From positions 2,356,001-2,420,000 of the forward strand of contig NZ_JACCBB010000001.1 of assembly GCF_013409345.1 (NCBI RefSeq): DNA of 64,000 bases, given 5' to 3'. A model generated the notes under the pieces. The model made no database searches and had not been told where the DNA came from. It saw only the letters and a list, made by a program, of their open reading frames with translations. Below are positions 1 to 64,000 of the stretch, piece after piece; positions within the stretch are counted from its first letter, which is position 1; every line of letters begins with the position of its first letter. Origin of the DNA: Kineococcus aurantiacus. Its GTDB lineage: Bacteria; Actinomycetota; Actinomycetes; Actinomycetales; Kineococcaceae. Both the position numbers and the translations under genes were made by a program.

Positions 1-2645
1 CGGACGGCGACGAGGGCGACGTCGTCCTCGACGTGCTCCGGCAGCAGCCGCGCCAGGACGCCGTCGCACAGGCCGTCCAGGTCCTCCCCGGCCAGCTCAC
101 CGACCGCGTCGCACAGGCGCAGCAGACCCTCGTCGTAGTCCTGGTCGCGCCGCTCCACCAGGCCGTCGGTGTACATCAGCAGCGTGGCGCCGCGGTCGAG
201 GACGACCTCCTCGTCGGTGCGCGGCGACCCCGGGTCCAGGCCCAGCAGCAGGTCGTGGCGCGGGCCGCTCAGGGTCGTCACCGTGCCGTCCGGGGCCAGC
301 AGCACCGGCGGGGGGTGCCCGGCGTTGGACCAGCGCACCCGCGTCACGCCCCGCTCCTGCTCGTCCTCGCGCTGCTCCAGGCGCGCCACCACCGCGGTGG
401 CGGTCGTCCCCGTCGCCAGGCCCTCCATCGCCGCGTCCAGACCGGACAGCACCTCCGCCGGCCCCCCGCCGCTGTAGTGGGCGATGGCGCGCAGCATGGA
501 GCGGACCTTGCTCATCGCCGCAGCGGCCTCGATGTCGTGGCCCATGACGTCCCCGATGACCAGCACCGTCGCCCCGTCGGGCTGCAGGAACGCGTCGTAC
601 CAGTCCCCGCCCACCTGCGCCGCCTGCGCGGCGGGGCGGTAGCGCACCACGATCTGCAGGTGGTCCGGCTCCACCGGTGCGCTCAGCAGGGCCCGCTGCA
701 GCCCTTCGGCCACGTGCTGCTGCTGGCCGTACAGGCGGGCGTTGTCCAGGGCCAGCCCGGCGCGGTCGCCGACCTCGGTCGCGGTCAGCAGGACCTCCTC
801 GCCGAAGTCCCCCGAGCCCTCGTCGCGGAAGAGGGTGACCAGCCCCACGGTGCGCCCCCGCGCCCGCAGCGGCAGCACCAGCGCGCAGTGCGGGGCGAGT
901 CGGCGCACCAGGTCCCGGGCCTCCCCGTGGAGCAGGGCGGCGATGGTCTCGGTGGCCCCGGGAGGCACCAGCACCAGGCGGTTGGTGCGCAGCGCCTGGT
1001 GCAGGAAGGAGGACGAGGAGCGGATCGAGCTCAGCCGGGTCTCGCAGTAGCGGTGCACCAGGGGCCGCAGCTCCTCCCGGGCGTGCCAGGAGGCGATGTC
1101 GCGCAGGGTCCCGTCCTCCCCGACCAGGGTGACCAGGCACCAGTCCCCCAGCGTGGGCACCAGGTGCTGCGCCAGCCGGGCCACGGCCTCCTCGGTGTCC
1201 AGCGTCGCCGACAGGTCCGCGCTGACCCGGGCCAGCAGGGCCAGCCGGGCGGCGGTGCGCTCCGCGGCCTGCTGCGCCTGCCGCGCCTCGCGCTGCGCCG
1301 CTTCGGCGACGCGCTGGGACTCCTCCGCGGCGCGCTGGGACTCCTCCGCCCGGCACAGCGCCTGCTCGGCGGTGCGCAGCGCCTCCTGCGCCGCCGCCCG
1401 CTCCGTCTCCGCCTGCCGCTGCGCGGTGCGGCGGGCGGTGATGTCGAGGAAGTACACCGACAGCCCGTCCGGGTCCGGCCAGGCCCGCACCTCGTACCAG
1501 CCGTCCAGCGGCGCGGGGTAGTACGACTCGAAGATCACGGGCTGACCGGTGTCCACCGCACGGCGGTACTCGACCTCGAACGCGGACCCCACCGCGTCGG
1601 GGTACAGCTCCCACAGCACCCCGCCCAGCAGCTCCTCGCGCCGGCGCTGCAGCAGGCGCTCGGCCTCGGCGTTGACGTAGGTGAACCGCCACTGGCGGTC
1701 CACCGAGTAGAACGCCGCCGACATCGACTCCAGCACCCGCGCGATGCGCAGGTCCTGCTCGTGCTCGCTGGTGGTGTCGTAGGCCGCGCCCAGCACGCGC
1801 CGCGCCCGCCCGTCGACACCGGCCAGCGCCTCCCCCTTGGCCTTGACCCAGCGGGTGCGGCCACCGGGCAGCACCACGCGGTACTCCGCCTCGTAGGGGC
1901 CGCACTCCGCGATCGCCTGCTCCAGCGCCAGGGTCACCCTGCCCCGGTCCTCGGGGTGCACGCGGGCGTCGAAGTCCTCGATGGTCCGGCCGAACTCCGC
2001 CTCGTCGTAACCGAACATCGTCAGCAGCTGCGCGTCCCAGTTCAGCCTGCCGCTGCGCAGGTCCCAGTCGAAGCTGCCCACCCCGCCGGCGGCCACCGCC
2101 AGCTGCCAGCGCAGCCGGTCGGTCTCGTGGTCCAGCGACAGCGCCGACAGCTGCAGCTCCGCGGCCGCCGCCGCCGCCAGGTCGCTCAGCAGCTCCACGT
2201 CGTCGTCGTGCCACACCCGCGGGACGGGGTCGAAGACGCACAGGGCCCCGACCACGCGGCCGTCCTGGCCCTGCAGGGGGACACCCAGGTAGGAACCCAC
2301 CGCGCCGCTGGCCACCGGCGGCAGGGACGCCACCCGCTCGTCGCGGACGGCGTCCTGGACGATCAGCGGCGCCCCGTGGGCAGCGGTCACCGTGCACAGG
2401 GAGTCCACGAGCGGTCCCGTGGACCCCACCAGCGCCCGGTCCTGCCCCGAGACCGCCCCGATGGTCTGCACGTCGGTCAGCAGCGAGACCTGCGACGCGG
2501 AGGCGGCCAGCAGCCGCGCCGCCAGCGCCGCCAGGCGCTGCAGCACCGGGTTGGCCGCCTCGGCGGGGGCAGCGGAGGCAGCGGGGTCGGCGGCGTCGCC
2601 GTCACGCCGACCGCCCCGGCCGGCAGGACCCGGTACTGCTCCCAC
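1..2645 (-). CDS. GAF/PAS sensor SpoIIE-type serine phosphatase (3' end beyond window)
   Basis: A multi-sensor PP2C phosphatase of the SpoIIE/RsbU class. Reading leftwards it shows a GAF domain (about residues 28-165), two PAS domains (about 183-295 and 303-403), an Ala/Gln/Glu-rich coiled coil (405-460), a second GAF (470-628) and a SpoIIE domain (635-880). Seen PP2C motifs include QVGGDWYDAF, VIGDVMGHD, SNAGHPPP and MYTDGLVERR. Members dephosphorylate anti-anti-sigma proteins and so control sigma-factor partner switching. The frame runs off the left edge, but the last residues (DDVALVAVR) are typical of the family end, so little is missing. The GTG start at 2645 is the first good in-frame start after a stop near 2710; a later GTG is possible. 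It diverges from an RsbW-like ATPase gene, a likely pathway partner. Confidence 0.87.
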   Translation of the reverse strand, partial: MGAVPGPAGRGGRRDGDAADPAASAAPAEAANPVLQRLAALAARLLAASASQVSLLTDVQTIGAVSGQDRALVGSTGPLVDSLCTVTAAHGAPLIVQDAVRDERVASLPPVASGAVGSYLGVPLQGQDGRVVGALCVFDPVPRVWHDDDVELLSDLAAAAAAELQLSALSLDHETDRLRWQLAVAAGGVGSFDWDLRSGRLNWDAQLLTMFGYDEAEFGRTIEDFDARVHPEDRGRVTLALEQAIAECGPYEAEYRVVLPGGRTRWVKAKGEALAGVDGRARRVLGAAYDTTSEHEQDLRIARVLESMSAAFYSVDRQWRFTYVNAEAERLLQRRREELLGGVLWELYPDAVGSAFEVEYRRAVDTGQPVIFESYYPAPLDGWYEVRAWPDPDGLSVYFLDITARRTAQRQAETERAAAQEALRTAEQALCRAEESQRAAEESQRVAEAAQREARQAQQAAERTAARLALLARVSADLSATLDTEEAVARLAQHLVPTLGDWCLVTLVGEDGTLRDIASWHAREELRPLVHRYCETRLSSIRSSSSFLHQALRTNRLVLVPPGATETIAALLHGEARDLVRRLAPHCALVLPLRARGRTVGLVTLFRDEGSGDFGEEVLLTATEVGDRAGLALDNARLYGQQQHVAEGLQRALLSAPVEPDHLQIVVRYRPAAQAAQVGGDWYDAFLQPDGATVLVIGDVMGHDIEAAAAMSKVRSMLRAIAHYSGGGPAEVLSGLDAAMEGLATGTTATAVVARLEQREDEQERGVTRVRWSNAGHPPPVLLAPDGTVTTLSGPRHDLLLGLDPGSPRTDEEVVLDRGATLLMYTDGLVERRDQDYDEGLLRLCDAVGELAGEDLDGLCDGVLARLLPEHVEDDVALVAV

Positions 2646-2899
2646 GGCTCGACCACGACTCCCGCCCTGTGCTCGCCGCGCCCGAGGCGCTCCGCAGTTG
2701 CTCTGCTACTGCTGGTTGTACCGCTGCCGCCGCGCTCACGCACCGCAGCCCCACGACGGCGCTCGTCGCCGCGCACGCGCGGTGGGTGCCCCACCGGCTG
2801 CCGGTACACCGCGACGGAACACCGGACCTGGCGCGATAGTGGCTCCGTGCAAGGACCTGGCAGCGCGCGCCACCGCGGTGGGGGCGCAGGAGGAGGATC
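2646..2899. promoter_or_regulatory. Divergent intergenic region between phosphatase and RsbW-like gene
   Basis: This 254-bp gap separates two divergently transcribed genes and must hold both promoters. No clear -35/-10 pair was identified by eye. A strong purine-rich ribosome binding site (AGGAGGAGG, about 2889-2897) precedes the ATG at 2900. Confidence 0.45.
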
Positions 2900-3286
2900 A
2901 TGGCTCAGCTCGTCCTGCCCGCCGAACTCTCGGCCGTGTCCACCGCACGGCGCTGGGTCAGCGATCAGATCGCACGCTGCGTCACGGCCTGCTCCGGTCC
3001 CGTCGACGAGGACGTCGTCGAGCTGCTGACCTCCGAGGCGATCGCCAACGCGGTGCGCCACGGCACCGGACCCGTCACCGTGGACGTGACGTGCGGCCAG
3101 GAGCACGTGCGCATCGCCGTCACCGACACCGGCTCCGCCCTGCCCGTCGTGCGCCGCGTCGGCCTCGAGGCCACCGGCGGGCGGGGCATGGCCCTCATCG
3201 ACCAGCTCGCCACCCGGTGGGGCCTCGCCCCGGCCCACCCGCCCGCCGAGGGCAAGACCGTGTGGTTCCACCTGGCCAAGCGCTGA
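2900..3286 (+). CDS. RsbW-like anti-sigma factor, ATP-binding (HATPase_c_2)
   Basis: A 128-residue stand-alone GHKL ATPase of the RsbW/SpoIIAB serine-kinase anti-sigma class. The N-box is visible as ELLTSEAIANAVRHG (about residues 40-54), and the G1/G2 boxes as VTDTGSALP and TGGRGMALIDQLA (about 73-104). Family members bind a sigma factor or phosphorylate a STAS anti-anti-sigma partner. No STAS or cognate sigma gene lies beside it. SpoIIE-type phosphatase genes flank it on both sides, which suggests a partner-switching module whose other parts are encoded elsewhere. The ATG start follows a strong AGGAGG. Confidence 0.9.
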   Translation: MAQLVLPAELSAVSTARRWVSDQIARCVTACSGPVDEDVVELLTSEAIANAVRHGTGPVTVDVTCGQEHVRIAVTDTGSALPVVRRVGLEATGGRGMALIDQLATRWGLAPAHPPAEGKTVWFHLAKR

Positions 3287-3363
3287 ACCTCGCCGCGCCA
3301 CGGACGAGCGCGTCCCCCAGCGCTGGGACGTGCCCGGGGAGCTGCCCGGGGTGAGCGGGGGCC

Positions 3364-5154
3364 TCAGCCGGCCCCGGGTGGCCCGAGCCGGGCGGTGAGG
3401 ACGGCGATGTCGTCCAGGCCGGTGGGGTCCAGCCGGGCCAGCAGCTCCGGGCCCACGTCGGCCAGCGGCACCCCGGCCAGGTCGGCGCCGGCGTCCAGGA
3501 GCCGCCGCAACCCGGCGGTCAGCGACTCCCCGGGGCGTTCGACGAGGCCGTCGCTGTAGAGGACCAGCGTCACCGGGGCCGCCCCGCCCTGCCCACCGGG
3601 TCCACCGAGGTGCACCTCGGCGTCGGTGCGGTCCAGGTCGGCCACGCCCAGGGGCAGGTCGACGACGTCGTCGAGCAGCCGCGGGGGCCGCCCCCCGGTC
3701 AGCAGCAGCGGCGGGGGGTGCCCGGCGTTGGACCACTGCAGGCGCGGCCCGCGGGGTGTGGTGTCCAGGCGGGCGTAGACGGCGGTGGCGAGGTCGTCGG
3801 GGGCGAAGCGCTGCAGCACCCGGTCGAGGCGGGCGACGACGTCGGAGGGCGGGGCGATCCGGTCCCCGGCCAGGGCGCGCAGCTTGTGCCGGATGGCGCC
3901 CATGCGGGTCGCGGCGTGCAGGTCGTGCCCGGCGACGTCCCCGATGACCAGGCCGGTGCTCTCGTCGGGCAGGACGAAGGCGTCGTACCAGTCCCCGCCG
4001 ACCTGGGCCAGGTCGCTGGCCGGCTGGTAGAGCCCGGCCAGCTCCAACGGCCCGATGCGCGCGGTCAGGTCCGGCAGCAGCGCGCGCTGCATCTGCTCGG
4101 CGCGGGAGACCTGACGGCTCAGGACGCGGGTGGTGTCCAGGAGGGTCCCGGCGCGGGCGGCGAGGTCGGCGGCGAAGTCGAGGTCCTCAGCCCGGTAGGG
4201 GCGGCTGCCGTCGGCGCGCACCAGCGTGATCGCCCCCAGGGTCCGCCCGCGGGCGCGCAGGGGCGCGGTGATCCACTCCGAGGCGCCGAGCTCGAGGCCC
4301 AGCGCCACCCGCTCGGCGGCCAGGTCGTCGACGACCAGCGACCGCAGCTGGTCCGGCGGCGGCATCCGCTGGTGCTGCGGGGTCGCCCCGTGCAGGACCT
4401 GCGCCAGCCGGCTGGTCATGCCCGGGCGCAGCGGCGGCAGCGGGCCGACGCGGGCGGCGGTGGCGGCGCGCCGGGCGGGGTCGCGGTGGGTCAGGGCCAC
4501 CCGTTCCAGGCTGGTGCCGTCCTCGGCCAGCACGTCGACGGTGACCCAGTCGGCCAGGACCGGGACGACGAGGTCGGCCAGGGCGCGCAGGCCGGCCACG
4601 ACGTCGTCGGTCTCGCCCAGGACGCGCGCGACCTCCGCCAGCAGGGCCAGCCGGACGTTGGCCTCCTCGACGGCGGCCACGTGCCGGCGCTGACGGGCAG
4701 CCTCGGCGTGCTGGGCGGCGGTGTCGGAGAAGGTGAGCACCCCGCCGACGAGGGTGCGGGCCAGCACGGTGGGTGCGAAGGCCCACGCGAGGCCGAGGGC
4801 CGAACCGTCCCCGCGCACGAAGACCCCGTCGCCGGCGGCGGGCCGCGCCTGCTCCAGGGCGGCGAGGATCGGGCTGTCGGCGGGCGGCACGACGCGGCCG
4901 TCGGGGTGCTGGTGGTGCAGGTGCTCGAGCAGGGGCCGGCCGACGAGGTCGGCCTCGGCGCAGCCGAGGAGACGCTCGGCGACGGGGGTGAGCGCGGTGA
5001 CGGCGCCGTCGCGGTCGAGGGCGACGACGGCGACGGGGGTGCCGCTGAACACCGACGGCAGCAGGACCGCGTCGACGGCGACGCGGGTGTCCCGCTCGCC
5101 CGGCGGCCGGCCGGCGACGGGGGCGGGCGCCGGTGGGTCCTGCTGCGGTTGCAC
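3364..5154 (-). CDS. PAS/GAF SpoIIE-type serine phosphatase
   Basis: A second RsbU-like phosphatase of 596 residues: an N-terminal PAS domain (about residues 35-150, SGTPVAVVALDRDG), a GAF domain (about 170-360) and a SpoIIE PP2C domain (about 375-590). Conserved motifs QVGGDWYDAF, VIGDVAGHDLHAATRMG, SNAGHPPPLLL and LYSDGLVERPGES are intact, so it should be an active Mn2+-dependent phosphatase. The GTG at 5154 is chosen because AGGAGG lies about 5 bases before it; the frame stays open to 5811, but that part overlaps the next gene antisense to its composition. It lies downstream of the DUF4396 gene on the same strand, 89 bp away, and ends near the RsbW-like gene, convergent with it. Confidence 0.9.
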   Translation of the reverse strand: MQPQQDPPAPAPVAGRPPGERDTRVAVDAVLLPSVFSGTPVAVVALDRDGAVTALTPVAERLLGCAEADLVGRPLLEHLHHQHPDGRVVPPADSPILAALEQARPAAGDGVFVRGDGSALGLAWAFAPTVLARTLVGGVLTFSDTAAQHAEAARQRRHVAAVEEANVRLALLAEVARVLGETDDVVAGLRALADLVVPVLADWVTVDVLAEDGTSLERVALTHRDPARRAATAARVGPLPPLRPGMTSRLAQVLHGATPQHQRMPPPDQLRSLVVDDLAAERVALGLELGASEWITAPLRARGRTLGAITLVRADGSRPYRAEDLDFAADLAARAGTLLDTTRVLSRQVSRAEQMQRALLPDLTARIGPLELAGLYQPASDLAQVGGDWYDAFVLPDESTGLVIGDVAGHDLHAATRMGAIRHKLRALAGDRIAPPSDVVARLDRVLQRFAPDDLATAVYARLDTTPRGPRLQWSNAGHPPPLLLTGGRPPRLLDDVVDLPLGVADLDRTDAEVHLGGPGGQGGAAPVTLVLYSDGLVERPGESLTAGLRRLLDAGADLAGVPLADVGPELLARLDPTGLDDIAVLTARLGPPGAG

Positions 5155-5243
5155 CGCGCCTCCTCGCGCTGGACGGGGTGTCGCGACCGGGTCGCCACCG
5201 ACCCACCACGCTACGACAGGACGGGCGGGGGACCGTCCCGCGC

Positions 5244-5768
5244 TCAGTGGTGGTGGGCGTGGACGACGGCGTGACCCTTGCCCCGGCTGATCAGGGCCCG
5301 GTTGACCGGGGTGGTGACGAGGAAGGCCAGGGCCAGCGAGCCGGCGAGGGAGGCCCAGAACAGCCAGCTGCCGAGGCCGGCGTCCATGGCGCCGGGGACG
5401 GCCACGACGGCGGTGTTGTCGACGACCTCCATGACGGCGATGGAGACGGTGTCGGCGGCCAGGGCGACCTTCAGGGCGCTGCGCAGGTCGACGCCGCTCC
5501 CGAGGACCCCGCGCACGGTCAGGCCGTAGCCGAAGACGAAGGCCAGGGCGATCGAGAGCACCACGGTGGCGGCGTTGTGCAGGCCCAGGGCGGTGCCGAC
5601 GACCATGCCCAGGACCTCGCCGATGGCGCAGCCGGTGAGGCAGTGCAGCGTGGCCCGGGCGGCCATCGCCCAGGACGTCGGGCCGTGACCGGCGTGACCT
5701 GCGTGGTCGGCGTGACCCGCGTGGTCGGCGTGACCGGCGGGGGTGCGGGTGGTGTGGTCGTGGGACAT
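5244..5768 (-). CDS. DUF4396 His-rich membrane protein
   Basis: A 174-residue integral membrane protein of the DUF4396 family. The N terminus is a His-rich repeat (HADHAGHADHAGHAGH, about residues 14-29), and the C terminus ends HAVVHAHHH. Between them are about four transmembrane helices (for example ATVVLSIALAFVFGYGLTV and WLFWASLAGSLALAFLV). Function is unknown; the histidine tracts suggest soft-metal binding. The ATG follows AGGAGG. A perfect TACCCCCAGGGGGTA palindrome lies about 50 bp upstream, matching the operator type used by copper sensor CsoR, so copper-responsive expression is inferred. Confidence 0.85.
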   Translation of the reverse strand: MSHDHTTRTPAGHADHAGHADHAGHAGHGPTSWAMAARATLHCLTGCAIGEVLGMVVGTALGLHNAATVVLSIALAFVFGYGLTVRGVLGSGVDLRSALKVALAADTVSIAVMEVVDNTAVVAVPGAMDAGLGSWLFWASLAGSLALAFLVTTPVNRALISRGKGHAVVHAHHH

Positions 5769-5817
5769 CGGTGCCTCCTCGGGATCGGGTGAGCGGCGCG
5801 CTCACCTCCAACCTCAG

Positions 5818-5832
5818 TACCCCCAGGGGGTA
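5818..5832. promoter_or_regulatory. CsoR-type copper operator-like palindrome
   Basis: TACCCCCAGGGGGTA is a perfect 15-bp palindrome 50-64 bp before the DUF4396 start. The core resembles known actinobacterial CsoR operators (C-tract/G-tract flanked by TA). No csoR gene is in the window. Confidence 0.6.
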
Positions 5833-5860
5833 TTTCCGCGCCGGGGGGGGTGGACCGGTC

Positions 5861-5893
5861 CGGTGGGCCGCGGGACGTCCCCGCGGCCCACCG
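5861..5893 (-). terminator. Hairpin terminator after DUF305 gene
   Basis: A 14-bp perfect stem (5861-5874 with 5880-5893) and a 5-base loop (acgtc) lie 9 bp beyond the stop of the DUF305 gene. There is no T-tract, as is common in GC-rich actinobacteria. Confidence 0.6.
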
Positions 5894-5901
5894 GGGAGGG
5901 C

Positions 5902-6618
5902 TCAGCCCAGGGTGGTGAGCAGCTGCTCCATCCGCTGGATCTCGGCGGTCTGGCTCGTCACGATCGAGTCGGCCAGCTCGAGGGCCTGCGGGTTGGACCC
6001 CTGCTCCTGCTCGGTCCGGGCCATCTGCACGGCACCGGTGTGGTGCTCGACCATCATCTGCAGGAACATCCGGTCGAAGTCGGCGCCGGTGGCGTCCTGC
6101 AGCCGGGTCATCTGCTCCTCGGTCATCATCCCGGGCATCCCCGACGCCGAGCCGCCCGTCGAGGAGTGGTCCATGCCCTCCATGCCGTCCATGCCGCCCG
6201 TCGAGGGGGCGGCCGTGGCCGGTGCGCCCCAGGCGGCCAGCCAGGAGCTCATGGCCTCCATCTCCGGCTCCTGCGCGGCCGAGATCCCGGCCGCGAGGTC
6301 CTTGACCTCCTGGCTGGAGGCCCGGGTGGTGGCCAGCTGCGCCATCTCCAGGGCGCCCTGGTGGTGGACGATCATCATCTGGGCGAACGCCACGTCCTGG
6401 TCGTCGTGCTCGGCGTCGACGCCGCCGGCGGCGCCGGCCGAGGGGCTCGGCGAGGTCGTCGAGGACTCCGACGACTCCGAGGACTCCGACGCCATGGAGG
6501 AGTGGTCCATCGAGCCGGTGTCGCCGCCGCCGCAGGCGGCCAGGAGCAGGGACAGCGTCGCGGCCGCGCCCAGGGCGGCGGCGCGGGTCGTGCGGGTCGT
6601 GCGGGTGGTGGTGCGCAT
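5902..6618 (-). CDS. DUF305 lipoprotein, copper-associated
   Basis: A 238-residue secreted lipoprotein. The N terminus has an Arg/Thr-rich n-region and a lipobox LLLAAC (Cys about residue 29), followed by a Ser/Met/His-rich linker (MDHSSMASESSESSESS). Two DUF305 halves follow, each with a paired-histidine helix: FAQMMIVHHQGALEMA (about 78-93) and FLQMMVEHHTGAVQMA (about 183-198). A Met/His/Gly-rich linker (GGMDGMEGMDHSS) joins them. DUF305 proteins are often encoded with copper resistance genes; metal binding by the His/Met motifs is inference. The start ATG has GAGGAG about 11 bases upstream. It is transcribed in the same direction as the DUF6153 and DUF4396 genes. Confidence 0.9.
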   Translation of the reverse strand: MRTTTRTTRTTRAAALGAAATLSLLLAACGGGDTGSMDHSSMASESSESSESSTTSPSPSAGAAGGVDAEHDDQDVAFAQMMIVHHQGALEMAQLATTRASSQEVKDLAAGISAAQEPEMEAMSSWLAAWGAPATAAPSTGGMDGMEGMDHSSTGGSASGMPGMMTEEQMTRLQDATGADFDRMFLQMMVEHHTGAVQMARTEQEQGSNPQALELADSIVTSQTAEIQRMEQLLTTLG

Positions 6619-6708
6619 CAGGGGTGCATCTCCTCGGGTGGGTCACGGGTGGGGGCACGACGCAGCGGCGCGTGGACGGTGGTCGTCCACGACGCGCAGG
6701 GGGTCGGC

Positions 6709-7167
6709 CTAGACCCGGATCACGCAGAGGCGGATCCGTGGCCAGTGCCACGGCGGCGGCCCGCGCCAGGGCGTGGTGGCGGTGACCCGGCCCGGCCACG
6801 GGTCCAGGAGCCGGTACGAGGGACGCAGGGCCCGGGCCGCGGCCCAGGCGAGCAGCACCACCAGCAGCGCGGTGCCGGCGGACAGGAACAGGACGCAGTC
6901 GGTCGTCGCGTGGTGGTCGTGCTGGTCGGTGGTGCGCACGGCGGCCGGGGTGCCGGGCGCCGTCGCCGGCCGGGCGTGGTCCCCGGCCGGGGCGTGGCCG
7001 CCGGTGCCGTGGACGGTGGTGGCGTGGGCGGTGGCGTGGACGGTGGCGTGGTGCCGGCTGACGGCGGCCGCCAGGACGTGCATCGCGCACAGGCCCAGGA
7101 CCAGGGCGACGACGAGCAGGACGCGCGGCACCACGGGGCCGCGGGCGGGTCCGCGGGCGTCGCTCAC
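6709..7167 (-). CDS. DUF6153 His-rich membrane protein
   Basis: A protein of about 152 residues with two hydrophobic segments: residues about 15-35 (VLLVVALVLGLCAMHVLAAA) and a later VLFLSAGTALLVVLLAWAA. The loop between them is His/Ala/Thr-rich (HHATVHATAHATTVHGTGGH). This is the pattern of the DUF6153 family, often found beside DUF305 genes in actinobacteria. Function is unknown. Two adjacent GTG codons (7170 and 7167) can start it; the second sits better behind GAGG. A CsoR-operator-like palindrome ends about 10 bp upstream, overlapping the likely promoter. Confidence 0.75.
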   Translation of the reverse strand: MSDARGPARGPVVPRVLLVVALVLGLCAMHVLAAAVSRHHATVHATAHATTVHGTGGHAPAGDHARPATAPGTPAAVRTTDQHDHHATTDCVLFLSAGTALLVVLLAWAAARALRPSYRLLDPWPGRVTATTPWRGPPPWHWPRIRLCVIRV

Positions 7168-7178
7168 CACCTCATGGT

Positions 7179-7193
7179 GACCCCCAGGGGGTA
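7179..7193. promoter_or_regulatory. CsoR-type operator-like palindrome upstream of DUF6153 gene
   Basis: GACCCCCAGGGGGTA is the same element as that at 5818 with one change in the left arm (GA instead of TA). It is placed just before the DUF6153 start, so this gene and possibly the DUF305 gene may be co-regulated with the DUF4396 gene. Confidence 0.55.
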
Positions 7194-7215
7194 CCCGCGC
7201 GAGGGGAGCGGGGGA

Positions 7216-7626
7216 TCAGCCGTGTTGCGGCAGCGGCGCCCGCGCGCTGCGGTGGGACTCGGCGTAGTCGAGGACGTCCTCCAGCCGCACCCGCCGGTGC
7301 ACCCCGGGTTTCGTGTAGGGCAGCGCCCCCGACTCCAGGAGCCGCACGAGCGTGGGCCGGCTGACGCCGAGGACGTCGGCGGCCTCCTGCGTCGTGAGCA
7401 GCGCCTCGTGCGGGGTGAGGGTCACGGCCTCGCCGTGGGCGAGGGCGTGCACCGCCTCGCGCAGCGCGACGGCCAGTTCGGGGGGCACGACGACACCGCG
7501 GCGTCCCACCTTCAGCGTCAGGGCACCGGAGGGGTGCTCCGCGAGGAGGTCCGCGAGTTCGGGGAGCCCTTCGAGGCCGGGCCGGACGGTGACCTCGGCG
7601 CCGTGCCGGGCGACGGTCGATGACAC
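7216..7626 (-). CDS. Excisionase-family helix-turn-helix protein
   Basis: A 136-residue protein with a C-terminal MerR/excisionase-type winged HTH: LLTTQEAADVLGVSRPTLVR (about residues 79-98), followed by the wing and YTKPGVHRRVRLEDVLDYA. The N-terminal half (EVTVRPGLEGLPELADLL) resembles the antitoxin-like part of proteins usually paired with a PIN-domain toxin. No PIN or other toxin gene is adjacent, so it is an orphan regulator here. The GTG start at 7626 is the first plausible one; the frame remains open further upstream over the promoter region. It diverges from the Mrp antiporter operon, and control of that operon is possible but unproven. Confidence 0.8.
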   Translation of the reverse strand: MSSTVARHGAEVTVRPGLEGLPELADLLAEHPSGALTLKVGRRGVVVPPELAVALREAVHALAHGEAVTLTPHEALLTTQEAADVLGVSRPTLVRLLESGALPYTKPGVHRRVRLEDVLDYAESHRSARAPLPQHG

Positions 7627-7732
7627 CCGGCCACGGTAACAGCGCCCCTCGCGCCACGCCTGGAATCGAACAGAACGAAACTCCGGGTTACCCTGTGAGG
7701 ACCGACCTGCCCCCCGATCGTGAGGACCGGCC
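7627..7732. promoter_or_regulatory. Divergent promoter region, HTH gene / mrp operon
   Basis: This is a 106-bp gap between divergent starts. It is locally less GC-rich (aatcgaacagaacgaaac, about 7664-7681) and carries a possible -10 for the antiporter operon (TACCCT, 7689-7694). No convincing -35 was seen. Confidence 0.4.
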
Positions 7733-10528
7733 GTGCTGACACTGCTGATCGTCCACGCTGTCGCCGCCGTCCTCGCCGTGCCCCTGGTCCGGCTCCTGGA
7801 CCGCCGGGCGTTCAGCGTGCTCGCCCTCGCCCCCGCGGCGACGACCGTCTGGGCCGCGCTCCAGGGCCCCGCCGTCCTGTGCGGCGACGGGCCCCGGGTC
7901 GTCGTCGACTGGGTCCCCTCGCTGCATGCCGAGCTCGCGTTCCGGCTTGACCCGCTCTCCTGGGTCCTCACCCTGCTCGTGGGGGGTGTGGGCGCGCTCG
8001 TCCTGCTCTACTGCGGCAGCTACTTCCACCGGGACGACCCGGGGTCGGCGCGGTTCGCGGCCGTCCTGACGGCGTTCACGGGCGCCATGACGGGCCTCGT
8101 CCTGGCCGACGACCTCGTCCAGCTCTACGTGTTCTGGGAACTCACCACGGTGTTCTCGTACCTGCTCATCGGGTACGACGCGCACCAGCGCAGCGCCCGC
8201 CGCGCCGCGATGCAGGCCCTCGTCGTCACGACGTTCGGCGGGCTGGCGATGCTCGTCGGGCTGATCGTCATCGGGCAGTCGGCGGGCACCTACCGGCTCT
8301 CGGAGGTGCTCGAGGACTTCCCCACCGGGACCGGGGCGACGGTCGCCGTCGTGCTGGTCCTCGTGGGCGCGGTCTCGAAGTCGGCGCTCGTGCCGTTCCA
8401 CTTCTGGCTGCCCGCCGCGATGGCCGCGCCGACCCCCGTCAGCGCGTACCTGCACGCCGCGGCCATGGTGAAGGCCGGGATCTACCTGATCGCCCGGTTC
8501 GCGCCCGCCGCCGCGGAACTGCCCGCCTGGCGGACCACCGTCCTCGTCCTCGGCCTGGCGACGATGGTCGTCGGCGGGTACCGCTCGCTGCGCCAGCACG
8601 ACGTCAAGCTGCTCCTGGCGTTCGGCACCGTCAGCCAGCTCGGGTTCCTCACCGTCCTCGTGGGCGCGGGGACCGCGGCGGCCACGACGGCCGGGATCGC
8701 GCTGCTCGTCGCGCACGCCACGTTCAAGGCGGCGCTGTTCCTCGTCGTCGGGATCGTCGACCACCAGACGCACACCCGCGACCTGCGGGAACTGTCCGGG
8801 CTCGGGCGGCGGATGCCGCTGCTCGCGGTCGTCGGCACCGTCGCGGCCGCCTCGATGGCGGGCGTCCCGGTCGCGTCGGGGTTCGTCGCCAAGGAGGCCG
8901 CGTACGCGGCGTTCGAGGACGACCCCCTCGTCCTGGGCGTCCTCGTCCTCGGCTCGGTGCTGACCGCCGCGTACTCCGCGCGGTTCGTGTGGGGCACGTT
9001 CTGCCGCAAACCCGGGGTCCCCGACTCCACCGCGCCCAGGCCCCCGGCCGCGCTCCTCGCCGCTCCCCTGGTGCTCGCCGCGGTCACGCTCCTCGCCGGT
9101 CCGCTCGCGCCGCTCGTCGACCGGCCCGCCGTGCTCATCGCGCACGACCTGCCCGGCCAGGCCGAGCACCTCGCGCTGTGGCACGGGGTGGGGCTGCCGC
9201 TCGTGCTGACGGTCGTCACGTTCGTGCTCGCCGGGCTGCTGTTCCTCGTGCGCGACCAGGTGGAACTGCTGCAGGCGCAGGCCCCGGCCGTCCCCGCCGC
9301 CGACCGCGCGTACCGCCGGACCGTCCGCGCCGTCGACCGCGTCGCCGTGGAGGTGACCGGGGCGACGCAGCGCGGTTCGCTGCCCGTCTACCTGGCTTCG
9401 ATCCTGCTCGTCGTCGTCCTCGTCCCCGGCGGGGCGCTGCTGTGGACGCAGCCGTGGCCGTCCGACGTGGTGCTCTACGACGACCTCGGGCAGGTCGTCG
9501 TGGGGGTCGTCGTGGTCGTCGCGGCGGTCCTCACCGTCCGCGCCCGGCGGCGGTTGCGTGCCGTGATGCTCGCGGGCGTCACGGGGTACGGCGTGACGTT
9601 GCTGTTCGTGCTGCACGCCGGCCCGGACCTGGCGCTGACGCAGGCGCTGGCCGAGACGATCACGCTCGTCGTGTTCGTCCTCGCGCTGCGGCGGCTGCCG
9701 CCGTTCTTCTCCTCGCGCCCGCTCGCCGCGACCCGGTGGGTGCGGATCGCGATCGGCGTCGCGGTGGGCACCTGCACGTCGCTGTTCGCGCTCGTCGCCT
9801 CCGGGGCGCGGGTCGCGGTGCCGACGTCGATCGGGCTGCCGCAGTGGGCGTACGACTACGGCGGCGGGAGGAACGTCGTCAACGTGACCCTCGTCGACGT
9901 CCGCGCCTGGGACACGATGGGCGAGATCTCCGTGCTGCTCGTCGCGGCCACCGGCGTCGCCTCCCTGGTGTTCCGCCGCCGCATGGGCTCCATCGACCAG
10001 GCGTTCGCCGCGCACGATGAGGAGAACACCCCGCAGAAGCCCACGACGTGGCTGCCCGCGGGCGGGACCGTCGACCCCGAACGCCGCTCGGTGGTCTTCG
10101 AGGTCGTGACCCGGCTGACGTTCCACGCGATCGTCGTGCTCTCGGTCTACCTCGTGTTCTCCGGCCACAACCAGCCCGGTGGGGGTTTCGCCGGCGGGCT
10201 CGTCGCGGGGCTGGCCCTCGTCGTGCGCTACCTCGCGGGCGGCCGGTACGAGTTCAACACGGCCGTCCCGGTCAACGCGGGCTGGTTGCTGGGCAGCGGG
10301 CTGTTCCTGTCCGCCGGCACCGGCCTCGTGGGGATCCTGCTGGGCGGCAACGTCCTGCAGACGGCCATCCTGCAGTTCGACCTGCCCGTGCTCGGCCACG
10401 TGAAGCTCGTGACGTCGCTGTTCTTCGACGTCGGCGTGTACCTGCTCGTCGTCGGCCTCGTCGTCGACGTCATCCGCAGCCTGGGTGCCGAGATCGACCG
10501 CCAGATCGAGGAAGGGGTCTCCCCGTGA
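7733..10528 (+). CDS. mrpA: Na+/H+ antiporter subunit A (Mrp/Mnh family, A-B fused type)
   Basis: The largest subunit of the multisubunit Mrp cation/proton antiporter, 931 residues, in the cytoplasmic membrane. The N-terminal part is related to complex I NuoL, with proton-channel helices and motifs such as LYVFWELTTVFSYLLIG (about residues 124-140), KSALVPFHFWLPAAMAAPTPVSAYLHAA (about 216-243) and LLAFGTVSQLGFL. The C-terminal part (about 790-931) carries the DUF4040 and MnhB-like region (SVYLVFSGHNQPGGGFAGGL). The separate B subunit is thus fused here, and no stand-alone mrpB follows. GTG is the first codon of a six-gene operon whose later genes each overlap the previous stop by 4 bp. The expected role is Na+ efflux and pH or osmotic homeostasis. 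Confidence 0.95.
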   Translation: MLTLLIVHAVAAVLAVPLVRLLDRRAFSVLALAPAATTVWAALQGPAVLCGDGPRVVVDWVPSLHAELAFRLDPLSWVLTLLVGGVGALVLLYCGSYFHRDDPGSARFAAVLTAFTGAMTGLVLADDLVQLYVFWELTTVFSYLLIGYDAHQRSARRAAMQALVVTTFGGLAMLVGLIVIGQSAGTYRLSEVLEDFPTGTGATVAVVLVLVGAVSKSALVPFHFWLPAAMAAPTPVSAYLHAAAMVKAGIYLIARFAPAAAELPAWRTTVLVLGLATMVVGGYRSLRQHDVKLLLAFGTVSQLGFLTVLVGAGTAAATTAGIALLVAHATFKAALFLVVGIVDHQTHTRDLRELSGLGRRMPLLAVVGTVAAASMAGVPVASGFVAKEAAYAAFEDDPLVLGVLVLGSVLTAAYSARFVWGTFCRKPGVPDSTAPRPPAALLAAPLVLAAVTLLAGPLAPLVDRPAVLIAHDLPGQAEHLALWHGVGLPLVLTVVTFVLAGLLFLVRDQVELLQAQAPAVPAADRAYRRTVRAVDRVAVEVTGATQRGSLPVYLASILLVVVLVPGGALLWTQPWPSDVVLYDDLGQVVVGVVVVVAAVLTVRARRRLRAVMLAGVTGYGVTLLFVLHAGPDLALTQALAETITLVVFVLALRRLPPFFSSRPLAATRWVRIAIGVAVGTCTSLFALVASGARVAVPTSIGLPQWAYDYGGGRNVVNVTLVDVRAWDTMGEISVLLVAATGVASLVFRRRMGSIDQAFAAHDEENTPQKPTTWLPAGGTVDPERRSVVFEVVTRLTFHAIVVLSVYLVFSGHNQPGGGFAGGLVAGLALVVRYLAGGRYEFNTAVPVNAGWLLGSGLFLSAGTGLVGILLGGNVLQTAILQFDLPVLGHVKLVTSLFFDVGVYLLVVGLVVDVIRSLGAEIDRQIEEGVSP

Positions 10529-10956
10529 GCCCGAACCTGACCCTGATCGTCGTCTCCGGCGTGCTCGTCGCCTGCGGGGTGGCGCTGCTGCTGGAACGGA
10601 CCCTGACCCGCGTGCTGGTCGGTGTCGTCCTGCTCGGCAACGGGATCAACGTCCTGTTCCTCGTCGCCAGCGGACGGCCCGGTCGCGCGCCGATCCTCAG
10701 CGGCGGGACGACCGCCGAGACCATGAGCGACCCCCTCCCCCAGGCGATGGTGCTGACGGCCATCGTCATCACCCTCGGGATGGTCGCGTTCGTCCTCGCG
10801 CTGGCCTACCGCAGCTGGCAGATCGGCGGTCACGACGAGGTCCAGGACGACGTGGAGGACCGCCGCATCGTGCGCCGCGCCGAACTCGACGAGACGTCCG
10901 CCAGCTACGACGACGACACCACCGCGACGAGCTCGGAGCAGGGGGTGTCCCCGTGA
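10525..10956 (+). CDS. mrpC: Na+/H+ antiporter subunit C (NuoK-like)
   Basis: A 143-residue subunit related to NuoK, with three predicted helices: LTLIVVSGVLVACGVALLLE, LVGVVLLGNGINVLFLVA and AMVLTAIVITLGMVAFVLAL. The DPLPQAMVLTAIVI motif is the MnhC/NuoK signature. The last 40 residues are acidic and hydrophilic (EVQDDVEDRRIV...), longer than in many MrpC proteins. GTG overlaps the mrpA stop in a GTGA arrangement, so translational coupling is likely. Confidence 0.95.
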   Translation: MSPNLTLIVVSGVLVACGVALLLERTLTRVLVGVVLLGNGINVLFLVASGRPGRAPILSGGTTAETMSDPLPQAMVLTAIVITLGMVAFVLALAYRSWQIGGHDEVQDDVEDRRIVRRAELDETSASYDDDTTATSSEQGVSP

Positions 10957-12515
10957 CCGAGTGGGCGCGCGTCCTCCTGCCCCTGCCCGTCGTCCTGCCC
11001 CTGTTCGCCGCGGGCCTGACCCTGGCGCTGGCCCGGCGCCCCCGCGCGCAGCGCACCATCTCGGTGACGGCGCTGAGCGTCGTCGTCGCCGCGTCGGTCG
11101 CGGTGCTCGTGCTGACCGACCGCGGACGCGGCACGTACTCCGTGGACGTCGGCGGCTGGCCGGCGAGGCTGGGCATCCCGCTCGTCGCGGACCGGCTGTC
11201 GGCGCTCATGCTCGTCGTGAGTTCCGTCGTGACCCTGGCCGTCCTGGTGTACTCCCTCGCGCAGGGCGTCGCCGACGGCGAGGAGGGGACGCCGGTCTCG
11301 ATCTACCACCCGACCTACCTCGTGCTGTCGGCCGGGGTGTCGAACGCGTTCCTGTCCGGGGACCTGTTCAACCTGTACGTCGGGTTCGAGATCCTGCTGG
11401 CCGCCAGCTACATCCTGCTGACGCTCGGCGGGACGGCGGCCCGCGTCCGCGCGGGCACCACCTACGTCGTCGTGAGCCTGCTGTCGTCCATGGTGTTCCT
11501 CACGGCCATCGCCCTGGTCTACGCGGCGACCGGGACCGTGAACATGGCGGAGCTGTCGGTGCGGCTGCGGGACGTCGACCCGGACGTGCAGCTCGTCCTG
11601 CACCTGCTGCTGCTCGTCGGTTTCGGCATCAAGGCCGCGGTGTTCCCGCTGTCGGCGTGGCTGCCGGACTCGTACCCCACCGCGCCCGCTCCCGTGACGG
11701 CCGTGTTCGCGGGGCTGCTGACGAAGGTCGGCGTGTACGCGATCATCCGCACCGAGACCCTGCTGTTCCCCGGCGGGCAGGCGTCGCGGCTGCTGCTGTG
11801 GGTGGCGCTGGCGACGATGGTCGTGGGGATCCTGGGCGCGGTCGCGCAGAACGACGTCAAGCGCCTGCTGTCCTTCACCCTGGTCAGCCACATCGGGTAC
11901 ATGGTGTTCGGGGTGGCGCTCGGCACGGCCGGCGGGTTGTCCGGTGCGGTGTTCTACGTCGCGCACCACATCACCGTGCAGACCACGCTGTTCCTCGTGA
12001 CGGGGCTCATCGAGCGCTGCGCGGGGAGCACGTCGCTGGACGCGCTGGGCTCGCTCGCGAAGCGCACGCCGCTGCTGGCGGTCTTGTTCTTCGTCCCGGC
12101 GATGAACCTCGCGGGGATCCCGCCGTTCTCCGGGTTCCTCGGCAAGCTGGGGCTGCTGCAGGCCGGCGTCGACGTCGGGACGTGGCCGGCGTACGTCCTC
12201 GTCGCCGGGGGCGTCGTGACGAGCCTGCTCACGCTCTACGCCATCGCGAAGGTGTGGAACCGCGCGTTCTGGCAGGAACCGCAGACCGAACCGTCCGGCG
12301 AGGTCGGCGGGCTCGCCACCGCGACCCGCGTCGGGACGCGCACGCCCCTGGGGATGGTCGTCCCGACGGCCGCGCTCGTCGCCGTGGGGGTGGGCATCAC
12401 CGTCGTCGCGGGGCCGCTGTTCGGCATCAGCGACCGCGCGGCGCAGGACCTGCTGGACCGCACGCCGTACACGTCGACCGTCCTGCACGACCGGGTCCCG
12501 GAGGTGGGTTCGTGA
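10953..12515 (+). CDS. mrpD: Na+/H+ antiporter subunit D (NuoN/NuoM-like)
   Basis: A 520-residue polytopic subunit of the Mrp antiporter. It has the proton-pumping helix motifs GDLFNLYVGFEILLAASYIL (about residues 133-152), GFGIKAAVFPLSAWLPDSYP (about 225-244) with conserved Lys, and NDVKRLLSFTLVSHIGYM (about 303-320). With MrpA it forms the proton-translocating core. GTG start overlaps the mrpC stop (GTGA). Length is normal for the family. Confidence 0.95.
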   Translation: MTEWARVLLPLPVVLPLFAAGLTLALARRPRAQRTISVTALSVVVAASVAVLVLTDRGRGTYSVDVGGWPARLGIPLVADRLSALMLVVSSVVTLAVLVYSLAQGVADGEEGTPVSIYHPTYLVLSAGVSNAFLSGDLFNLYVGFEILLAASYILLTLGGTAARVRAGTTYVVVSLLSSMVFLTAIALVYAATGTVNMAELSVRLRDVDPDVQLVLHLLLLVGFGIKAAVFPLSAWLPDSYPTAPAPVTAVFAGLLTKVGVYAIIRTETLLFPGGQASRLLLWVALATMVVGILGAVAQNDVKRLLSFTLVSHIGYMVFGVALGTAGGLSGAVFYVAHHITVQTTLFLVTGLIERCAGSTSLDALGSLAKRTPLLAVLFFVPAMNLAGIPPFSGFLGKLGLLQAGVDVGTWPAYVLVAGGVVTSLLTLYAIAKVWNRAFWQEPQTEPSGEVGGLATATRVGTRTPLGMVVPTAALVAVGVGITVVAGPLFGISDRAAQDLLDRTPYTSTVLHDRVPEVGS

Positions 12516-13114
12516 ACGCCCAGGTGCTGTCGCTGCGCGAACGCGTGAGCCCGCCGCTGCTGGTCTGGCTCGTCGTCCTGTGGTTGCTGCTGTGGGGCGA
12601 CGTGTCGTGGGCGAACGTCGTCTCCGGCACGGTGCTGGCCCTGCTCGTCACGGTGGTGCTGCCGATGCCGAAGGTCACGTTCGGGGTCCGGCTCCGGCCG
12701 CTGCGGATCGTGGCGCTGCTCGCCCGGTTCGTCGTCGACCTGTTCGCCGCGAGCGCCCAGGTGGCGTGGCTCGCGGTCAGGCCGGGGCGGCAGCCGCGCA
12801 ACTCCGTGGTGAAGGTCCCGCTGCACTCGGGGTCGGACCTGTTCGTCACGATGACCGCGGAACTGGTCTCGCTCGTCCCGGGGTCGGTCATCGTCGAGCT
12901 CGGGGCGCCGTCGCTGCAGGGCGGTCAGGGGTCGATCTACGTCCACGCGCTGGGGGTCGACACCGAGGAGGGGCGGCAGCGGATCCGCCGCGAGGTGCTG
13001 CTCACGGAGCGCCGCGTCCTGCGGACGTTCGCGACGCCGCAGGTGTACGCGCAGTACCTCGACCGCTGCCGGGCCGACGGGTCCGACAGCCTGTGCGACG
13101 GGGGTCCGCGGTGA
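12512..13114 (+). CDS. mrpE: Na+/H+ antiporter subunit E
   Basis: A 200-residue MrpE/MnhE protein: two or three N-terminal helices (LLVWLVVLWLLLWGDV, WANVVSGTVLALLVTVVL, IVALLARFVVDLFAAS), then a cytoplasmic domain with the family pattern MTAELVSLVPGSVIVEL and IYVHALGVDTEEGRQRIR. It is thought to stabilise the assembled antiporter. GTG overlaps the mrpD stop by 4 bp. The C-terminal extension (about 25 residues, ending SDSLCDGGPR) is a little long. Confidence 0.94.
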   Translation: MNAQVLSLRERVSPPLLVWLVVLWLLLWGDVSWANVVSGTVLALLVTVVLPMPKVTFGVRLRPLRIVALLARFVVDLFAASAQVAWLAVRPGRQPRNSVVKVPLHSGSDLFVTMTAELVSLVPGSVIVELGAPSLQGGQGSIYVHALGVDTEEGRQRIRREVLLTERRVLRTFATPQVYAQYLDRCRADGSDSLCDGGPR

Positions 13115-13392
13115 ACCCGGTCGTCGTCGCCCTGTGCGTGGGGATGCTGTCCGTCGCGGCGCTGTGCGCGCTGATCCGCGTGGCGAAGGGCCCGACGATG
13201 CTGGACCGGGTCGTCGCCCTGGACGTCGTCGTCGCGACCGTCGTCATCGGGTTGTGCGTGGAGGCCGCGGCCAACCGGCACGCGACGACGCTGCCCGTGA
13301 TCGTCGTCCTGGCGCTCGTGGGGTTCGTGGGGTCGGTCAGCGTCGCGCGGTACGCGGCGAAGGAGTCGGACGAGGAGAGGGGCAAGCGGTGA
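13111..13392 (+). CDS. mrpF: Na+/H+ antiporter subunit F
   Basis: A 93-residue MrpF/MnhF subunit with three helices and the family motif RVAKGPTMLDRVVALDVV (about residues 23-40). The family has been implicated in cation and bile-salt efflux. GTG overlaps the mrpE stop by 4 bp, and the end overlaps mrpG. Confidence 0.94.
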   Translation: MNPVVVALCVGMLSVAALCALIRVAKGPTMLDRVVALDVVVATVVIGLCVEAAANRHATTLPVIVVLALVGFVGSVSVARYAAKESDEERGKR

Positions 13393-13745
13393 ACCCGGTC
13401 GCGGAGGTCGTCGTCCCGGTCGCGCTGCTGCTGGGCTGCCTGCTGACGCTGCTCGCGGCCGTCGGGCTGCTGCGGTTGTCCGACCTCCTGGCCCGCATGC
13501 ACACGACGGCCAAGCCCCAGGTGCTCGGGGTCCTGCTGTCGCTCGTCGCGGTCGGGTTGCAGCTGCACCGGGCCACCGACGTCGCGATGATCGTCGCGAT
13601 CGGCGCGTTCCAGCTGCTGACGGTGCCCGTCGCGGCGCACGTGGTGGGGCGGGCGGCGTACCGGACCGGTCAGGTCGACCCGTCGGTGCTGGCCCACGAC
13701 GACCTGGCCGACGACCTGGCGCGGGGCGAGCGGCCGGCGGGGTGA
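13389..13745 (+). CDS. mrpG: Na+/H+ antiporter subunit G
   Basis: A 118-residue MrpG/MnhG subunit, the last gene of the operon. It has three hydrophobic segments and the signature LLRLSDLLARMHTTAKPQVLG (about residues 28-48). The C terminus is acidic (AHDDLADDLARGERPAG). GTG overlaps the mrpF stop (GTGA). The next gene is convergent and begins 17 bp after the stop. Confidence 0.94.
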   Translation: MNPVAEVVVPVALLLGCLLTLLAAVGLLRLSDLLARMHTTAKPQVLGVLLSLVAVGLQLHRATDVAMIVAIGAFQLLTVPVAAHVVGRAAYRTGQVDPSVLAHDDLADDLARGERPAG

Positions 13746-13762
13746 GCGGTCGGCGGGGTGAG

Positions 13763-13972
13763 CTACTCCCCCTCGCGCGAGCGCCGGACCCGCCACGCGG
13801 CGAGGAAGTAGACGGCCCCCGCGCTGAAGGCCACCGCCGCCAGCCAGGCCAGCGGGCTGGGGTCGGAGACGACCACGCCCCACGACGCGACGGCTACGAC
13901 CGCGTACAGGAGCCCGGACCGCTTGGACTGCTCCAGCGTGCTCGTCGCCCGCCACCAGGGTTGTCTCGCCAC
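13763..13972 (-). CDS. Small two-helix membrane protein
   Basis: A 69-residue protein with an N-terminal basic/aromatic segment (RQPWWRATSTLEQSKRSG) and two hydrophobic helices (LLYAVVAVASWGVVV, LAWLAAVAFSAGAVYFLAAW), ending in a basic RVRRSREGE. No family was recognised. The frame remains open upstream but loses protein-like composition, so the GTG at 13972 is chosen. It is convergent with mrpG and 38 bp downstream of the DUF457 gene. Confidence 0.6.
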   Translation of the reverse strand: MARQPWWRATSTLEQSKRSGLLYAVVAVASWGVVVSDPSPLAWLAAVAFSAGAVYFLAAWRVRRSREGE

Positions 13973-14010
13973 GTCACCAGTGTGCCGGGGCGCGGGGGGT
14001 GCCGCGGACC

Positions 14011-14721
14011 TCACACCAGCGGCGTCAGCAGGTGCCGCACGGGCCCGACGTACCGCACCAGCCCCAGCACGGTCAGCACGGGGAAGACGAAGTACTGCAG
14101 CAGCGGTTCGGGCCCGCGGCCGGCGCGGAACAGCCGCAGCCCCACCGTCAGGGGCTTCTTGCGCAGCCACGTCGTGAACGGCACGGGCACGCCGTCGGTG
14201 GTGAGGGCGTCGCCGAGGACGTGGACGACGACGCCGCCGGCGACCGCGACGGGCAGCCAGGGCAGCACGACGCCCTGCCGGGTCAGCCACCAGGCGGCCA
14301 GGAAGGACACGACGAGGTTGCCCAGGGCGGTCTTCTCGGTGTCGCCGGGGACGAGCTGGGCCACGGAGTGCAGGGCCAGGCCGATGGCGAGGGCCAGCAC
14401 GACCAGCGCCGACCAGTGGTTGCTGGCGGCGAACGCGGCGAGGACGCCGAAGACGAGCGGCGCGACGACGAGGTCGTGGGTGCCGCCGCGGTGGCGGCGG
14501 GCGAGCACGCCGATGACGCGCGACAGCGCGCGGGTGGGGGGTCCCCACATGGAGCCGGCGGTGGAGCCCTTCTGGTCCAGGTCGGGCAGGTAGGCGAACC
14601 CGCCGCAGGCCACGACCCACGCGAGCTGCTCCAGGGGGCGGTCGATGCCGAGGTGCGCGGCGGCGAGGCCGAGGGTCAGGGCCCCGGCCGCCAGTCCGCT
14701 GGCGGCGTGCGCCGGACCCAT
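14011..14721 (-). CDS. DUF457 / YdjM-type membrane-bound metal-dependent hydrolase
   Basis: A 236-residue polytopic membrane protein of the DUF457 family. The N terminus MGPAHAASGLAAGAL carries the first conserved His, followed by YLPDLDQKGS (Asp pair, about residues 45-54), RRHRGGTHDLV (about 74-84) and a late GGVVVHVLGDALTTDGV (His/Asp). These His/Asp sites define the predicted metal centre. The biological substrate is unknown. The ATG at 14721 is chosen; a GTG one codon earlier is equally possible, and GGAGG lies 13 bp upstream of the ATG. An unusual inverted repeat lies about 50-110 bp upstream. Confidence 0.8.
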   Translation of the reverse strand: MGPAHAASGLAAGALTLGLAAAHLGIDRPLEQLAWVVACGGFAYLPDLDQKGSTAGSMWGPPTRALSRVIGVLARRHRGGTHDLVVAPLVFGVLAAFAASNHWSALVVLALAIGLALHSVAQLVPGDTEKTALGNLVVSFLAAWWLTRQGVVLPWLPVAVAGGVVVHVLGDALTTDGVPVPFTTWLRKKPLTVGLRLFRAGRGPEPLLQYFVFPVLTVLGLVRYVGPVRHLLTPLV

Positions 14722-14769
14722 CACGGTGTGTCGTCCTCCCAGGTCAGGAGCCTGGAAGGTTACCCGTCC

Positions 14770-14832
14770 GGGGGCGGATCGTTGTGACAACGCTGCCGTT
14801 GACCGCGACCGTTGTCACAACGATCCACCCCC
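14770..14832. repeat. Long inverted repeat built from two palindromic 13-mers
   Basis: GGATCGTTGTGACAACG (14776-14792) and its exact reverse complement (14810-14826) are separated by 17 bp. The match extends to 23 bp (14770-14792 with 14810-14832) with one mismatch. Each arm contains CGTTGT(G/C)ACAACG, itself a palindrome around one central base. It lies 10 bp after the stop of the Vms1-like gene and 49 bp before the DUF457 start. It could be a terminator hairpin or a pair of operators; there is no T-tract. Confidence 0.7.
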
Positions 14833-14841
14833 CGCGACCGG

Positions 14842-15972
14842 CTAGGTGGCGTAGCGCAGGAGGGCGCCGATGCCGTCGGTCATGGTCAGCAGCGGTTCCT
14901 CGCCGTCCTCCTCGGGGCGGGGCACGAGCTCGATCTCGGCGTCGGAGGCGGCGAGGGCGCGGACGAGGGCCGCGTCGGCGCGGACCTCCTCGACGTCCTG
15001 GACGCCGAGGGCGTGCAGGTCGGAGGTCGTGGTGGCGACCTCCAGCGGGCCGGGCCCGGCCCACAGGTGCCCGCCGGCCCGGGGGTCGTCCAGGAGCAGG
15101 AGGGTGGCGACCTGCCCGGCGCGCAGGGCGGCCACGACGGGGCCCATGCCCTCGACGGCGAGCCCCTGGCGGCCGCGTTCCTGGGTGAACCGGTCGACGA
15201 CGGCCTGCCGGCGGCGGGCGCGGACCTCGTCGAGGGCGTGGGCGACGTTGGCGGCGAAGGCGCGTTCGCGGGTCCCGGCGGCGCGGCCGCCGCCCTGCAC
15301 CTCCACGAGCAGGTCGAGCACGACGGGGGCGGCCTTGTCCTTCAGGGCGGCGGCGGCCTTCGTGTCGCCGGTCAGGAGCACCACCTCGGGACGCTCGGCG
15401 CGCACGACGGCGGCGAGCTCGTCGGCCACGGCGGCGGCGTTGTGGTCCCAGGAGTCCTGGACGGCGTGCTGGTAGCGCAGGGCCGCCCACCCGCCCCCGG
15501 GCACCTTGTGCAGCAGGTCGTGGCCGCCCTCGACGGTCTGCTTGCGGGGGGCCTCGACGGTGTCGGAGCGGGCGACGGTGATGTCGGCGCCGGCGCGGTC
15601 GAGCTCGACGAGGACGTAGCGCACGTCGTCGGCGGTGGAGCGCACGAGGGGCATGAGGTGGGCGACGGGGCCGGTGGTGGCCTCCTCGCGCACCGGCGGG
15701 GCCGGGAGCACGACGTCGAGCTCGAGGCCGGAGGCGGTGGCGACCATGGCGCGGCCGAGAGGGCCGCCGAGGCCGGTGGGCTCGGTGGCGACGGAGTCGA
15801 GGGCGGCGAGGGCGGGTTCGGGGGCGCCCTGGCCGGCGAGGGCGGCGCGGGCGTCGCGCCAGCGCAGGTCGATGTCGTGGGCCCCGGTCTCCCGGTCGCG
15901 GGTCGCGTCGACGTAGACGGAGACGTGCGGCCCCGGGTCCAGGGCAACGTCCTTGAGCCAGTCCAGCTTCAC
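14842..15972 (-). CDS. Vms1/eRF1-like (baeRF family) protein, Rv2629-like
   Basis: A 376-residue protein of the bacterial eRF1-like family, related to Vms1/ANKZF1 peptidyl-tRNA hydrolases and to mycobacterial Rv2629. The N-terminal domain carries the loop VPGGGWAALRYQHAVQDSWDHNA (about residues 154-176), equivalent to the catalytic GGQ-like region. Domain 2 has VVLLTGDTKAAAALKDKA. The C-terminal domain has an L7Ae/pelota-like core (GPVVAALRAGQVATLLLLDD). By homology it may rescue or act on stalled ribosomes, but the role in bacteria is unproven. The ATG at 15972 has AAGGGAGTCC about 5 bases upstream. Confidence 0.82.
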   Translation of the reverse strand: MKLDWLKDVALDPGPHVSVYVDATRDRETGAHDIDLRWRDARAALAGQGAPEPALAALDSVATEPTGLGGPLGRAMVATASGLELDVVLPAPPVREEATTGPVAHLMPLVRSTADDVRYVLVELDRAGADITVARSDTVEAPRKQTVEGGHDLLHKVPGGGWAALRYQHAVQDSWDHNAAAVADELAAVVRAERPEVVLLTGDTKAAAALKDKAAPVVLDLLVEVQGGGRAAGTRERAFAANVAHALDEVRARRRQAVVDRFTQERGRQGLAVEGMGPVVAALRAGQVATLLLLDDPRAGGHLWAGPGPLEVATTTSDLHALGVQDVEEVRADAALVRALAASDAEIELVPRPEEDGEEPLLTMTDGIGALLRYAT

Positions 15973-16044
15973 GGGACTCCTTCCCTCGTGATGATGTTGC
16001 TGTGCGCTCTTGGTCCGTGACTCAGCGTGGACGAACCGCGACGG

Positions 16045-16440
16045 TCACGCGACCCGGTTTCCCGTCGGACCTTCGTACACCCACCGGCCCTCCACGCGCA
16101 CGAAAGCCGATTCCTCGTGCTGGACCCCCCGCCGCCCCGCCTGCCGGTAGTGGGCCTCGAACTCGACCGTGCCGGTGTCGTCGAAGGGGCTGCCGCGGTC
16201 GGTGCCGAGCACGACGAGCCGCTTCCACTCCAGCTCGGGGTCCAGGTCGAGGTCGGCGGGGCGGGTGTCGGGGTGCCAGCTGCGCAGCAGGTGCGCCACG
16301 TCGCCGACGGCGAAGGCCGTGTAGCGCGAGCGCATGAGGGCCTCGGCCGTCGGGGCGTCCCGGCCGTCGAGGTAGCGGCCGCAGCAGCCGGCGAGGGGTT
16401 CGCCCCAGCCGCAGGGGCAGGGCGCGTCAGGAGCGGTCAC
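16045..16440 (-). CDS. YchJ/UPF0225 family SEC-C motif protein
   Basis: A 131-residue protein of the YchJ (UPF0225) family. The N-terminal SEC-C zinc motif CPCGWGEPLAGCCGRYLDG (Cys 8, 10, 19, 20) is followed by an NTF2-like domain with the family signature AEALMRSRYTAFAVGDVAHLL and TVEFEAHYR. Function is unknown; the motif usually binds zinc. Its start lies 4 bp before the stop of the LacI-type gene read in the same direction, so the two are probably co-transcribed. Confidence 0.85.
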   Translation of the reverse strand: MTAPDAPCPCGWGEPLAGCCGRYLDGRDAPTAEALMRSRYTAFAVGDVAHLLRSWHPDTRPADLDLDPELEWKRLVVLGTDRGSPFDDTGTVEFEAHYRQAGRRGVQHEESAFVRVEGRWVYEGPTGNRVA

Positions 16441-16444
16441 CCGG

Positions 16445-17428
16445 TCATCCTGGGGCCGTGGTGGCCCGCACGACGAGCCGCGGCGCGACCAGGCGCAGGC
16501 CGGTGGGGGCGCCGGGGTCGGCCAGGCGGGCCAGCAGGCGCTCGGCGGCCAGCCGCCCGACCTCGTGCGCGGCGTTGTCGACGCTGGTGAGGGAGACGGC
16601 CCGCAGCGCCGCGGTGGAGGTGTCGTCGTAGCCGACGACGGACAGCCGCGCGGGGACCCGCACGCCGAGGTCGGCGGCGGCGGCCAGGACCCCGACGGCC
16701 ACGGCGTCGTTGGCGGCGACCACCGCGGTCGGCGGCTCGGCCGCGCGCAGCAGGGCCAGGCCGGCGCGGTGGCCGGCGTCCTCGGTCATGGTCCCGACCT
16801 CGACGAGGGCCCGGCCCCCGCCGTCGGCCACGGCCCGCTCGAAGGCCTCCCGCCGCAGCCGGCCCACGGGGCCCTCGCCGCCGACGTGCGCGACGCGCCG
16901 GTGCCCCAGGCCCAGGACGTGCTCGACGGCGAGCCGGGTCCCGGCCTCGTCGTCGCCGGCGACCACGTCGACGTCGAGGGGGTCGGCGGGGTCGAGGCGG
17001 GTGCCGGCCAGGACGGTCGGGACGGTGCCGGCGACCTCGGCGACCACGGACAGGTCGGGCAGGGTGCCGATGACGACGACCCCGTCGACGCGCAGGTCCG
17101 CGAAGGTGCGGGGGGCCTCGGGCTCGCTGCGGGACTCGGCCAGCACCGGGCGCAGCCCCGCGGCCCGCAGGACCGGGCGCAGCCCTTCGAGGACGTCGAC
17201 GAACCAGGGGTTGCGCAGGTCGTCCAGGACGAGGCCGATGGCGCGGGTGCGGCCCTGGGCCAGGCTGCGGGCCGTGGGGTCGGGGCGGTAGCCGAGCTCG
17301 TCGACGGCGGCCAGGACGGCGGCGCGGCGCTCGGGGGACACCTTCGGGGAGCCCTGCAGGACGAGGGAGACCAGCGACTTGGACACCCCGGCGCGGGCGG
17401 CGACGCTGCGGATGGTCGGGCGGGTCAC
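16445..17428 (-). CDS. LacI-family transcriptional regulator
   Basis: A 327-residue repressor: N-terminal LacI HTH (TIRSVAARAGVSKSLVSLVL, about residues 4-23) with hinge (YRPDPTARSLAQGRT), then a periplasmic-binding-protein-like effector domain (IGLVLDDLRNPWFVDVLEGL to the C terminus). The GTG at 17428 is preceded by AAGGAGG. It diverges from a Gfo/Idh/MocA dehydrogenase gene. The 82-bp gap holds a perfect 14-bp palindrome with the central CG typical of LacI operators, so the dehydrogenase and the regulator itself are the likely targets. Confidence 0.93.
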   Translation of the reverse strand: MTRPTIRSVAARAGVSKSLVSLVLQGSPKVSPERRAAVLAAVDELGYRPDPTARSLAQGRTRAIGLVLDDLRNPWFVDVLEGLRPVLRAAGLRPVLAESRSEPEAPRTFADLRVDGVVVIGTLPDLSVVAEVAGTVPTVLAGTRLDPADPLDVDVVAGDDEAGTRLAVEHVLGLGHRRVAHVGGEGPVGRLRREAFERAVADGGGRALVEVGTMTEDAGHRAGLALLRAAEPPTAVVAANDAVAVGVLAAAADLGVRVPARLSVVGYDDTSTAALRAVSLTSVDNAAHEVGRLAAERLLARLADPGAPTGLRLVAPRLVVRATTAPG

Positions 17429-17474
17429 GCGGCCTCCTTGACAGCCGGGTCGGGAAGCCTGATCGTAGACCTCG

Positions 17475-17488
17475 TTGGACCGGTCCAA
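17475..17488. promoter_or_regulatory. LacI-type operator palindrome
   Basis: TTGGACCGGTCCAA is a perfect 14-bp palindrome centred on CG, 22 bp before the dehydrogenase start and 46 bp before the LacI-family start. It fits LacI-family operator geometry and is the best candidate binding site for the adjacent regulator. Confidence 0.72.
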
Positions 17489-17510
17489 TACTCGACGAGG
17501 AGCCCTGTAC

Positions 17511-18509
17511 ATGTCCGACCTCCACCTCGGCCTCGCCGGCGTCGGTCGCATCGGCGTCATGCACGCCCGCAACATCGTCACCACCCCCGGCGTCGGGCGC
17601 CTCACCGTCACCGACGTCGACGCCGGGCGCGCGCGGCAGGTCGGCGCCGAGGTCGGGGCCGAGGCCGTCGCCGACGTCGAGACCCTCCTGGCCTCCGGGG
17701 TCGACGGCCTCGTCGTGGCCACCGGCACCGCCCAGCACCCCGAGCTCATCCGCGCCGGCGTCGAGGCCGGCGTCCCCGTCTTCTCCGAGAAGCCCGTCGC
17801 CCCCGACGTCGCCCTCTCCCTGCCCGTCCTGGACCTCATCGCCGCCCGCGGCGGCGTCGTCCGCATCGGCCACCAGCGCCGCTACGACCGCGGCTACCTG
17901 GAGGCCAAGCGCGCCTTCGCCGCCGGCGAGCTCGGCTGGCTGCACGCGGTCCGCGCCGTGACCTGCGACGTCACCCCGCCGCCGGTGTCGTTCCTCGCCA
18001 CCTCCGGGGGGCTGTTCCGCGACTGCAGCGTCCACGACTTCGACGTCATCCGCTGGATCACCGGCCGCGAGGTCGTCGAGGTCTACGCGCGCGGCTCCAA
18101 CAACGGCGACCCCGCCATCGGCGAGGTCGGCGACGTCGACTCCGCCCTGGCCGTGTGCACCCTCGACGACGGCACCCTCGCCGTCGTCACCGCCTCCCGC
18201 TACAACGGCGCCGGCCACGACGTCCGCCTGGAGCTGCAGGGGTCGCGGGGGTCGATCGAGGTCGGCCTCGACGACCGCACCGCGCTGCGCTCGGCCGAAC
18301 CGGGCGTCACCTTCCCCGGCGGCACCCCGCACACCACCTTCGCCGAGCGGTTCGCCGACGCCTACCGCGCCGAGATCGCCGCCTTCGCCGACCTCGTTCG
18401 CGGCGTCGAGGGCGAGCTGTGCCGCCCCGAGGACGCCGTCGCCGCGTCCCGGGTCGCCGACGCCGCCCAGGAGTCGCTGCTGCGCGGGGTGCCCGTGCGG
18501 GTCGGCTGA
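17511..18509 (+). CDS. Gfo/Idh/MocA oxidoreductase, inositol 2-dehydrogenase-like
   Basis: A 332-residue NAD(P)-dependent sugar or polyol dehydrogenase. The Rossmann motif GLAGVGRIGVMHARN is at residues 6-20, SEKPVAPD (catalytic-region Lys of the EKP motif) at about 94-101, and GHQRRYDRGY and DCSVHDFDVIRW (active-site Asp/His, about 175-186) complete the family pattern. Related to inositol 2-dehydrogenases, but the substrate cannot be fixed from sequence. No transporter or catabolic operon adjoins it. The ATG follows GAGGAG; the LacI-type palindrome lies in its promoter region. Confidence 0.9.
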   Translation: MSDLHLGLAGVGRIGVMHARNIVTTPGVGRLTVTDVDAGRARQVGAEVGAEAVADVETLLASGVDGLVVATGTAQHPELIRAGVEAGVPVFSEKPVAPDVALSLPVLDLIAARGGVVRIGHQRRYDRGYLEAKRAFAAGELGWLHAVRAVTCDVTPPPVSFLATSGGLFRDCSVHDFDVIRWITGREVVEVYARGSNNGDPAIGEVGDVDSALAVCTLDDGTLAVVTASRYNGAGHDVRLELQGSRGSIEVGLDDRTALRSAEPGVTFPGGTPHTTFAERFADAYRAEIAAFADLVRGVEGELCRPEDAVAASRVADAAQESLLRGVPVRVG

Positions 18510-18526
18510 CCCGCGCGCGGCGCCCC

Positions 18527-20056
18527 TCAGGCGCAGATGCTGTCGGTGGCCACCCGGGCGGTGATCGTCGCGCTCGGCGCCGGGGCCGCCGGCTGCGCGC
18601 CCGTCACCCGCGCCCGCACGTCCGTCACCGTCGTCCCGGCCGTCCGGACCTCCACGACGACGTTCTTGCCCAGGGCGGGGTCGAGCTGCGTCGGCGCCCC
18701 GCCCAGGGCGGCCGCGACCGTGTTCGCCGAGTCCTCCCGGCCCGTGCCGTAGCGGACCAGGACGTCCTCCCCGGAGTGGGCCGTGCCGTCACCGGCACCG
18801 GCGCCGACGAACCCGACCCCCACCAGCTGCTGCGCCAGGGCCCCGGCGACCCCCGCGGTGCCGCCCACGTTGAGGACCTGCACGGAGATCCTCGACGGAG
18901 CCACCAGCAGCTCCGAGCTGGCCGCGGGGTCGCCCGTGGGGCTCGCCGTCGGCGTCGCCGCCGCCGGGGCCGCGGTGTCGGTGCGGATCTGCTGCCACAG
19001 CGCCTCGGCCGCCGGCGTCCACTGCACGCGGTTGCGGTCGGCCGGGTACTCCTCGGTGGGCACGGTCACGAACTGCACGCCGTCGGCGGGCATCTTCTGC
19101 AGCGACTGCGCCAGGGAGGCGATCTCCGACAGGCTCGCCAGGCCCGTGTCCGTCGTCACCGACTTCGTCGCCGCGTCGAGGAAGGCGTACAGCTTGTCCG
19201 GGCGCGTCAGGACCGCCGAGCTCGTCACCTTCTGCACCATCGAGCTCATGAGGGCCTGCTGACGGCCGATGCGCGAGATGTCCGAGCCGTCGCCGATGTG
19301 CCGCACGCGCGCGTACGCCAGCGCCGTCGCCCCGTCGACGTCCGCGTGCGTGCCGGCGGCCAGGTGCAGGTTCGCCGCCTTGTCGTCGATGGCCTCCGGG
19401 GTGCAGATCGTCACCCCGCCCAGGGCGTCGACCATGGAGCGGAACCCGCTGAAGTCCACGACGACGTAGTGGTCGATCGGGACCTGCGTCAGCGACTGCA
19501 CCGTCTTGATCGTGCACGCCGCGCCGCCCTCGGCGAACGCCGAGTTGAACTGGCCCTTGCGCGCCCTCGTCGTCGTGCCGTCCGCGGCGGTGCACTCGGG
19601 GATCTGCACCATCGAGTCGCGCGGGATGCTGACCAGCGTCGCGCTCTGCCGGTCCGCGGCCAGGTGCACCAGGACCGTCGTGTCCGAGCGGGCGCCCGGG
19701 TCGGCGGCCGCCCCGCCGTACTCACCGCCCGTGCCGTCGGACAGGTCGCGGGTGTCGCTGCCCATCACGAGGACGTTCACGGCGTCCTGGCCCGTCGTGG
19801 GGTCGATCGTCGACTCGTCCGACGGCCTCGCACCGACCAGGGTCCCCAGGTCCTGGGCGTTGATGTTGCCCTGGAGCTTGTAGTACGCGAACACCCCACC
19901 GCCGGCCGCCAGGACCGTCAGCACCACGGCCGCGACGAGGAAGCCGCGCAGCACCCTGAACGCCGTGCCGTGCGCGTGGTCGGAGTGGGCGCCGCGCGGG
20001 CGGCGACCGGCGCCGGGGACCTCGGGCCGGGACTCCGGATCGGTGGAAGTGGACAC
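18527..20056 (-). CDS. LytR-CpsA-Psr (LCP) family ligase with LytR_C domain
   Basis: A 509-residue membrane-anchored protein: cytoplasmic tail, transmembrane helix (VLRGFLVAAVVLTVLAAGGGV, about residues 35-55), LCP catalytic domain with NVLVMGSDTR (about 93-102), SDTTVLVHLAAD, SIPRDSMVQIP (conserved Arg), AYARVRHIGDGSDISRIGRQQ (about 241-261), then a Pro/Thr linker and a C-terminal LytR_C domain (ISVQVLNVGGTAGVAGALAQQL). LCP proteins attach arabinogalactan, teichoic acid or other glycopolymers to peptidoglycan. The sortase gene lies upstream on the same strand, with a small membrane peptide between them. Confidence 0.93.
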   Translation of the reverse strand: MSTSTDPESRPEVPGAGRRPRGAHSDHAHGTAFRVLRGFLVAAVVLTVLAAGGGVFAYYKLQGNINAQDLGTLVGARPSDESTIDPTTGQDAVNVLVMGSDTRDLSDGTGGEYGGAAADPGARSDTTVLVHLAADRQSATLVSIPRDSMVQIPECTAADGTTTRARKGQFNSAFAEGGAACTIKTVQSLTQVPIDHYVVVDFSGFRSMVDALGGVTICTPEAIDDKAANLHLAAGTHADVDGATALAYARVRHIGDGSDISRIGRQQALMSSMVQKVTSSAVLTRPDKLYAFLDAATKSVTTDTGLASLSEIASLAQSLQKMPADGVQFVTVPTEEYPADRNRVQWTPAAEALWQQIRTDTAAPAAATPTASPTGDPAASSELLVAPSRISVQVLNVGGTAGVAGALAQQLVGVGFVGAGAGDGTAHSGEDVLVRYGTGREDSANTVAAALGGAPTQLDPALGKNVVVEVRTAGTTVTDVRARVTGAQPAAPAPSATITARVATDSICA

Positions 20057-20139
20057 GACGTCACCGTACGGCCGACGGGCCCCGGGGCCTGAGCGGAGTC
20101 GGCACAGTTGCGCAGCGTGTGCGCGAGGCCTTCACACGG

Positions 20140-20301
20140 CTAGCGGCCCTCGACCGTGCCGTCGTTGACGGCCAGCCGGTCGGCGACCGCGGGGAAGACG
20201 ACCTCGAAGCAGAGCAGGACGACCGCGGCCGCCACGAGCAGGCTCACCAGGGCCTTCAGCCACCGGGGACCGGGCAGGGACCGCCACCACGCCGCGTACA
20301 C
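20140..20301 (-). CDS. Small single-pass membrane peptide (53 aa) after sortase E
   Basis: A 53-residue frame beginning GTG-TAC-GCG: an aromatic/basic N terminus (YAAWWRSLPGPRWLK), one helix (ALVSLLVAAAVVLLCFEVVF) and a short outer tail (PAVADRLAVNDGTVEGR). The start lies 3 bp after the sortase stop, so it is probably co-transcribed and translationally coupled. No named family was recognised; sortase-adjacent location suggests a role at the membrane with the sortase. It could be missed by gene finders because of its size. Confidence 0.65.
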   Translation of the reverse strand: MYAAWWRSLPGPRWLKALVSLLVAAAVVLLCFEVVFPAVADRLAVNDGTVEGR

Positions 20302-20304
20302 CGC

Positions 20305-21021
20305 TCACCCCTCCACGGGCGCCAGGGACGACGGCTCGCCGTCCGACCGGTCCTGCACCGACTCCAGCTCGGCGTGCACCACGTACCGCTGCCGCGCCGA
20401 GTGCATCGGGTGGCAGGCCGTCATCGTCAGCCACGCCCGCGTCGGCGTCGCCGTCGGGTCGTCGGGCACGGGGGCGATGACCGAGACCTGCTTGGGGCTG
20501 ACGACCTCGTGCGAGCGCACCCGGTACGTCAGCCACTGCGTCGGCGTCGCCACGACGACGGCGTCGCCGTCGCGCAGCTCGGCGATGAGGTTGAACGGCT
20601 TGCCGTAGGTGACGCGGTGCCCGGCGATCGCGAAGTTGCCGACCTGCCCGGGCATCACCGACCGCGGGTAGTGGCCGATGCCGTCCTCGAGCTCGTCGGC
20701 GCCCGTGCCCTCCACGACCGGCACGGCGTAGTCGTCGCCGAACCGCGGGACGCGCAGGATCGCGAACGCCTCCCCCGTGGCGGGCACCGCGACCGGGTCC
20801 ACGGGCGGGTCCGCCGCGGGCTGCGCGCCCGTGGCCCCGGGCGCCGGGCCCGCCGGGGCGGGCCCCGTGGCCCACTGCTGCTGCAGCGCGCTGACGGTCG
20901 CGGCCTGCACCCGGCCCGACGTCAGGTCCGTCCAGTACAGCTGCCACACCACGAACAGCAGCGTGAGCACCCCGGCGGTCAGCAGCAGCTCCCCCAGCAC
21001 CGACACCGCCCTGCGGATCAC
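20305..21021 (-). CDS. Class E sortase
   Basis: A 238-residue sortase. The N-terminal helix is about residues 8-28, followed by a Pro/Ala-rich stalk and the sortase barrel. Catalytic residues are visible: His135 in FAIAGHRVTYGKPF, Cys203 in LTMTACHP and Arg210 or Arg212 in SARQRYVV. The TACHP context and actinobacterial location fit class E enzymes, which cleave LAXTG-type signals and anchor proteins to the wall. The GTG start overlaps the DUF881 stop by 4 bp (GTGA). No sortase substrate with an LPXTG/LAXTG tail was recognised in the window. Confidence 0.93.
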   Translation of the reverse strand: MIRRAVSVLGELLLTAGVLTLLFVVWQLYWTDLTSGRVQAATVSALQQQWATGPAPAGPAPGATGAQPAADPPVDPVAVPATGEAFAILRVPRFGDDYAVPVVEGTGADELEDGIGHYPRSVMPGQVGNFAIAGHRVTYGKPFNLIAELRDGDAVVVATPTQWLTYRVRSHEVVSPKQVSVIAPVPDDPTATPTRAWLTMTACHPMHSARQRYVVHAELESVQDRSDGEPSSLAPVEG

Positions 21022-21743
21022 GCGGCCCCCGCCTTCGCGTGGGTCAGGGTCGTCGTCCCGTCGAAGGCGGGCAGGTGCAGGTCCTCGCCGGTGGAGACCT
21101 GGTAGCCCAGGCCGTACGCGGCGACGTACTGGCGGTACAGCGAGACCTGCGCCGAGGACTCCAGCGCCGCGCGCAGCGCCCCCACGTCCCCGACCGCGGT
21201 GATCGAGTACGGCGGCGAGTACGTGCGGCCCTGCAGGACCAGCACGTTGCCCACGCAGCGCACCGCCGAGGTCGACACGATCCGCTGGTCCATGACGACC
21301 ATGGCCTCGGCCCCGCCGGCCCACAGGGCGTTGACGACCGCCTCCACGTCCTGCTGGTGCACGACGAGGTCGTCGGGGGAGGCGCTCGCGGGCCGCACCG
21401 AGTCGGGGGCGTCGTCGAGGGTGACGGTCAGGCCGGGACCGGCGACCGGCAGGGCGCCGGAGGCCGCGCCCAGGGCGGGGTCGTCCAGGGGGTCGTCCAG
21501 CGGGTCGCCGGCCGCGTCGGCGCCGGTGCGGCTGAGGGCGTCGACCTCGGCCCGCAGGGCGGACACCCGGGCGGCGCGGGCGGCGTTCTGCCGCGAGCGC
21601 TCGGCGACGACGGAGCCGAGGTCGGCGGACTCCGAGCGCAGGTCGGTGCCGCCGGAGGTCAGGGCGCTGGTCGCGAACAGCAGACCGGCCGCGGCGAGCA
21701 CGAGCCCGACCCCGGCGCGCCGCGCCACCCGACCACCCCGCAC
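21018..21743 (-). CDS. DUF881 family protein
   Basis: A 241-residue protein with an N-terminal transmembrane segment (AGVGLVLAAAGLLFATSAL), a coiled region with NAARAARVSALRAEVDALS, then the DUF881 domain (PGLTVTLDDAP, VVHQQDVEAVVNALWAGGAEAMVVMDQRIV, RTYSPPYSITAVGD). Genes of this family sit beside crgA near actinobacterial origins. Function is unknown, presumably at the division site or envelope. GTG at 21743 follows AGGAGG. It diverges from crgA. Confidence 0.92.
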   Translation of the reverse strand: MRGGRVARRAGVGLVLAAAGLLFATSALTSGGTDLRSESADLGSVVAERSRQNAARAARVSALRAEVDALSRTGADAAGDPLDDPLDDPALGAASGALPVAGPGLTVTLDDAPDSVRPASASPDDLVVHQQDVEAVVNALWAGGAEAMVVMDQRIVSTSAVRCVGNVLVLQGRTYSPPYSITAVGDVGALRAALESSAQVSLYRQYVAAYGLGYQVSTGEDLHLPAFDGTTTLTHAKAGAA

Positions 21744-21855
21744 CGGTGCCCCTCCTGATCCCGCCGCCCCGTGGACGGACCGAACACCGATCGTCGCACT
21801 ACGCTGACGGTGAGGTGACGCACCCCGTCCCCGCCCACCCCGACTGGAGGTCGAC

Positions 21856-22155
21856 GTGCCCCGCCGCAAGAAGTCCGACGAGACGAGCGACGCCACCTCC
21901 ACGGGCGGAGCGACGAGGGCGGCCGGCAAGCGCGGCGACGCCGACCTCGACCGCGCGGTGAAGCGGAAGAACCAGCTGACGCCGCGCTGGTGGATCTACC
22001 TGATGGTCACCTTCATGGTGGTCGGGCTGGCGTGGATCGTCGTCTTCTACCTGTCCAGCTCCCTGCTGCCGGTGCCCGGCTGGGACAACTGGAACCTGGT
22101 CGCCGGTTTCGGGCTGGTGCTGGTGGGGTTCGCGATGACGACGCGGTGGCGCTGA
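21856..22155 (+). CDS. crgA: Cell division protein CrgA
   Basis: A 99-residue CrgA: hydrophilic, basic N terminus (PRRKKSDETS...), then the typical core TPRWWIYLMVTFMVVGLAWIVVFYLSS (first helix), LLPVPGWDNWNLVAGFG loop and a second helix ending AMTTRWR. CrgA coordinates septum formation with FtsZ and penicillin-binding proteins in actinobacteria. The GTG start at 21856 follows GGAGG. Confidence 0.96.
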   Translation: MPRRKKSDETSDATSTGGATRAAGKRGDADLDRAVKRKNQLTPRWWIYLMVTFMVVGLAWIVVFYLSSSLLPVPGWDNWNLVAGFGLVLVGFAMTTRWR

Positions 22156-22272
22156 CCCGCTACGCCCGACGGCCGGTTGGTCACATCGGGTGACACCTGA
22201 ACGAGTGGTGGCAATCCTCCCCCCACGTCACGGTTACGCTGACGCCGTCGTCCACGACCTCCGGGAGGCCGA

Positions 22273-23229
22273 GTGCTGCACGTCGTCTACCGCTCGCACG
22301 GCGGGGAGAACGCCAAGGGCCGGCCGGCCTGGTACTCCAAGCAGCTCGCACTGGCCTCGTTCCTGCGCGCGGTCGAGCACGCCGGTGAGGCCGTCGACGT
22401 CGTGTTCCTCAACGACGGCCCCCTGCCCGCCGCCCGGCTGGACGTCATGCGCGCGCACGGGCGGGTCCGGGCCATCACCGGTGGCAGCAACCGCGCCAGC
22501 TACCTCGCGGGCCTGAAGCTGGCGGTGCGCTCGGACTGGTCGGACGAGGACGTCGTGCTCCTGGCCGAGGACGACTACCTGTGGCGGCCGGACGCGCTGG
22601 CGTCGCTGCTGCAGGCCGCGTCCCGGGGCCGGGCGGAGTACTTCGCCCCCTACGGGGTCGGCACGCACGACGACATCGAGGGCCGGGTGCCGGAGTGGCG
22701 GCGCCCCCGCACGGCCCGCGGTGAGCAGGAGGTCCCCGGGGACGTCGTGCGCTGGGTGCCGCACGAGAGCACCACGAGCACCTTCGCGGTGCGGGTCGGG
22801 GCGCTGCGCGAGGACCACAAGCTGCTGGTCCTGTGCTGCCTGTCCGGCGGCGACTTCGACCACACGAGCCTGCTGGCGGTCCAGGGCGTCCCGCGCTTCA
22901 CGGTGAGCGACCTGGTGCACCACCACGAGGGCGCGTCGGCGAACCCGGCCGTGAAGGCGGCCCGCGCCGCCTACCTGACGTTCTTCCGCGCCGCCGTCGA
23001 CGTCGCGTCGCTGCGGCGGCCCTCCAAGCGGCGGCGGCTCGCGGCGGCCGACCCGGCGGTGTGCACGCACATGGAGGACGGCTGGCTGGCCCCGGCCCCG
23101 GCGGGCCGGCCCGGGTTCTGGGACGAGCTGGCCCACGAGACGCTGGCCCGGCTCGCGCCGCCGACCCCCGCGGCTGCCCCGGCCGTGCCGGACGGGGACG
23201 GCGACGCCCTGCGCTCCGCGAGCGCCTGA
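22273..23229 (+). CDS. Glycosyltransferase-like hypothetical protein
   Basis: A 318-residue protein with a GT-A-like fold suggested by VDVVFLNDGPLP (about residues 41-52), GSNRASYLAGLKLAV and an acidic motif VLLAEDDYLWRPDAL (about 97-111) like the DXD metal site. Later parts include FAPYGVGTHDD and VPHESTTSTFAVRV. No signal peptide or membrane segment was seen, so it is probably cytoplasmic. Substrate and product are unknown. The GTG at 22273 follows GGGAGG. It ends at a clear terminator hairpin and does not share an operon with crgA (117-bp gap). Confidence 0.7.
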   Translation: MLHVVYRSHGGENAKGRPAWYSKQLALASFLRAVEHAGEAVDVVFLNDGPLPAARLDVMRAHGRVRAITGGSNRASYLAGLKLAVRSDWSDEDVVLLAEDDYLWRPDALASLLQAASRGRAEYFAPYGVGTHDDIEGRVPEWRRPRTARGEQEVPGDVVRWVPHESTTSTFAVRVGALREDHKLLVLCCLSGGDFDHTSLLAVQGVPRFTVSDLVHHHEGASANPAVKAARAAYLTFFRAAVDVASLRRPSKRRRLAAADPAVCTHMEDGWLAPAPAGRPGFWDELAHETLARLAPPTPAAAPAVPDGDGDALRSASA

Positions 23230-23250
23230 GACCCCTCGCGGCGTCACCCT

Positions 23251-23278
23251 GCGTGGGCGGACAGGAGTCCGCCCACGC
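23251..23278 (+). terminator. Rho-independent terminator after glycosyltransferase-like gene
   Basis: A 12-bp perfect stem GCGTGGGCGGAC / GTCCGCCCACGC with a 4-base loop (agga), followed by CTTCTATAC, 21 bp after the stop codon. Confidence 0.75.
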
Positions 23279-23339
23279 CTTCTATACCCCCTCCGCGGCT
23301 CCCGCGCACCTCGAGCGCCGGTCGGCGCGCTACGCACAG

Positions 23340-23520
23340 TTGTCCACTGCCTGGGGACGGCGTGTGGACAGCGGAGCCCGTCGTCCACAGGAGTTGTCCA
23401 CCGATTCGTCCACAGCTTGTGGATGACTGTGGGAAACGCGGCGGGTGGTCCACACCGATGTCCACGGGCTGGGGACGCACGGCGGCCGTTCGCACAGGTG
23501 TGCGAAACCCCTGTGGACAA
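23340..23520. promoter_or_regulatory. DnaA-box cluster outside the dnaA-dnaN region
   Basis: Within 181 bp there is one exact match to TTGTCCACA (reverse strand, 23512-23520) and six single-mismatch boxes: 23340 (TTGTCCACT), 23363 (reverse), 23381 and 23406 (TCGTCCACA), 23394 (TTGTCCACC), 23446 (TGGTCCACA). A further TGTGGATGA lies at 23418. The cluster fills the gap between the glycosyltransferase-like and rhomboid genes (23230-23612), which holds no gene apart from the terminator hairpin. Possible roles are a secondary DnaA-binding or titration locus, or part of a bipartite origin. Confidence 0.6.
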
Positions 23521-23612
23521 CTCCCGGAGGCGCCGTCGCCCGCGTCCACCGCTCCTGTCACCGGTGCGGTGGTCGCACAGCGTCACCACCAGGCGGGGTT
23601 GGACCGGCCCGC

Positions 23613-24434
23613 TCAGTACAGCGTCGAGGCGTACCCCAGCAGCGCGAGCACGACGACCGCCACGGCGCCCGTCCCGGCCCACTGCACCACCGGGCGCCGC
23701 CGCCGGCCTGCGGCCATCGCCGTCGCCACCAGGGCGCCCGTCACGAGCCCCCCGAGGTGCCCCTGCCAGGAGATGCCCGCGTAGTAGAAGCTGATGACGA
23801 AGTTGATGAGGACCAGCACGACGATCTGACCGGTCTGCCGGCCCAGGTGCCGGTTGACGACGAACATCGCCGCGAAGAGGCCGAAGACGGCCCCCGAGGC
23901 GCCGACGAGCTGGCTGTCGGCCGTCCCGGGCAGCAGGGTGCCGCCGACCGCTCCGCCGAGGGCGGACAGCACGTAGAGGACCGTGAAGCGGAGCCGGCCC
24001 AGCAGCGGCTCCAGGTACCCGCCCGTGATCCACAGGGCGTACGCGTTGAACAGCAGGTGCAGCAGCCCGGCGTGCAGGAACGCCGAGGTGAGCGGCTGCC
24101 ACCACAGGCCCGCGCTGAAGGCGTTCGCGTAGGGGCCGTTGATCAGCGACAGCGCGTTGAACGTCGACCTCGGCAGGACCTGCTCGGCCAGGAACATGAG
24201 CAGGCACAGGCCCACGAGGACCTTCGTGACGACCGTGTCCCGGCCCGCCAGGGCACCGCCGAACGTGCCCCGGGGCTGCCGGACGCCGCGCGCGGCCTCG
24301 GCGACGCAGTCGACGCACTGCACGCCGACCGCGGCAGGGCGCTGGCACTGCGGGCAGGCGGGCCGCTCGCAGCGTTGGCACCGGACCCACGACTCGCGGT
24401 CGGGGTGGCGCGGGCAGACGGGGACGTCGCTCAT
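23613..24434 (-). CDS. Rhomboid-family intramembrane serine protease
   Basis: A 273-residue rhomboid protease. The N terminus is a Cys-rich zinc-ribbon-like domain (Cys 7, 19, 22, 27, 30, 40, 43), then six helices. Catalytic Ser180 lies in GASGAVFG and His226 in GHLGG. The H-x4-H-x3-N pattern is seen as HAGLLHLLFNAY (about 121-132). Members cleave substrates inside the membrane; the target here is unknown. Placement next to ppiA near the origin is common in actinobacteria. The ATG at 24434 is the first Met of the zinc domain. Confidence 0.94.
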   Translation of the reverse strand: MSDVPVCPRHPDRESWVRCQRCERPACPQCQRPAAVGVQCVDCVAEAARGVRQPRGTFGGALAGRDTVVTKVLVGLCLLMFLAEQVLPRSTFNALSLINGPYANAFSAGLWWQPLTSAFLHAGLLHLLFNAYALWITGGYLEPLLGRLRFTVLYVLSALGGAVGGTLLPGTADSQLVGASGAVFGLFAAMFVVNRHLGRQTGQIVVLVLINFVISFYYAGISWQGHLGGLVTGALVATAMAAGRRRRPVVQWAGTGAVAVVVLALLGYASTLY

Positions 24435-24492
24435 CGTCGGATCACGTCGTGCTCAACGTGCGGGACGTCCCCGTCGTTCGCGCCGGTGCGGG

Positions 24493-25017
24493 TCAGTCGC
24501 GCTCGACGTCGACCGAGGTGATGACGACGGGCTCGCGGGGCGCGTCGCCCGGGCCGACCGGGACGGTGGCGATGGCGTCGACGACGGCCTTGCTGGCGTC
24601 GTCGGCGACCTCGCCGAAGATGGTGTGCTTGCCGTTGAGGTGCGGGGTGTTCGTGACGGTCACGAAGAACTGCGAGCCGTTGGTGCCGTGACCGGCGATC
24701 TTGCCGGCGTTGGCCATGGCCAGCAGGTACTTCTTGTCGAAGCGCAGGTCGGGGTGGATCTCGTCGTCGAACTGGTAGCCCGGGCCGCCGCGGCCGTCGC
24801 CGCGCGGGCAGCCGCCCTGGATCATGAAGCCGTCGATGACGCGGTGGAAGGTCAGGCCGTCGTAGAACGGCTCGGACTTCTTCTCACCCGTGGCCGGGTC
24901 CTGCCACTCCTTCGTGCCCTCGGCGAGGCCCACGAAGTTCGCCACCGTCTTGGGGGCGTGGTTCTCGAACAGTTCCAGGCGGATGTCGCCGTGGTTGGTG
25001 TGCAGGGTGGCGTGCAT
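24493..25017 (-). CDS. ppiA: Peptidyl-prolyl cis-trans isomerase, cyclophilin type
   Basis: A 174-residue cytoplasmic cyclophilin. Core motifs are FYDGLTFHRVIDGFMIQGGCP (about residues 51-71, catalytic Arg in FHRV), GSQFFVTV (about 113-120) and HTIFGEV. It accelerates proline isomerisation in folding. The ATG at 25017 is preferred to one 3 codons upstream because GGAAGG has proper spacing to it. Its position between the tRNA-Ala region and the division genes matches other actinobacterial origins. Confidence 0.96.
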   Translation of the reverse strand: MHATLHTNHGDIRLELFENHAPKTVANFVGLAEGTKEWQDPATGEKKSEPFYDGLTFHRVIDGFMIQGGCPRGDGRGGPGYQFDDEIHPDLRFDKKYLLAMANAGKIAGHGTNGSQFFVTVTNTPHLNGKHTIFGEVADDASKAVVDAIATVPVGPGDAPREPVVITSVDVERD

Positions 25018-25191
25018 GCGGCCCATCCTTCCACGGGCCGCGCACGCCCTCTCCCCGGCGTCTGGTGGCGGACCGGGCGCGGGTGCGGTGGGATGAGAGG
25101 TGGTGATCGTCGCCGACCGTTCGGTGTGGGGCACGGCCCACGCACCCCGCACGTTCGCGACAGCAGGAAGACGAGCACGAGGAGGATGGGC

Positions 25192-26169
25192 ATGTCGTTG
25201 ACGAAGAACAGCACCGGGAAGCTGCAGAAGGGCGCCGCGCTGGCGGGCACCGTCGCGCTGGCGGGCAAGGTCGCGCCGGCGGTCGAGTCCGCCGTCGACT
25301 GGGCCCAGCCCCGGCTCGAGAAGGCGTGGGACACCACCCGCGAAGCGGCCGCCCCGCACGTGGGGGCCGCCGCCCAGCGCGTGTCGCCCGCCATGGACAC
25401 CGCGCGGGACAAGATCGTCGACGAGCTGCTGCCGAAGCTGGTCGAGGCCGTCCAGGACGCCACCGCCAGCGCCCGCGAGTCCGCGGGCCCGGCCGTCGCG
25501 GCCGCCGGCACCGCCGCCGCCTCGGTCGCGGCGAGCACCAGCGGCAGTGCCCGCGAGGCCGGCAAGGCCGTCGTCGAGGGCAGCAAGGCCGTCGTCGAGG
25601 GCGGCAAGCGGTTCGAAGCGTCCCTGGAGAAGTCGCTCACCGAGTCCGCGCAGAAGGCCCAGGCGCGCGCCGCGGCCGCCCGCGAGGCCGGGAAGGCCGC
25701 GGGCAAGGGCGGGAAGAAGGCCGCGAAGGCGGAGGCGCGCAAGGGCCGCAAGGCCACCGCGACGCGCTCGGCGGCCGCGCTCGCCGCGCTCAAGGGCGCC
25801 ACGCCCGAGCGCAAGAGCTCCGGCAAGGTCAAGAAGTTCCTCGTCCTCACGCTGCTCGCCGCCGGTGGCGCCGCCGTCTACGCGGCCGTGAAGAACTCCC
25901 AGAAGGAGGACCCGTGGGCGGCCCCGGGCGCGGCGTGGACCCCCGCGCCGGCCACGTCGACGCCCACCACCCCGGCCACCGCCGCGGCGACGGAGAACCT
26001 GGAGAAGGCGACCGGTGACCAGTCGGTCGTCGACGCCACGGTCGTCGACGCCACGGCGAACGCCACCGAGACCCCCGTCGAGGACGTCACGAGCGACACC
26101 GTGGCGGACGCCACGACCGAGGGCACGCCCTCGACCGAGGACACCGAGGGCGGTCAGAAGAAGGACTGA
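25192..26169 (+). CDS. Ala/Lys-rich single-pass membrane protein with acidic Thr/Ala tail
   Basis: A 325-residue low-complexity protein. Residues 1-200 are Ala/Lys/Glu-rich amphipathic helices resembling apolipoprotein-like or LEA-like repeats (GKAVVEGSKAVVEGGKRFEA). A basic stretch (KAGKGGKKAAKAEARKGRKA) is followed by a transmembrane segment (FLVLTLLAAGGAAVYAAV, about residues 222-239), then a Pro/Thr-rich and acidic tail (VVDATVVDATANATETPVE...). No family was assigned; similar Ala-rich proteins lie beside ppiA in other actinobacteria. ATG at 25192 follows GAGGAGG; an in-frame ATG two codons earlier is inside that site. The gene ends at a strong hairpin. Confidence 0.8.
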   Translation: MSLTKNSTGKLQKGAALAGTVALAGKVAPAVESAVDWAQPRLEKAWDTTREAAAPHVGAAAQRVSPAMDTARDKIVDELLPKLVEAVQDATASARESAGPAVAAAGTAAASVAASTSGSAREAGKAVVEGSKAVVEGGKRFEASLEKSLTESAQKAQARAAAAREAGKAAGKGGKKAAKAEARKGRKATATRSAAALAALKGATPERKSSGKVKKFLVLTLLAAGGAAVYAAVKNSQKEDPWAAPGAAWTPAPATSTPTTPATAAATENLEKATGDQSVVDATVVDATANATETPVEDVTSDTVADATTEGTPSTEDTEGGQKKD

Positions 26170-26192
26170 GCGGGCTCGCCCCGACACCACGA

Positions 26193-26225
26193 GAGGCCGG
26201 TCACGTCGTCGACGTGACCGGCCTC
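26193..26225. terminator. Bidirectional terminator hairpin
   Basis: GAGGCCGGTCACGTC pairs perfectly with GACGTGACCGGCCTC (15-bp stem, 3-base loop). It lies between the Ala/Lys-rich gene (plus) and tRNA-Ala (minus), so it can serve both. Confidence 0.75.
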
Positions 26226-26235
26226 CGGCGTCCGG

Positions 26236-26308
26236 TGGAGGCAAGGGGACTCGAACCCCTAACCCCCTGCTTGCAAAGCAGGTGCGCTACCAATTGCGCC
26301 ATGCCCCC
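26236..26308 (-). tRNA. tRNA-Ala (anticodon TGC)
   Basis: A 73-nt cloverleaf read on the minus strand: acceptor GGGGGCA pairs with TGCCTCC (one G-T), D-arm GCGCAATTGGTAGCGC, anticodon stem-loop CCTGCTTTGCAAGCAGG with anticodon TGC, T-arm GGGGTTCGAGTCCCC, discriminator A. CCA is not fully encoded (the gene is followed by CC). Confidence 0.96.
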
Positions 26309-26322
26309 GGGTCGGGCGGGTG

Positions 26323-26439
26323 TCAGCGCACCGTGTCGGTGGCCTCGGCCCACAGGTCGCGCTCGGCCTTCTGGGACGCCCTGCGGCGCCACGCGAAGAC
26401 GCCTCCGGCGAGCAGACCCACCAGCAGCAGCTTCTTCAC
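26323..26439 (-). CDS. DLW-39 family small protein
   Basis: A 38-residue protein: a short hydrophobic helix (KKLLLVGLLAGGVFAW), basic RRRASQ, and KAERDLWAEATD with the conserved D-L-W. Length, motif and place between the Ile and Ala tRNA genes near the origin fit the actinobacterial DLW-39 family. Function is unknown; it is probably a small membrane-associated protein. The GTG start has GGAGG five bases upstream, supporting translation. Confidence 0.82.
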   Translation of the reverse strand: MKKLLLVGLLAGGVFAWRRRASQKAERDLWAEATDTVR

Positions 26440-26526
26440 TTCGGCCTCCCAGCACTCCGATCGCGACGCGGAAACGCTAGCACGCGGGGTGATCGCCGTG
26501 TCCGCGGACCGCTGCCCGCACGTGAC

Positions 26527-26560
26527 GGAGCCCCCGGGGACAGATGTCCACGGGGGCTCC
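26527..26560 (-). terminator. Hairpin after tRNA-Ile
   Basis: GGAGCCCCCG (26527-26536) and CGGGGGCTCC (26551-26560) form a 10-bp stem with a 14-base loop, directly 3' of the mature tRNA-Ile. It may act as terminator or processing structure. Confidence 0.5.
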
Positions 26561-26562
26561 GG

Positions 26563-26636
26563 TGGGCCTAGGAGGACTTGAACCTCCGACCTCTTCCTTA
26601 TCAGGGAAGCGCTCTAACCGACTGAGCTATAGGCCC
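26563..26636 (-). tRNA. tRNA-Ile (anticodon GAT)
   Basis: A 74-nt cloverleaf on the minus strand: acceptor GGGCCTA pairs with TAGGCCC, D-arm AGCTCAGTCGGTTAGAGC, anticodon loop CTGATAA with GAT, T-arm GGAGGTTCAAGTCCTCC, discriminator A. The gyrA-DUF3566-tRNA-Ile-tRNA-Ala order is conserved in actinobacteria. Confidence 0.97.
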
Positions 26637-26693
26637 CTCCGCTGCACGCAGCACGACAACCTTACCCGACCGGAGGGGGTGCTCCGGACCGTC

Positions 26694-27206
26694 TCAGTCG
26701 TCGGACAGCGTGACGTGCAGCCCGCCCACGAGGGCGGAGGACACGTTGTAGAGGAACGCCACGATCGTCGACAGCGCCGTGAGGAGCACGACGTCCACCA
26801 CGGCGATGACGGTCGCCAACGAGATGACCTTCCCGAAGCCGACGTAGTCGAGCAGGTCGAAGTCGACCTCCTGGCCCACGACGTCCTTGAGCAGGCCGTT
26901 GAGGTCGGTGAAGACGCCCATGCCGTCCAGGACGCTCCAGATGACCGCCGTCGCCACCACGAGGGCGATGCCCACGGCCACCGACAGCAGGAACGACAGC
27001 TTCGTCACCGACCACGGGTCGACGCGCGCGAGCGTCAGCCGCACCCGCCGGGGCACCGCGTCGACGCCGTTGCGCGGTCGCGCCTGCGGCCCGCCGGCCG
27101 CCGCCCGGCCCGCCTCAGCCGTGGAGCGGGCCGTCTGGCCGGCCGTCTGGCCTGCCTGGGCCGCTGCCTGTGCGGACGAAGCCGTCGCGCGTTCGGCGGG
27201 GGTCAC
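26694..27206 (-). CDS. DUF3566 membrane protein
   Basis: A 170-residue protein with an Ala/Gln/Thr-rich hydrophilic N terminus (about 45 residues) and a DUF3566 domain with two helices: [21 protein letters not shown] (about residues 70-90) and [19 protein letters not shown] (about 136-154). The family motif [11 protein letters not shown] is present. Function is unknown; it is always next to gyrA in actinobacteria. The GTG start overlaps the gyrA stop by 4 bp. Confidence 0.94.
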
Positions 27207-29932
27207 TCGTCACCTCCGGAGTCGGGCTCGCCCGTCGGAGCCTCGCTCGACGGTACGCCATCGCCCGCCCCCACCACAGGGTCGTCCCCGAGGTTCTGCA
27301 CAGGGACTCCACCGATCGGCGCCTCGTCGGCACCCTCGGCGGCGGCCTGGTCGTCCCCGCCGCCGGCGACGTCGGCGAGCGGGTCGTCCGCCCCGGCGGT
27401 CGTGGCCTCGGAGGCCTCCTCGGCCTCCACCTCCTCGTCGATCACCCGTTCGGCGTTGCGGGCCACCGCGAGGATCCGGTCGCTCTTCTCCGGCTTGGCG
27501 AAGGTGACCCCCATGGTGTCGCGGCCCTTGGCCGGCACCTCGTCGACGCGCGAGCGCACGACCCGGCCGGCCTGCATGACCACGAGCACCTCGTCGTCGT
27601 CGGCGACCGTCAGCGCGCCGACGAGGTCACCGCGCTCCTCGGTCAGCTTCGCGACCTTGATCCCCAGCCCACCGCGGCCCTGCTTGCGGTACTCCGCGAT
27701 CGCGGTGCGCTTGGCGTAGCCGAGCTCGGTGACGACGAAGACGTACAGGTCGTCGCGGGCCACCGCCATCGCCAGCAGCTCGTCGTCCCCGCGGAACTTC
27801 ATGCCCGTGACCCCGGAGGTGGCCCGGCCCATGGGGCGCAGGTTCTCGTCGGTCGCCTCGAAGCGCACGCTCATGCCCTTGCGGGAGACGAGGAACAGGT
27901 CCTCGTCCTCGCTGACCAGGGTCGCGGCGAACAGCTCGTCGTCGACCTCCTCGGTGCCGTCGGCCCCCGGGCGCGAGCGCAGGTTGATGGCGATGAGCCC
28001 GCCGGAGCGGTTGGAGTCGTACTCGGCCAGCCGCGTCTTCTTCACGATGCCGCCGCGGGTGGCGAGGACCAGGTACGGCGCCTGCTCGTAGTCCTCGATG
28101 TCGAGGACGGCCACGATCCGCTCCCCCGGCTGGAAGGCCAGCAGGTTCGCGACGTGCTGGCCGCGGCCGTCGCGGCCGCCCTCGGGCAGCTCGTAGCCCT
28201 TGGCGCGGTAGACCCGGCCCAGGTTGGTGAAGAACAGCAGCCAGTGGTGGGTCGTCGTGGTGAAGAAGTGCTCCACGACGTCGTCCTCGCGCAGCGAGGC
28301 CCCCCGCACCCCCCGGCCACCGCGGCGCTGGGCCCGGTACAGGTCGGTGCGGGTGCGCTTGGCGTAGCCGCCGCGGGTCACGGTGACGACGACGTCCTCG
28401 ACGGGGATGAGGTCCTCGGCGGTCATGTCGCCCTCGAAGGGCAGGATCTGCGTCTGGCGCTCGTCGCCGTACCGCTCGACGAGCTCGGCGAGCTCCTCCC
28501 CGACGATCTGCCGCTGCCGCTCGGGGCTGGCCAGGATCGCGTTGAAGTCCTCGATCATCGCCATGAGCGTGTCGTAGCGGTCGGTGAGCCGCTGCCGTTC
28601 CAGGGCGGCCAGGCGGCGCAGCTGCATGTCGAGGATGGCGCGCGCCTGCTCCTCGTCGATGTCCAGCAGCTCCATGAGGCCCTCGCGGGCGGACTCGACC
28701 GTCGCGCTGGCCCGGATGAGGGCGATGACCTCGTCGAGGACGTCGAGCGCCTTGAGCAGACCGCGCAGGATGTGCGCCTCGGCCTCGGCCTTGCGCAGCC
28801 GGAACCGGGTGCGCCGGACGACGACGTCGAGCTGGTGGGTGATCCAGTGCTTGAGGAAGGCATGGATCGGCAGCGTGCGCGGCACCCCGTCGACCAGCGC
28901 CAGCATGTTCGCGCCGAAGTTCGTCTGCAGCTGGGTGTGCTTGTAGAGGTTGTTCAGCACGACCTTCGCGACGGCGTCGCGGCGCAGCACGATGACCAGC
29001 CGCTGACCGGTCTTGCCGGAGGTGTGGTCCTGGACGTCGGCGATGCCGGTGAGCCGGCCGTCGCGGACGAGGTTCGCGATGTTCTCGGCGAGGTTGTCCG
29101 GGTTGACCTGGTACGGCAGCTCGCTGACGACGAGGCAGGTCCGGTTCTGGATCTCCTCGACGGTGACGACGGCCCGCATCGTGATGGACCCGCGGCCGGT
29201 GCGGTAGGCGTCGACGATGCCGCGCTGGCCCAGGATGTGCGCACCGGTCGGGAAGTCCGGGCCCTTGATGCGCTGCAGCATCGCGGTGAGCTGCTCGTCG
29301 TCGGAGGCGGAGGGGTTGTCCAGCAGCCACTTCACGCCGTCGGCGACCTCCCGCAGGTTGTGCGGGGGGATGTTCGTCGCCATGCCGACGGCGATGCCGG
29401 CCGAGCCGTTGACCAGCAGGTTCGGGAACCGGCTGGGCAGCACGTCGGGCTCGGTGGTGTGCCCGTCGTAGTTCGGGGAGAAGTCGACGGTCTCCTCGTC
29501 GATGTCCCGGACCATCTCCATGGCCAGCGGCGCCATCCGGCACTCGGTGTACCGGGGGGCCGCGGCCGGGTCGTTGCCGGGCGAGCCGAAGTTGCCCTGG
29601 CCGTCGACCAGCGGGTAGCGCAGCGACCAGTCCTGCGCGAGGCGGACGAGGGCGTCGTAGATCGAGGAGTCGCCGTGCGGGTGGTAGTGACCCATGACGT
29701 CACCCACGACGCGGGCGCACTTGGAGTACCCGCGGTCGGGGCGGTACCCGCCGTCGTACATCGCGTACAGCACCCGGCGGTGGACGGGCTTGAGACCGTC
29801 CCGCACGTCGGGCAGCGCCCGCGACACGATGACGCTCATCGCGTAGTCGAGGTACGAACGCTGCATCTCGGCCTGCAGGTCGACCTGCTCGACGCGGTCG
29901 CCGGCGGGGGGTTCGGTGGTGCTCTCGCTCAC
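27203..29932 (-). CDS. gyrA: DNA gyrase subunit A
   Basis: A 909-residue breakage-reunion subunit of gyrase. Catalytic Tyr128 is in [11 protein letters not shown], and the quinolone-region sequence [17 protein letters not shown] has Ser89 and Asp93 at the positions of E. coli Ser83 and Asp87. The C-terminal beta-pinwheel includes the GyrA box QRRGGRG (about residue 530), which wraps DNA. A Gly/Asp-rich acidic tail (about 70 residues) follows. GTG start. It is 52 bp downstream of gyrB, with a parS site in the gap. Confidence 0.98.
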
Positions 29933-29965
29933 GGGTGGTACCTCTCAGGTCGCGACGTCCGGTGC

Positions 29966-29981
29966 TGTTTCACGTGGAACC
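29966..29981. promoter_or_regulatory. parS site between gyrB and gyrA
   Basis: TGTTTCACGTGGAACC contains the parS core (GTTTCACGTGGAAC, 29967-29980), differing from the consensus GTTTCACGTGAAAC at one base. ParB should bind it. It sits in the 52-bp gyrB-gyrA gap, about 12 kb from the parA cluster on the other side of oriC. Confidence 0.85.
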
Positions 29982-29984
29982 AGG

Positions 29985-32051
29985 TCACACGTCGAGGAAC
30001 CTCACGTCTCGGGCGTTGCGCTGGATGAAGCTGCGGCGGGACTCCACGTCCTCCCCCATGAGGATCGAGAACACCGCGTCCGCCGCGGCGGCGTCCTCCA
30101 GGGTCACCTGCAGCAGGGTGCGGTGGGTGCGGTCCATCGTCGTCTCGGACAGCTCGTCCCAGTTCATCTCGCCCAGACCCTTGTAGCGCTGGGTCCGGCC
30201 CTCCTTGGGCAGCTTCTTGCCGGCGGCCAGACCGGCCTCGATGAGCGCGTCGCGCTCGCGGTCGGAGTAGGCGAACTCGTGGTTCTCCGTGCCGCCCAGC
30301 CACTTGATGCGGTACAGCGGCGGCTGCGCCAGGTACACGTGACCGCCCTCGACGAGGGGGCTCATGTAGCGGAACAGCAGCGTCAGCAGCAGCGTCCGGA
30401 TGTGCTGACCGTCGACGTCGGCGTCGGCCATGATGATGATCTTGTGGTACCGCAGCTTGTCGAGGTTGAAGTCCTCGCCGATGCCGGTGCCGAAGGCCGT
30501 GATGAGCGCCTGCACCTCCTGGTTGCCCAGGGCGCGGTCCAGCCGGGCCTTCTCGACGTTCAGGATCTTCCCGCGGATCGGCAGGATCGCCTGGGTGCGC
30601 GGGTCCCGGCCGCGCGTGGCCGAACCGCCCGCGGAGTCCCCCTCGACGATGAAGACCTCGCACTCGGCGGGGTTGTTGGACTGGCAGTCCTTCAGCTTGC
30701 CCGGCAGCGAGTTGCGCTCCAGCAGCGACTTGCGGCTCGCCTCGCGCGCCTTGCGGGCGGCCTGGCGCGCGATCGAGGCCGACTGCGCCTTCTTCGCGAT
30801 CGTCCAGGCCTCCTTGGGGTTGGCCTGGAACCAGTGCCCGAGGTGCTCGCGGACCTGGGACTGCACGAAGGTGCGGGCCAGGGTGTTGCCCAGCTTCGTC
30901 TTCGTCTGCCCCTCGAACTGCGGCTCGGACAGCTTCACCGAGATGACGGCCGTCAGGCCCTCGCGGATGTCGGAGCCGTCGAGGGACTCGTTCTCCTTGA
31001 GGATGGCCGGCTTGGCCGACCGGGCGTAGTCGATGACCAGGTTCGTCAGCGCCGTGCGGAAACCCGCCTCGTGCGTGCCGCCCTCGGAGGTGTTGATGTT
31101 GTTGGCGTAGGTGAAGACCGCCTCGGAGTAGGCGGTGGTCCACTGCATCGCGATCTCCACCGCGATGCCCTTGTCCTTGTCCTCCGCCTCCAGCGAGATG
31201 ACCGTCTCGTGCAGCGGCTCGTTCTTCTTCTGCGCGTTGATGTGCTTGACGTAGTCGATGAGGCCCTCGTCGTAGCGGTAGCTCACCTCGCGCTGGGGCT
31301 TCTCGTCGGTCGAGCCCTCGGCCGCCTCGTCCTCGGGGTGCGCGCGCTCGTCCTTCAGCGTCAGCGTCAGGCCCTTGTTGAGGAACGCGCGCTGCTGGAA
31401 GCTCGTGCGCAGCGTCTCGTACGAGTAGTCGGTCGTCTCGAAGATGTCCCCGTCGGCCCAGAACGTGATGGTCGTCCCGGTCTCGTCGGTCGCCTCGCCC
31501 TTCTCCAGCGGCGCCAGCGGCACGCCGTGCTCGTAGGACTGGCGCCACGCGAAGCCCTGGCGGCGGACCTCGACGTCCAGCCGCGTCGACAGCGCGTTGA
31601 CGACGGAGCTGCCCACGCCGTGCAGACCGCCGGAGACGGCGTAGCCGCCGCCGCCGAACTTGCCCCCCGCGTGCAGGACCGTCAGGACGACCTCGACGGC
31701 CGGACGGCCCTCACCGGCCATGACGTCGACCGGGATGCCACGGCCGTTGTCGACGACGCGGACGCCGCCGTCGGCCAGCAGCGTCACGTCGATCGTGTCG
31801 CAGTAGCCCGCCAGCGCCTCGTCGACGGAGTTGTCGACGATCTCGGCGACGAGGTGGTGCAGACCGCGCTCCCCCGTGGAGCCGATGTACATGCCGGGAC
31901 GCTTGCGGACGGCCTCGAGACCCTCGAGGACGGTGATGGCGTCGGCGCCGTACTCCGGGTTCGGCGCACCGTCGGGGGCGACCGCGTCGGCCAACGAGGG
32001 GGCGTCCTCCGGGGCGACGCCCTCGGGACCTTGCGTCTCTTCGTCAGGCAC
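29985..32051 (-). CDS. gyrB: DNA gyrase subunit B
   Basis: A 688-residue ATPase subunit of gyrase. GHKL ATPase motifs [12 protein letters not shown] (about residues 70-81), DNGRGIPVD and [15 protein letters not shown] are present, then the TOPRIM domain with [15 protein letters not shown] (about 470-484) and [15 protein letters not shown]. The protein ends [11 protein letters not shown] as in other GyrB. It supplies ATP-driven strand passage with GyrA. The GTG start is at 32051. Confidence 0.98.
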
Positions 32052-32327
32052 GAGCGGGTGTGCTCCCTCCGCGTCGAGGCGGTCGGCGCGGGCAGCGTCC
32101 AGGGCTGGGGAGCCCCGCGCGCTGAATCTCCGAGGAGGGCCCGTGACGACCGCCGGATTCCCCCTCAGTCTACCCCGGATCGAGCGCTTCCTCGCGCTAC
32201 GAGCACCCCAGCGAGGCTCCTGAGCGGTTCAACCCCCGGTGACGTGGGGGACCACGTACCGGGGGGTCGAGCGTTCCTGGGCCGTCCCAGGTCACCTCCG
32301 GCCGTTCGGCCCCCTCGGGCGGCGGGG

Positions 32328-32957
32328 TCAGCCGTAGGTGTCGCGGGGTCCGCGGCCCCCCGGGGCGGACCGGCCGCCCTTGCGCCACGACGGCCCCTTG
32401 GGCCCCCGCACCACGACCTTCGTCACCACCCCGTGGCCCAGCTCCTCGTCCAGCCGGCGCACGAGGTGGCTGGTCAGCAGCCGCACCTGGGTGGCCCAGG
32501 CCGTGGACTCGGCGCGCACCACGAGCGTGCCGTCCTTGAGCGACTCCGGCGCGCAGTGCCCCGCGAGCTCGGGGCCCACGACGACGTCCCAGCGGCCGAA
32601 GGCCCCGCCGACGGCCACGGGCTGCTCCCAGCCGCGCTCCCCCACCAGCCGGCCCAGGGTGGCGTCCAGGCTCTGCGGGTCGCGGGCGTCGGGCCAGGCC
32701 CCCGACCGGGCCGACGCGTCACCCCGGCGCGGCCCCCGGCCCGTGCGGTCGTCCCCGAACGCCCGGCCGCCCAGCGGCACGCGCCCGGGCCGCAGGCCCT
32801 TGGCGGCCGCGGCGGCGCGGGCCCGGCCCAGCGCGGTCCGCGCCAGGTCCGCGCCGGTCGTCTCGTCCGGGGCCTGCCCGGCGTCGTCCGGCGCGGGTCC
32901 CTCACCGGGACCCGCGTCGGGTCCCTCGCCGGGCTGCTCGCCGGGCTGGTCAGTCAC
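32328..32957 (-). CDS. DciA/DUF721 family replication protein
   Basis: A 209-residue protein with a disordered Gly/Pro/Asp-rich N terminus (about 110 residues) and a C-terminal DUF721 domain ([44 protein letters not shown]... [16 protein letters not shown]). DciA is the helicase-operating protein of bacteria that lack DnaC or DnaI, and the gene lies between recF and gyrB in actinobacteria. The GTG at 32957 overlaps the recF end by 8 bp, so the genes are coupled. Confidence 0.9.
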
Positions 32958-34134
32958 CGCCGTCCTCCCGGACCGCGGCACCCGTGCTCACGTGGACCCG
33001 GTCGGCGCGGTCCCCGCGCAGGGCGGCGGGGACGTCCTCGGGCACCGCCGCCGTCACGAGGACCTGCTCGGCGTCGGCCACGACCTCCGCCAGCCGCTCG
33101 CGCCGGCCGACGTCGAGCTCGGCGAAGACGTCGTCGAGGATCAGCACGGGCCCGCCGGGGTCCTCCAGCACGTCGTCCTCGAGCAGCAGGCGGTAGCTGG
33201 CCAGCCGCAGCCCCAGGGCCACCGACCAGCTCTCGCCGTGGCTGGCGTACCCCTTGGCGGGCATCCCGCCCAGGGTCAGCACCAGGTCGTCGCGGTGCGG
33301 GCCGACCAGGCACACCCCGCGGTCGAGCTCGGCCTTGCGCTGCTCGGCCATCGAGGCCAGCAGGGCCAGCCGCAGCTCCTCCGGGCTCGGGGTCGCCCCG
33401 CCGGGGGTGGTCGCGACGCCCTCGGCCAGCAGCGGCAGCGACGAGCGGTACCCCAGCTCCAGGTCGCCCTGCCCCCGGCTCACCGACCGGTAGGCCTCCC
33501 CCGCGGGGTCGCGCAGGTCCGCCAGCAGCGCCAGCCGCGCCGCCAGCAGCTCCGACCCCGTCGCGGCCAGGTGCTCGTCCCACACGTCCAGGGTGTGGGT
33601 CTCGGCCCGCCCCGAGCGCACGGCCCCGCCCGCGGACTTCAGCAGCGCCCCCCGCTGGCGCAGGACGCGGTCGTAGTCGGCGCGGACGCCGGCCACCCGC
33701 GGCCAGCGCGTCACGAGCAGCTCGTCGAGGTACCGGCGCCGCTCGGCGGGGTCGCCCTTGACGAGGGCGAGGTCCTCCGGGGCGAACAGGACCGTGCGCA
33801 GCACGCCGAGCACGTCCCGGGTCCGGCGGACCGGGTTGCGGTTCAGCCGGGCCCGGTTCGCCTTCCCCGGGGTGATCTCCAGCTCGACCAGCGCGCGCCG
33901 CCCGCCGCGCACCAGCTCGGTCCGCACGACGGCGCGCTCCGCCCCCTGTCGCACGAGCGGGGCGTCACCGGAGACCCGGTGGCTGCCCAGCGTCGCGACG
34001 TACCCGACGGCCTCGACGAGGTTCGTCTTCCCCTGCCCGTTGAGGCCGACGAAGGTCGTCGTCCCGGGACGGAGGTCGAGCTCGAGGTGCGGGTAGGAGC
34101 GGTAGTCGACGAGCGAGAGGTGCGCGACGTGCAC
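32950..34134 (-). CDS. recF: DNA replication and repair protein RecF
   Basis: A 394-residue SMC-like ABC ATPase: Walker [25 protein letters not shown] (about residues 34-57), signature region [19 protein letters not shown] (about 289-307) and Walker [15 protein letters not shown] (about 321-334). RecF helps load RecA at gaps. GTG at 34134 begins [13 protein letters not shown], the conserved N terminus. Confidence 0.97.
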
Positions 34135-34153
34135 GCGGGTCAGCCCGTCGGGA

Positions 34154-35068
34154 TCAGTGGCCGGTCGAGCCCGTGCCCGAGCTGGGCCCGGCGGAGGTGA
34201 CCGCGTGGCCGCCGAACTGGTTGCGCAGCGCGGCGACGGCCTTGATCGAGGGCGAGTCCTCCTGGCGCGAGGAGAACCGGGCGAACAGCGCCGCGGCGAG
34301 CACCGGCATGGGCACGGCGTTCTCGATGGCCTGCTCCAGCGTCCAGCGGCCCTCGCCGGAGTCCTGCGCGTACCCGCGGATGTTGTCCAGCTTGGGGTCC
34401 TCCTCCAGCGCGCGGACCATGAGGTCCAGCAGCCAGGAGCGGACGACGGTGCCGCGGGTCCAGGCCTTGAAGACGGCCGGGACGTCGTGGATGATCCCCT
34501 TCGCCTCGAGCAGCTCGTAGCCCTCGGCGTAGGCGTGCATGAGGCCGTACTCGATGCCGTTGTGCACCATCTTCGAGTAGTGGCCCGCGCCGACGCCGCC
34601 GGCGTGGACGAAGCCCTCCTCGCGGGGGCCTTCGGGGCGCAGGGCGTCGAAGATCGGCATCGCGAGGTCCACGTGGCCCTTGGCGCCGCCGACCATGAGG
34701 CCGTAGCCGTTGTCCTTGCCCCACACGCCGCCGGAGACGCCGCAGTCGAGGTAGCCGGTGCCGCGCTCGGCGAGCAGCTTGGCGTTGACCTCGTCGTCGG
34801 TCCACTTGGAGTTGCCGCCGTCGATGACCAGGTCGCCGTCCTTCAGGAGCGGGGCCAGGTTCGCGACCGTGTCGCGGGTGATCTTGCCCGAGGGGACCAT
34901 CACCCAGACGACCTTCGGCGAGGGCAGGGACTCCACGAGGGCCGCCAGCGACGGGACGTCGGTGACGTCCGGGTTCGGGTCGTACCCCGTGACCTCGATG
35001 CCCTTGTCACGGAGGCGGGTACGCATGTTCCCGCCCATCTTGCCGAGACCGACGAGACCGATGTGCAT
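34154..35068 (-). CDS. gnd: 6-phosphogluconate dehydrogenase (decarboxylating), short type
   Basis: A 304-residue NAD(P)-binding enzyme of the short GndA/YqeC type. The Rossmann motif [16 protein letters not shown] is at residues 4-19, followed by [10 protein letters not shown] (about 88-97), [21 protein letters not shown] (about 112-132) and [13 protein letters not shown] with the catalytic Lys and Asn. It makes ribulose-5-phosphate and reduced cofactor in the pentose phosphate pathway. Its place between dnaN and recF is an actinobacterial hallmark. Confidence 0.95.
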
Positions 35069-35126
35069 GGCCAGACGCTTCCCTTCTCGCGCCCGGCCGC
35101 GTGAGCCGGGCAGTGGTGGTGCCGGC

Positions 35127-36254
35127 TCAGCCGGCGAGGCGGACCGGCATCAGGAGGTACCGGTAGCTGTCGTCGTCGTCCCCGTCCAGGTCCTGCTGAC
35201 CCGTGAGGACCGCCGGGCGGGTCGCCTGGGTGAACGAGAGCCGGGCGAACGGCGCGGCGAGCGCGCCGAGGCCGTCCAGCAGGAACTGCGGGTTGAACGC
35301 GATGGCGATGGACTCGCCGACGAGGGTGGCCTCCAGGGCCTCCGTCGCCTGCGCGTCCTCCCCCTGCCCCGCTTCCAAGGACAGCACGCCGTCCTCGAAG
35401 CGCAAGCGGACGGGGGTGTTGCGCTCGGCCACGAGCGCGACGCGCTTGACCGCTTCGGTCAAGGCCGCGGTGGAGACCACCGCGTGCGTCGGCGACTCGG
35501 CCGGGAACAGCGCACGGACCTTGGGGTACTCGCCGTCGACCAGCAGCGAGGTCGAGTAGCGGCCCCCGGCCTGGAAGCCGATGAGGTCGCTCTTGCCGTC
35601 GGCCAGGGCCAGGGTGAGGCTGCTGGAGGACCCGAGCGAGCGGGCCACGTCGGACAGCGTGCGGGCGCGCACGAGCGCGACGGCGGAGATGTCGGGGGTG
35701 CTGGGGTTCCAGCGCAGCTCGCGGACCGCCAGGCGGTACCGGTCGGTCGCCAGGAGCGTCAGCTTGTCGCCCTCGATCTCCATCCGGACGCCCGTGAGGA
35801 TCGGCAGCGTCTCGTCGCGGCTCGCGGCGATGGTCACCTGGGCGACGGCCTCGGTGAACTCCCCGCCGGCGACCTGCCCGGAGGCGTCGGGCAGCTGCGG
35901 CAGCGCGGGGTACTCGTCGACCGTCATCGTCAGGAGCGTGAACCGGCTGGCGCCGCACGTCACGACGACCTTCGACCCCTCGGTCGTCAGGGTCACCGGG
36001 CGGTTGGGCAGGCTCCGGGAGATGTCGGCGAGCAGGCGGCCGGAGACGAGCACCCGGCCCGCGGTGCGCACGTCGGCGGGCAGCTCGACGCGGGCGGAGA
36101 CCTCGTAGTCGAACGTGGACAGCTTCAGGGCGCCTTCGTCCGTGGCCTCCAGGAGCACCCCGGCGAGCACCGGCACCGGCGGCCTCGAGGGCAGAGCCCG
36201 GGCCGCCCACGCGACGGCGTCGGCCAGCACGTCGCGCTCGACCTGCAACTCCAC
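35127..36254 (-). CDS. dnaN: DNA polymerase III sliding clamp (beta)
   Basis: A 375-residue beta clamp. The N terminus VELQVERDVLADAVAWAARALPSRPPVPVLAGVLLEA and the C terminus ending YRYLLMPVRLAG are typical, and the three repeated clamp domains fill the length. It holds Pol III on DNA. The GTG at 36254 fits the family N terminus and has GGAAGG upstream. The gene starts at the edge of the origin region and runs away from it. Confidence 0.97.
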   Translation of the reverse strand: MELQVERDVLADAVAWAARALPSRPPVPVLAGVLLEATDEGALKLSTFDYEVSARVELPADVRTAGRVLVSGRLLADISRSLPNRPVTLTTEGSKVVVTCGASRFTLLTMTVDEYPALPQLPDASGQVAGGEFTEAVAQVTIAASRDETLPILTGVRMEIEGDKLTLLATDRYRLAVRELRWNPSTPDISAVALVRARTLSDVARSLGSSSSLTLALADGKSDLIGFQAGGRYSTSLLVDGEYPKVRALFPAESPTHAVVSTAALTEAVKRVALVAERNTPVRLRFEDGVLSLEAGQGEDAQATEALEATLVGESIAIAFNPQFLLDGLGALAAPFARLSFTQATRPAVLTGQQDLDGDDDDSYRYLLMPVRLAG

Positions 36255-37136
36255 CAGGCACCGCCTTCCAGTCGTCCTGCGTGTCCAGCCTCGGGGCACC
36301 TGGTCCAGCGGGCGGTCCAGGGAGGCGGCTTCCGACAGTAGTCGAGGCTCCGGGCCGGCGCGCAGGCCCCTCCACCGCCCACCGTCAGCCCCTCCCGCTC
36401 TGGTCACTCAGCGTGACCGTCGGCGGGGAGCGTCGGCACAGCTTGTTCGAACACCACCTCGACCCCGACCGGTCCACCGGTCCGTCCGGGCCGCCTTCCC
36501 CACAGTCAGTCCACACTGGACGTGGGTCGTCGACCTTCACCGTAGAGGGATCAGTCGTCGTAGTCACCCTTGTGCACGCTGTGGACGACGAGGCGTCGTC
36601 GCAGGTCAAAGGCCGATTCGGGCCGTTCTAGGGGTGTGGACGACCCGTGGACCCGTCGGCCCGGCCGTCCACAGGTGCGTGCGCTCGCCGGCCGTCGTCC
36701 ACCGTCGTCCCCAGGCGGTCCCCACGGTGTCCACGCTGCGTCCACGGGGTTGTCCACCGTCGGCGGCAGCTTTGTCCACACGTCTGTCCCCAGGATGTGG
36801 ACAACTGTGGACAGAGCTCGCGGGGGTGGGGACGTCACCGTTCGGGACGCGGTGCTCACCCGCCGGGGCGCTCGGCGCCGGCGGTGGAGGGGGACGGCCC
36901 GGCGACGGCGCGCGGGTGCCCCGGACGCGCGGGGGAAGGGCTCCGTGGGGGCTCAGGGGCTCCCTGAGGCCTCGACGGGCTCCTCCGGCGGCCTGCGGGC
37001 GGCAGCAGGGCCAGGGGAGGCCGGTGGACCCCTCAGCGGGGTCGGGAGGGGTTCGAGCCGGCTGTCAGGCCGTCGGGGACGTCACGGGCCCGCGCCGGGC
37101 GCCCGCACCGCGTCGTGCGGAGCCCCGGGGACGCGG
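36255..37136. other. oriC: Chromosomal replication origin (oriC), dnaN-dnaA intergenic region
   Basis: An 882-bp non-coding region between dnaN and dnaA, the usual actinobacterial origin site. DnaA boxes found by eye: exact TTGTCCACA at 36772-36780 and on the reverse strand at 36796-36804; one-mismatch boxes at 36580, 36635 and 36806 (reverse) and 36750 (forward). Weaker GTCCAC-type boxes fill 36465-36740. A TGTTCGAACA palindrome lies at 36444-36453. The part from 36840 to 37136 is extremely GC-rich and shows no recognised element. No distinct AT-rich unwinding element is obvious; the mildest GC is around 36541-36640. Confidence 0.88.
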
Positions 37137-38708
37137 TCAGGCGCCGGCTTGCTTCTTGATGCGGTTGGTCAGCTCCGTGACCTGGTTGTACGTGCTGCGC
37201 CGCTCGGCCATCTGCTGCTTGATCTTGCGCTCGGCGTGCATGACCGTCGTGTGGTCGCGGCCGCCGAAGTGCTGGCCGATCTTGGGCAGGGACAGCTCGG
37301 TGAGCTCGCGACACAGGTACATGGCGATCTGCCGGGCCGTGACGAGCGTGCGCGAGCGCGACGTCCCGCACAGGTCCTCCAGCGTCACGCTGAAGTAGGA
37401 CGCGGTCTGGCCCATGATCGCCGACGCGGTGATCTCCGGCGTCTCGTCGTTGGGGATGAGGTCGTGCAGCACGATCTCGGCCAGGCTCATGTCGACCGGC
37501 TGGCGGTTCAGGCTCGCGAAGGCCGTGACGCGGATGAGCGCGCCCTCCAGCTCCCGGATGTTCGAGGAGATCTTCGAGGCGATGTACTCGTTGACGTCGT
37601 CGGGGACCTCCAGGCGCTCCCCGATGGCCTTCTTGCGCAGGATGGCGATGCGGGTCTCGAGGTCCGGCGGCTGGACGTCGGTGATGAGGCCCCACTCGAA
37701 GCGGCTGCGCATCCGCTCCTCGAACCCCGACAGCTGCTTGGGCGGCAGGTCGGAGGTGATCACGACCTGCTTGCTCGCGTTGTGCAGCGTGTTGAAGGTG
37801 TGGAAGAACTCCTCCTGCGTCTGGACCTTGTTCGACAGGAACTGGATGTCGTCGATGAGGAGGACGTCGACGTCGCGGTGCCGGCGCTGGAACGCCTGGG
37901 CCTTGTCGTCGCGGATGGAGTTGATGAAGTCGTTGGTGAACTCCTCGGAGTTCACGTACCGCACCTGCACGCCCGGGTACAGGTTCTGCGCGTAGTGCCC
38001 GATGGCGTGCAGCAGGTGGGTCTTGCCCAGACCGGACTCGCCGTAGATGAACAGCGGGTTGTACGCCTTGGCGGGGGCCTCGGCGACGGCGACGGCCGCG
38101 GCGTGGGCGAAGCGGTTGCTGGCGCCGATGACGAAGGACTCGAAGATGTACTTCGGGTTCAGCCGGGAGTTCTCGACCTTCGTGGACCGGTTGCGCGGCA
38201 CCTGCCGCCCCGTCCCGGGGCCGCGGTCGACCTTGTAGCCGGTGAACAGCAGGTCCGGGTCGGAGTCGTCGAGGGGGGACCCCTCGTCCAGCCCGCGGAC
38301 CGCACCGGGGTGGCGGTCGTCCTGCAGCGGGCCGGTCGCCTCGGACTCCAGGGCCGTCGCGGCGGCCACCCGCTCGCGCTCGACGCTGGGGACGCCGTCG
38401 GCGCCGGAGCGCTCCCCCGTGCGCTCGGGCGTCAGCACCTGCCCGATCGAGGGGTCCACGGTCACGGCCAGCCGGATGGCCGACCCGTACGCGTCGGACA
38501 GCGCCCGCGTCAGCGGCTCGCGGACCTTCTGCTCGATGACGTCCTTGGTCAGGTCGTTCGGCACCGCCAGCAGCGCCGTCCCGTCGAGCAGGCCCAGGGG
38601 GCGGGTGAGGCGGACGAAGGCGCGCTGGTGGGGCGTGATCCCCCCGTCGTCCAGCTGCGCGACCGCGCGCTCCCAGACGCTGGGGAAGTCCCCTCCGTCG
38701 GTCTCCAC
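37137..38708 (-). CDS. dnaA: Chromosomal replication initiator protein DnaA
   Basis: A 523-residue initiator: N-terminal domain I ([29 protein letters not shown]), a long acidic domain II linker, the AAA+ domain with Walker A GESGLGKT (about residues 224-231) and Walker B LLIDDIQF, and the C-terminal HTH with the DnaA signature [19 protein letters not shown]. It opens oriC for replication. The GTG at 38708 is chosen for its AGAGGG site; an in-frame ATG at 38753 would add 15 basic residues. DnaA-box-like sequences lie just upstream (38750, 38762), consistent with self-regulation. Confidence 0.97.
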
Positions 38709-39229
38709 TCGAGCCCTCTCCCGTCGTACCGGATCCGTTCGACGGGTGCTCATCCACACCCCTGTCCACAGCTGTGCATGACGGAAGGGTGCGACGAACG
38801 GCCCGCCGCTGGCACCTCGACCGGATGCGGGCGTCGGCACGTCGAGCGGGACCGTAACAACGTCGACGGCCACCGTTCAAGTGCCGTCCCCCTCGCCGCT
38901 GCCCGCAGGACGTGCGACGACCGCGGCGACGGGCTCCCCACCTGCGGCGGGACCCGGACCGGCCGTCGAGGACCTCGGTGCGGTGGGTCGTACCACCGGA
39001 CCTGAAGACGAACGGTACCTTCCTCGCACCGCCCGCCACGCTCCCGCCGGGACGGCCTGTGGACGACCGGGCCGCCGGGGCTGGCGGTCCCTGCGCGCGC
39101 TTTGACCAGGGTGCGTCGCGGACCGTACCCTGCTGGGGATTGTGCTCCGCACCGCCTGCCGGGTCGCTCACCGCGACCTGCGCGGGCTTCCCGGCGGGGC
39201 CCGCCCGCACGAGTCCCAGGAGCATCAAC
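38709..39229. promoter_or_regulatory. Divergent dnaA-rpmH promoter region
   Basis: A 521-bp gap with no gene. Near dnaA are two DnaA-box-like sites, TCATCCACA (38750-38758) and CTGTCCACA (38762-38770). The middle (38780-39095) shows nothing recognisable. A good promoter for rpmH, TTGACC (39102-39107), 18-bp spacer, TACCCT (39126-39131), lies about 100 bp before the rpmH start, leaving a long 5' leader. Confidence 0.65.
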
Positions 39230-39367
39230 GTGAGCAAGCGCACCTTCCAGCCGAACAACCGTCGTCGCGCCAAGGTGCACGGCTTCCGTCTGCGCATGCG
39301 CACCCGCGCCGGCCGCGCCATCCTCTCGGCGCGTCGCGCCAAGGGCCGCGCGGCGATCTCCGCCTGA
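39230..39367 (+). CDS. rpmH: 50S ribosomal protein L34
   Basis: A 45-residue ribosomal protein L34, beginning [19 protein letters not shown] and continuing [20 protein letters not shown]. It is part of the large subunit. The GTG at 39230 has CAGGAG upstream. It is the first gene of the rpmH-rnpA-yidD-yidC-jag-rsmG run. Confidence 0.98.
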
Positions 39368-39386
39368 CCCGACCCCTCACCCCCGC

Positions 39387-39740
39387 GTGCTTGCTGCGAA
39401 GCACCGTCTTCGCCACCGGGACGACTTCACCGTCGCCCTGAGGAACGGCCGGCGCGCGGGGACACAGCGCCTGGTCCTGCACTGGGCCGCGACCGACCGA
39501 GCCCACCCCACCCGGGTGGGCTTCGTCGTGTCCAAGGCCGTGGGCGGCTCCGTCGTGCGGCACCGCACGCAACGCCGGTTGCGGCACGTCTGCTCCGCCC
39601 GGCTGGGCGTCCTGCCCGCCACCGGGGGGCTCCTCGTGGTGCGGGCCCTGCCCGCCGCCGGGACGGCGACCTCGGCGGAACTGGCGGTCGACGTCGACCG
39701 GGGCCTGCGCCGGCTGGGCCTCGGGGCCGACCGGCCGTGA
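39387..39740 (+). CDS. rnpA: Ribonuclease P protein component
   Basis: A 117-residue RNase P protein that helps the RNA subunit mature tRNA 5' ends. It starts [22 protein letters not shown] and carries the RNR-type motif [20 protein letters not shown] (about residues 48-67; the usual NRVKR is RHRTQRR here). GTG start 19 bp after rpmH; the stop overlaps yidD. Confidence 0.96.
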
Positions 39741-40012
39741 ACGGGCGCACCTGGTGGCACCCGCTGCGGTGGCCGGCGGGGCTGCTGGTCCTGCTGGTGC
39801 GGACCTACCAGTTGTTCGTCTCCCCCCTCCTCGGCCCCACCTGCCGCTTCTACCCCTCCTGCTCCGCGTACGCCGTCGAGGCGCTGCGCACCCGCGGGGC
39901 GCTCGTCGGCACCTGGCTGGCCGTCCGGCGCCTCCTCCGCTGCCACCCGTGGAACCCTGGGGGCGTGGACCCCGTTCCGCCGAAGGGCCACTCACGGGCC
40001 GAGGCCCCGTGA
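39737..40012 (+). CDS. yidD: Membrane protein insertion efficiency factor YidD
   Basis: A 91-residue YidD: hydrophobic N-terminal segment, then [31 protein letters not shown] with the conserved Cys pair (about residues 36 and 42), and [14 protein letters not shown]. It aids YidC-dependent insertion at the inner face of the membrane. GTG overlaps the rnpA stop by 4 bp. Confidence 0.96.
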
Positions 40013-40043
40013 GCCCGAACCCTGTGAGAGGACAAACCGCCCG

Positions 40044-41060
40044 ATGATCGACTTCTTCTACTCCCTGCTGCACCCGATCCAGTGGGTGGTGGCGTGGATC
40101 ATGGTGCGGTTCCACGACCTCTTCACCCTCATCGGGTTCGACCCGGCCGGTGGGGCCGCCTGGTCGCTGTCCATCGTCGGCCTCGTGGTCGTCATCCGCA
40201 TCCTCCTGATCCCGCTGTTCGTCAAGCAGATCAAGGCCATGCGCGGGATGCAGGTCATCCAGCCGGAGATGCGCAAGATCCAGCAGAAGTACAAGGGCAA
40301 GAACGACCCGGCGTCCCGGCAGGCCATGCAGCAGGAGATGATGGCGCTGTACCGCACGTCGGGGACGAACCCGATGGCGAGCTGCCTGCCGATCCTGCTC
40401 CAGTCGCCCATCTTCCTGGCGCTGTTCCACACGCTGAACGGCATCGGTCAGGGCAAGACGATCGGCCCGCTGGACCAGACGCTGGTCGACCAGGCCGACC
40501 AGGCGACGATCTTCGGCGCTCAGCTGTCCGACGTCTTCATGAAGTCGTGGGGCTCGGGCGACTGGAACGCCATCGTCCTGACGGCCGTGATGATCGTCCT
40601 CATGTCTGCGTCGCAGTTCGTCACGCAGAAGCAGCTGATGGCCAAGAACACGTCCTCGGCCTCGATGGAGGGCAACCCCTTCGCGCAGCAGCAGAAGCTG
40701 ATGCTCTACGTGCTGCCGATCATCTTCGCGGTCTCGGGCGTCAACTTCCCCATCGGTGTCCTCCTCTACTGGCTCACGACCAACGTCTGGTCCATGGGGC
40801 AGCAGTTCTTCGTCATCCGCCGCATGCCGAACCCGGGCTCTCTCGCCGAGAAGGAGCTGGAGGAGCGCCGCGCCCGCCGTGCCGCCCGGCGCGGGCAGGT
40901 CCTGAGCACGGACACCCCGGCGGCGAACGGGACCGGGACCACGGCCGAGCACACCACCGCGGCCCCGGCCCGGCGGCAGCGCCAGCAGCCCAAGCGCGGC
41001 AACAGCCGCGAGCAGCGCCGTCCGGGCGGCTCGCGGTCGAGCCAGGGCCCCAACCGCTGA
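40044..41060 (+). CDS. yidC: Membrane protein insertase YidC
   Basis: A 338-residue Oxa1/YidC insertase without the large periplasmic domain of proteobacteria. Helices include FYSLLHPIQWVVAWIMVRFH, SLSIVGLVVVIRILLIPLFV (with the hydrophilic-groove Arg), SCLPILLQSPIFLALFHTLN and LMLYVLPIIFAVSGVNFPIGVLLYWLTTN. The last 70 residues are basic and low-complexity ([15 protein letters not shown]... RRQRQQPKRGNS), able to contact ribosomes. ATG start with GAGAGGAC upstream. Confidence 0.96.
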   Translation: MIDFFYSLLHPIQWVVAWIMVRFHDLFTLIGFDPAGGAAWSLSIVGLVVVIRILLIPLFVKQIKAMRGMQVIQPEMRKIQQKYKGKNDPASRQAMQQEMMALYRTSGTNPMASCLPILLQSPIFLALFHTLNGIGQGKTIGPLDQTLVDQADQATIFGAQLSDVFMKSWGSGDWNAIVLTAVMIVLMSASQFVTQKQLMAKNTSSASMEGNPFAQQQKLMLYVLPIIFAVSGVNFPIGVLLYWLTTNVWSMGQQFFVIRRMPNPGSLAEKELEERRARRAARRGQVLSTDTPAANGTGTTAEHTTAAPARRQRQQPKRGNSREQRRPGGSRSSQGPNR

Positions 41061-41106
41061 CGACCCCCACAGACCAGCTCCACCGCCACACCAGCCAGGA
41101 GGACGT

Positions 41107-41709
41107 GTGAACGACACGACGGACGCGGTCGAGGCGACCCCGGTGACGACCACCGACGTCGAGACGACCGAGGAACCCCGTCGCAAGGGGTCGACGAAGA
41201 GCCGTCTCGAGGAGGAGGGCGACATCGCCGCCGACTACCTCGAGGAGCTCCTCGACATCGTCGACCTCGACGGTGACATCGACATCGACATCGAGAACGG
41301 CCGCGCCTCGGTCGCGATCGTCGCCGACGACGCGGGGACGCCCGCGCTCAAGCGCCTCGTGGGGGACGACGGTGAGGTCCTCGACGCGCTGCAGGAACTC
41401 ACCCGGCTGGCCGTCCAGGCGCAGACCGGCGACCGCACGCGCCTGATGCTGGACGTCGCCGGTCACCGCTCCACCAAGCGGGGCGCGCTGGTCCGCCTGG
41501 CCCAGGAGGTCGTCGCCCGCGTCCAGGCGAGCGGCACCGCCGAGCGCCTCGACCCGATGCCGGCCTTCGAGCGCAAGGTCGTCCACGACGCGGTCGCCGC
41601 GGCCGGCCTGGCGAGCGAGTCCGAGGGGGAGGAGCCGCGCCGCCGCGTCGTCGTGCTGCCCACCCCGGCGGCGACGACCGGTGAGGATGCACAGGCCACG
41701 GACGAGTGA
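41107..41709 (+). CDS. jag: Jag/KhpB RNA-binding protein (KH and R3H domains)
   Basis: A 200-residue protein: an acidic Thr/Glu-rich N terminus, a KH domain (about residues 60-135, VSIVADDAGTPALKRLVGDDGEVLDALQELTRLAVQ-like region with the GxxG equivalent GDDG), and an R3H domain (about 140-185, RLDPMPAFERKVVHDAV). The N-terminal Jag domain of Firmicutes is absent, as usual in actinobacteria. It binds RNA and is linked to envelope growth control. GTG with CAGGAGG upstream; 47 bp after yidC. Confidence 0.93.
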   Translation: MNDTTDAVEATPVTTTDVETTEEPRRKGSTKSRLEEEGDIAADYLEELLDIVDLDGDIDIDIENGRASVAIVADDAGTPALKRLVGDDGEVLDALQELTRLAVQAQTGDRTRLMLDVAGHRSTKRGALVRLAQEVVARVQASGTAERLDPMPAFERKVVHDAVAAAGLASESEGEEPRRRVVVLPTPAATTGEDAQATDE

Positions 41710-41744
41710 CCTGACGTCCGCCCCCCGGCCGATAGGGTGACGGG

Positions 41745-42512
41745 GTGTCGGATGAAGTGCCTGAGGGCGGTGGTGTTCCACGTGGAACACCACCGCCCTC
41801 CGTCGTTCCGGGGGACTCCGCAGTGGTCCCCGTCGAAGAGATCACCCGGGTCTTCGGGGATCGCGCGGGCAAGGCCGAGGTCTACCGCGACCTGCTCGCC
41901 GGTGCCGGTGTCGAGCGGGGCCTGATCGGTCCGCGGGAGGTGCCGCGCCTGTGGGACCGCCACCTGCTGAACTGCGCCTACCTCGGCGAGGTGATCGACG
42001 AGGGCGCGTCGGTGATCGACATCGGGTCCGGTGCGGGGCTACCGGGCATCCCGCTGGCGCTGGCCCGCCCTGACGTCCAGGTGCGGCTCGTCGAGCCCCT
42101 GGAGCGCCGGTACGCCTTCCTGCGCGAGGCCATCACGGAGCTGGACCTGCGCGACCAGGTGGCCGTGGCCCGGGGACGAGCCGAGGACGTGCGCGGCGAG
42201 TTCTCCGCCTCGGTCGTCACCGCCCGGGCCGTCGCGCCGCTGGCGACCCTGTACGGCTGGGCCCTGCCGCTCGTGGTGACCGGTGGGCACCTCATCGCCA
42301 TCAAGGGCCGGAGCGCCTCCGAGGAGATCGCCGCCGCGGCGGGGACACTGCAGGCGATGGGCATCACCGAGACGCCGGAAGTCCTCCGGGTGGGTCCGGA
42401 CGAGGAGTCCGGCACCACCGTCGTCCGCGTCGCGCGGGGACACGGGCCTCTGCGTTCTCCCTCGGCGCCCACGACTCCGAAACGTCGGTCGCCGCGCGCT
42501 CGGCGCCGTTGA
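41745..42512 (+). CDS. rsmG: 16S rRNA (guanine-N7)-methyltransferase RsmG (GidB)
   Basis: A 255-residue SAM-dependent methyltransferase for m7G527 of 16S rRNA. The motif VIDIGSGAGLPGIPLALARPD is at about residues 88-108, preceded by LWDRHLLNCA; ARAVAPLATLYGWALPLV and IAIKGRSASEEI complete the fold. The first 30 residues (EGGGVPRGTPPP) are extra, lie before the domain, and are encoded by a parS-containing palindrome. A start further downstream (GTG at 41823, just after the palindrome region) would also keep the whole domain. The C terminus is basic (PKRRSPRARRR). Confidence 0.94.
   Translation: MSDEVPEGGGVPRGTPPPSVVPGDSAVVPVEEITRVFGDRAGKAEVYRDLLAGAGVERGLIGPREVPRLWDRHLLNCAYLGEVIDEGASVIDIGSGAGLPGIPLALARPDVQVRLVEPLERRYAFLREAITELDLRDQVAVARGRAEDVRGEFSASVVTARAVAPLATLYGWALPLVVTGGHLIAIKGRSASEEIAAAAGTLQAMGITETPEVLRVGPDEESGTTVVRVARGHGPLRSPSAPTTPKRRSPRARRR
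41763..41800. repeat. 38-bp perfect palindrome centred on a parS site
   Basis: Bases 41763-41800 equal their own reverse complement without a mismatch; the centre is TGTTCCACGTGGAACA (41774-41789), a parS variant with both arms GTTCC. It covers codons 7-19 of rsmG as annotated. ParB binding is expected from the core; the extended symmetry is unusual and could allow cruciform formation. Confidence 0.85.
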
Positions 42513-42533
42513 TCCATGGAAGGGAACGAACGC

Positions 42534-43988
42534 GTGACGCAGCTGGGCTGGTTCGGGCGACCCGCAACGGGGAACCACGGGCAGCTGGGGTGGCTCTCGG
42601 CGCACCCGGCCACCGATGTTCCACGTGAAACGGAGACGATCGCCGAGCCGGAGGTCGCCGTCGTTCCACGTGAAACCACCGCTCCAGTCGAGCCGACCGC
42701 TCCGGTCGAGCCGGCCGCTCCGGTTCAGCCGGTCGAGCCAGCCGAGCTGGCCGCGCCCGCTGCGGTCGAAGACACCCCGATCGAGACGACCCTCGGTGTT
42801 TCACGTGAAACGGTCGAGGTGTCTCAGTCTGCTCCGCCCGCCGACGTCCCGTCGACGCCCGGCGACGCCGAGCCGACCGTGGCTCTCCTCGACGCTCCCG
42901 ACGTCGATGTTCCACGTGAAACGCTGGCGCCCGTCGTCCAGCTCCACGAGGTACTCCCGGAGACCGCGCCGGAGTCGGAGGAGAGCTTCGAGGTTGAAGA
43001 CCAGGTTCCCGCGCCCGTTTCACGTGAAACGCCCCCGGCGCGCGCGGTCGAGCGGTTCCCCCGTCCCACCCAGACGCGCATCATGACGATCGCCAACCAG
43101 AAGGGTGGCGTGGGGAAGACGACGACGGCGGTCAACCTCGCCTCGGCGCTCTCGGCGGCGGGCCTGAAGGTGCTCGTCCTCGACCTGGACCCGCAGGGCA
43201 ACGCCTCGACCGCCCTCGGCATCGACCACCACTCGGGCGTCCCGGGCATGTACGAGGTGCTCGTCGAGGGCAAGCCGCTGGGGGAGGTCGTGCAGAAGTG
43301 CGAGGAGGCGCCCGACCTGTGGTGCGCCCCCGCGACCGTCGACCTGGCCGGCGCGGAGATCGAGCTCGTCTCGATGGTCGCCCGTGAGTCGCGCCTGCAG
43401 CGGGCGGTGGCGAAGTACTTCAAGGGGCTCGCGCAGGCCGGTGAGCGGCGGGTGGACTACGTCCTCATCGACTGCCCGCCCAGCCTGGGGCTGCTGACCA
43501 TCAACGCCTTCGTCGCGGCGCCCGAGGTGCTGATCCCCATCCAGTGCGAGTACTACGCGTTGGAGGGGCTGAGCCAGCTGCTGGCCAACATCGAACTCAT
43601 CCAGGAGCACCTCAACCCGGACCTGGCCGTCACGACCATCCTGCTGACCATGTACGACGGCCGCACGCGCCTGGCGGCGCAGGTCGTCGAGGAGGTCCGG
43701 CAGCACTTCGGGGAGCAGGTGCTGCGCTCGCTGGTCCCGCGGTCGGTGCGCATCTCCGAGGCGCCCAGCCACGGCCAGACGGTCATGGCCTACGACCCGC
43801 TGTCCTCGGGGGCGCTGGCCTACCTGGAGGCGGCGCGCGAAATGGCCCAGCGTGGCGTGCACGAGGGTGCCGAGGTCGAGGGGGATGCTGGCGTGGGCGC
43901 GCCGCCCGCGGTGGCTGACCCGTGGGCGCGGTGGACGGACGGCCTGGCGACACGACGCGGTACCGCGTCGAAGGAAGGTGGAGCGTGA
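42534..43988 (+). CDS. parA: Chromosome partitioning ATPase ParA with long parS-encoding N-terminal extension
   Basis: A 484-residue ParA/Soj ATPase. The catalytic domain starts near residue 180 with [17 protein letters not shown] (deviant Walker A), then [21 protein letters not shown] and [17 protein letters not shown]. The first 175 residues are a Pro/Glu/Val-rich disordered extension with five V(P/S)RET motifs, each translated from a parS site in the same frame; many ParA proteins have far shorter N termini. The GTG at 42534 is preferred because GGAAGGGAA precedes it; an in-frame ATG at 42516 would add 6 residues. ParA segregates origins with ParB, whose gene overlaps its end by 4 bp. Confidence 0.95.
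42617..42632. promoter_or_regulatory. parS site 1 in parA
   Basis: TGTTCCACGTGAAACG; core GTTCCACGTGAAAC (42618-42631), one base from the GTTTCACGTGAAAC consensus. It encodes V-P-R-E-T in parA. Confidence 0.9.
42663..42676. promoter_or_regulatory. parS site 2 in parA
   Basis: GTTCCACGTGAAAC, one base from the consensus, encoding V-P-R-E-T. It lies 45 bp after site 1. Confidence 0.9.
42797..42812. promoter_or_regulatory. parS site 3 in parA (consensus)
   Basis: TGTTTCACGTGAAACG holds the exact consensus core GTTTCACGTGAAAC (42798-42811), encoding V-S-R-E-T. Confidence 0.95.
42909..42922. promoter_or_regulatory. parS site 4 in parA
   Basis: GTTCCACGTGAAAC, one base from the consensus, encoding V-P-R-E-T. 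Confidence 0.9.
43017..43030. promoter_or_regulatory. parS site 5 in parA (consensus)
   Basis: GTTTCACGTGAAAC, an exact consensus core, encoding V-S-R-E-T. It lies about 50 bp before the codons of the ATPase domain. Confidence 0.95.
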
Positions 43989-45172
43989 GCGACAAGCGAC
44001 GTGGTCTGGGCCGTGGGCTCGGTGCCCTCATCCCCAGCGGGGGACCGGCGACCACCACGGCGAACCGGACCGGTGCCGGGACGTCCACCGTCCCGCCCGC
44101 CATGCGGCCGGCGGCCCGCCCGTTCGACGTCTTCTTCGACCAGCGTCCCGTCGAGGAGCCGGTCGTCGAGGAGGCCCACGAGGAGCGCGTCGGCGACCTG
44201 GCTGTCGTGACGACCGACGTCCCGGTTCAGGAGGCGCCCGAGGCGCCGGCGGTTCAGGAGCTCCTCCCGGAAGCCGTGGACGCCCCCCAGGAGCCCGAAC
44301 AGCCGCAGGCGGCAGCCGAGGCGGCGGCAGCGTCCCTCGTGGCCGCTGACGACCTCGTGGACGTCCCGGGCGCCCGCTTCGCGGAGATCCCCGTCGCGGC
44401 CATCACGCCGAACCCGCGGCAGCCGCGGACGGTGTTCGACGAGGACGACCTGGCCGAGCTCGTGCACTCGATCCGCGAGATCGGCGTGCTGCAGCCCATC
44501 GTCGTCCGGCCCGTGGCGGCCGCCGAGGACGGCTCGCCGCGCTACGAGCTCGTCATGGGGGAGCGGCGCTGGCGCGCCACGACGGAGGCCGGCTTCGCCA
44601 CCGTCCCCGCGATCGTCCGGGAGACCGCCGACGACGACCTGCTGCGCGACGCGCTGCTGGAGAACCTGCACCGCAGCCAGCTGAACCCCCTGGAGGAGGC
44701 GGCGGCCTACCAGCAGCTGCTGGAGGACTTCGGCTGCACCCACGAGGACCTCGCCTCGCGCATCGGCCGCTCCCGGCCGCAGATCAGCAACACGCTGCGC
44801 CTCATGAAGCTGCCGCCCCTGGTGCAGCGCCGGGTGGCGGCGGGTGTCCTCAGCGCCGGCCACGCGCGGGCGCTGCTGTCGCTGGAGGACGGCGCGGCGA
44901 TGGAACGCCTCGCGCAGCGCGTCGTCGCCGAGGGGCTCTCGGTCCGAGCCGTGGAGGAGATGATCGCCCTCGGCGACGCCGAGACCGCCCCGCGCCGCCG
45001 CAACCCGGTCCAGCCGCAGCCCGAGCTGGAGGCGCGCGCCACGCAGCTCGCGGACCGGCTCGACACCCGGGTGAAGATCACGATGGGTCGCACCCGGGGT
45101 CGGCTCACGGTCGACTTCGCCGGCGAGGAGGACCTCGACCGGATCCTGCGGCTGCTCGGCAGCGCGAACTAG
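43985..45172 (+). CDS. parB: Chromosome partitioning protein ParB
   Basis: A 395-residue ParB. N terminus [18 protein letters not shown] contains the ParA-stimulating LGRGLGALI motif. A disordered Glu/Ala/Pro linker (about 100 residues) follows, then the ParB/Srx CTPase domain ([38 protein letters not shown]), the HTH ([24 protein letters not shown]) and a C-terminal dimerisation domain. It binds the parS sites listed here and spreads as a CTP clamp. GTG overlaps the parA stop (GTGA). Its TAG stop shares CTAG with the convergent ddl stop. Confidence 0.97.
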
Positions 45173-46110
45173 CGCAGGGCGCTCTCGACGATCCCGCGGT
45201 ACAGGACGTCGAGAGCGATCCCGGCCGCTGCGGCGGCCTGGGGCAGCAGGGACGTCTCGGTCATCCCGGGGGCGGCGTTGGCCTCCAGGAAGACCGGGTC
45301 GCCCGAGGCCGGGACGATGAAGTCGACGCGGGACAGGTGCCGCAGGCCCAGCGTCCCGTGCACCCGGCGGGCGGCCCCGGCGACCCGCTCGGCGACGGCG
45401 GGGCTCAGGCGCGCGGGGGCGAAGAACTCGGTCGCCCCCGCGGTGTAGCGGGCCGCGTAGTCGTAGGCCCCGCCGTCGGCGACGACCTCGACCGCGGGCA
45501 GGACGTGCAGCTCGCCGGCGACCTCCACGACGGAGACGGCGACCTCGGTGCCCGGGACGAAGCGCTGCACGACGGCGGTGTCGCCGTAGGCGAACGCGTC
45601 GACCACGGCCCGGGCCAGGTCCCGGGTGTCACCGACCACCGCGACGCCCAGCGCCGACCCCCCGCGGCTGGGCTTCACGACGAGCGGGAAACCGGCCCAG
45701 TCGGCGGCCGCGGCCAGCACGGGCTGCGCCCCGAGGTCGCGGAACGTCGCCTGCGGCAGCGCCAGGGACGGGGGCACCGCGATGCCCGCCGCCTGCACGA
45801 GCGCTTGGGCGATGGGCTTGTCCCACGCGAGCCGGCACGCCGCGGGCCCGGACCCGACGTAGGGCACCCCGAGGACCTCCAGGACGTCGCGCAGGGCACC
45901 GTCCTCCCCGATGGCGCCGTGCAGCACGGGCCACACGACGTCGGGCCGGTCGGCGGCCAGCCGCGGCAGCAGGTGCGCGTCGGCGTCGAGGACGCTCACG
46001 TCGAACCCGGAGGAACGCAGCGCCTCGGCGACCCGCCGCCCCGAGCGCAGCGAGACGTCGCGCTCGTGGGACAGCCCGCCGGCCAGGACGGCGACGCTCA
46101 CGTCGTTCAC
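45169..46110 (-). CDS. ddl: D-alanine--D-alanine ligase (ATP-grasp)
   Basis: A 313-residue ATP-grasp ligase. The N terminus [21 protein letters not shown] (about residues 4-24) and [26 protein letters not shown] are the Ddl signatures, and [15 protein letters not shown] and [18 protein letters not shown] are the ATP-grasp motifs. It makes D-Ala-D-Ala for peptidoglycan. A close paralogue elsewhere is possible, since a main ddl often lies beside murC or other genes. GTG start overlaps the upstream aminotransferase stop by 4 bp. Confidence 0.88.
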
Positions 46111-47468
46111 GCCAGCTCCGGGCCGGGCCCGTCGACCGCGGGGCGGCCGGCGCGGGGAGCCGTGGGCCCGAACATCTGGACCACCTCCAGCTCGTCTCGC
46201 ACGACACCGGCCAGCCGGCGCACGCCTTCGGTGATCCGCTCGGCCGTCGGGAAGCAGTACGACAGCCGCAGGAACCGCTGACCCGTCCCGTCGGCGTAGA
46301 AGGCGCGCCCGGGCACGTACGCGACGCGGCCGGTGACCGCGCGCGGCAGCATCGCCCCGCTGTCCAGCCCCTCGGGCAGGGTCAGCCACACGTAGAACCC
46401 GCCGCGGGGGTGGGTCCAGGTCGCATGCGGCAGGTGCGCGGACAGCGCGGCCAGCAGGGCGTCGCGCCGCTCCCGGTACAGCTCCCGGAAGACCTTCACC
46501 TGGCCCAGCCAGTCGTGGCAGGACAGGTACTCGGCGATCGCGAACTGCCCGAAGGACGTCGGGCACAGGATCGCCGACTCCGAGGCCAGGACGAGCTTGT
46601 CCCGCACGGCGTGCGGGGCGACGGCCCAGCCGACGCGGTACCCGGGGGCGAACGTCTTGGAGAAGGACCCCAGGTGCACGACGTGGTCGGCGTCCATCGA
46701 GCGCAGCGCCGGCAGCGGGTCGCCGTCGAAGCCGAGCAGGGCGTACGGGTCGTCCTCCAGGACCAGCAGGCCGTGCCGCCGCGCGATGGCCAGCACCTCG
46801 TGGCGGCGTCCCAGCGAGAGCGTCACGCCCGCGGGGTTGTGGTGGTTGGGCACGGTGTAGAGGAACTTCACCCGCTTCCCCGCGCGCGCCAGCCGCGTCA
46901 GGGCCTCCTCCAGCGCGGCCGGCTGGAGCCCGTCGTGGTCGAGGGGGACGTGCTCGACCTGCGCCTGGTAGCTGCGGAACACCCCCAGCGCCCCCACGTA
47001 GCTGGGCGCCTCGGCCAGCACCACGTCCCCGGGGTCGAGGAAGACGCGCGAGACCAGGTCCAGGGCCTGCTGGGACCCCGTCGTGACGACGACGTCGTCG
47101 GGGTGGGCCTCGATGCCCTGCGGCCTCATGACCTCGACGATCTGCTCCCGCAGCCGTTCCTCGCCCTGCCCGGAGCCGTACTGCAGGGCGACGGCGCCCT
47201 TCTCGGCGACCAGGCGCGCGGTGAGGTCGGCGAGGGCGTCCAGGGGCAGGGCCGGCAGGTAGGGCATGCCCCCGGCCAGGGACACGACCTCGGGCCGGTT
47301 CGCCACGGCGAACAGGGCGCGGATCTCCGAGGCCGTCATCGAGGCCGTGCGCCGGGCGTAGGTGCCCACCCAGCGGTCCAGGCGGGAGCCAGCAGCCGCC
47401 CCGGCCCCGGCCGCGGCGGACGCGGGGTGCGCGTCACCGGGACTCGGGGTCGGCGGGTACTGGCTCAT
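46107..47468 (-). CDS. PLP-dependent aminotransferase (MocR/2-aminoadipate type I fold)
   Basis: A 453-residue aminotransferase of the class I/II fold. The sequence VTTGSQQALDLVSRVFLDPGD, YTVPNHHNPAGVTLSLGRR and the PLP-lysine motif GSFSKTFAPGYRVGW are seen. The N terminus is an Ala/Pro-rich stretch; there is no GntR HTH, so it is a stand-alone enzyme. Substrate is unknown (family members act on aromatic, 2-aminoadipate or branched amino acids). ATG at 47468 follows AGGAGG. Overlap with ddl suggests co-expression, perhaps for D-amino acid or wall precursor metabolism. Confidence 0.9.
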   Translation of the reverse strand: MSQYPPTPSPGDAHPASAAAGAGAAAGSRLDRWVGTYARRTASMTASEIRALFAVANRPEVVSLAGGMPYLPALPLDALADLTARLVAEKGAVALQYGSGQGEERLREQIVEVMRPQGIEAHPDDVVVTTGSQQALDLVSRVFLDPGDVVLAEAPSYVGALGVFRSYQAQVEHVPLDHDGLQPAALEEALTRLARAGKRVKFLYTVPNHHNPAGVTLSLGRRHEVLAIARRHGLLVLEDDPYALLGFDGDPLPALRSMDADHVVHLGSFSKTFAPGYRVGWAVAPHAVRDKLVLASESAILCPTSFGQFAIAEYLSCHDWLGQVKVFRELYRERRDALLAALSAHLPHATWTHPRGGFYVWLTLPEGLDSGAMLPRAVTGRVAYVPGRAFYADGTGQRFLRLSYCFPTAERITEGVRRLAGVVRDELEVVQMFGPTAPRAGRPAVDGPGPELA

Positions 47469-47618
47469 GGCGGCCTCCTGTGGCTCAGCGTGACGGCACT
47501 GTGAGATGGTCGCTCCGGGTGCGGAGCTCACCACGAGCCTGCCACCCCGGGTGCGCCGGGCGCACCGGTGAAAGGGAACGCCCCGCACAACCTTCGCTCG
47601 AGACGGGAGGCCCGCCCG

Positions 47619-48281
47619 GTGGGTCGTCGCATGGCGCCGCTGACGCTCGACACGGTCGCGGACCTGCCCAAGCAGTCCCGGCAGTGCGTCTTCTGGGAGC
47701 TGGACGAGACCGCGGCGCAGCGCGCGGCGGAAGCGGGCTACCCGGACTTCGAGAAGGAGGCGTGGGTCTCCACGGTCCTGCTGCAGTGGGGGCCCTGCGG
47801 GCGGCTCGTCTACGTCGACGACCAGCCCGTCGGGTTCGTCATGTACGCCCCGCCGGAGTACGTCCCGTCCTCGACGCGGTTCCCGACCTCGCCGGTGTCG
47901 GGGGACGCGGTGCTGCTCACGACGGGCTGGATCGAACCGGCCTTCCGCGGTGAGGGCCTGGCGCGGATGCTGCTGCAGGGCGCGGCGAAGGACCTCACGC
48001 AGCGCGGGGCGAAGGCCGTGGAGGTCTTCGGCGGCGGGCCGGCCGCGGTGGGGGGCGACGGCAGCGGGGAGTCCGCGCACGAGCACGGGGAACCGTGCGT
48101 GCTGCCGGGGCACCTGCTGGAGTCGGTGGGGTTCACGGTGGTCCGGCCCCACCACCGGTACCCGCGGTTGCGGCTGGAGCTGAAGAACGCGCTGTCGTGG
48201 CGCGAGGACGTCGAAGCCGCCCTCGAACGACTCCTGGGCAGCGTGCGCCTGCCCACCCTCACCGGGGTGGCCCCCACGTGA
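47619..48281 (+). CDS. GNAT family N-acetyltransferase
   Basis: A 220-residue acetyltransferase. The GNAT core includes GRLVYVDDQPVGFVMYAPPEYVPS and the acetyl-CoA-binding motif TTGWIEPAFRGEGLARMLLQGAAKDL (about residues 105-130; R-G-E-G-L-A), followed by AVEVFGGGPA and LLESVGFTVVRPHHRYPRLRLEL. Cys/Glu-rich N-terminal part (RQCVFWELDE) suggests a family associated with genes near parB in actinobacteria. The GTG start at 47619 is supported by GGGAGG; an ATG lies 4 codons later. The substrate is unknown. Confidence 0.88.
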   Translation: MGRRMAPLTLDTVADLPKQSRQCVFWELDETAAQRAAEAGYPDFEKEAWVSTVLLQWGPCGRLVYVDDQPVGFVMYAPPEYVPSSTRFPTSPVSGDAVLLTTGWIEPAFRGEGLARMLLQGAAKDLTQRGAKAVEVFGGGPAAVGGDGSGESAHEHGEPCVLPGHLLESVGFTVVRPHHRYPRLRLELKNALSWREDVEAALERLLGSVRLPTLTGVAPT

Positions 48282-48316
48282 CGACGGCCGGTACCCCAAG
48301 GGGGTACCGGCCGTCG
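48282..48316. terminator. Bidirectional terminator between GNAT gene and trxA
   Basis: A 16-bp perfect stem (48282-48297 with 48301-48316) and a 3-base loop (aag), flanked by G-tracts. It lies one base after the GNAT stop and 14 bp after the trxA stop. The GGTACCCC arms superficially recall the copper palindromes but belong to the hairpin. Confidence 0.85.
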
Positions 48317-48329
48317 GGGGGACCCGTCG

Positions 48330-48656
48330 TCAGTCGACGAAGTCCTCGAGCTCCTTCAGCAGCACGGGCTTGGGCCGCGCGCCGATGATCGTCTTCACGA
48401 CCTCACCGCCGGAGTACACGTTGAGCGTCGGGATCGACGTCACGCCGTACTTCGCGGCGATGCGCGGGTTCTCGTCGGTGTTGACCTTCACCACGGTCAG
48501 CTTCTCGCCGTGCTCGGCGGCGATCTCCTCCAGGATCGGGGCGACCTGGCGGCACGGGCCGCACCAGGGCGCCCAGAAGTCGACGAGGACGGGCTTGTCC
48601 GACTGCAGGACCTGCGCGTCGAAGGTGTCGTCGGTGACGGCGGCGGTGGCACTCAC
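48330..48656 (-). CDS. trxA: Thioredoxin
   Basis: A 108-residue thioredoxin with active site WAPWCGPC (Cys32 and Cys35) and cis-Pro loop SIPTLNVY. It is the cytoplasmic disulfide reductant, recycled by TrxB encoded 25 bp upstream. GTG start follows AGGAGG. It ends the sigM-anti-sigma-trxB-trxA group on this strand. Confidence 0.97.
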   Translation of the reverse strand: MSATAAVTDDTFDAQVLQSDKPVLVDFWAPWCGPCRQVAPILEEIAAEHGEKLTVVKVNTDENPRIAAKYGVTSIPTLNVYSGGEVVKTIIGARPKPVLLKELEDFVD

Positions 48657-48681
48657 GGTGTTCCTCCTGGGTTCTCGGGGA

Positions 48682-49704
48682 TCAGAGCTGGGGGCGGGCG
48701 ACGGTCTCGGCGGTGGGCACCGCCGGGTCGGTCTCCTCGCGGGCGGGCTGCTCCAGCCCGGCGTCACCGCGGGCGGCGAGGTACCGCTCGGCGTCCAGGG
48801 CGGCCGAGCAGCCCATGCCCGCGGCGGTGATGGCCTGCATGTACTCGTGGTCGACGACGTCGCCCGCGGCGAACACGCCGGGCAGGTTCGTCCGGGTGGA
48901 GCGGCCCTCGACGAGGACGAAGCCGTTCTCGTCCAGGTCGACCTGGCCCTTCACGAGGTCCGTGCGGGGCTCGTGGCCGATGGCGATGAACAGCGCCGTC
49001 GCGGCGATCTCGCGGGTCTGGCCCGTCACGGTGTCCCGCAGCGTCAGGCCCTCGACCCGCTCCTCACCGGTGATGCCGACGACCTCGGAGTTCCACGCGA
49101 ACCGGATCTTCGGGTTCTCCTCGGCGCGCTTGGCCATGATGCGCGAGGCGCGCAGCTCGCCGCGGCGGTGCACGATCGTCACCGTGCGGGCGAAGCGCGT
49201 CAGGAACGTCGCCTCCTCGACCGCGGAGTCACCGCCGCCGACGACGACGATGTCCTGCTCGCGGAAGAAGAACCCGTCGCAGGTGGCGCACCAGCTGACG
49301 CCGCGACCGGACAGCCGCTTCTCGTCGGGCAGCCCGAGCTCGCGGTACGCCGACCCCAGCGCGAGGATCACGGAGTGGGCGCGGTAGGTCTGGCCGCCAC
49401 CGGTCGTGACCTCCTTGACGTCACCGTCGAGGCGGACGTCGACGACGTCGTCGGTCACGAGCTCCGCACCGAACTTCTCGGCCTGGGCGCGCATGTTGTC
49501 CATGAGGTCCGGGCCCATGACCCCGCCGGGGAAGCCGGGGAAGTTCTCGACCTCGGTGGTGTTCATGAGCGCACCGCCGGCGGTCACCGAGCCCTCGAAG
49601 ACCAGCGGCCGCAGCTCCGCACGGGCCGCGTACAGGGCGGCGGTGTACCCGGCAGGCCCCGAGCCCACGACGATGACGTTGCGGATCTCGTTGGTGGTGC
49701 TCAC
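48682..49704 (-). CDS. trxB: Thioredoxin reductase
   Basis: A 340-residue flavoenzyme: FAD motif [20 protein letters not shown] (residues 12-31), redox-active Cys139-x-x-Cys142 in [16 protein letters not shown] motif [20 protein letters not shown] and C-terminal [23 protein letters not shown]. It reduces thioredoxin with NADPH. GTG start is at 49704. A near-parS sequence (GTTCCACGCGAAC, about 49091) was seen inside but lacks the CACGTG core. Confidence 0.97.
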
Positions 49705-49809
49705 CTGTGCGGACCTGCTTCCCTCGATCGGTGCCGGACCCCGCTGCCCGGGGTGCCGTGCTGACTGCTCAACCGATCGTAGGGGTCCAGTGTTCCCGCG
49801 CGAGGGGCC

Positions 49810-50526
49810 TCAGGAGGGCACCGGCACCGTGCTCAGGGCCTCGTCCCCGGGCGTGCAGTCCAGCGCCACCACGACGACCTCGCCGCCCGTCGGCGTCGTG
49901 TGCACGACGAACGCCGCCGGCCGCGAGCGCCAGGCCGCGATCTCCACGGCCACCACCGACGCCGGGTCGACGCCCAGCGGGGACGTGCAGGCCACCGCGT
50001 GCTCGGCCTGCGGCCGCTGCGCGGGATCGCTGGAGGCCGACGCCTCGCCCTGCGGGGCGCTGAGCAGGTCCGGCCGCCCACGCCCGGCGTCCTCCTGCGC
50101 GCCCGCCCCGACGGACTCCTCCCCGAGGTCCTGCACGGCCGCGACGTCGGTGTAGTCGGTGCCGCTGCGCAGGACCTGCACGTCCGGCGGCAGCGGCGCG
50201 GCCGCCGAGTCGCCCGCGGACGAGCCCGCCGCCGCGGAGGAGGCCGACCCGGCCTCGTCCGCGCCGGTCCGCAGCTGGTCCAGCGCGACCACGCCCGCGC
50301 CCGCCGCCACGACCAGCCCGGCCGCGGCGGCGAACACCCGCGGGACGCGGGGGCGGCGGCGGGCGGCCAGCGAGGCCACCGGCGTCGGCGCCGCCGCCGC
50401 GGCCAGGGCCCGCTCGACCCGCGCCACGACGTCCGCCGGCATGGGCCCGACGTCGGCCGCGCCCCGCAGCAGGTCGCGCACGCGGCGCTCCTGCGCGTCG
50501 AGCTCAGCGTCGTCGAACTCACCCAC
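49810..50526 (-). CDS. Putative anti-sigma factor for SigM (RsmA-like)
   Basis: A 238-residue single-pass membrane protein: an N-terminal cytoplasmic part (EFDDAELDAQERRVRDLLRGAADVGPMPADVVARVERAL, about residues 3-42), a transmembrane helix (VPRVFAAAAGLVVAAGAGVVAL, about 59-80) and an Ala/Ser-rich extracytoplasmic part with a C-terminal domain. It lies directly downstream of an ECF sigma gene and upstream of trxB-trxA, exactly as the mycobacterial sigM-rsmA locus, which supports the role. GTG follows GAGGAGG. Sequence conservation with RsmA cannot be quantified here. Confidence 0.75.
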   Translation of the reverse strand: MGEFDDAELDAQERRVRDLLRGAADVGPMPADVVARVERALAAAAAPTPVASLAARRRPRVPRVFAAAAGLVVAAGAGVVALDQLRTGADEAGSASSAAAGSSAGDSAAAPLPPDVQVLRSGTDYTDVAAVQDLGEESVGAGAQEDAGRGRPDLLSAPQGEASASSDPAQRPQAEHAVACTSPLGVDPASVVAVEIAAWRSRPAAFVVHTTPTGGEVVVVALDCTPGDEALSTVPVPS

Positions 50527-50592
50527 CGCGGACCCTCCTCCTGCGTCGTGGAACCCGCCTCGGGGAACCGGCACTACGACGTCCCACCACCC

Positions 50593-51183
50593 TCACGGGT
50601 TCCGTCCCGGGCCCAGCAACCCGGCCAGCGTCACCCGTCCGCGCGAGCAGCGGGACTTCACCGTGCCGACCGCCACCCCCAGGACCTGCGCGGCCTCGGC
50701 GACCGGGACGTCGTACATGTCGACCAGCACCAGCGCCGCCCGCTGCGCCTCCGGCAGCCGCGCCAGCGCCGCCGTCACGTCCAGCTGCGCCTCCACGTGC
50801 GGGGTGGCGTCGTCCACGACGGCCAGCGCGGCCCCGGTGCGGACGCCGTCGTCGCCGGACCCGGTCTCCTCCTCCAGCGGCCGGGTGGGGCGCACGGCCC
50901 GCCGGCGCGCGCGGTCCAGGCAGGCGTTGACGACGATCCGGTGCAGCCACGTCGTCACGGCGGAGTCCCCGCGGAAGCGGTCGGCGGCGCGCAGCGCCGA
51001 GACGAGCGCGTCCTGGACGGCGTCGGCGGCCTCCTCCCGGTCGCCCGTGGTGCGCAGCGCCACCGCCCACAGCCGGTCCCGGTGGCGGCGGACGACCTCG
51101 CCGAACGCCTCCGGGTCGCCCGCGACGTGCGCGGCGACGAGCTCGGCGTCGGTGCGCGGGTCCGGGACGCCCGCGCCGGTCAC
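50593..51183 (-). CDS. sigM: ECF RNA polymerase sigma factor, SigM-like
   Basis: A 196-residue ECF sigma factor. Region 2 is DRLWAVALRTTGDREEAADAVQDALVSALRAADRFRGDSAVTTWLHRIVVNACLD (about residues 35-88). Region 4 is ALARLPEAQRAALVLVDMYDVPVAEAAQVLGVAVGTVKSRCSRGR (about 140-184). It should direct stress transcription with the membrane anti-sigma encoded next. GTG overlaps the pseudokinase stop by 4 bp, so it may be translated with that gene. The sigM name rests on locus synteny. Confidence 0.85.
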   Translation of the reverse strand: MTGAGVPDPRTDAELVAAHVAGDPEAFGEVVRRHRDRLWAVALRTTGDREEAADAVQDALVSALRAADRFRGDSAVTTWLHRIVVNACLDRARRRAVRPTRPLEEETGSGDDGVRTGAALAVVDDATPHVEAQLDVTAALARLPEAQRAALVLVDMYDVPVAEAAQVLGVAVGTVKSRCSRGRVTLAGLLGPGRNP

Positions 51184-52829
51184 GGGACCGGGGTCCCCGT
51201 GACGGCGATCTCGGCGACCGCGACGCGGAAGGCGCCGTCGGTCGTCGGCAGCTGCGTGAACCAGACCGTCAGGTAGCGGGCCCGCACCGGCTGGGCCGGG
51301 GTGAGCGACTGCTGACCCCCGGCGGCGGGGGCCGCGGCGACGGGCTGCGCCCCGTCGGGGGTGTCCCCGGGCGCGGCCAGCAGCGACACCGCGCCGCCCT
51401 CGCCGCCCGCCGTCAGCGCCACCGAGGTGACGTCGACGGGGGCCCCGAGGTCCAGGAGCAGCCCGATGCCGTCCTTCAGCCCGCCGAAGGCGGCCGAGTT
51501 GTACCGCTGGCTCTGCCACGCCGTGGCCGGGTCGCCGTCGACGGCCCGCCCGGCGGTCTCGGAGGACTCACCACCGCCCTGCGGGTCCACCGCCGAGACG
51601 GCGACGACGGGCACCGGGCCCGCGGTGACCGCCGGCGGGGCCGACGTCGGGGCGGGGGCGGGGGCCGTGCCGGGCGTCGTGGCCGCCGGGGCGGACACGG
51701 GCGCGCTGGGCGTGGCCGGCGACGTGGGGCGCGGGACCCCGATGGAGGCGAGCTGCCACACGGCCAGCACCAGCCCCACCACCACGACGGCGCCCACGAG
51801 GGCCAGCACCAGGCGCGAGTCGTCGCGCGGCGGCCTGGCCGTGGAGTGCGGCCGCGTGAACGGCACGGGCGGCTCGGCCTCGGGGACGACCTCCTCGCGG
51901 TTCTTCAGGCGCCCCCGCACGGCGGCCGTCGCGGCCTCCCCGCGCATGCGGCGCAGCGTCTCGTCCCAGACGTCCATCGACCACGGCGCCAGCTGCAGCG
52001 CCAGCTCGGCCGGGTCGCGGGGGCCGTCCTCGTGCGGGCCGAACGTCACCGCGCACAGCGTGTCCAGGTCGTTGGGCACGTCGGGGCGCACGTCCTTGGG
52101 CGGCACCGGCCGCCCGTCGGCGTCGGGCGCCGCGGGCAGGGCGGCGTACGCGGCCACGCCCTCGACGCGGGGCCAGCGGGCCACCAGCCCGGCGTACACG
52201 AGCGCCACGAGCGCCACGGCGTCGCTGCGGTTGGCCAGCGCCGCCGCGCGCGAGGCCGACACCGCCGGCGGGTCCGGGTCGAGCGCGGCCTCCACCCCGA
52301 CCCCGCGGACCCGCACGAGGCCGTCGGGGCCCAGCAGGACGTCGTCGGGGGTCAGGCGCGTGTGGTGCAGCCCGCGCCGGGCCGCGGTGTCGAGGGCACC
52401 GGCGACCTCGCCCACCAGCGCGCGCACGGCCGCCGGCTTGAGCGGGCCGCCCTGGAGCAGCTCCGTCATCGTCCGGCCCTCGACGGCCTCCTCGACGACG
52501 TACACCGACGGCGGGACGCCCTCGGACAGGTCCGTGCCGGCGTCCAGGATCCGCGGGACCCGCGGGTCGGTGATCATGGCGGCGCGCCGCGCGGCGTCGA
52601 GGAACTCCTCCGCGCGCGGGTCGCTGACCTCCAGGGTGCGCACCCGCACGGGCCGGTCGAGGGTCAGGTCGCGGCCCAGGTAGTCCCGCGTGCCGCGCTG
52701 CGCGCCGTCGGACCCGTGGGCCACCGACAGCTCGCGGTCCAGGACGTAGCGGTCGGCGACGAGCTGCTCGCCCGTGCTGCGGCCTGCCCCGTCCAGACCT
52801 GCCCCCCTGCTCGCGCGTGCCCCGTCCAC
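51180..52829 (-). CDS. Pseudokinase membrane protein (MviN-type kinase-like domain with extracellular domain)
   Basis: A 549-residue protein: a protein-kinase-like domain (about residues 27-290), a transmembrane helix (about 340-363) and an extracellular C-terminal domain (about 405-549) resembling a discoidin/F5-8-type fold. Catalytic residues are lost: the beta3 Lys position is Arg (VRVRTLE), the HRD loop reads HHTRLTPDDVLL and DFG is RGVG. The same domain order forms the C-terminal half of mycobacterial MviN (Rv3910), where the pseudokinase recruits FhaA. Here the domain is separate from murJ, which lies 1.3 kb away on the other strand. GTG start at 52829 is probable, not certain. Confidence 0.82.
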   Translation of the reverse strand: MDGARASRGAGLDGAGRSTGEQLVADRYVLDRELSVAHGSDGAQRGTRDYLGRDLTLDRPVRVRTLEVSDPRAEEFLDAARRAAMITDPRVPRILDAGTDLSEGVPPSVYVVEEAVEGRTMTELLQGGPLKPAAVRALVGEVAGALDTAARRGLHHTRLTPDDVLLGPDGLVRVRGVGVEAALDPDPPAVSASRAAALANRSDAVALVALVYAGLVARWPRVEGVAAYAALPAAPDADGRPVPPKDVRPDVPNDLDTLCAVTFGPHEDGPRDPAELALQLAPWSMDVWDETLRRMRGEAATAAVRGRLKNREEVVPEAEPPVPFTRPHSTARPPRDDSRLVLALVGAVVVVGLVLAVWQLASIGVPRPTSPATPSAPVSAPAATTPGTAPAPAPTSAPPAVTAGPVPVVAVSAVDPQGGGESSETAGRAVDGDPATAWQSQRYNSAAFGGLKDGIGLLLDLGAPVDVTSVALTAGGEGGAVSLLAAPGDTPDGAQPVAAAPAAGGQQSLTPAQPVRARYLTVWFTQLPTTDGAFRVAVAEIAVTGTPVP

Positions 52830-52902
52830 CTGTCGGCCCCCATGCTAGGGCGCGGGCGCGGCGCGACGGTCCCCCGGCGCGCGGGCCGGGCCGGGCGGGG
52901 GG

Positions 52903-54069
52903 TCAGGAGGGGCGGACCGCCCCGTACAGCCCCGGCATCGCCACCCCCGCCACCCGCACGACGTCGCCGCTGTGGGGGGCGTGCAGGACCTTCCCGCCGC
53001 CCAGGTACAGCGCGACGTGGTGGATCGTCGAGGGGTCGGCGCCGCTGGCGTAGAAGACCAGGTCACCGGGTTGCAGCCGGTCCAGCGGGACCTTCGGCAG
53101 CGCCGCGTACTGCTGGCGGGACGTGCGGGGGATCGCGGTGCCCGCCTGCGCGTACGCCCACTGCGTCAGCCCGGAGCAGTCGAACGTCGCGGGGCCGGTC
53201 GCGCCCCAGACGTAGGCCGCGCCCTGGCGGGTGGAGGCCGCGGCGATGGCGGCCCGCGCGGTGGCCGTGGCCCCGTCCGTAGCCCCGTCCGTGATCTCGT
53301 CCGTGGCCCCGCTGGTGACCCCGGCGGTGGTGGCCGCGGGCGTCGCCGCGTCCGCGACGCCCGCCGCGGCGGCCCGCTCGGCGGCCGCGGCCAGCGCGGC
53401 CCGCCGGGCCCGCTCCTCCTCGGCGGCCACGGCCCGCGCGAGCGCCGCGTCCGCGTCGGCCAGCAGCCGCTGCTCGGCGTCCAGCGCCCGCGCCACCCGC
53501 TGCTGCGCCTGCGCGGCGGCGGCCTGCGCGGCGACCTGCGCCGCGCGCACCTCCCGCAGGTGCTCCTCGGCGGCCCGCGCCGCCTCCCGCGCGCCCGCGG
53601 CCCGGTCCACCGTCGCGGTGTCGTCGCCGACGACGGCCGCGGCGAGCGCCGCGTCCCGCGCCGCCGTCGAGGCCCCGTCGAGGTCGCCGCCGGCCAGCAG
53701 CCCCAGGCCCACCGGCAGGCTCACCGCCAGGCCCGGGCCCGCCATGTACAGCGACCGCACGCGGCGGGTCGCCTCCGCGCCCGCGCGGGTGCTCGCGCCC
53801 TCCGCGGAGTCCAGCACCGACCGCGCGCGCACCTCCCGCGCGGCGGCGTCCCGCACGTCCTCGACGGCCGTGTCGTACGCCTCGGTCGCGATCGACTGCT
53901 GCACCCGCAGCGCCTCGACGCGCGTGCGCAGCGCGTCGGCCCGCGCCGCCAGCGCCCCGCTCGTGGGCGTGCCCGGGTCGGCGGTGGGGTCGGCGTGGGC
54001 ACCCGTCGCGGGCACTCCGAGCGCGAGCACCAGCGCTGCCGCCGCCACGACCCCCCGGACCCTCGTCAC
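52903..54069 (-). CDS. NlpC/P60 family peptidoglycan hydrolase with coiled-coil N-terminus
   Basis: A 388-residue secreted protein: signal peptide (VRGVVAAAALVLALGVPATGAHA), Ala/Arg-rich coiled coil (about residues 40-245), Thr/Ala linker and a C-terminal NlpC/P60 endopeptidase domain. The catalytic Cys lies in TFDCSGLTQWAYAQAG, His in HHVALYLGGGKVLHAP. It should cleave peptide stems, as RipA-type enzymes do. The coiled coil resembles the autoinhibitory domain of such hydrolases. GTG at 54069 starts at the signal peptide. It diverges from murJ with an 89-bp gap, so the two envelope genes may share a control region. Confidence 0.9.
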   Translation of the reverse strand: MTRVRGVVAAAALVLALGVPATGAHADPTADPGTPTSGALAARADALRTRVEALRVQQSIATEAYDTAVEDVRDAAAREVRARSVLDSAEGASTRAGAEATRRVRSLYMAGPGLAVSLPVGLGLLAGGDLDGASTAARDAALAAAVVGDDTATVDRAAGAREAARAAEEHLREVRAAQVAAQAAAAQAQQRVARALDAEQRLLADADAALARAVAAEEERARRAALAAAAERAAAAGVADAATPAATTAGVTSGATDEITDGATDGATATARAAIAAASTRQGAAYVWGATGPATFDCSGLTQWAYAQAGTAIPRTSRQQYAALPKVPLDRLQPGDLVFYASGADPSTIHHVALYLGGGKVLHAPHSGDVVRVAGVAMPGLYGAVRPS

Positions 54070-54158
54070 CGTCGATGGGTCGTCACCGCGTGTGAAGACC
54101 TTGACCGGACCGGGGACGCGGTGACCCGGACGGCGCACCCATCGGCGACCATCGACCC

Positions 54159-55838
54159 GTGAGCGCCACCCCCCAGAAGACCGCCCCCGACGAGTCCGGG
54201 GCCTCCCTGGCCCGGTCCAGCGCGCTGATGGCGAGCGGGACGCTGGTCTCGCGGGTGCTCGGGTTCGTGCGCGTGGCCCTGCTGGCCGCCGCCGTCGGCG
54301 GGACCGCCGGGGGCGTCGGCGGGCAGGTCTTCGACGTCGCCAACAAGGCGCCGAACAACTTCTACATCCTCGTCGCGGGCGGGGTGCTGAACGCCGTCCT
54401 CGTCCCGCAGATCGTCAAGGCGTTCCGGCTGCCCGACGGCGGCAAGGAGTTCGTCGACCGCCTCGTCACCCTCGCGCTGCTGGTCATGGCCGCGGCCACC
54501 GTGGTCGTCACCGCCGCCGCCCCGCTCGTCGTGCGGCTGTACGCCGAGCGGTGGGACGACGACTGGCTGGCCCTGGGGACCGCGATGGCCTTCTGGTGCC
54601 TGCCGCAGGTCTTCTTCTACGGCCTCTACACGGTGCTGGGCCAGGTCCTCAACGCCCGCGGCAGCTTCGGCCCCTTCATGTGGGCGCCCGTCGTCAACAA
54701 CGTCGTCGCCATCGGCGGCACCGTCGCCTTCCTGGCCCTGTACCCGCGCGGGGAGGACCTCACGGCGACGCAGTGGACGCCGGGGATGGTCGCGCTGCTG
54801 GCCGGCACCGCCACCGCGGGCGTGGCGGTGCAGGCGCTGGTCCTGCTGTGGCCGCTGCACCGCGTCGGCTTCCGGTACCGGCCCCGGTTCGGCTTCCGCG
54901 GGATGGGGCTGGGCAGCGCCGGGCGCGTCGCCGGGTGGACCTTCGCCGGGGTGGCCGTCGGGCAGCTCGCGTTCATCCCCACGTCCAAGGTCATGACCTC
55001 GGCCGGGTACGCCCTCAACGCCGCGCACGTCGACGGCGCCTCGGGCAACTCCTACAGCTACGCCTTCCTGCTGTTCATGCTCCCGCACTCGCTGGTCGCG
55101 GTCTCGCTGGTGACGGCCCTGTTCACCCGGCTGAGCCGGTCGGCCGTCGCGGGTGACGTCGCCGCGGTCCGCCGCGACTTCTCCTCCGGGGCCCGCACCG
55201 TCGCCGCCGCCGGGGCCCTGGCCACCGCCGCGTTCCTGTCCTTGGGACCGGCCGTCGGCGGCGCCATGTTCGAGGCCCACCCCATCGGGCAGGTGCTCGT
55301 CGCCATGACCGTCGGGCTGGTCCCCTTCAGCGTGACCTACCTGGTCCAGCGCGTCTTCTACGCCTACGAGGACGCCCGGACCCCCTTCGTCGTGCAGGTC
55401 GTCGTGGCCCTGGTCACCACGGCCGGCAACGTCGTGATCCACCTCGCGGTGCCCCCGCAGTGGCAGGTCGTCGCCATCGGCGCCTCGATGAGCGTGGCCA
55501 ACGTCGTCGGCTGCGTCCTGGGGCTGACCCTGCTGCGGCGCCGCTTCCGGGCCCTCGACGGCGGGGGCCTCGACGGGTACCTGCTGCTGCGCACCCTCGT
55601 GCGCCTGCTGCTCATCACGGCCGTCTCGACCGCCGTCGGGTTCGCCGTCGCCCGCGGCGGGGCCCTCCTCGGCCAGGGGCGGCTGGTCGACCTCGCCGTC
55701 GTCCTCGTCGGCGGGGTCCTCGTGCTCGTCGTCTTCACCGCGCTGTGCCGGGTCATGCGGGTGCGCGAGCTGGAGGACCTCGTCGCCCCGCTACTTCGCC
55801 GGCTCCCCGGAGCCGGACGGGGCGTCGGTCGGCGCTGA
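54159..55838 (+). CDS. murJ: Lipid II flippase MurJ, without C-terminal pseudokinase
   Basis: A 559-residue polytopic membrane protein of the MurJ/MviN family, with about 14 helices. The N terminus SLARSSALMASGTLVSRVLGFVRVALLAAAVG (about residues 17-48), NKAPNNFYILVAGGVLNAVLVPQIVKA and SYAFLLFMLPHSLVAVSLVTALFTRLSR are diagnostic. It moves lipid II across the membrane for wall synthesis. The protein ends at the helical core with a short basic tail (LRRLPGAGRGVGRR). Its last 48 bp overlap the convergent DUF6049 gene. Confidence 0.95.
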   Translation: MSATPQKTAPDESGASLARSSALMASGTLVSRVLGFVRVALLAAAVGGTAGGVGGQVFDVANKAPNNFYILVAGGVLNAVLVPQIVKAFRLPDGGKEFVDRLVTLALLVMAAATVVVTAAAPLVVRLYAERWDDDWLALGTAMAFWCLPQVFFYGLYTVLGQVLNARGSFGPFMWAPVVNNVVAIGGTVAFLALYPRGEDLTATQWTPGMVALLAGTATAGVAVQALVLLWPLHRVGFRYRPRFGFRGMGLGSAGRVAGWTFAGVAVGQLAFIPTSKVMTSAGYALNAAHVDGASGNSYSYAFLLFMLPHSLVAVSLVTALFTRLSRSAVAGDVAAVRRDFSSGARTVAAAGALATAAFLSLGPAVGGAMFEAHPIGQVLVAMTVGLVPFSVTYLVQRVFYAYEDARTPFVVQVVVALVTTAGNVVIHLAVPPQWQVVAIGASMSVANVVGCVLGLTLLRRRFRALDGGGLDGYLLLRTLVRLLLITAVSTAVGFAVARGGALLGQGRLVDLAVVLVGGVLVLVVFTALCRVMRVRELEDLVAPLLRRLPGAGRGVGRR

Positions 55839-58022
55839 GCCGGACGGGGCGCCGGACGGCGCCGAGCCGGACGCCGGCCCACCGACGAGGGCGTGCTCGG
55901 CCTCGTCGACCCGCCGCCGGCCCCGGCGGAACGCCCGCACCAGCCCCACGACGAGCAGCGCCGCCGCACCGCCGCCGACGACCCCGCTGATCCAGCCCTC
56001 CACGTCCGCGCGCACGTTCAGCCGGATCTCCACCGGCCGCCCGATGGCGCTGCCCGCGGGCGTGCGCAGCTGCGCCTCCACGACGACCGACCCGTTGGCC
56101 AGCGCCCGCACCGGCACCGCCACCCGGGCCTGGCTGCGGGCGGCGACGGTCTGCCGCGGCACCGCGTCCAGCTGCACCCGCGCCGTCCGGGGCCGCAGCA
56201 CCAGGTCCACCTGGACGGGGACGTCGAGCTCGTTGACGACCGTGATGGGCAGCTCGCTGCGCTCGGCGGCGAGGTTGCGCACGCTGCCCGCGGCGATGCT
56301 CACCCCGGCCGTGAGGGCCTCCACGGCGCTCGCGAGCCGGGCGCGGGCGGTGGGCAGCTCGCCGACGTGCCCGCGCCAGGACACCCCGAGCAGCACCAGC
56401 GCGGCGTGCTGCCGGGACAGCAGGCCCGCGTCGAGCCCGGAGCCGGGCAGGGCGGTGGCGAAGTCGTCGACCGCGGCGAGGGCCCCGGCGACGCCGGCGA
56501 CGTGCGCGGCGGGCAGCGCGGCGCGGGCGGTGGCGGCCGGGACCTGCGGCGCGGACCGCTCCACGCCGGGCACCGGGGTGTCCAGGAGGTCGGTGAGGGG
56601 CTGCCAGGCGGCCCAGCCGGAGGACTCGACGTCGCCGACGAGGGCGGCCAGGTCCCCGGCCGCGGGCGCGAAGCTGCGGGGGGCGACGAGGAGCTGCCCG
56701 CGCGGGTCGCTGGGGCGCTGCAGCGTCGTGGTGGCGGCCTCGGCGATGAGCCGCTGGCGGACCAGGACGACCTGGTCGGGGTCGTCGGCGTCGGCGAGCA
56801 CCGAGGACAGGGTCCGGTCGGCGACGAGGACCTCGACGGAGGTGTCGAGCACGTCGACGCGGGCCCGGCCGGCGGGGGTGTAGGTGAGGTCGGCGTCGGG
56901 GGGCAGGCACTCGTCGTCGAGGACGACGGTGCTCGCGCCGCCGCCGAGGCACAGCGCGAGCAGGTCCTCGTCGGCGGCCTCGTCGGCGGGCCAGGCGACG
57001 TCGGTGCGCACGAGGGCGCCGGTGAGGCCGTCGAGGGCGCCGTCGGCGGCCCGGGTGGCGCGGTCCAGGAGGTCGGTGCCGTCGGCGCTGCGGTCCAGGG
57101 CGGCCAGGTCGGGGTCGCCGAAGGGCAGCCCCAGCACGACGCGGCCGGCGGCGGCGGCGACGAGGTCGTCGCGCCAGTCCGACAGGGTGCGGGTGCTGTC
57201 GTCGGTGGCCTGCTCGGTGGTCTGCTCGGTGGTCTGCCCGGTGGCCTGCGCGGTGGCGGGGTCGCCGGGGCCGGGGGTCTGCGCGCCGGCCGGTGCGGCG
57301 TCCGCGCCCGCGGTCAGGGCCGGGTCCAGCGCCCACGCCACGCGCGGGTCGGCGCCGCTGCCGGCGACGAGGGCCGCCAGCCGGTCCCGGACCGCCTGCG
57401 CGAGCCCGTCGGCGGACCCGTCGCGGCCCGCGACGAGGGGCAGCAGCAGGGTCAGGGGGGTCGCGGTGGCGCCCTGGGGCGCGGCGGAGACGAGGAAGGT
57501 GCGGGCCACGCCGACGCGGCCGGAGTCGTCGGAGACCTCCACAGCGGCCAGGTGCGCACCGGCCCCGCCGCCCAGGGACGCCGCGGGCAGGGTCAGCAGC
57601 ACCTCGGCCCGCCCGCCGGGGTCGAGCCGGCCGGACCCGACGGCGACGTCGTCGGAGCTGGCCGAGGAGCGGGTGATGGAGGCCCGGTCCGACGCGCGCG
57701 CCCACTGGTCCAGGGCGGTGCGGGCCACGGTGGGGGAGCGCTGGGCCACCAGCCGGGCGGTGAGGCCGGCCAGGGAGGCGGTGCCGCGGTGCTCGACGCG
57801 GGCCCGGACGGTGACCACGGACCGGGCCGGGTCGGCCGCGGAGTAGGCCGTTGGGGTGACCTCGAGCAGGACGACGCGCAGCGGCAGCGCGGCCGTCGCG
57901 GCCGTCGCCGTCGCGGTGGGGCGGGCCCGGGCCTGCGCGGCACCCGGGGCGCCGAGGACCAGCCCGCCGGCGGCGAGTCCCGTCAGCAGCCCCCGACGCG
58001 TCACGGGGTGCCGGCGGGTCAC
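55791..58022 (-). CDS. DUF6049 family secreted/membrane protein (Rv3909-like)
   Basis: A 743-residue protein: a twin-arginine-like N terminus (TRRGLLTGLAAGGLVLGAPGAAQARA), a long extracytoplasmic region and a C-terminal helix (WISGVVGGGAAALLVVGLVRAF, about residues 670-691) followed by a basic stop and a low-complexity tail SGSAPSGAPSGSAPTDAPSG. It matches the position and architecture of mycobacterial Rv3909, next to mviN and mutT4. Function unknown; a link to wall or lipid II metabolism is inferred from context. GTG overlaps the Nudix gene stop (GTGA). The tail codons overlap murJ. Confidence 0.88.
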   Translation of the reverse strand: MTRRHPVTRRGLLTGLAAGGLVLGAPGAAQARARPTATATAATAALPLRVVLLEVTPTAYSAADPARSVVTVRARVEHRGTASLAGLTARLVAQRSPTVARTALDQWARASDRASITRSSASSDDVAVGSGRLDPGGRAEVLLTLPAASLGGGAGAHLAAVEVSDDSGRVGVARTFLVSAAPQGATATPLTLLLPLVAGRDGSADGLAQAVRDRLAALVAGSGADPRVAWALDPALTAGADAAPAGAQTPGPGDPATAQATGQTTEQTTEQATDDSTRTLSDWRDDLVAAAAGRVVLGLPFGDPDLAALDRSADGTDLLDRATRAADGALDGLTGALVRTDVAWPADEAADEDLLALCLGGGASTVVLDDECLPPDADLTYTPAGRARVDVLDTSVEVLVADRTLSSVLADADDPDQVVLVRQRLIAEAATTTLQRPSDPRGQLLVAPRSFAPAAGDLAALVGDVESSGWAAWQPLTDLLDTPVPGVERSAPQVPAATARAALPAAHVAGVAGALAAVDDFATALPGSGLDAGLLSRQHAALVLLGVSWRGHVGELPTARARLASAVEALTAGVSIAAGSVRNLAAERSELPITVVNELDVPVQVDLVLRPRTARVQLDAVPRQTVAARSQARVAVPVRALANGSVVVEAQLRTPAGSAIGRPVEIRLNVRADVEGWISGVVGGGAAALLVVGLVRAFRRGRRRVDEAEHALVGGPASGSAPSGAPSGSAPTDAPSGSGEPAK

Positions 58023-58495
58023 GCCAGTTCGCCCAGCCGCAGCGTCGCCGCCGTGGCGGCGCGCCGTTCGTTGGGGAAGGCGAGCCGCTCGCCGAGGTCG
58101 CTGAAGGGGATCCACTCGACGTCCACGGCCTCGGCGTCGGGGTCGTTCTCGACGGTCAGGGACCCGCCGACGGCCTTGAGCAGGAAGAGGTGGACGACCT
58201 TGTGGATGCGCCGGCCGTCGGCGGAGAACCAGTAGTCGATGCTGCCGAGGGTCTCGACGACCTCGCCGCGGATGCCGGTCTCCTCCTCGATCTCGCGCAC
58301 CGCGGCCTGCTCGAGGGTCTCCTCGCCCTCCAGGTGCCCCTTGGGCAGGCACCACTCGGCGCGGCCGGCGCGGTTGAGGCGGCAGATGACGGCGGCGCGG
58401 GGCACCCCGGTGGACAGGTCGACGACGAGCCCACCCGAGGAGGTCTCCTGCACGGTGGGCAACCGCCGACGCGGCTCCCGGGCAGGCTTGACCAT
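58019..58495 (-). CDS. Nudix hydrolase (MutT4-like)
   Basis: A 158-residue Nudix protein. The Nudix box GHLEGEETLEQAAVREIEEETGI is at about residues 53-75, with all catalytic Glu residues intact. The N terminus is basic (KPAREPRRRLP). The actual substrate (oxidised nucleotide, ADP-ribose, other) is unknown; synteny suggests mutT4. It starts 33 bp from the divergent cca gene and its stop overlaps the DUF6049 start. Confidence 0.93.
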   Translation of the reverse strand: MVKPAREPRRRLPTVQETSSGGLVVDLSTGVPRAAVICRLNRAGRAEWCLPKGHLEGEETLEQAAVREIEEETGIRGEVVETLGSIDYWFSADGRRIHKVVHLFLLKAVGGSLTVENDPDAEAVDVEWIPFSDLGERLAFPNERRAATAATLRLGELA

Positions 58496-58527
58496 CGGCT
58501 CACTGTAGCCAGCGCCGGTGGCGTCTC

Positions 58528-60060
58528 ATGGCAGGCTTGTACCCCGTGCTGCACGAGGAGTCCCACCAGGCCCGTCCCGCCGACCCCGGAGCCGCCCTGG
58601 AGCGGGCGCTGGACGAGGCGCGGGCCCGGGCCGTCGCGGCCCTGGAGCCCGTGATGCCGCTGCTGGTGGACCTCGGCCGGGTCTTCGAGACCGCCGGTTT
58701 CGAGCTGTCCCTCGTGGGCGGGCCGGTGCGCGACGCGTTCCTGGGCCGCCGCTCCTCGGACCTGGACTTCACGACCGACGCCCGCCCCGACGACACCGTG
58801 GCGCTGCTGAGGGCCTGGGGCGACGCCTACTGGGAGATCGGCCGCGACTTCGGCACCATCGGCGCCCGGAAGAAGGACCTCGTCGTGGAGGTCACGACGT
58901 ACCGCTCGGAGAGCTACGACGCCGCCTCCCGCAAGCCGGAGGTCTCCTACGGCGACGACCTCGTCGGGGACCTGTCCCGGCGCGACTTCACCGTCAACGC
59001 GATGGCCCTGCGGCTGCCGTCGCTGGACTTCGCCGACCCCCACGACGGGTTGAAGGACCTCGCCGCGGGGCTCCTGCGCACCCCCGGGACCGCGGAGCAG
59101 TCGTTCTCCGACGACCCGCTGCGGATGATGCGTGCGGCGCGGTTCGCGGCGCAGCTGGGGCTGCGGGTGGCGCCGGAGATCACGGAGGCGATGACGGCGA
59201 TGGCCGACCGCATCGCCATCGTCTCGGCCGAGCGGGTGCGGGTGGAGCTGGAGAAGCTGCTCGTCGCGCCGGACCCGGTGGCGGGTCTGCGGATCCTCGT
59301 GGAGACGGGCCTGGCCCAGCACGTCCTGCCGGAGCTGCCCGCGCTGCAGCTGGAGATCGACGAGCACCACCGGCACAAGGACGTCTACGAGCACTCGCTG
59401 ACGGTGCTGGAGCAGGCGATGGCCCTGGAGACCGACGGCCCGGACCTGCTGCTGCGGCTGGCGGCGCTGCTGCACGACATCGGCAAGCCCCGCACCCGCC
59501 GGTTCGAGGAGGGCGGCGGGGTGAGCTTCCACCACCACGAGGTCGTCGGCGCGAAGATGGTGGCGAAGCGGCTGAAGGCGCTGCGCTTCGACAACGACAC
59601 GGTCAAGGCCGTCGCGCGGCTGACGGAGCTGCACCTGCGCTTCCACGGGTACGGCGACGGGGAGTGGACCGACTCGGCGGTGCGCCGGTACGTCACGGAC
59701 GCGGGCCCGCTGCTGCCGCGGCTGCACCGGCTGACCCGCAGCGACTGCACGACCCGCAACGTGCGCAAGGCGCGGCGGCTGTCGGCGGCCTACGACGACC
59801 TCGAGGCGCGCATCGAGCGGCTGCGCGAGCAGGAGGAGCTCGACGCGGTCCGCCCCGACCTCGACGGCAACCAGATCATGGCGCTGCTGGGCATCGGGCC
59901 CTCGCGCGTGGTGGGCCGCGCCTACCAGCACCTGCTGGGGCTGCGGATGGACCGCGGGCCGCTGGGGGCGCAGGAGGCCGAGGCCGAGCTGCGGGCGTGG
60001 TGGGCGCAGCAGCCGGAGTCCGCGCAGGCCCCGGGGACCCCGGGCTCCCCGCAGGGCTGA
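58528..60060 (+). CDS. cca: CCA tRNA nucleotidyltransferase (PcnA)
   Basis: A 510-residue class II nucleotidyltransferase that adds or repairs tRNA 3'-CCA. The head motif LVGGPVRDAFLGRRSSDLDFTTDARP is at about residues 63-88, followed by DLSRRDFTVNAMALRL and DPLRMMRAARFAAQLGLR. An HD domain follows (YEHSLTVLEQAM, LLHDIGKPRTR, about 288-340). The two tRNA genes in this window lack an encoded full CCA, so the enzyme is needed. The start lies 33 bp from the divergent Nudix gene. In some actinobacteria it is annotated as PcnA. Confidence 0.96.
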   Translation: MAGLYPVLHEESHQARPADPGAALERALDEARARAVAALEPVMPLLVDLGRVFETAGFELSLVGGPVRDAFLGRRSSDLDFTTDARPDDTVALLRAWGDAYWEIGRDFGTIGARKKDLVVEVTTYRSESYDAASRKPEVSYGDDLVGDLSRRDFTVNAMALRLPSLDFADPHDGLKDLAAGLLRTPGTAEQSFSDDPLRMMRAARFAAQLGLRVAPEITEAMTAMADRIAIVSAERVRVELEKLLVAPDPVAGLRILVETGLAQHVLPELPALQLEIDEHHRHKDVYEHSLTVLEQAMALETDGPDLLLRLAALLHDIGKPRTRRFEEGGGVSFHHHEVVGAKMVAKRLKALRFDNDTVKAVARLTELHLRFHGYGDGEWTDSAVRRYVTDAGPLLPRLHRLTRSDCTTRNVRKARRLSAAYDDLEARIERLREQEELDAVRPDLDGNQIMALLGIGPSRVVGRAYQHLLGLRMDRGPLGAQEAEAELRAWWAQQPESAQAPGTPGSPQG

Positions 60061-60070
60061 GGCGTCCCAG

Positions 60071-60115
60071 CCCCCGGGAGTCGGCCCCCCGGGAGTCGGC
60101 CCCCCGGGAGTCAGG
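60071..60115. repeat. 15-bp tandem repeat, three copies
   Basis: CCCCCGGGAGTCGGC is repeated at 60071, 60086 and 60101 (third copy ends TCAGG). It fills the gap between cca and the convergent sensor kinase and runs into the end of the kinase gene. The CCCCCGGG core is palindromic, so it may help terminate both transcripts. Confidence 0.85.
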
Positions 60116-61517
60116 CCCGCGGGAGCGTCAGCACGAGGACGGCCCCGCCGGGCAGGTCCGGCGGCAGGTCCGGGTCGGCCGGGTCCACGCACCGCAGGTC
60201 CCCGCCGCCGGACCGGGCCAGCCCGCGCGAGATCGACAGGCCCAGCCCCGCGCCGCCGTCGCCCGCGCGCGCGGGGTCCAGCCGCACGAGGCGGTCGAAG
60301 ACGCGCTCGCGGTCGGCCACCGCGATGCCCGGTCCGCCGTCGGCGACGACGACGCGCCCCCACCCGGCCGACCGGTCCACGGTGACGACGACGGGCCCGG
60401 CGGGTGCGGCCCGCCACGCGTTGGACAGCAGGTTCACCAGGACCCGGCGCACGTGGTCGGGGTCGGCGACGACCTCGACCGCACCGTCGGCCCCGTCGGC
60501 CGCGCCGTCGGCTGAGGGGGTCCGCACGCTCACGCCCCGCCCGAGGGGGCCGGCCTCCCCGACCGCGGCGCGGACCAGCGGGGCCAGGCCGGTGCGGACG
60601 GTCCGGGGCTGCAGCTCCTCCAGCCGCGACACCGACAGCAGGTCCGTCACGAGCTGGGCCGCCCGCCGCGCCTCCCGCACGATGCGGACCGCGGCCTCCT
60701 CGCGCCGGCGCCGGTCCGGCCCCTCGCCGGTGTCCAGCAGCAGCCGCTCGGCCGCCGCGGTGACCGCGGCCAGCGGGGTCCGCAGGTCGTGGGCGACGTC
60801 GGACAGGAAGCGCTGCATCCGGTCCCGCGAGCGCGTGGCCCGCTCCTCGGCCCCCTCCAGGGAGTCGATCATGCGGTCGAAGGCGGCCGCCGTGCGGCCC
60901 AGCTCGGTGTCCGCGCGGTCCGGGTCCAGCCGCCGGCCGCGGTCGCCGTCGGCGATCGAGCGGGCCGTGGCCGTCATGGTGTCCAGCGGCGCCAGGGCCC
61001 GGCCCAGCAGCACCCACGACGCCACGACGGCCAGGAGCAGACCCGTGAGCGCCCCGAGCAGCATCGAGCGGCGGAACTGGGCGAGGGCGTCCTCGACGGG
61101 GCGCAGCGACGTCGTCAGGACGAGGACCCGGTCGCCGGCGAGGGTCCGCCGCGTGCGCAGCAGCTCCCCGTCCTGCACCACGGCGGCCCCCGGCCCGGCC
61201 GCGGGAGCCCGCCCCGGACCGCCCGCGGGTCCGGGGGGCCCGCCCGCCGGACCGGGGGTGCCGACGACCGTGCCGTCCCCGCTCTCCAGCTCGGCCCGCG
61301 CCCCCGCGGTCGCGAGCCGGTCCACGAGCGTCTGGTCGTCGACCGTGCCGTCGAGCTGCACGCCCAGCTCGGCGAGGGAGGACAACCGCGCGCGGGCGTC
61401 GCCGCGCAGCCGCGAGCCCAGGTCGGCGTCGACGAACACCCCGACGGCGAGCAGCAGCGCCGCCAGGACCGCCGTCGCGACGGCGACCACCCGGCGGCGC
61501 AGAGAGACCGTGCGCAC
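60111..61517 (-). CDS. HAMP sensor histidine kinase
   Basis: A 468-residue membrane sensor kinase: helix 1 (about residues 10-30), a periplasmic region of about 120 residues containing a Gly/Pro-rich insert (about 88-110), helix 2 (151-172), HAMP (172-224), the H-box FLSDVAHDLRTPLAAV with phospho-acceptor His243, N-box LVNLLSNAW and G-boxes VADGGPGIAVADRE and GGAGLGLSISRGLA. It pairs with the OmpR-type regulator encoded just upstream, 3 bp apart. The signal is unknown. GTG or ATG start at 61517. Confidence 0.95.
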   Translation of the reverse strand: MRTVSLRRRVVAVATAVLAALLLAVGVFVDADLGSRLRGDARARLSSLAELGVQLDGTVDDQTLVDRLATAGARAELESGDGTVVGTPGPAGGPPGPAGGPGRAPAAGPGAAVVQDGELLRTRRTLAGDRVLVLTTSLRPVEDALAQFRRSMLLGALTGLLLAVVASWVLLGRALAPLDTMTATARSIADGDRGRRLDPDRADTELGRTAAAFDRMIDSLEGAEERATRSRDRMQRFLSDVAHDLRTPLAAVTAAAERLLLDTGEGPDRRRREEAAVRIVREARRAAQLVTDLLSVSRLEELQPRTVRTGLAPLVRAAVGEAGPLGRGVSVRTPSADGAADGADGAVEVVADPDHVRRVLVNLLSNAWRAAPAGPVVVTVDRSAGWGRVVVADGGPGIAVADRERVFDRLVRLDPARAGDGGAGLGLSISRGLARSGGGDLRCVDPADPDLPPDLPGGAVLVLTLPRA

Positions 61518-61520
61518 CGC

Positions 61521-62267
61521 TCAGCCGTCCCCGTCCCCGTCCCCGTCCCCGTGGCCGCCGGCGCTCGCGGTGGGGCTCGCGGTGGGGCTCGCGGTGGGGA
61601 CCCGCAGCACGTAGCCGAGCCCGCGGACGGTGTGCACGAGCCGGGGCCCGTGCTCCTCCAGCTTGCGGCGCAGGGCGCTGACGTGGACCTCGACGAGGTT
61701 CTGGTCGTAGTGCTCGTACCCCCACACCTGCGTCAGCAGCTGCAGCTTGGACAGGGTCCGCCCGCGGTGGCGGACGAGCTGGGCCAGCAGCCGGAACTCC
61801 GTCGCGGTGAGGTCCAGCGCGACCCCGCCGCGCAGGGCGAGGGACGCGGACTCGTCGACGACGAGGTCGGCCACCTCCACGACCTGCGGCGTCCGGCCGG
61901 ACCGGCGCAGCACGGCGCGCAGCCGCACGAGCAGCTCCTCGACGGCGAACGGCTTGACGACGTAGTCGTCGGCGCCCGCGGCGAAGCCGGACAGCCGGTC
62001 GTCGACGTCGTCGCGGGCCGTCACGAAGACGACGGGCACGTCGCGCGGCACGCAGACCCGCCGGGCCAGGGACGTGCCGTCCTCGCCGGGCAGCATGACG
62101 TCGAGGACGGCGATGTCGGGACGGAAGCGCTCGACGACCTCGTCCAGGTCGCGGCCGTCGGGGCGGGCGCGGACGACCATCCCGGTGCCGGTGAGCGCCT
62201 CGGCGACGGACTCGGCGATGAGCGGGTCGTCCTCGACGAGGAGGACCCGGACGGCTGCGGTGGGCAC
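61521..62267 (-). CDS. OmpR-family response regulator
   Basis: A 248-residue regulator: receiver domain with phospho-acceptor Asp56 (IAVLDVMLPGEDG) and Lys107 (DDYVVKPF), then a winged-helix output domain (about residues 140-225; LTATEFRLLAQLVRHRGRTLSKLQLLTQVWG). The C terminus adds a 20-residue low-complexity tail PTASPTASPTASAGG plus five Gly-Asp-type residues, encoded by short tandem repeats at 61526-61600. It lies 3 bp before its kinase gene. Paired CTGAAG repeats in the promoter region upstream may be its binding sites. Confidence 0.94.
   Translation of the reverse strand: MPTAAVRVLLVEDDPLIAESVAEALTGTGMVVRARPDGRDLDEVVERFRPDIAVLDVMLPGEDGTSLARRVCVPRDVPVVFVTARDDVDDRLSGFAAGADDYVVKPFAVEELLVRLRAVLRRSGRTPQVVEVADLVVDESASLALRGGVALDLTATEFRLLAQLVRHRGRTLSKLQLLTQVWGYEHYDQNLVEVHVSALRRKLEEHGPRLVHTVRGLGYVLRVPTASPTASPTASAGGHGDGDGDGDG
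61526..61600. repeat. Short tandem repeats at the 3' end of the response regulator gene
   Basis: Four to five copies of CCCCGT (about 61528-61551) and three copies of CTCGCGGTGGGG (61564-61599) encode the Gly-Asp and Thr-Ala-Ser-Pro tail. Both repeats are in frame in units of 6 and 12 bp, so length changes would not shift the frame. Confidence 0.8.
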
Positions 62268-62448
62268 CGCACGAACATCGCAGAGCCGCGGGGGTGCGGC
62301 CAGCGCGTGAGCTGAAGGGAACCTGAAGGACGGGGGCCGGGGGCGCCGGCTTCAGGCCGGCTTCAGGTCCGGCCGGTGGTCTGGACGTCGCCGCGGACCC
62401 CCAGGTCGCGGCGGGAGCAGTCCCCGGACCGACCCGTGGAGGAGCACC
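62268..62448. promoter_or_regulatory. Divergent regulatory region with paired CTGAAG repeats
   Basis: CTGAAGG at 62312-62318 and 62323-62329 are spaced 11 bp apart; the opposite orientation CTTCAGG occurs at 62350-62356 and 62361-62367, again 11 bp apart. Direct repeats at one helical turn are typical of OmpR/PhoB-type regulator sites. The region lies between the two-component genes and the DUF5666 gene and could control both. Confidence 0.65.
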
Positions 62449-63342
62449 GTGAGCACCACCCGCCCCACCGACCCGACCGACCGCGCCGCACGCCGCAGCG
62501 CCAGCGTCCGCCGGTTCGTCCTCGGCGCCGTCGTGGCGACGGCCGCCGGCGGCCTGGCCGCGACGGCCGCCGTCGCGGCGACCGGCGACCCCGGCCCCGG
62601 GTCCGCGACGAGCCCGTCCGCCCCGGCGTCGGCCGCGCCCGGCGACGGCACCGCGCCCGCGACCGACGCGCCCGCGCCGTGCGGTCCGGGTGCACCTGGC
62701 GCGCCCGGTGACCCCGGTGGTCCCGGCCGCGCCGGCCCGCCGGCCGGCGGGACGGTCACCGCCGTCGAGGGCGACACCCTGACCCTCTCCTCCCCGCGTG
62801 GGCAGGAGAGGACCGTCACGCTCACCGACGACACCGTCGTCGTGCTCGACCGGGGCCCCGGCCAGGGCGAGGGGACCGCCGACCGCAGCGCCCTCACCGT
62901 GGGCCGGCACGTCCACGTCGAGCTGACCCCGTCGTCCTCGTCCTCCGACGGCGCGACGGCGGCCCGCGTCGTCGTGGAGCCGGTGCGCGCCGACGGGGAC
63001 GTGACGGCGGTCGACGGGGACTCGCTGACCGTCGCCGGTCCCGACGGCACGACGACCGTCGTGGACGTCGCCGGGGCGCAGGTTCTGCGCGACGGCCGGG
63101 ACGTGGAGGTCTCCTCGATCGCCGTCGGCGAGCACGTGCACGCCGAGGCCGCGGCGGGGACCGCGGTGGGTGACGACGGGTCCTTCACCGCGACCCGCGT
63201 CGAGGTGGGCCACCCCACCCCGCCGGCCGGGGCCCCGACTCCGCCTGAGGGGGCCCCGACCCCGCCCGCCCCGGCAGAGGGGGCCCCGACCCCGGGTGGC
63301 GGCACGACGACGCCGGGCAGCGCGCCGACCACCGGCAGCTGA
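62449..63342 (+). CDS. DUF5666 secreted/membrane protein with Gly/Pro-rich linker
   Basis: A 297-residue exported protein: basic N terminus, hydrophobic segment (RFVLGAVVATAAGGLAATAAVAA, about residues 21-43; signal peptide or anchor), a Ser/Ala/Pro and Gly/Pro-rich region (GPGAPGAPGDPGGPGRAGPP, about 79-98), then two DUF5666 OB-like repeats (GTVTAVEGDTLTLSS; GDVTAVDGDSLTVAG). The tail is made of PTPPxGAP repeats. Function unknown. It diverges from a two-component system, across candidate regulator sites. GTG start at 62449 has GGAGGA upstream. Confidence 0.82.
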   Translation: MSTTRPTDPTDRAARRSASVRRFVLGAVVATAAGGLAATAAVAATGDPGPGSATSPSAPASAAPGDGTAPATDAPAPCGPGAPGAPGDPGGPGRAGPPAGGTVTAVEGDTLTLSSPRGQERTVTLTDDTVVVLDRGPGQGEGTADRSALTVGRHVHVELTPSSSSSDGATAARVVVEPVRADGDVTAVDGDSLTVAGPDGTTTVVDVAGAQVLRDGRDVEVSSIAVGEHVHAEAAAGTAVGDDGSFTATRVEVGHPTPPAGAPTPPEGAPTPPAPAEGAPTPGGGTTTPGSAPTTGS

Positions 63343-63356
63343 CCCGCCCCCACGCG

Positions 63357-63391
63357 CAGCACCCCCGGACCGCGACGGTCCGGGGGTGCTG
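63357..63391. terminator. Bidirectional terminator between DUF5666 and PilZ genes
   Basis: A 16-bp perfect stem (63357-63372 with 63376-63391) and a 3-base loop (cga), 15 bp after the DUF5666 stop and 12 bp after the PilZ stop. Confidence 0.88.
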
Positions 63392-63403
63392 GGCGGGCGG
63401 GTC

Positions 63404-63994
63404 TCAGCCCCGGTTCTGCCTGGCCAGCTCCGTGAGCACGCTGCGCTCCAGGGCCTCCGCGGCGCCCTCTTCGAGCTCGACGAACCGCACGACGGCTTCG
63501 CCGGAGGTCTCGTCGACGCGCAGGACCTCGCCGCGGGCGTGGACCTCGAGGCCGTCGCCGAGCTCGAGGGCGATCTCGACGTCGGCGTGGGCGGGCATGT
63601 CCTGGGCGCCCTCGACGCGCATGCCGGTGCGGGAGTAGTCGACGGTGCGGACGTCGGCGACGCCCTCGGGCATCGTGAGGTGGGCGGGCAGGGACGCGGG
63701 GGCGCGGACGGCGCCGCGGCGGGTCTCGGCGGCGAGGAGCATGACGCCGGTGAGGGCGAGCTCGTCGTCGCGGTGGGCCTGGGCGATGGCCTGGAAGACG
63801 GCGTGGGGGGTGACGGAGTCGCCCTGCCCGGAGTCGGTGCTGACCCACACGCGCTGGCCGTCGAGGGCCTCGACGGTGGCGGGGGAGGCGCTGACGTGGC
63901 TGGTGACGACCAGCCCGGCCGCCCCGGCGGTCCAGGAGCGGACGGTGCCGGTGTGCCAGGCGCCGTTCCCCCCGGCGGTCGGCATGAGGGTCAC
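63404..63994 (-). CDS. PilZ domain protein (putative c-di-GMP receptor)
   Basis: At least 196 residues. A YcgR-like N-terminal beta region (GTVRSWTAGAAGLVVTSHVSASPATVEALDGQRVWVST) precedes a C-terminal PilZ domain (about residues 90-190). The c-di-GMP motif is present as RxxxR in ETRRGAVRAP and D-x-S-x-x-G in VDYSRTGMRVEG. It probably senses cyclic di-GMP; the output is unknown. Start is uncertain: GTG 63994 or ATG 63985 are possible and the frame is open to the window edge, so the true start could lie outside. Confidence 0.82.
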   Translation of the reverse strand: MTLMPTAGGNGAWHTGTVRSWTAGAAGLVVTSHVSASPATVEALDGQRVWVSTDSGQGDSVTPHAVFQAIAQAHRDDELALTGVMLLAAETRRGAVRAPASLPAHLTMPEGVADVRTVDYSRTGMRVEGAQDMPAHADVEIALELGDGLEVHARGEVLRVDETSGEAVVRFVELEEGAAEALERSVLTELARQNRG

Positions 63995-64000
63995 CGTGGT

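Follow-up and report, generated by a model that had tools for sequence, protein, structure and literature searches.

Why does the gene for the segregation ATPase of the soil bacterium Kineococcus aurantiacus read the pentapeptide V(P/S)RET five times, in one frame and each time across a parS site, and is it the DNA or the peptide that is being conserved? The locus lies within a 64,000-nucleotide stretch of the chromosome (the window; positions 2,356,001 to 2,420,000 of contig NZ_JACCBB010000001.1), where perfect matches to the 14-mer GTTYCACGTGRAAC occupy 42618-42631, 42663-42676, 42798-42811, 42909-42922 and 43017-43030 on the forward strand, all five inside parA. The first, second and fourth are spelled GTTCCACGTGAAAC and read VPRET, the third and fifth are spelled GTTTCACGTGAAAC and read VSRET, and all follow the parA frame as GTT YCA CGT GAA ACN. 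An earlier note, made from the sequence alone, had described five such sites in one frame of the ParA N-terminal extension, a description that is borne out with its coordinates within one base.

The host gene, parA (42534-43988, forward strand, GTG start; Pfam AAA_31, 6e-55), encodes a chromosomal ParA ATPase with a deviant Walker A box (KGGVGKTT) and an ATPase core at 43080-43850. Directly downstream lies parB (43985-45172, forward strand; ParB_N, HTH_ParB and ParB_C domains), whose GTG start overlaps the parA stop. The GTG at 42534 was chosen as the parA start on the basis of a Shine-Dalgarno-like GGAAGGGA and of a similar N-terminus in 12 genomes, with the ATG at 42516 as an in-frame alternative. 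Upstream is rsmG (gidB; 41745-42512, forward strand; TIGR00138, 9.6e-35). A -10-like TAGGGT at 41733-41738 stands six bases 5' of the rsmG GTG, and similar elements were seen by eye in 11 loci; its position suggests that this start is leaderless. An Rfam scan of 41000-44200 returned no match.

Two further perfect sites, absent from the earlier list, bring the window to seven: one in the rsmG N-terminus (41775-41788, forward strand; GTTCCACGTGGAAC, read VPRGT) and one (29967-29980, forward strand) between gyrB (29985-32051) and gyrA (27203-29932), both on the reverse strand. Against a strict 16-mer the five parA sites have one to three mismatches each, and at up to three mismatches the window holds 7 matches to the 16-mer (0.01 expected from shuffles) and 8 to the 14-mer (0.68 expected). 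The whole genome (5.03 Mb, two contigs) holds eight perfect sites and none with exactly one mismatch, while matches with two mismatches are background (28 in the control against 47 in all) and the reversed-pattern control gives no perfect match in this genome. A chance or compositional origin of the sites, to which we assign next to no probability, is ruled out by these match counts. Nothing was found in its favour, and the A/T-ending codons within a GC-rich gene and the presence of such sites in all 12 genomes of the family likewise speak against it. A tally of bases flanking parS gives T at -1 in 20 of 45.

Seven of the eight genomic sites fall within about 13 kb around dnaA-dnaN. The gap between these genes (36408-37136) is the probable oriC, which places the parA cluster about 6 kb away; DnaA boxes of the form TTGTCCACA stand in it at 36772 and 36796, and one more lies at 23512. 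The five parA sites thus have the attributes of chromosomal parS: a match to the palindrome at every site, clustering near the origin and a cognate ParB gene directly 3' of parA. The eighth genomic site is probably a chance match; it lies about 8 kb past the window end and 29 kb from the last parA site, and reads FHVE in a frame of ordinary codons.

Codon usage bears directly on whether DNA or peptide is conserved. Across 1,076 codons of yidC, jag, rsmG and parA 3' of the linker (the table was built without parB), GTT, CCA and TCA are absent and GC3 is 0.946. Given VPRET or VSRET, the parS spelling would have a probability of about 5e-7 per site, calculated with pseudocounts. We then surveyed 259 related loci, a non-random set made up of the best 80 nearest named loci, 59 best matches and 120 chosen for spread, of which 243 were parsed by a ParA core motif; as the loci are related, counts over them are not independent. 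Within 650 nt upstream of the ParA core these 243 loci contain 253 V(S/P)R(E/G)T peptides, of which 238 are perfect parS sites, 15 are one base off and none is further off. With near-identical loci removed (236 left) the numbers are 226, 14 and none. A looser motif parses 14 of the 16 remaining loci; these bring seven more peptides, each of them a perfect parS and in that same frame. Class counts leave out parS more than 650-700 nt upstream of the core, and family counts leave out L001 and L002, which repeat L087 and L088.

Twelve of the 15 one-off sites share a single change or its mirror, GTTTCCCGTGAAAC or GTTTCACGGGAAAC (L004, L095, L097, L122, L123, L126, L133, L145, L218, L232, L249 and L256), and this recurrent variant may be a working alternative site.

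Turnover within the family points the same way. The 12 Kineococcaceae carry 47 parS sites in ParA from start to core, all in one frame, together with two of the 15 one-base-off peptides (L086 and L092) and, in L084, a related stretch reading VSRDS. In a comparison of their ParA N-termini, a kind of check that the earlier note had proposed for conserved sites or peptides, one position, that of the fifth parA site in the window, is kept in 9 of the 12; the number of sites varies from three to five within the genus, and their places vary too. At the kept site GTT, CGT and GAA are invariant, with none of these codons ending in G or C in any of the nine copies, whereas each of the 15 codons upstream of it is represented by five to nine different codons. 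Where two relatives lack parS at the homologue of the fourth site the peptide is lost too, the stretch reading VVDET (L082) or RIEQP (L083). Within parS the residues vary where the site is degenerate, between Ser and Pro and between Glu and Gly. Among the named loci listed, those of Kineococcus vitellinus and Kineococcus sp. TRM81007 are nearest to the window, and two further genomes of the genus share sites and extension with them.

The peptide is also found outside the ParA linker. In the RsmG tail, 54 of 65 open-frame parS upstream of the methyltransferase motif read VSRET-like, and a start codon could come from 7 of the remaining 11; these counts do not fix the rsmG start for every locus, and seven sites just 5' of the open rsmG frame fall outside the 65. 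In the ParB linker the same reading is taken by 43 of 46 parS, counted in loci whose flanks were long enough and among which a few are near-duplicates; of the three exceptions, two come from Kineococcaceae and read FHVE. Within the ParA ATPase core itself, ten loci (L006, L011, L017, L050, L052, L068, L076, L151, L152 and L155) have a parS at +297, where the conserved protein stretch S(L/M)VSRETRL accommodates it. As parS writes this peptide into RsmG and ParB as well, a function of V(P/S)RET specific to ParA appears unlikely. In six loci (L219, L222, L224, L231, L240 and L241) the parA parS, at -141 to -225 of the ParA core, appears to contain the TGA stop of rsmG, which overlaps parA there.

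The rsmG site has a structure of its own. A 38-bp perfect palindrome (41763-41800) is centred on it and co-varies across 11 loci from the genus, which give 10 distinct rows, with 5 of 17 pairs changed on both sides and 98.2% of cells pairing. None of 500 shuffles reached its covariation score, although 101 of 500 reached its number of further pair types, and as RNA the region folds with a z of -5.5. It may be a terminator, an RNA hairpin or a product of palindrome correction. Elsewhere, 29 of 689 parS have 12 of 12 flanking pairs (near-duplicates and the 11 loci counted), with hardly any of these long palindromes in the parA linker. Such palindromes occur in other actinomycetes at, relative to the ParA core, +1984 in L010, +1970 and +2816 in L033, +2271 in L006 and other places, some about where parB should end, and those parS may be the tips of terminator hairpins.

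If the peptide is not what is conserved in the ParA extension, is the extension translated at all, and what in it is conserved? From the GTG at 42534 to the ATPase core the extension has 182 residues; the earlier note was right that it exists and put its length at about 175. In all 12 Kineococcaceae, the window's genome included, it consists of a paired LGW motif, a linker of very variable length and sequence, a conserved stretch (RFPRPTETR in most of the 12) and the core. In the window the pair (LGWFG ... LGWL; 42543-42596, forward strand) is followed by a variable Pro/Glu-rich linker, and its residues G5, W6, G19 and W20 are invariant in 12 of 12. The conserved element of the extension is this N-terminal GW pair and not V(P/S)RET.

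The alternative that ParA starts near residue 180, leaving the sites in upstream non-coding DNA, gains something from ParA proteins outside Actinomycetota, most of which begin close to the Walker A box (PMC9298525, PMC2346475), and from the way starts were chosen: those in the 12 genomes were picked with help of the first GW motif, a choice that partly builds in its invariance at residue 6. Independent evidence from the pair is the presence of the first motif and the second copy, which played no part in the choice. Against this alternative stand the GTG that precedes the GW pair in all 12 genomes, in a frame that stays open as far as the core, a codon-position GC of 82/54/85% in the extension outside the parS sites, and the occurrence of at least two GW copies in 53 of 243 loci (one copy in 18, 71 in total) when the reversed motif occurs twice in none of the 243 and once in a single locus. 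We conclude from these patterns that the extension is very probably translated and that an untranslated extension, which the earlier note had named as grounds for withdrawing its view, is very unlikely. If a peptide of the extension binds a partner, the paired LGW(P/F), found at the start of actinomycete ParA extensions, is a better candidate than V(P/S)RET.

The linker itself is probably disordered. Since an AlphaFold model of ParA has low confidence throughout (mean pLDDT 42.9), this reading draws on the composition of the linker and its lack of conservation. One relative, L084, has a long EPVA repeat run in its linker, and slippage is the probable cause of changes in linker length.

The protein nevertheless leaves a mark on the sites. 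All 94 parS between the first GW motif and the ParA core, in 44 loci, lie in frame 0, and the FHVK frame is equally open at these 94 sites yet unused. For a single gene, five sites in one frame are less striking, because, with the letters of these sites, one of the three frames holds a TGA stop. When the wider region upstream of parA is taken in, 55 parS use the FHVK frame; the majority belong to loci with Streptomyces in the title, and 54 of the 55 have NTG, a possible start codon, against 96 of 228 frame-0 sites with suitable letters. The third frame is represented by one site (L031). This uniformity could be inherited rather than selected, and common descent may explain part of it.

Half-sites are also asymmetric. 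Among the 47 Kineococcaceae ParA sites, 33 have C in the 5' half and 4 have G in the 3' half. The bias runs the same way in all 12 genomes, such that Pro and Glu are commoner in ParA at the letters parS leaves free. A G half-site occurs in 6 of 11 RsmG sites, but RsmG is unfit as a Glu/Gly control because its parS sits in the co-varying palindrome, which favours symmetric half-sites. As ParB reads a palindrome and should not cause asymmetry, a preference of the protein for Pro and Glu would be the simplest reading, although linker composition or a mutational strand bias could also account for the excess. Thus, besides ParB, either the protein side or a mutational strand bias appears to act on the half-sites. 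Taken together, frame rule and residue bias suggest a protein-level filter and no more.

What is new here is the amplification of parS in parA. In seven Kineococcaceae genomes, 28 of 44 perfect parS lie in the ParA extension, compared with 48 of 395 in ParA for 71 other genomes of the order. In this comparison a site counted wherever it lay in frame, in an open frame and no more than 1,050 nt away, and the counts are an upper bound for true coding sites. Adding 12 genomes parsed later gives, summed by hand, 54 of 436 in 83. Of 92 other genomes 21 were left out (6 without a parA match, 14 unparsed and 1 further). One or no parA site is found in 62 of the 71, and one genome outside Kineococcaceae (G060) also reaches four. 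In the wider, non-random set of 236 distinct loci, frame-0 sites number none in 75, one in 119, two in 27 and at least three in 15.

We consider it very likely that the five sites are predicted ParB-loading parS that act as DNA, with V(P/S)RET a by-product and the ParA linker their carrier. The sites, their frame and codons, their turnover, the frame rule and the amplification are read directly in the DNA. The linker would carry parS because it lies near oriC and tolerates an inserted pentapeptide, and V(P/S)RET would be a by-product because the 14-bp requirement fixes four rare A/T-ending codons per site. The protein would filter second, taking a site in the hydrophilic V-x-R-E-T frame, accepting the FHVK frame where parS can supply a start codon, and seemingly favouring Pro and Glu among the free letters. 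In Kineococcaceae the usual zero to two parA sites of actinomycetes would have multiplied to between three and five, and parA coding sequence would thereby make up most of the centromere. By established parABS biology, ParB-CTP clamps would load at the cluster and slide, building a partition complex about 6 kb from oriC that would recruit SMC and be moved by ParA. The earlier proposal that a DNA requirement has shaped a protein segment is thus strongly supported, by parS codons set against 94.6% GC3 and by the lack of any peptide more than one base off.

Two other explanations were weighed. V(P/S)RET might itself, as a short motif, bind to ParB, to some polar protein or to the membrane, with DNA and peptide both selected. 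The single frame of the 94 linker sites, the excess of Glu over Gly and of Pro over Ser beyond symmetric-site expectation in the same direction in 12 of 12 genomes, and the 15 peptides that persist one base off parS would all fit such a dual role. A short linear motif would, in addition, be kept under free codon change and limited to one protein family, but none of the 253 peptides is more than one base from parS and the identical peptide is written into RsmG and ParB. With number and place varying between three and five within the genus, and with the GW pair as the conserved part of the extension, we regard selection on the peptide as improbable; that the repeated peptide has a function, as the earlier note had also allowed, is not supported, since it tracks the DNA site.

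ParB loading in 5' parA might also hinder transcription and tie the ParA level to ParB occupancy, which the earlier note had raised as a coupling of ParB loading to parA expression. The first parS lies 84 nt past the start codon, autoregulation has been proposed in Mycobacterium bovis BCG, both at its parA site and at the one in the gidB promoter (PMC2346475), and two intergenic parS repress their neighbours in Pseudomonas aeruginosa (PMC7022226). Against it, the 62 genomes of the order with at most one parA site lack such a cluster, and the effect of ParB on nearby transcription is reported to be limited in Streptococcus pneumoniae and Vibrio cholerae (PMC7174722). We find autoregulation doubtful as the explanation of the cluster, if less so than selection on the peptide; it is compatible with sites that act as DNA, as an added effect.

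A broader reading, to which we give an even chance, joins these observations. Actinomycete parS would be written preferentially in one frame: in the disordered tails that the ori-proximal genes rsmG, parA and parB encode it would read V-x-R-E-T, with FHVK taken where the site can also provide a start codon. Kineococcaceae would then have moved about two thirds of the centromere into the parA linker, which would be maintained as a parS carrier and would make the ATPase gene inseparable from its own centromere.

These findings offer a clean natural case of a DNA-binding requirement writing protein sequence, in which residues shift where parS is degenerate and silent positions hardly move. They provide a simple rule, of frame and codons, for spotting coding parS in actinomycetes, and a warning that V(S/P)RET is not to be read as a protein motif. 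Additionally, Kineococcus emerges as a genus whose centromere largely coincides with its segregation ATPase gene, and as a place to test the coupling of ParB loading to parA expression.

In the literature searched we came across neither the frame rule nor a parA with several parS, although an earlier report of multiple coding sites, or of such sites in Streptomyces, is possible; one paper (PMC2346475) was the sole one found to place parS in the parA coding region, no title among the matches listed for Kineococcus and parS concerned parS, and no paper with VSRET stood among the best matches listed. Known systems share parts of the arrangement. In Corynebacterium glutamicum, parS1-10 cluster on one side of oriC as here, and ParB and SMC loading have been demonstrated for them experimentally, but nine of the ten are intergenic and one lies in trpCF (PMC7083940). 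Streptomyces parS are likewise biased to one side of oriC; unlike here, they are spread widely, with 11-65 predicted per chromosome, and do not concentrate in parA (PMC8743542, PMC4852455). Most sampled Streptomyces parA genes have one VSRET site and one at a possible start codon, and the earlier statement that single VSRET-type parS occur in the parA of relatives, Streptomyces included, is confirmed in the sampled loci.

Mycobacterium offers two comparisons. The ParA N-terminal region of M. smegmatis binds DivIVA (PMC9298525, citing Pioro 2019); like the protein described here, that ParA has an N-terminal extension, whose start matters for the polar partner, but one of 20-25 residues against 182 (PMC9298525). 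A link between that DivIVA-binding region and the GW pair is a guess on our part. A parS lies within the parA coding region of M. bovis BCG, with a similar position in M. smegmatis (Casart 2008, PMC2346475), and these species share with Kineococcus a parS in parA, an unusually long ParA N-terminus and a site near gidB (PMC2346475). For the single mycobacterial parA site a coupling of ParB loading to parA expression has already been proposed (PMC2346475), and no frame or codon argument was found in that account (PMC2346475). Those mycobacteria have two genomic parS, of which a single one lies in parA; Kineococcus aurantiacus has five in parA (PMC2346475 for the former).
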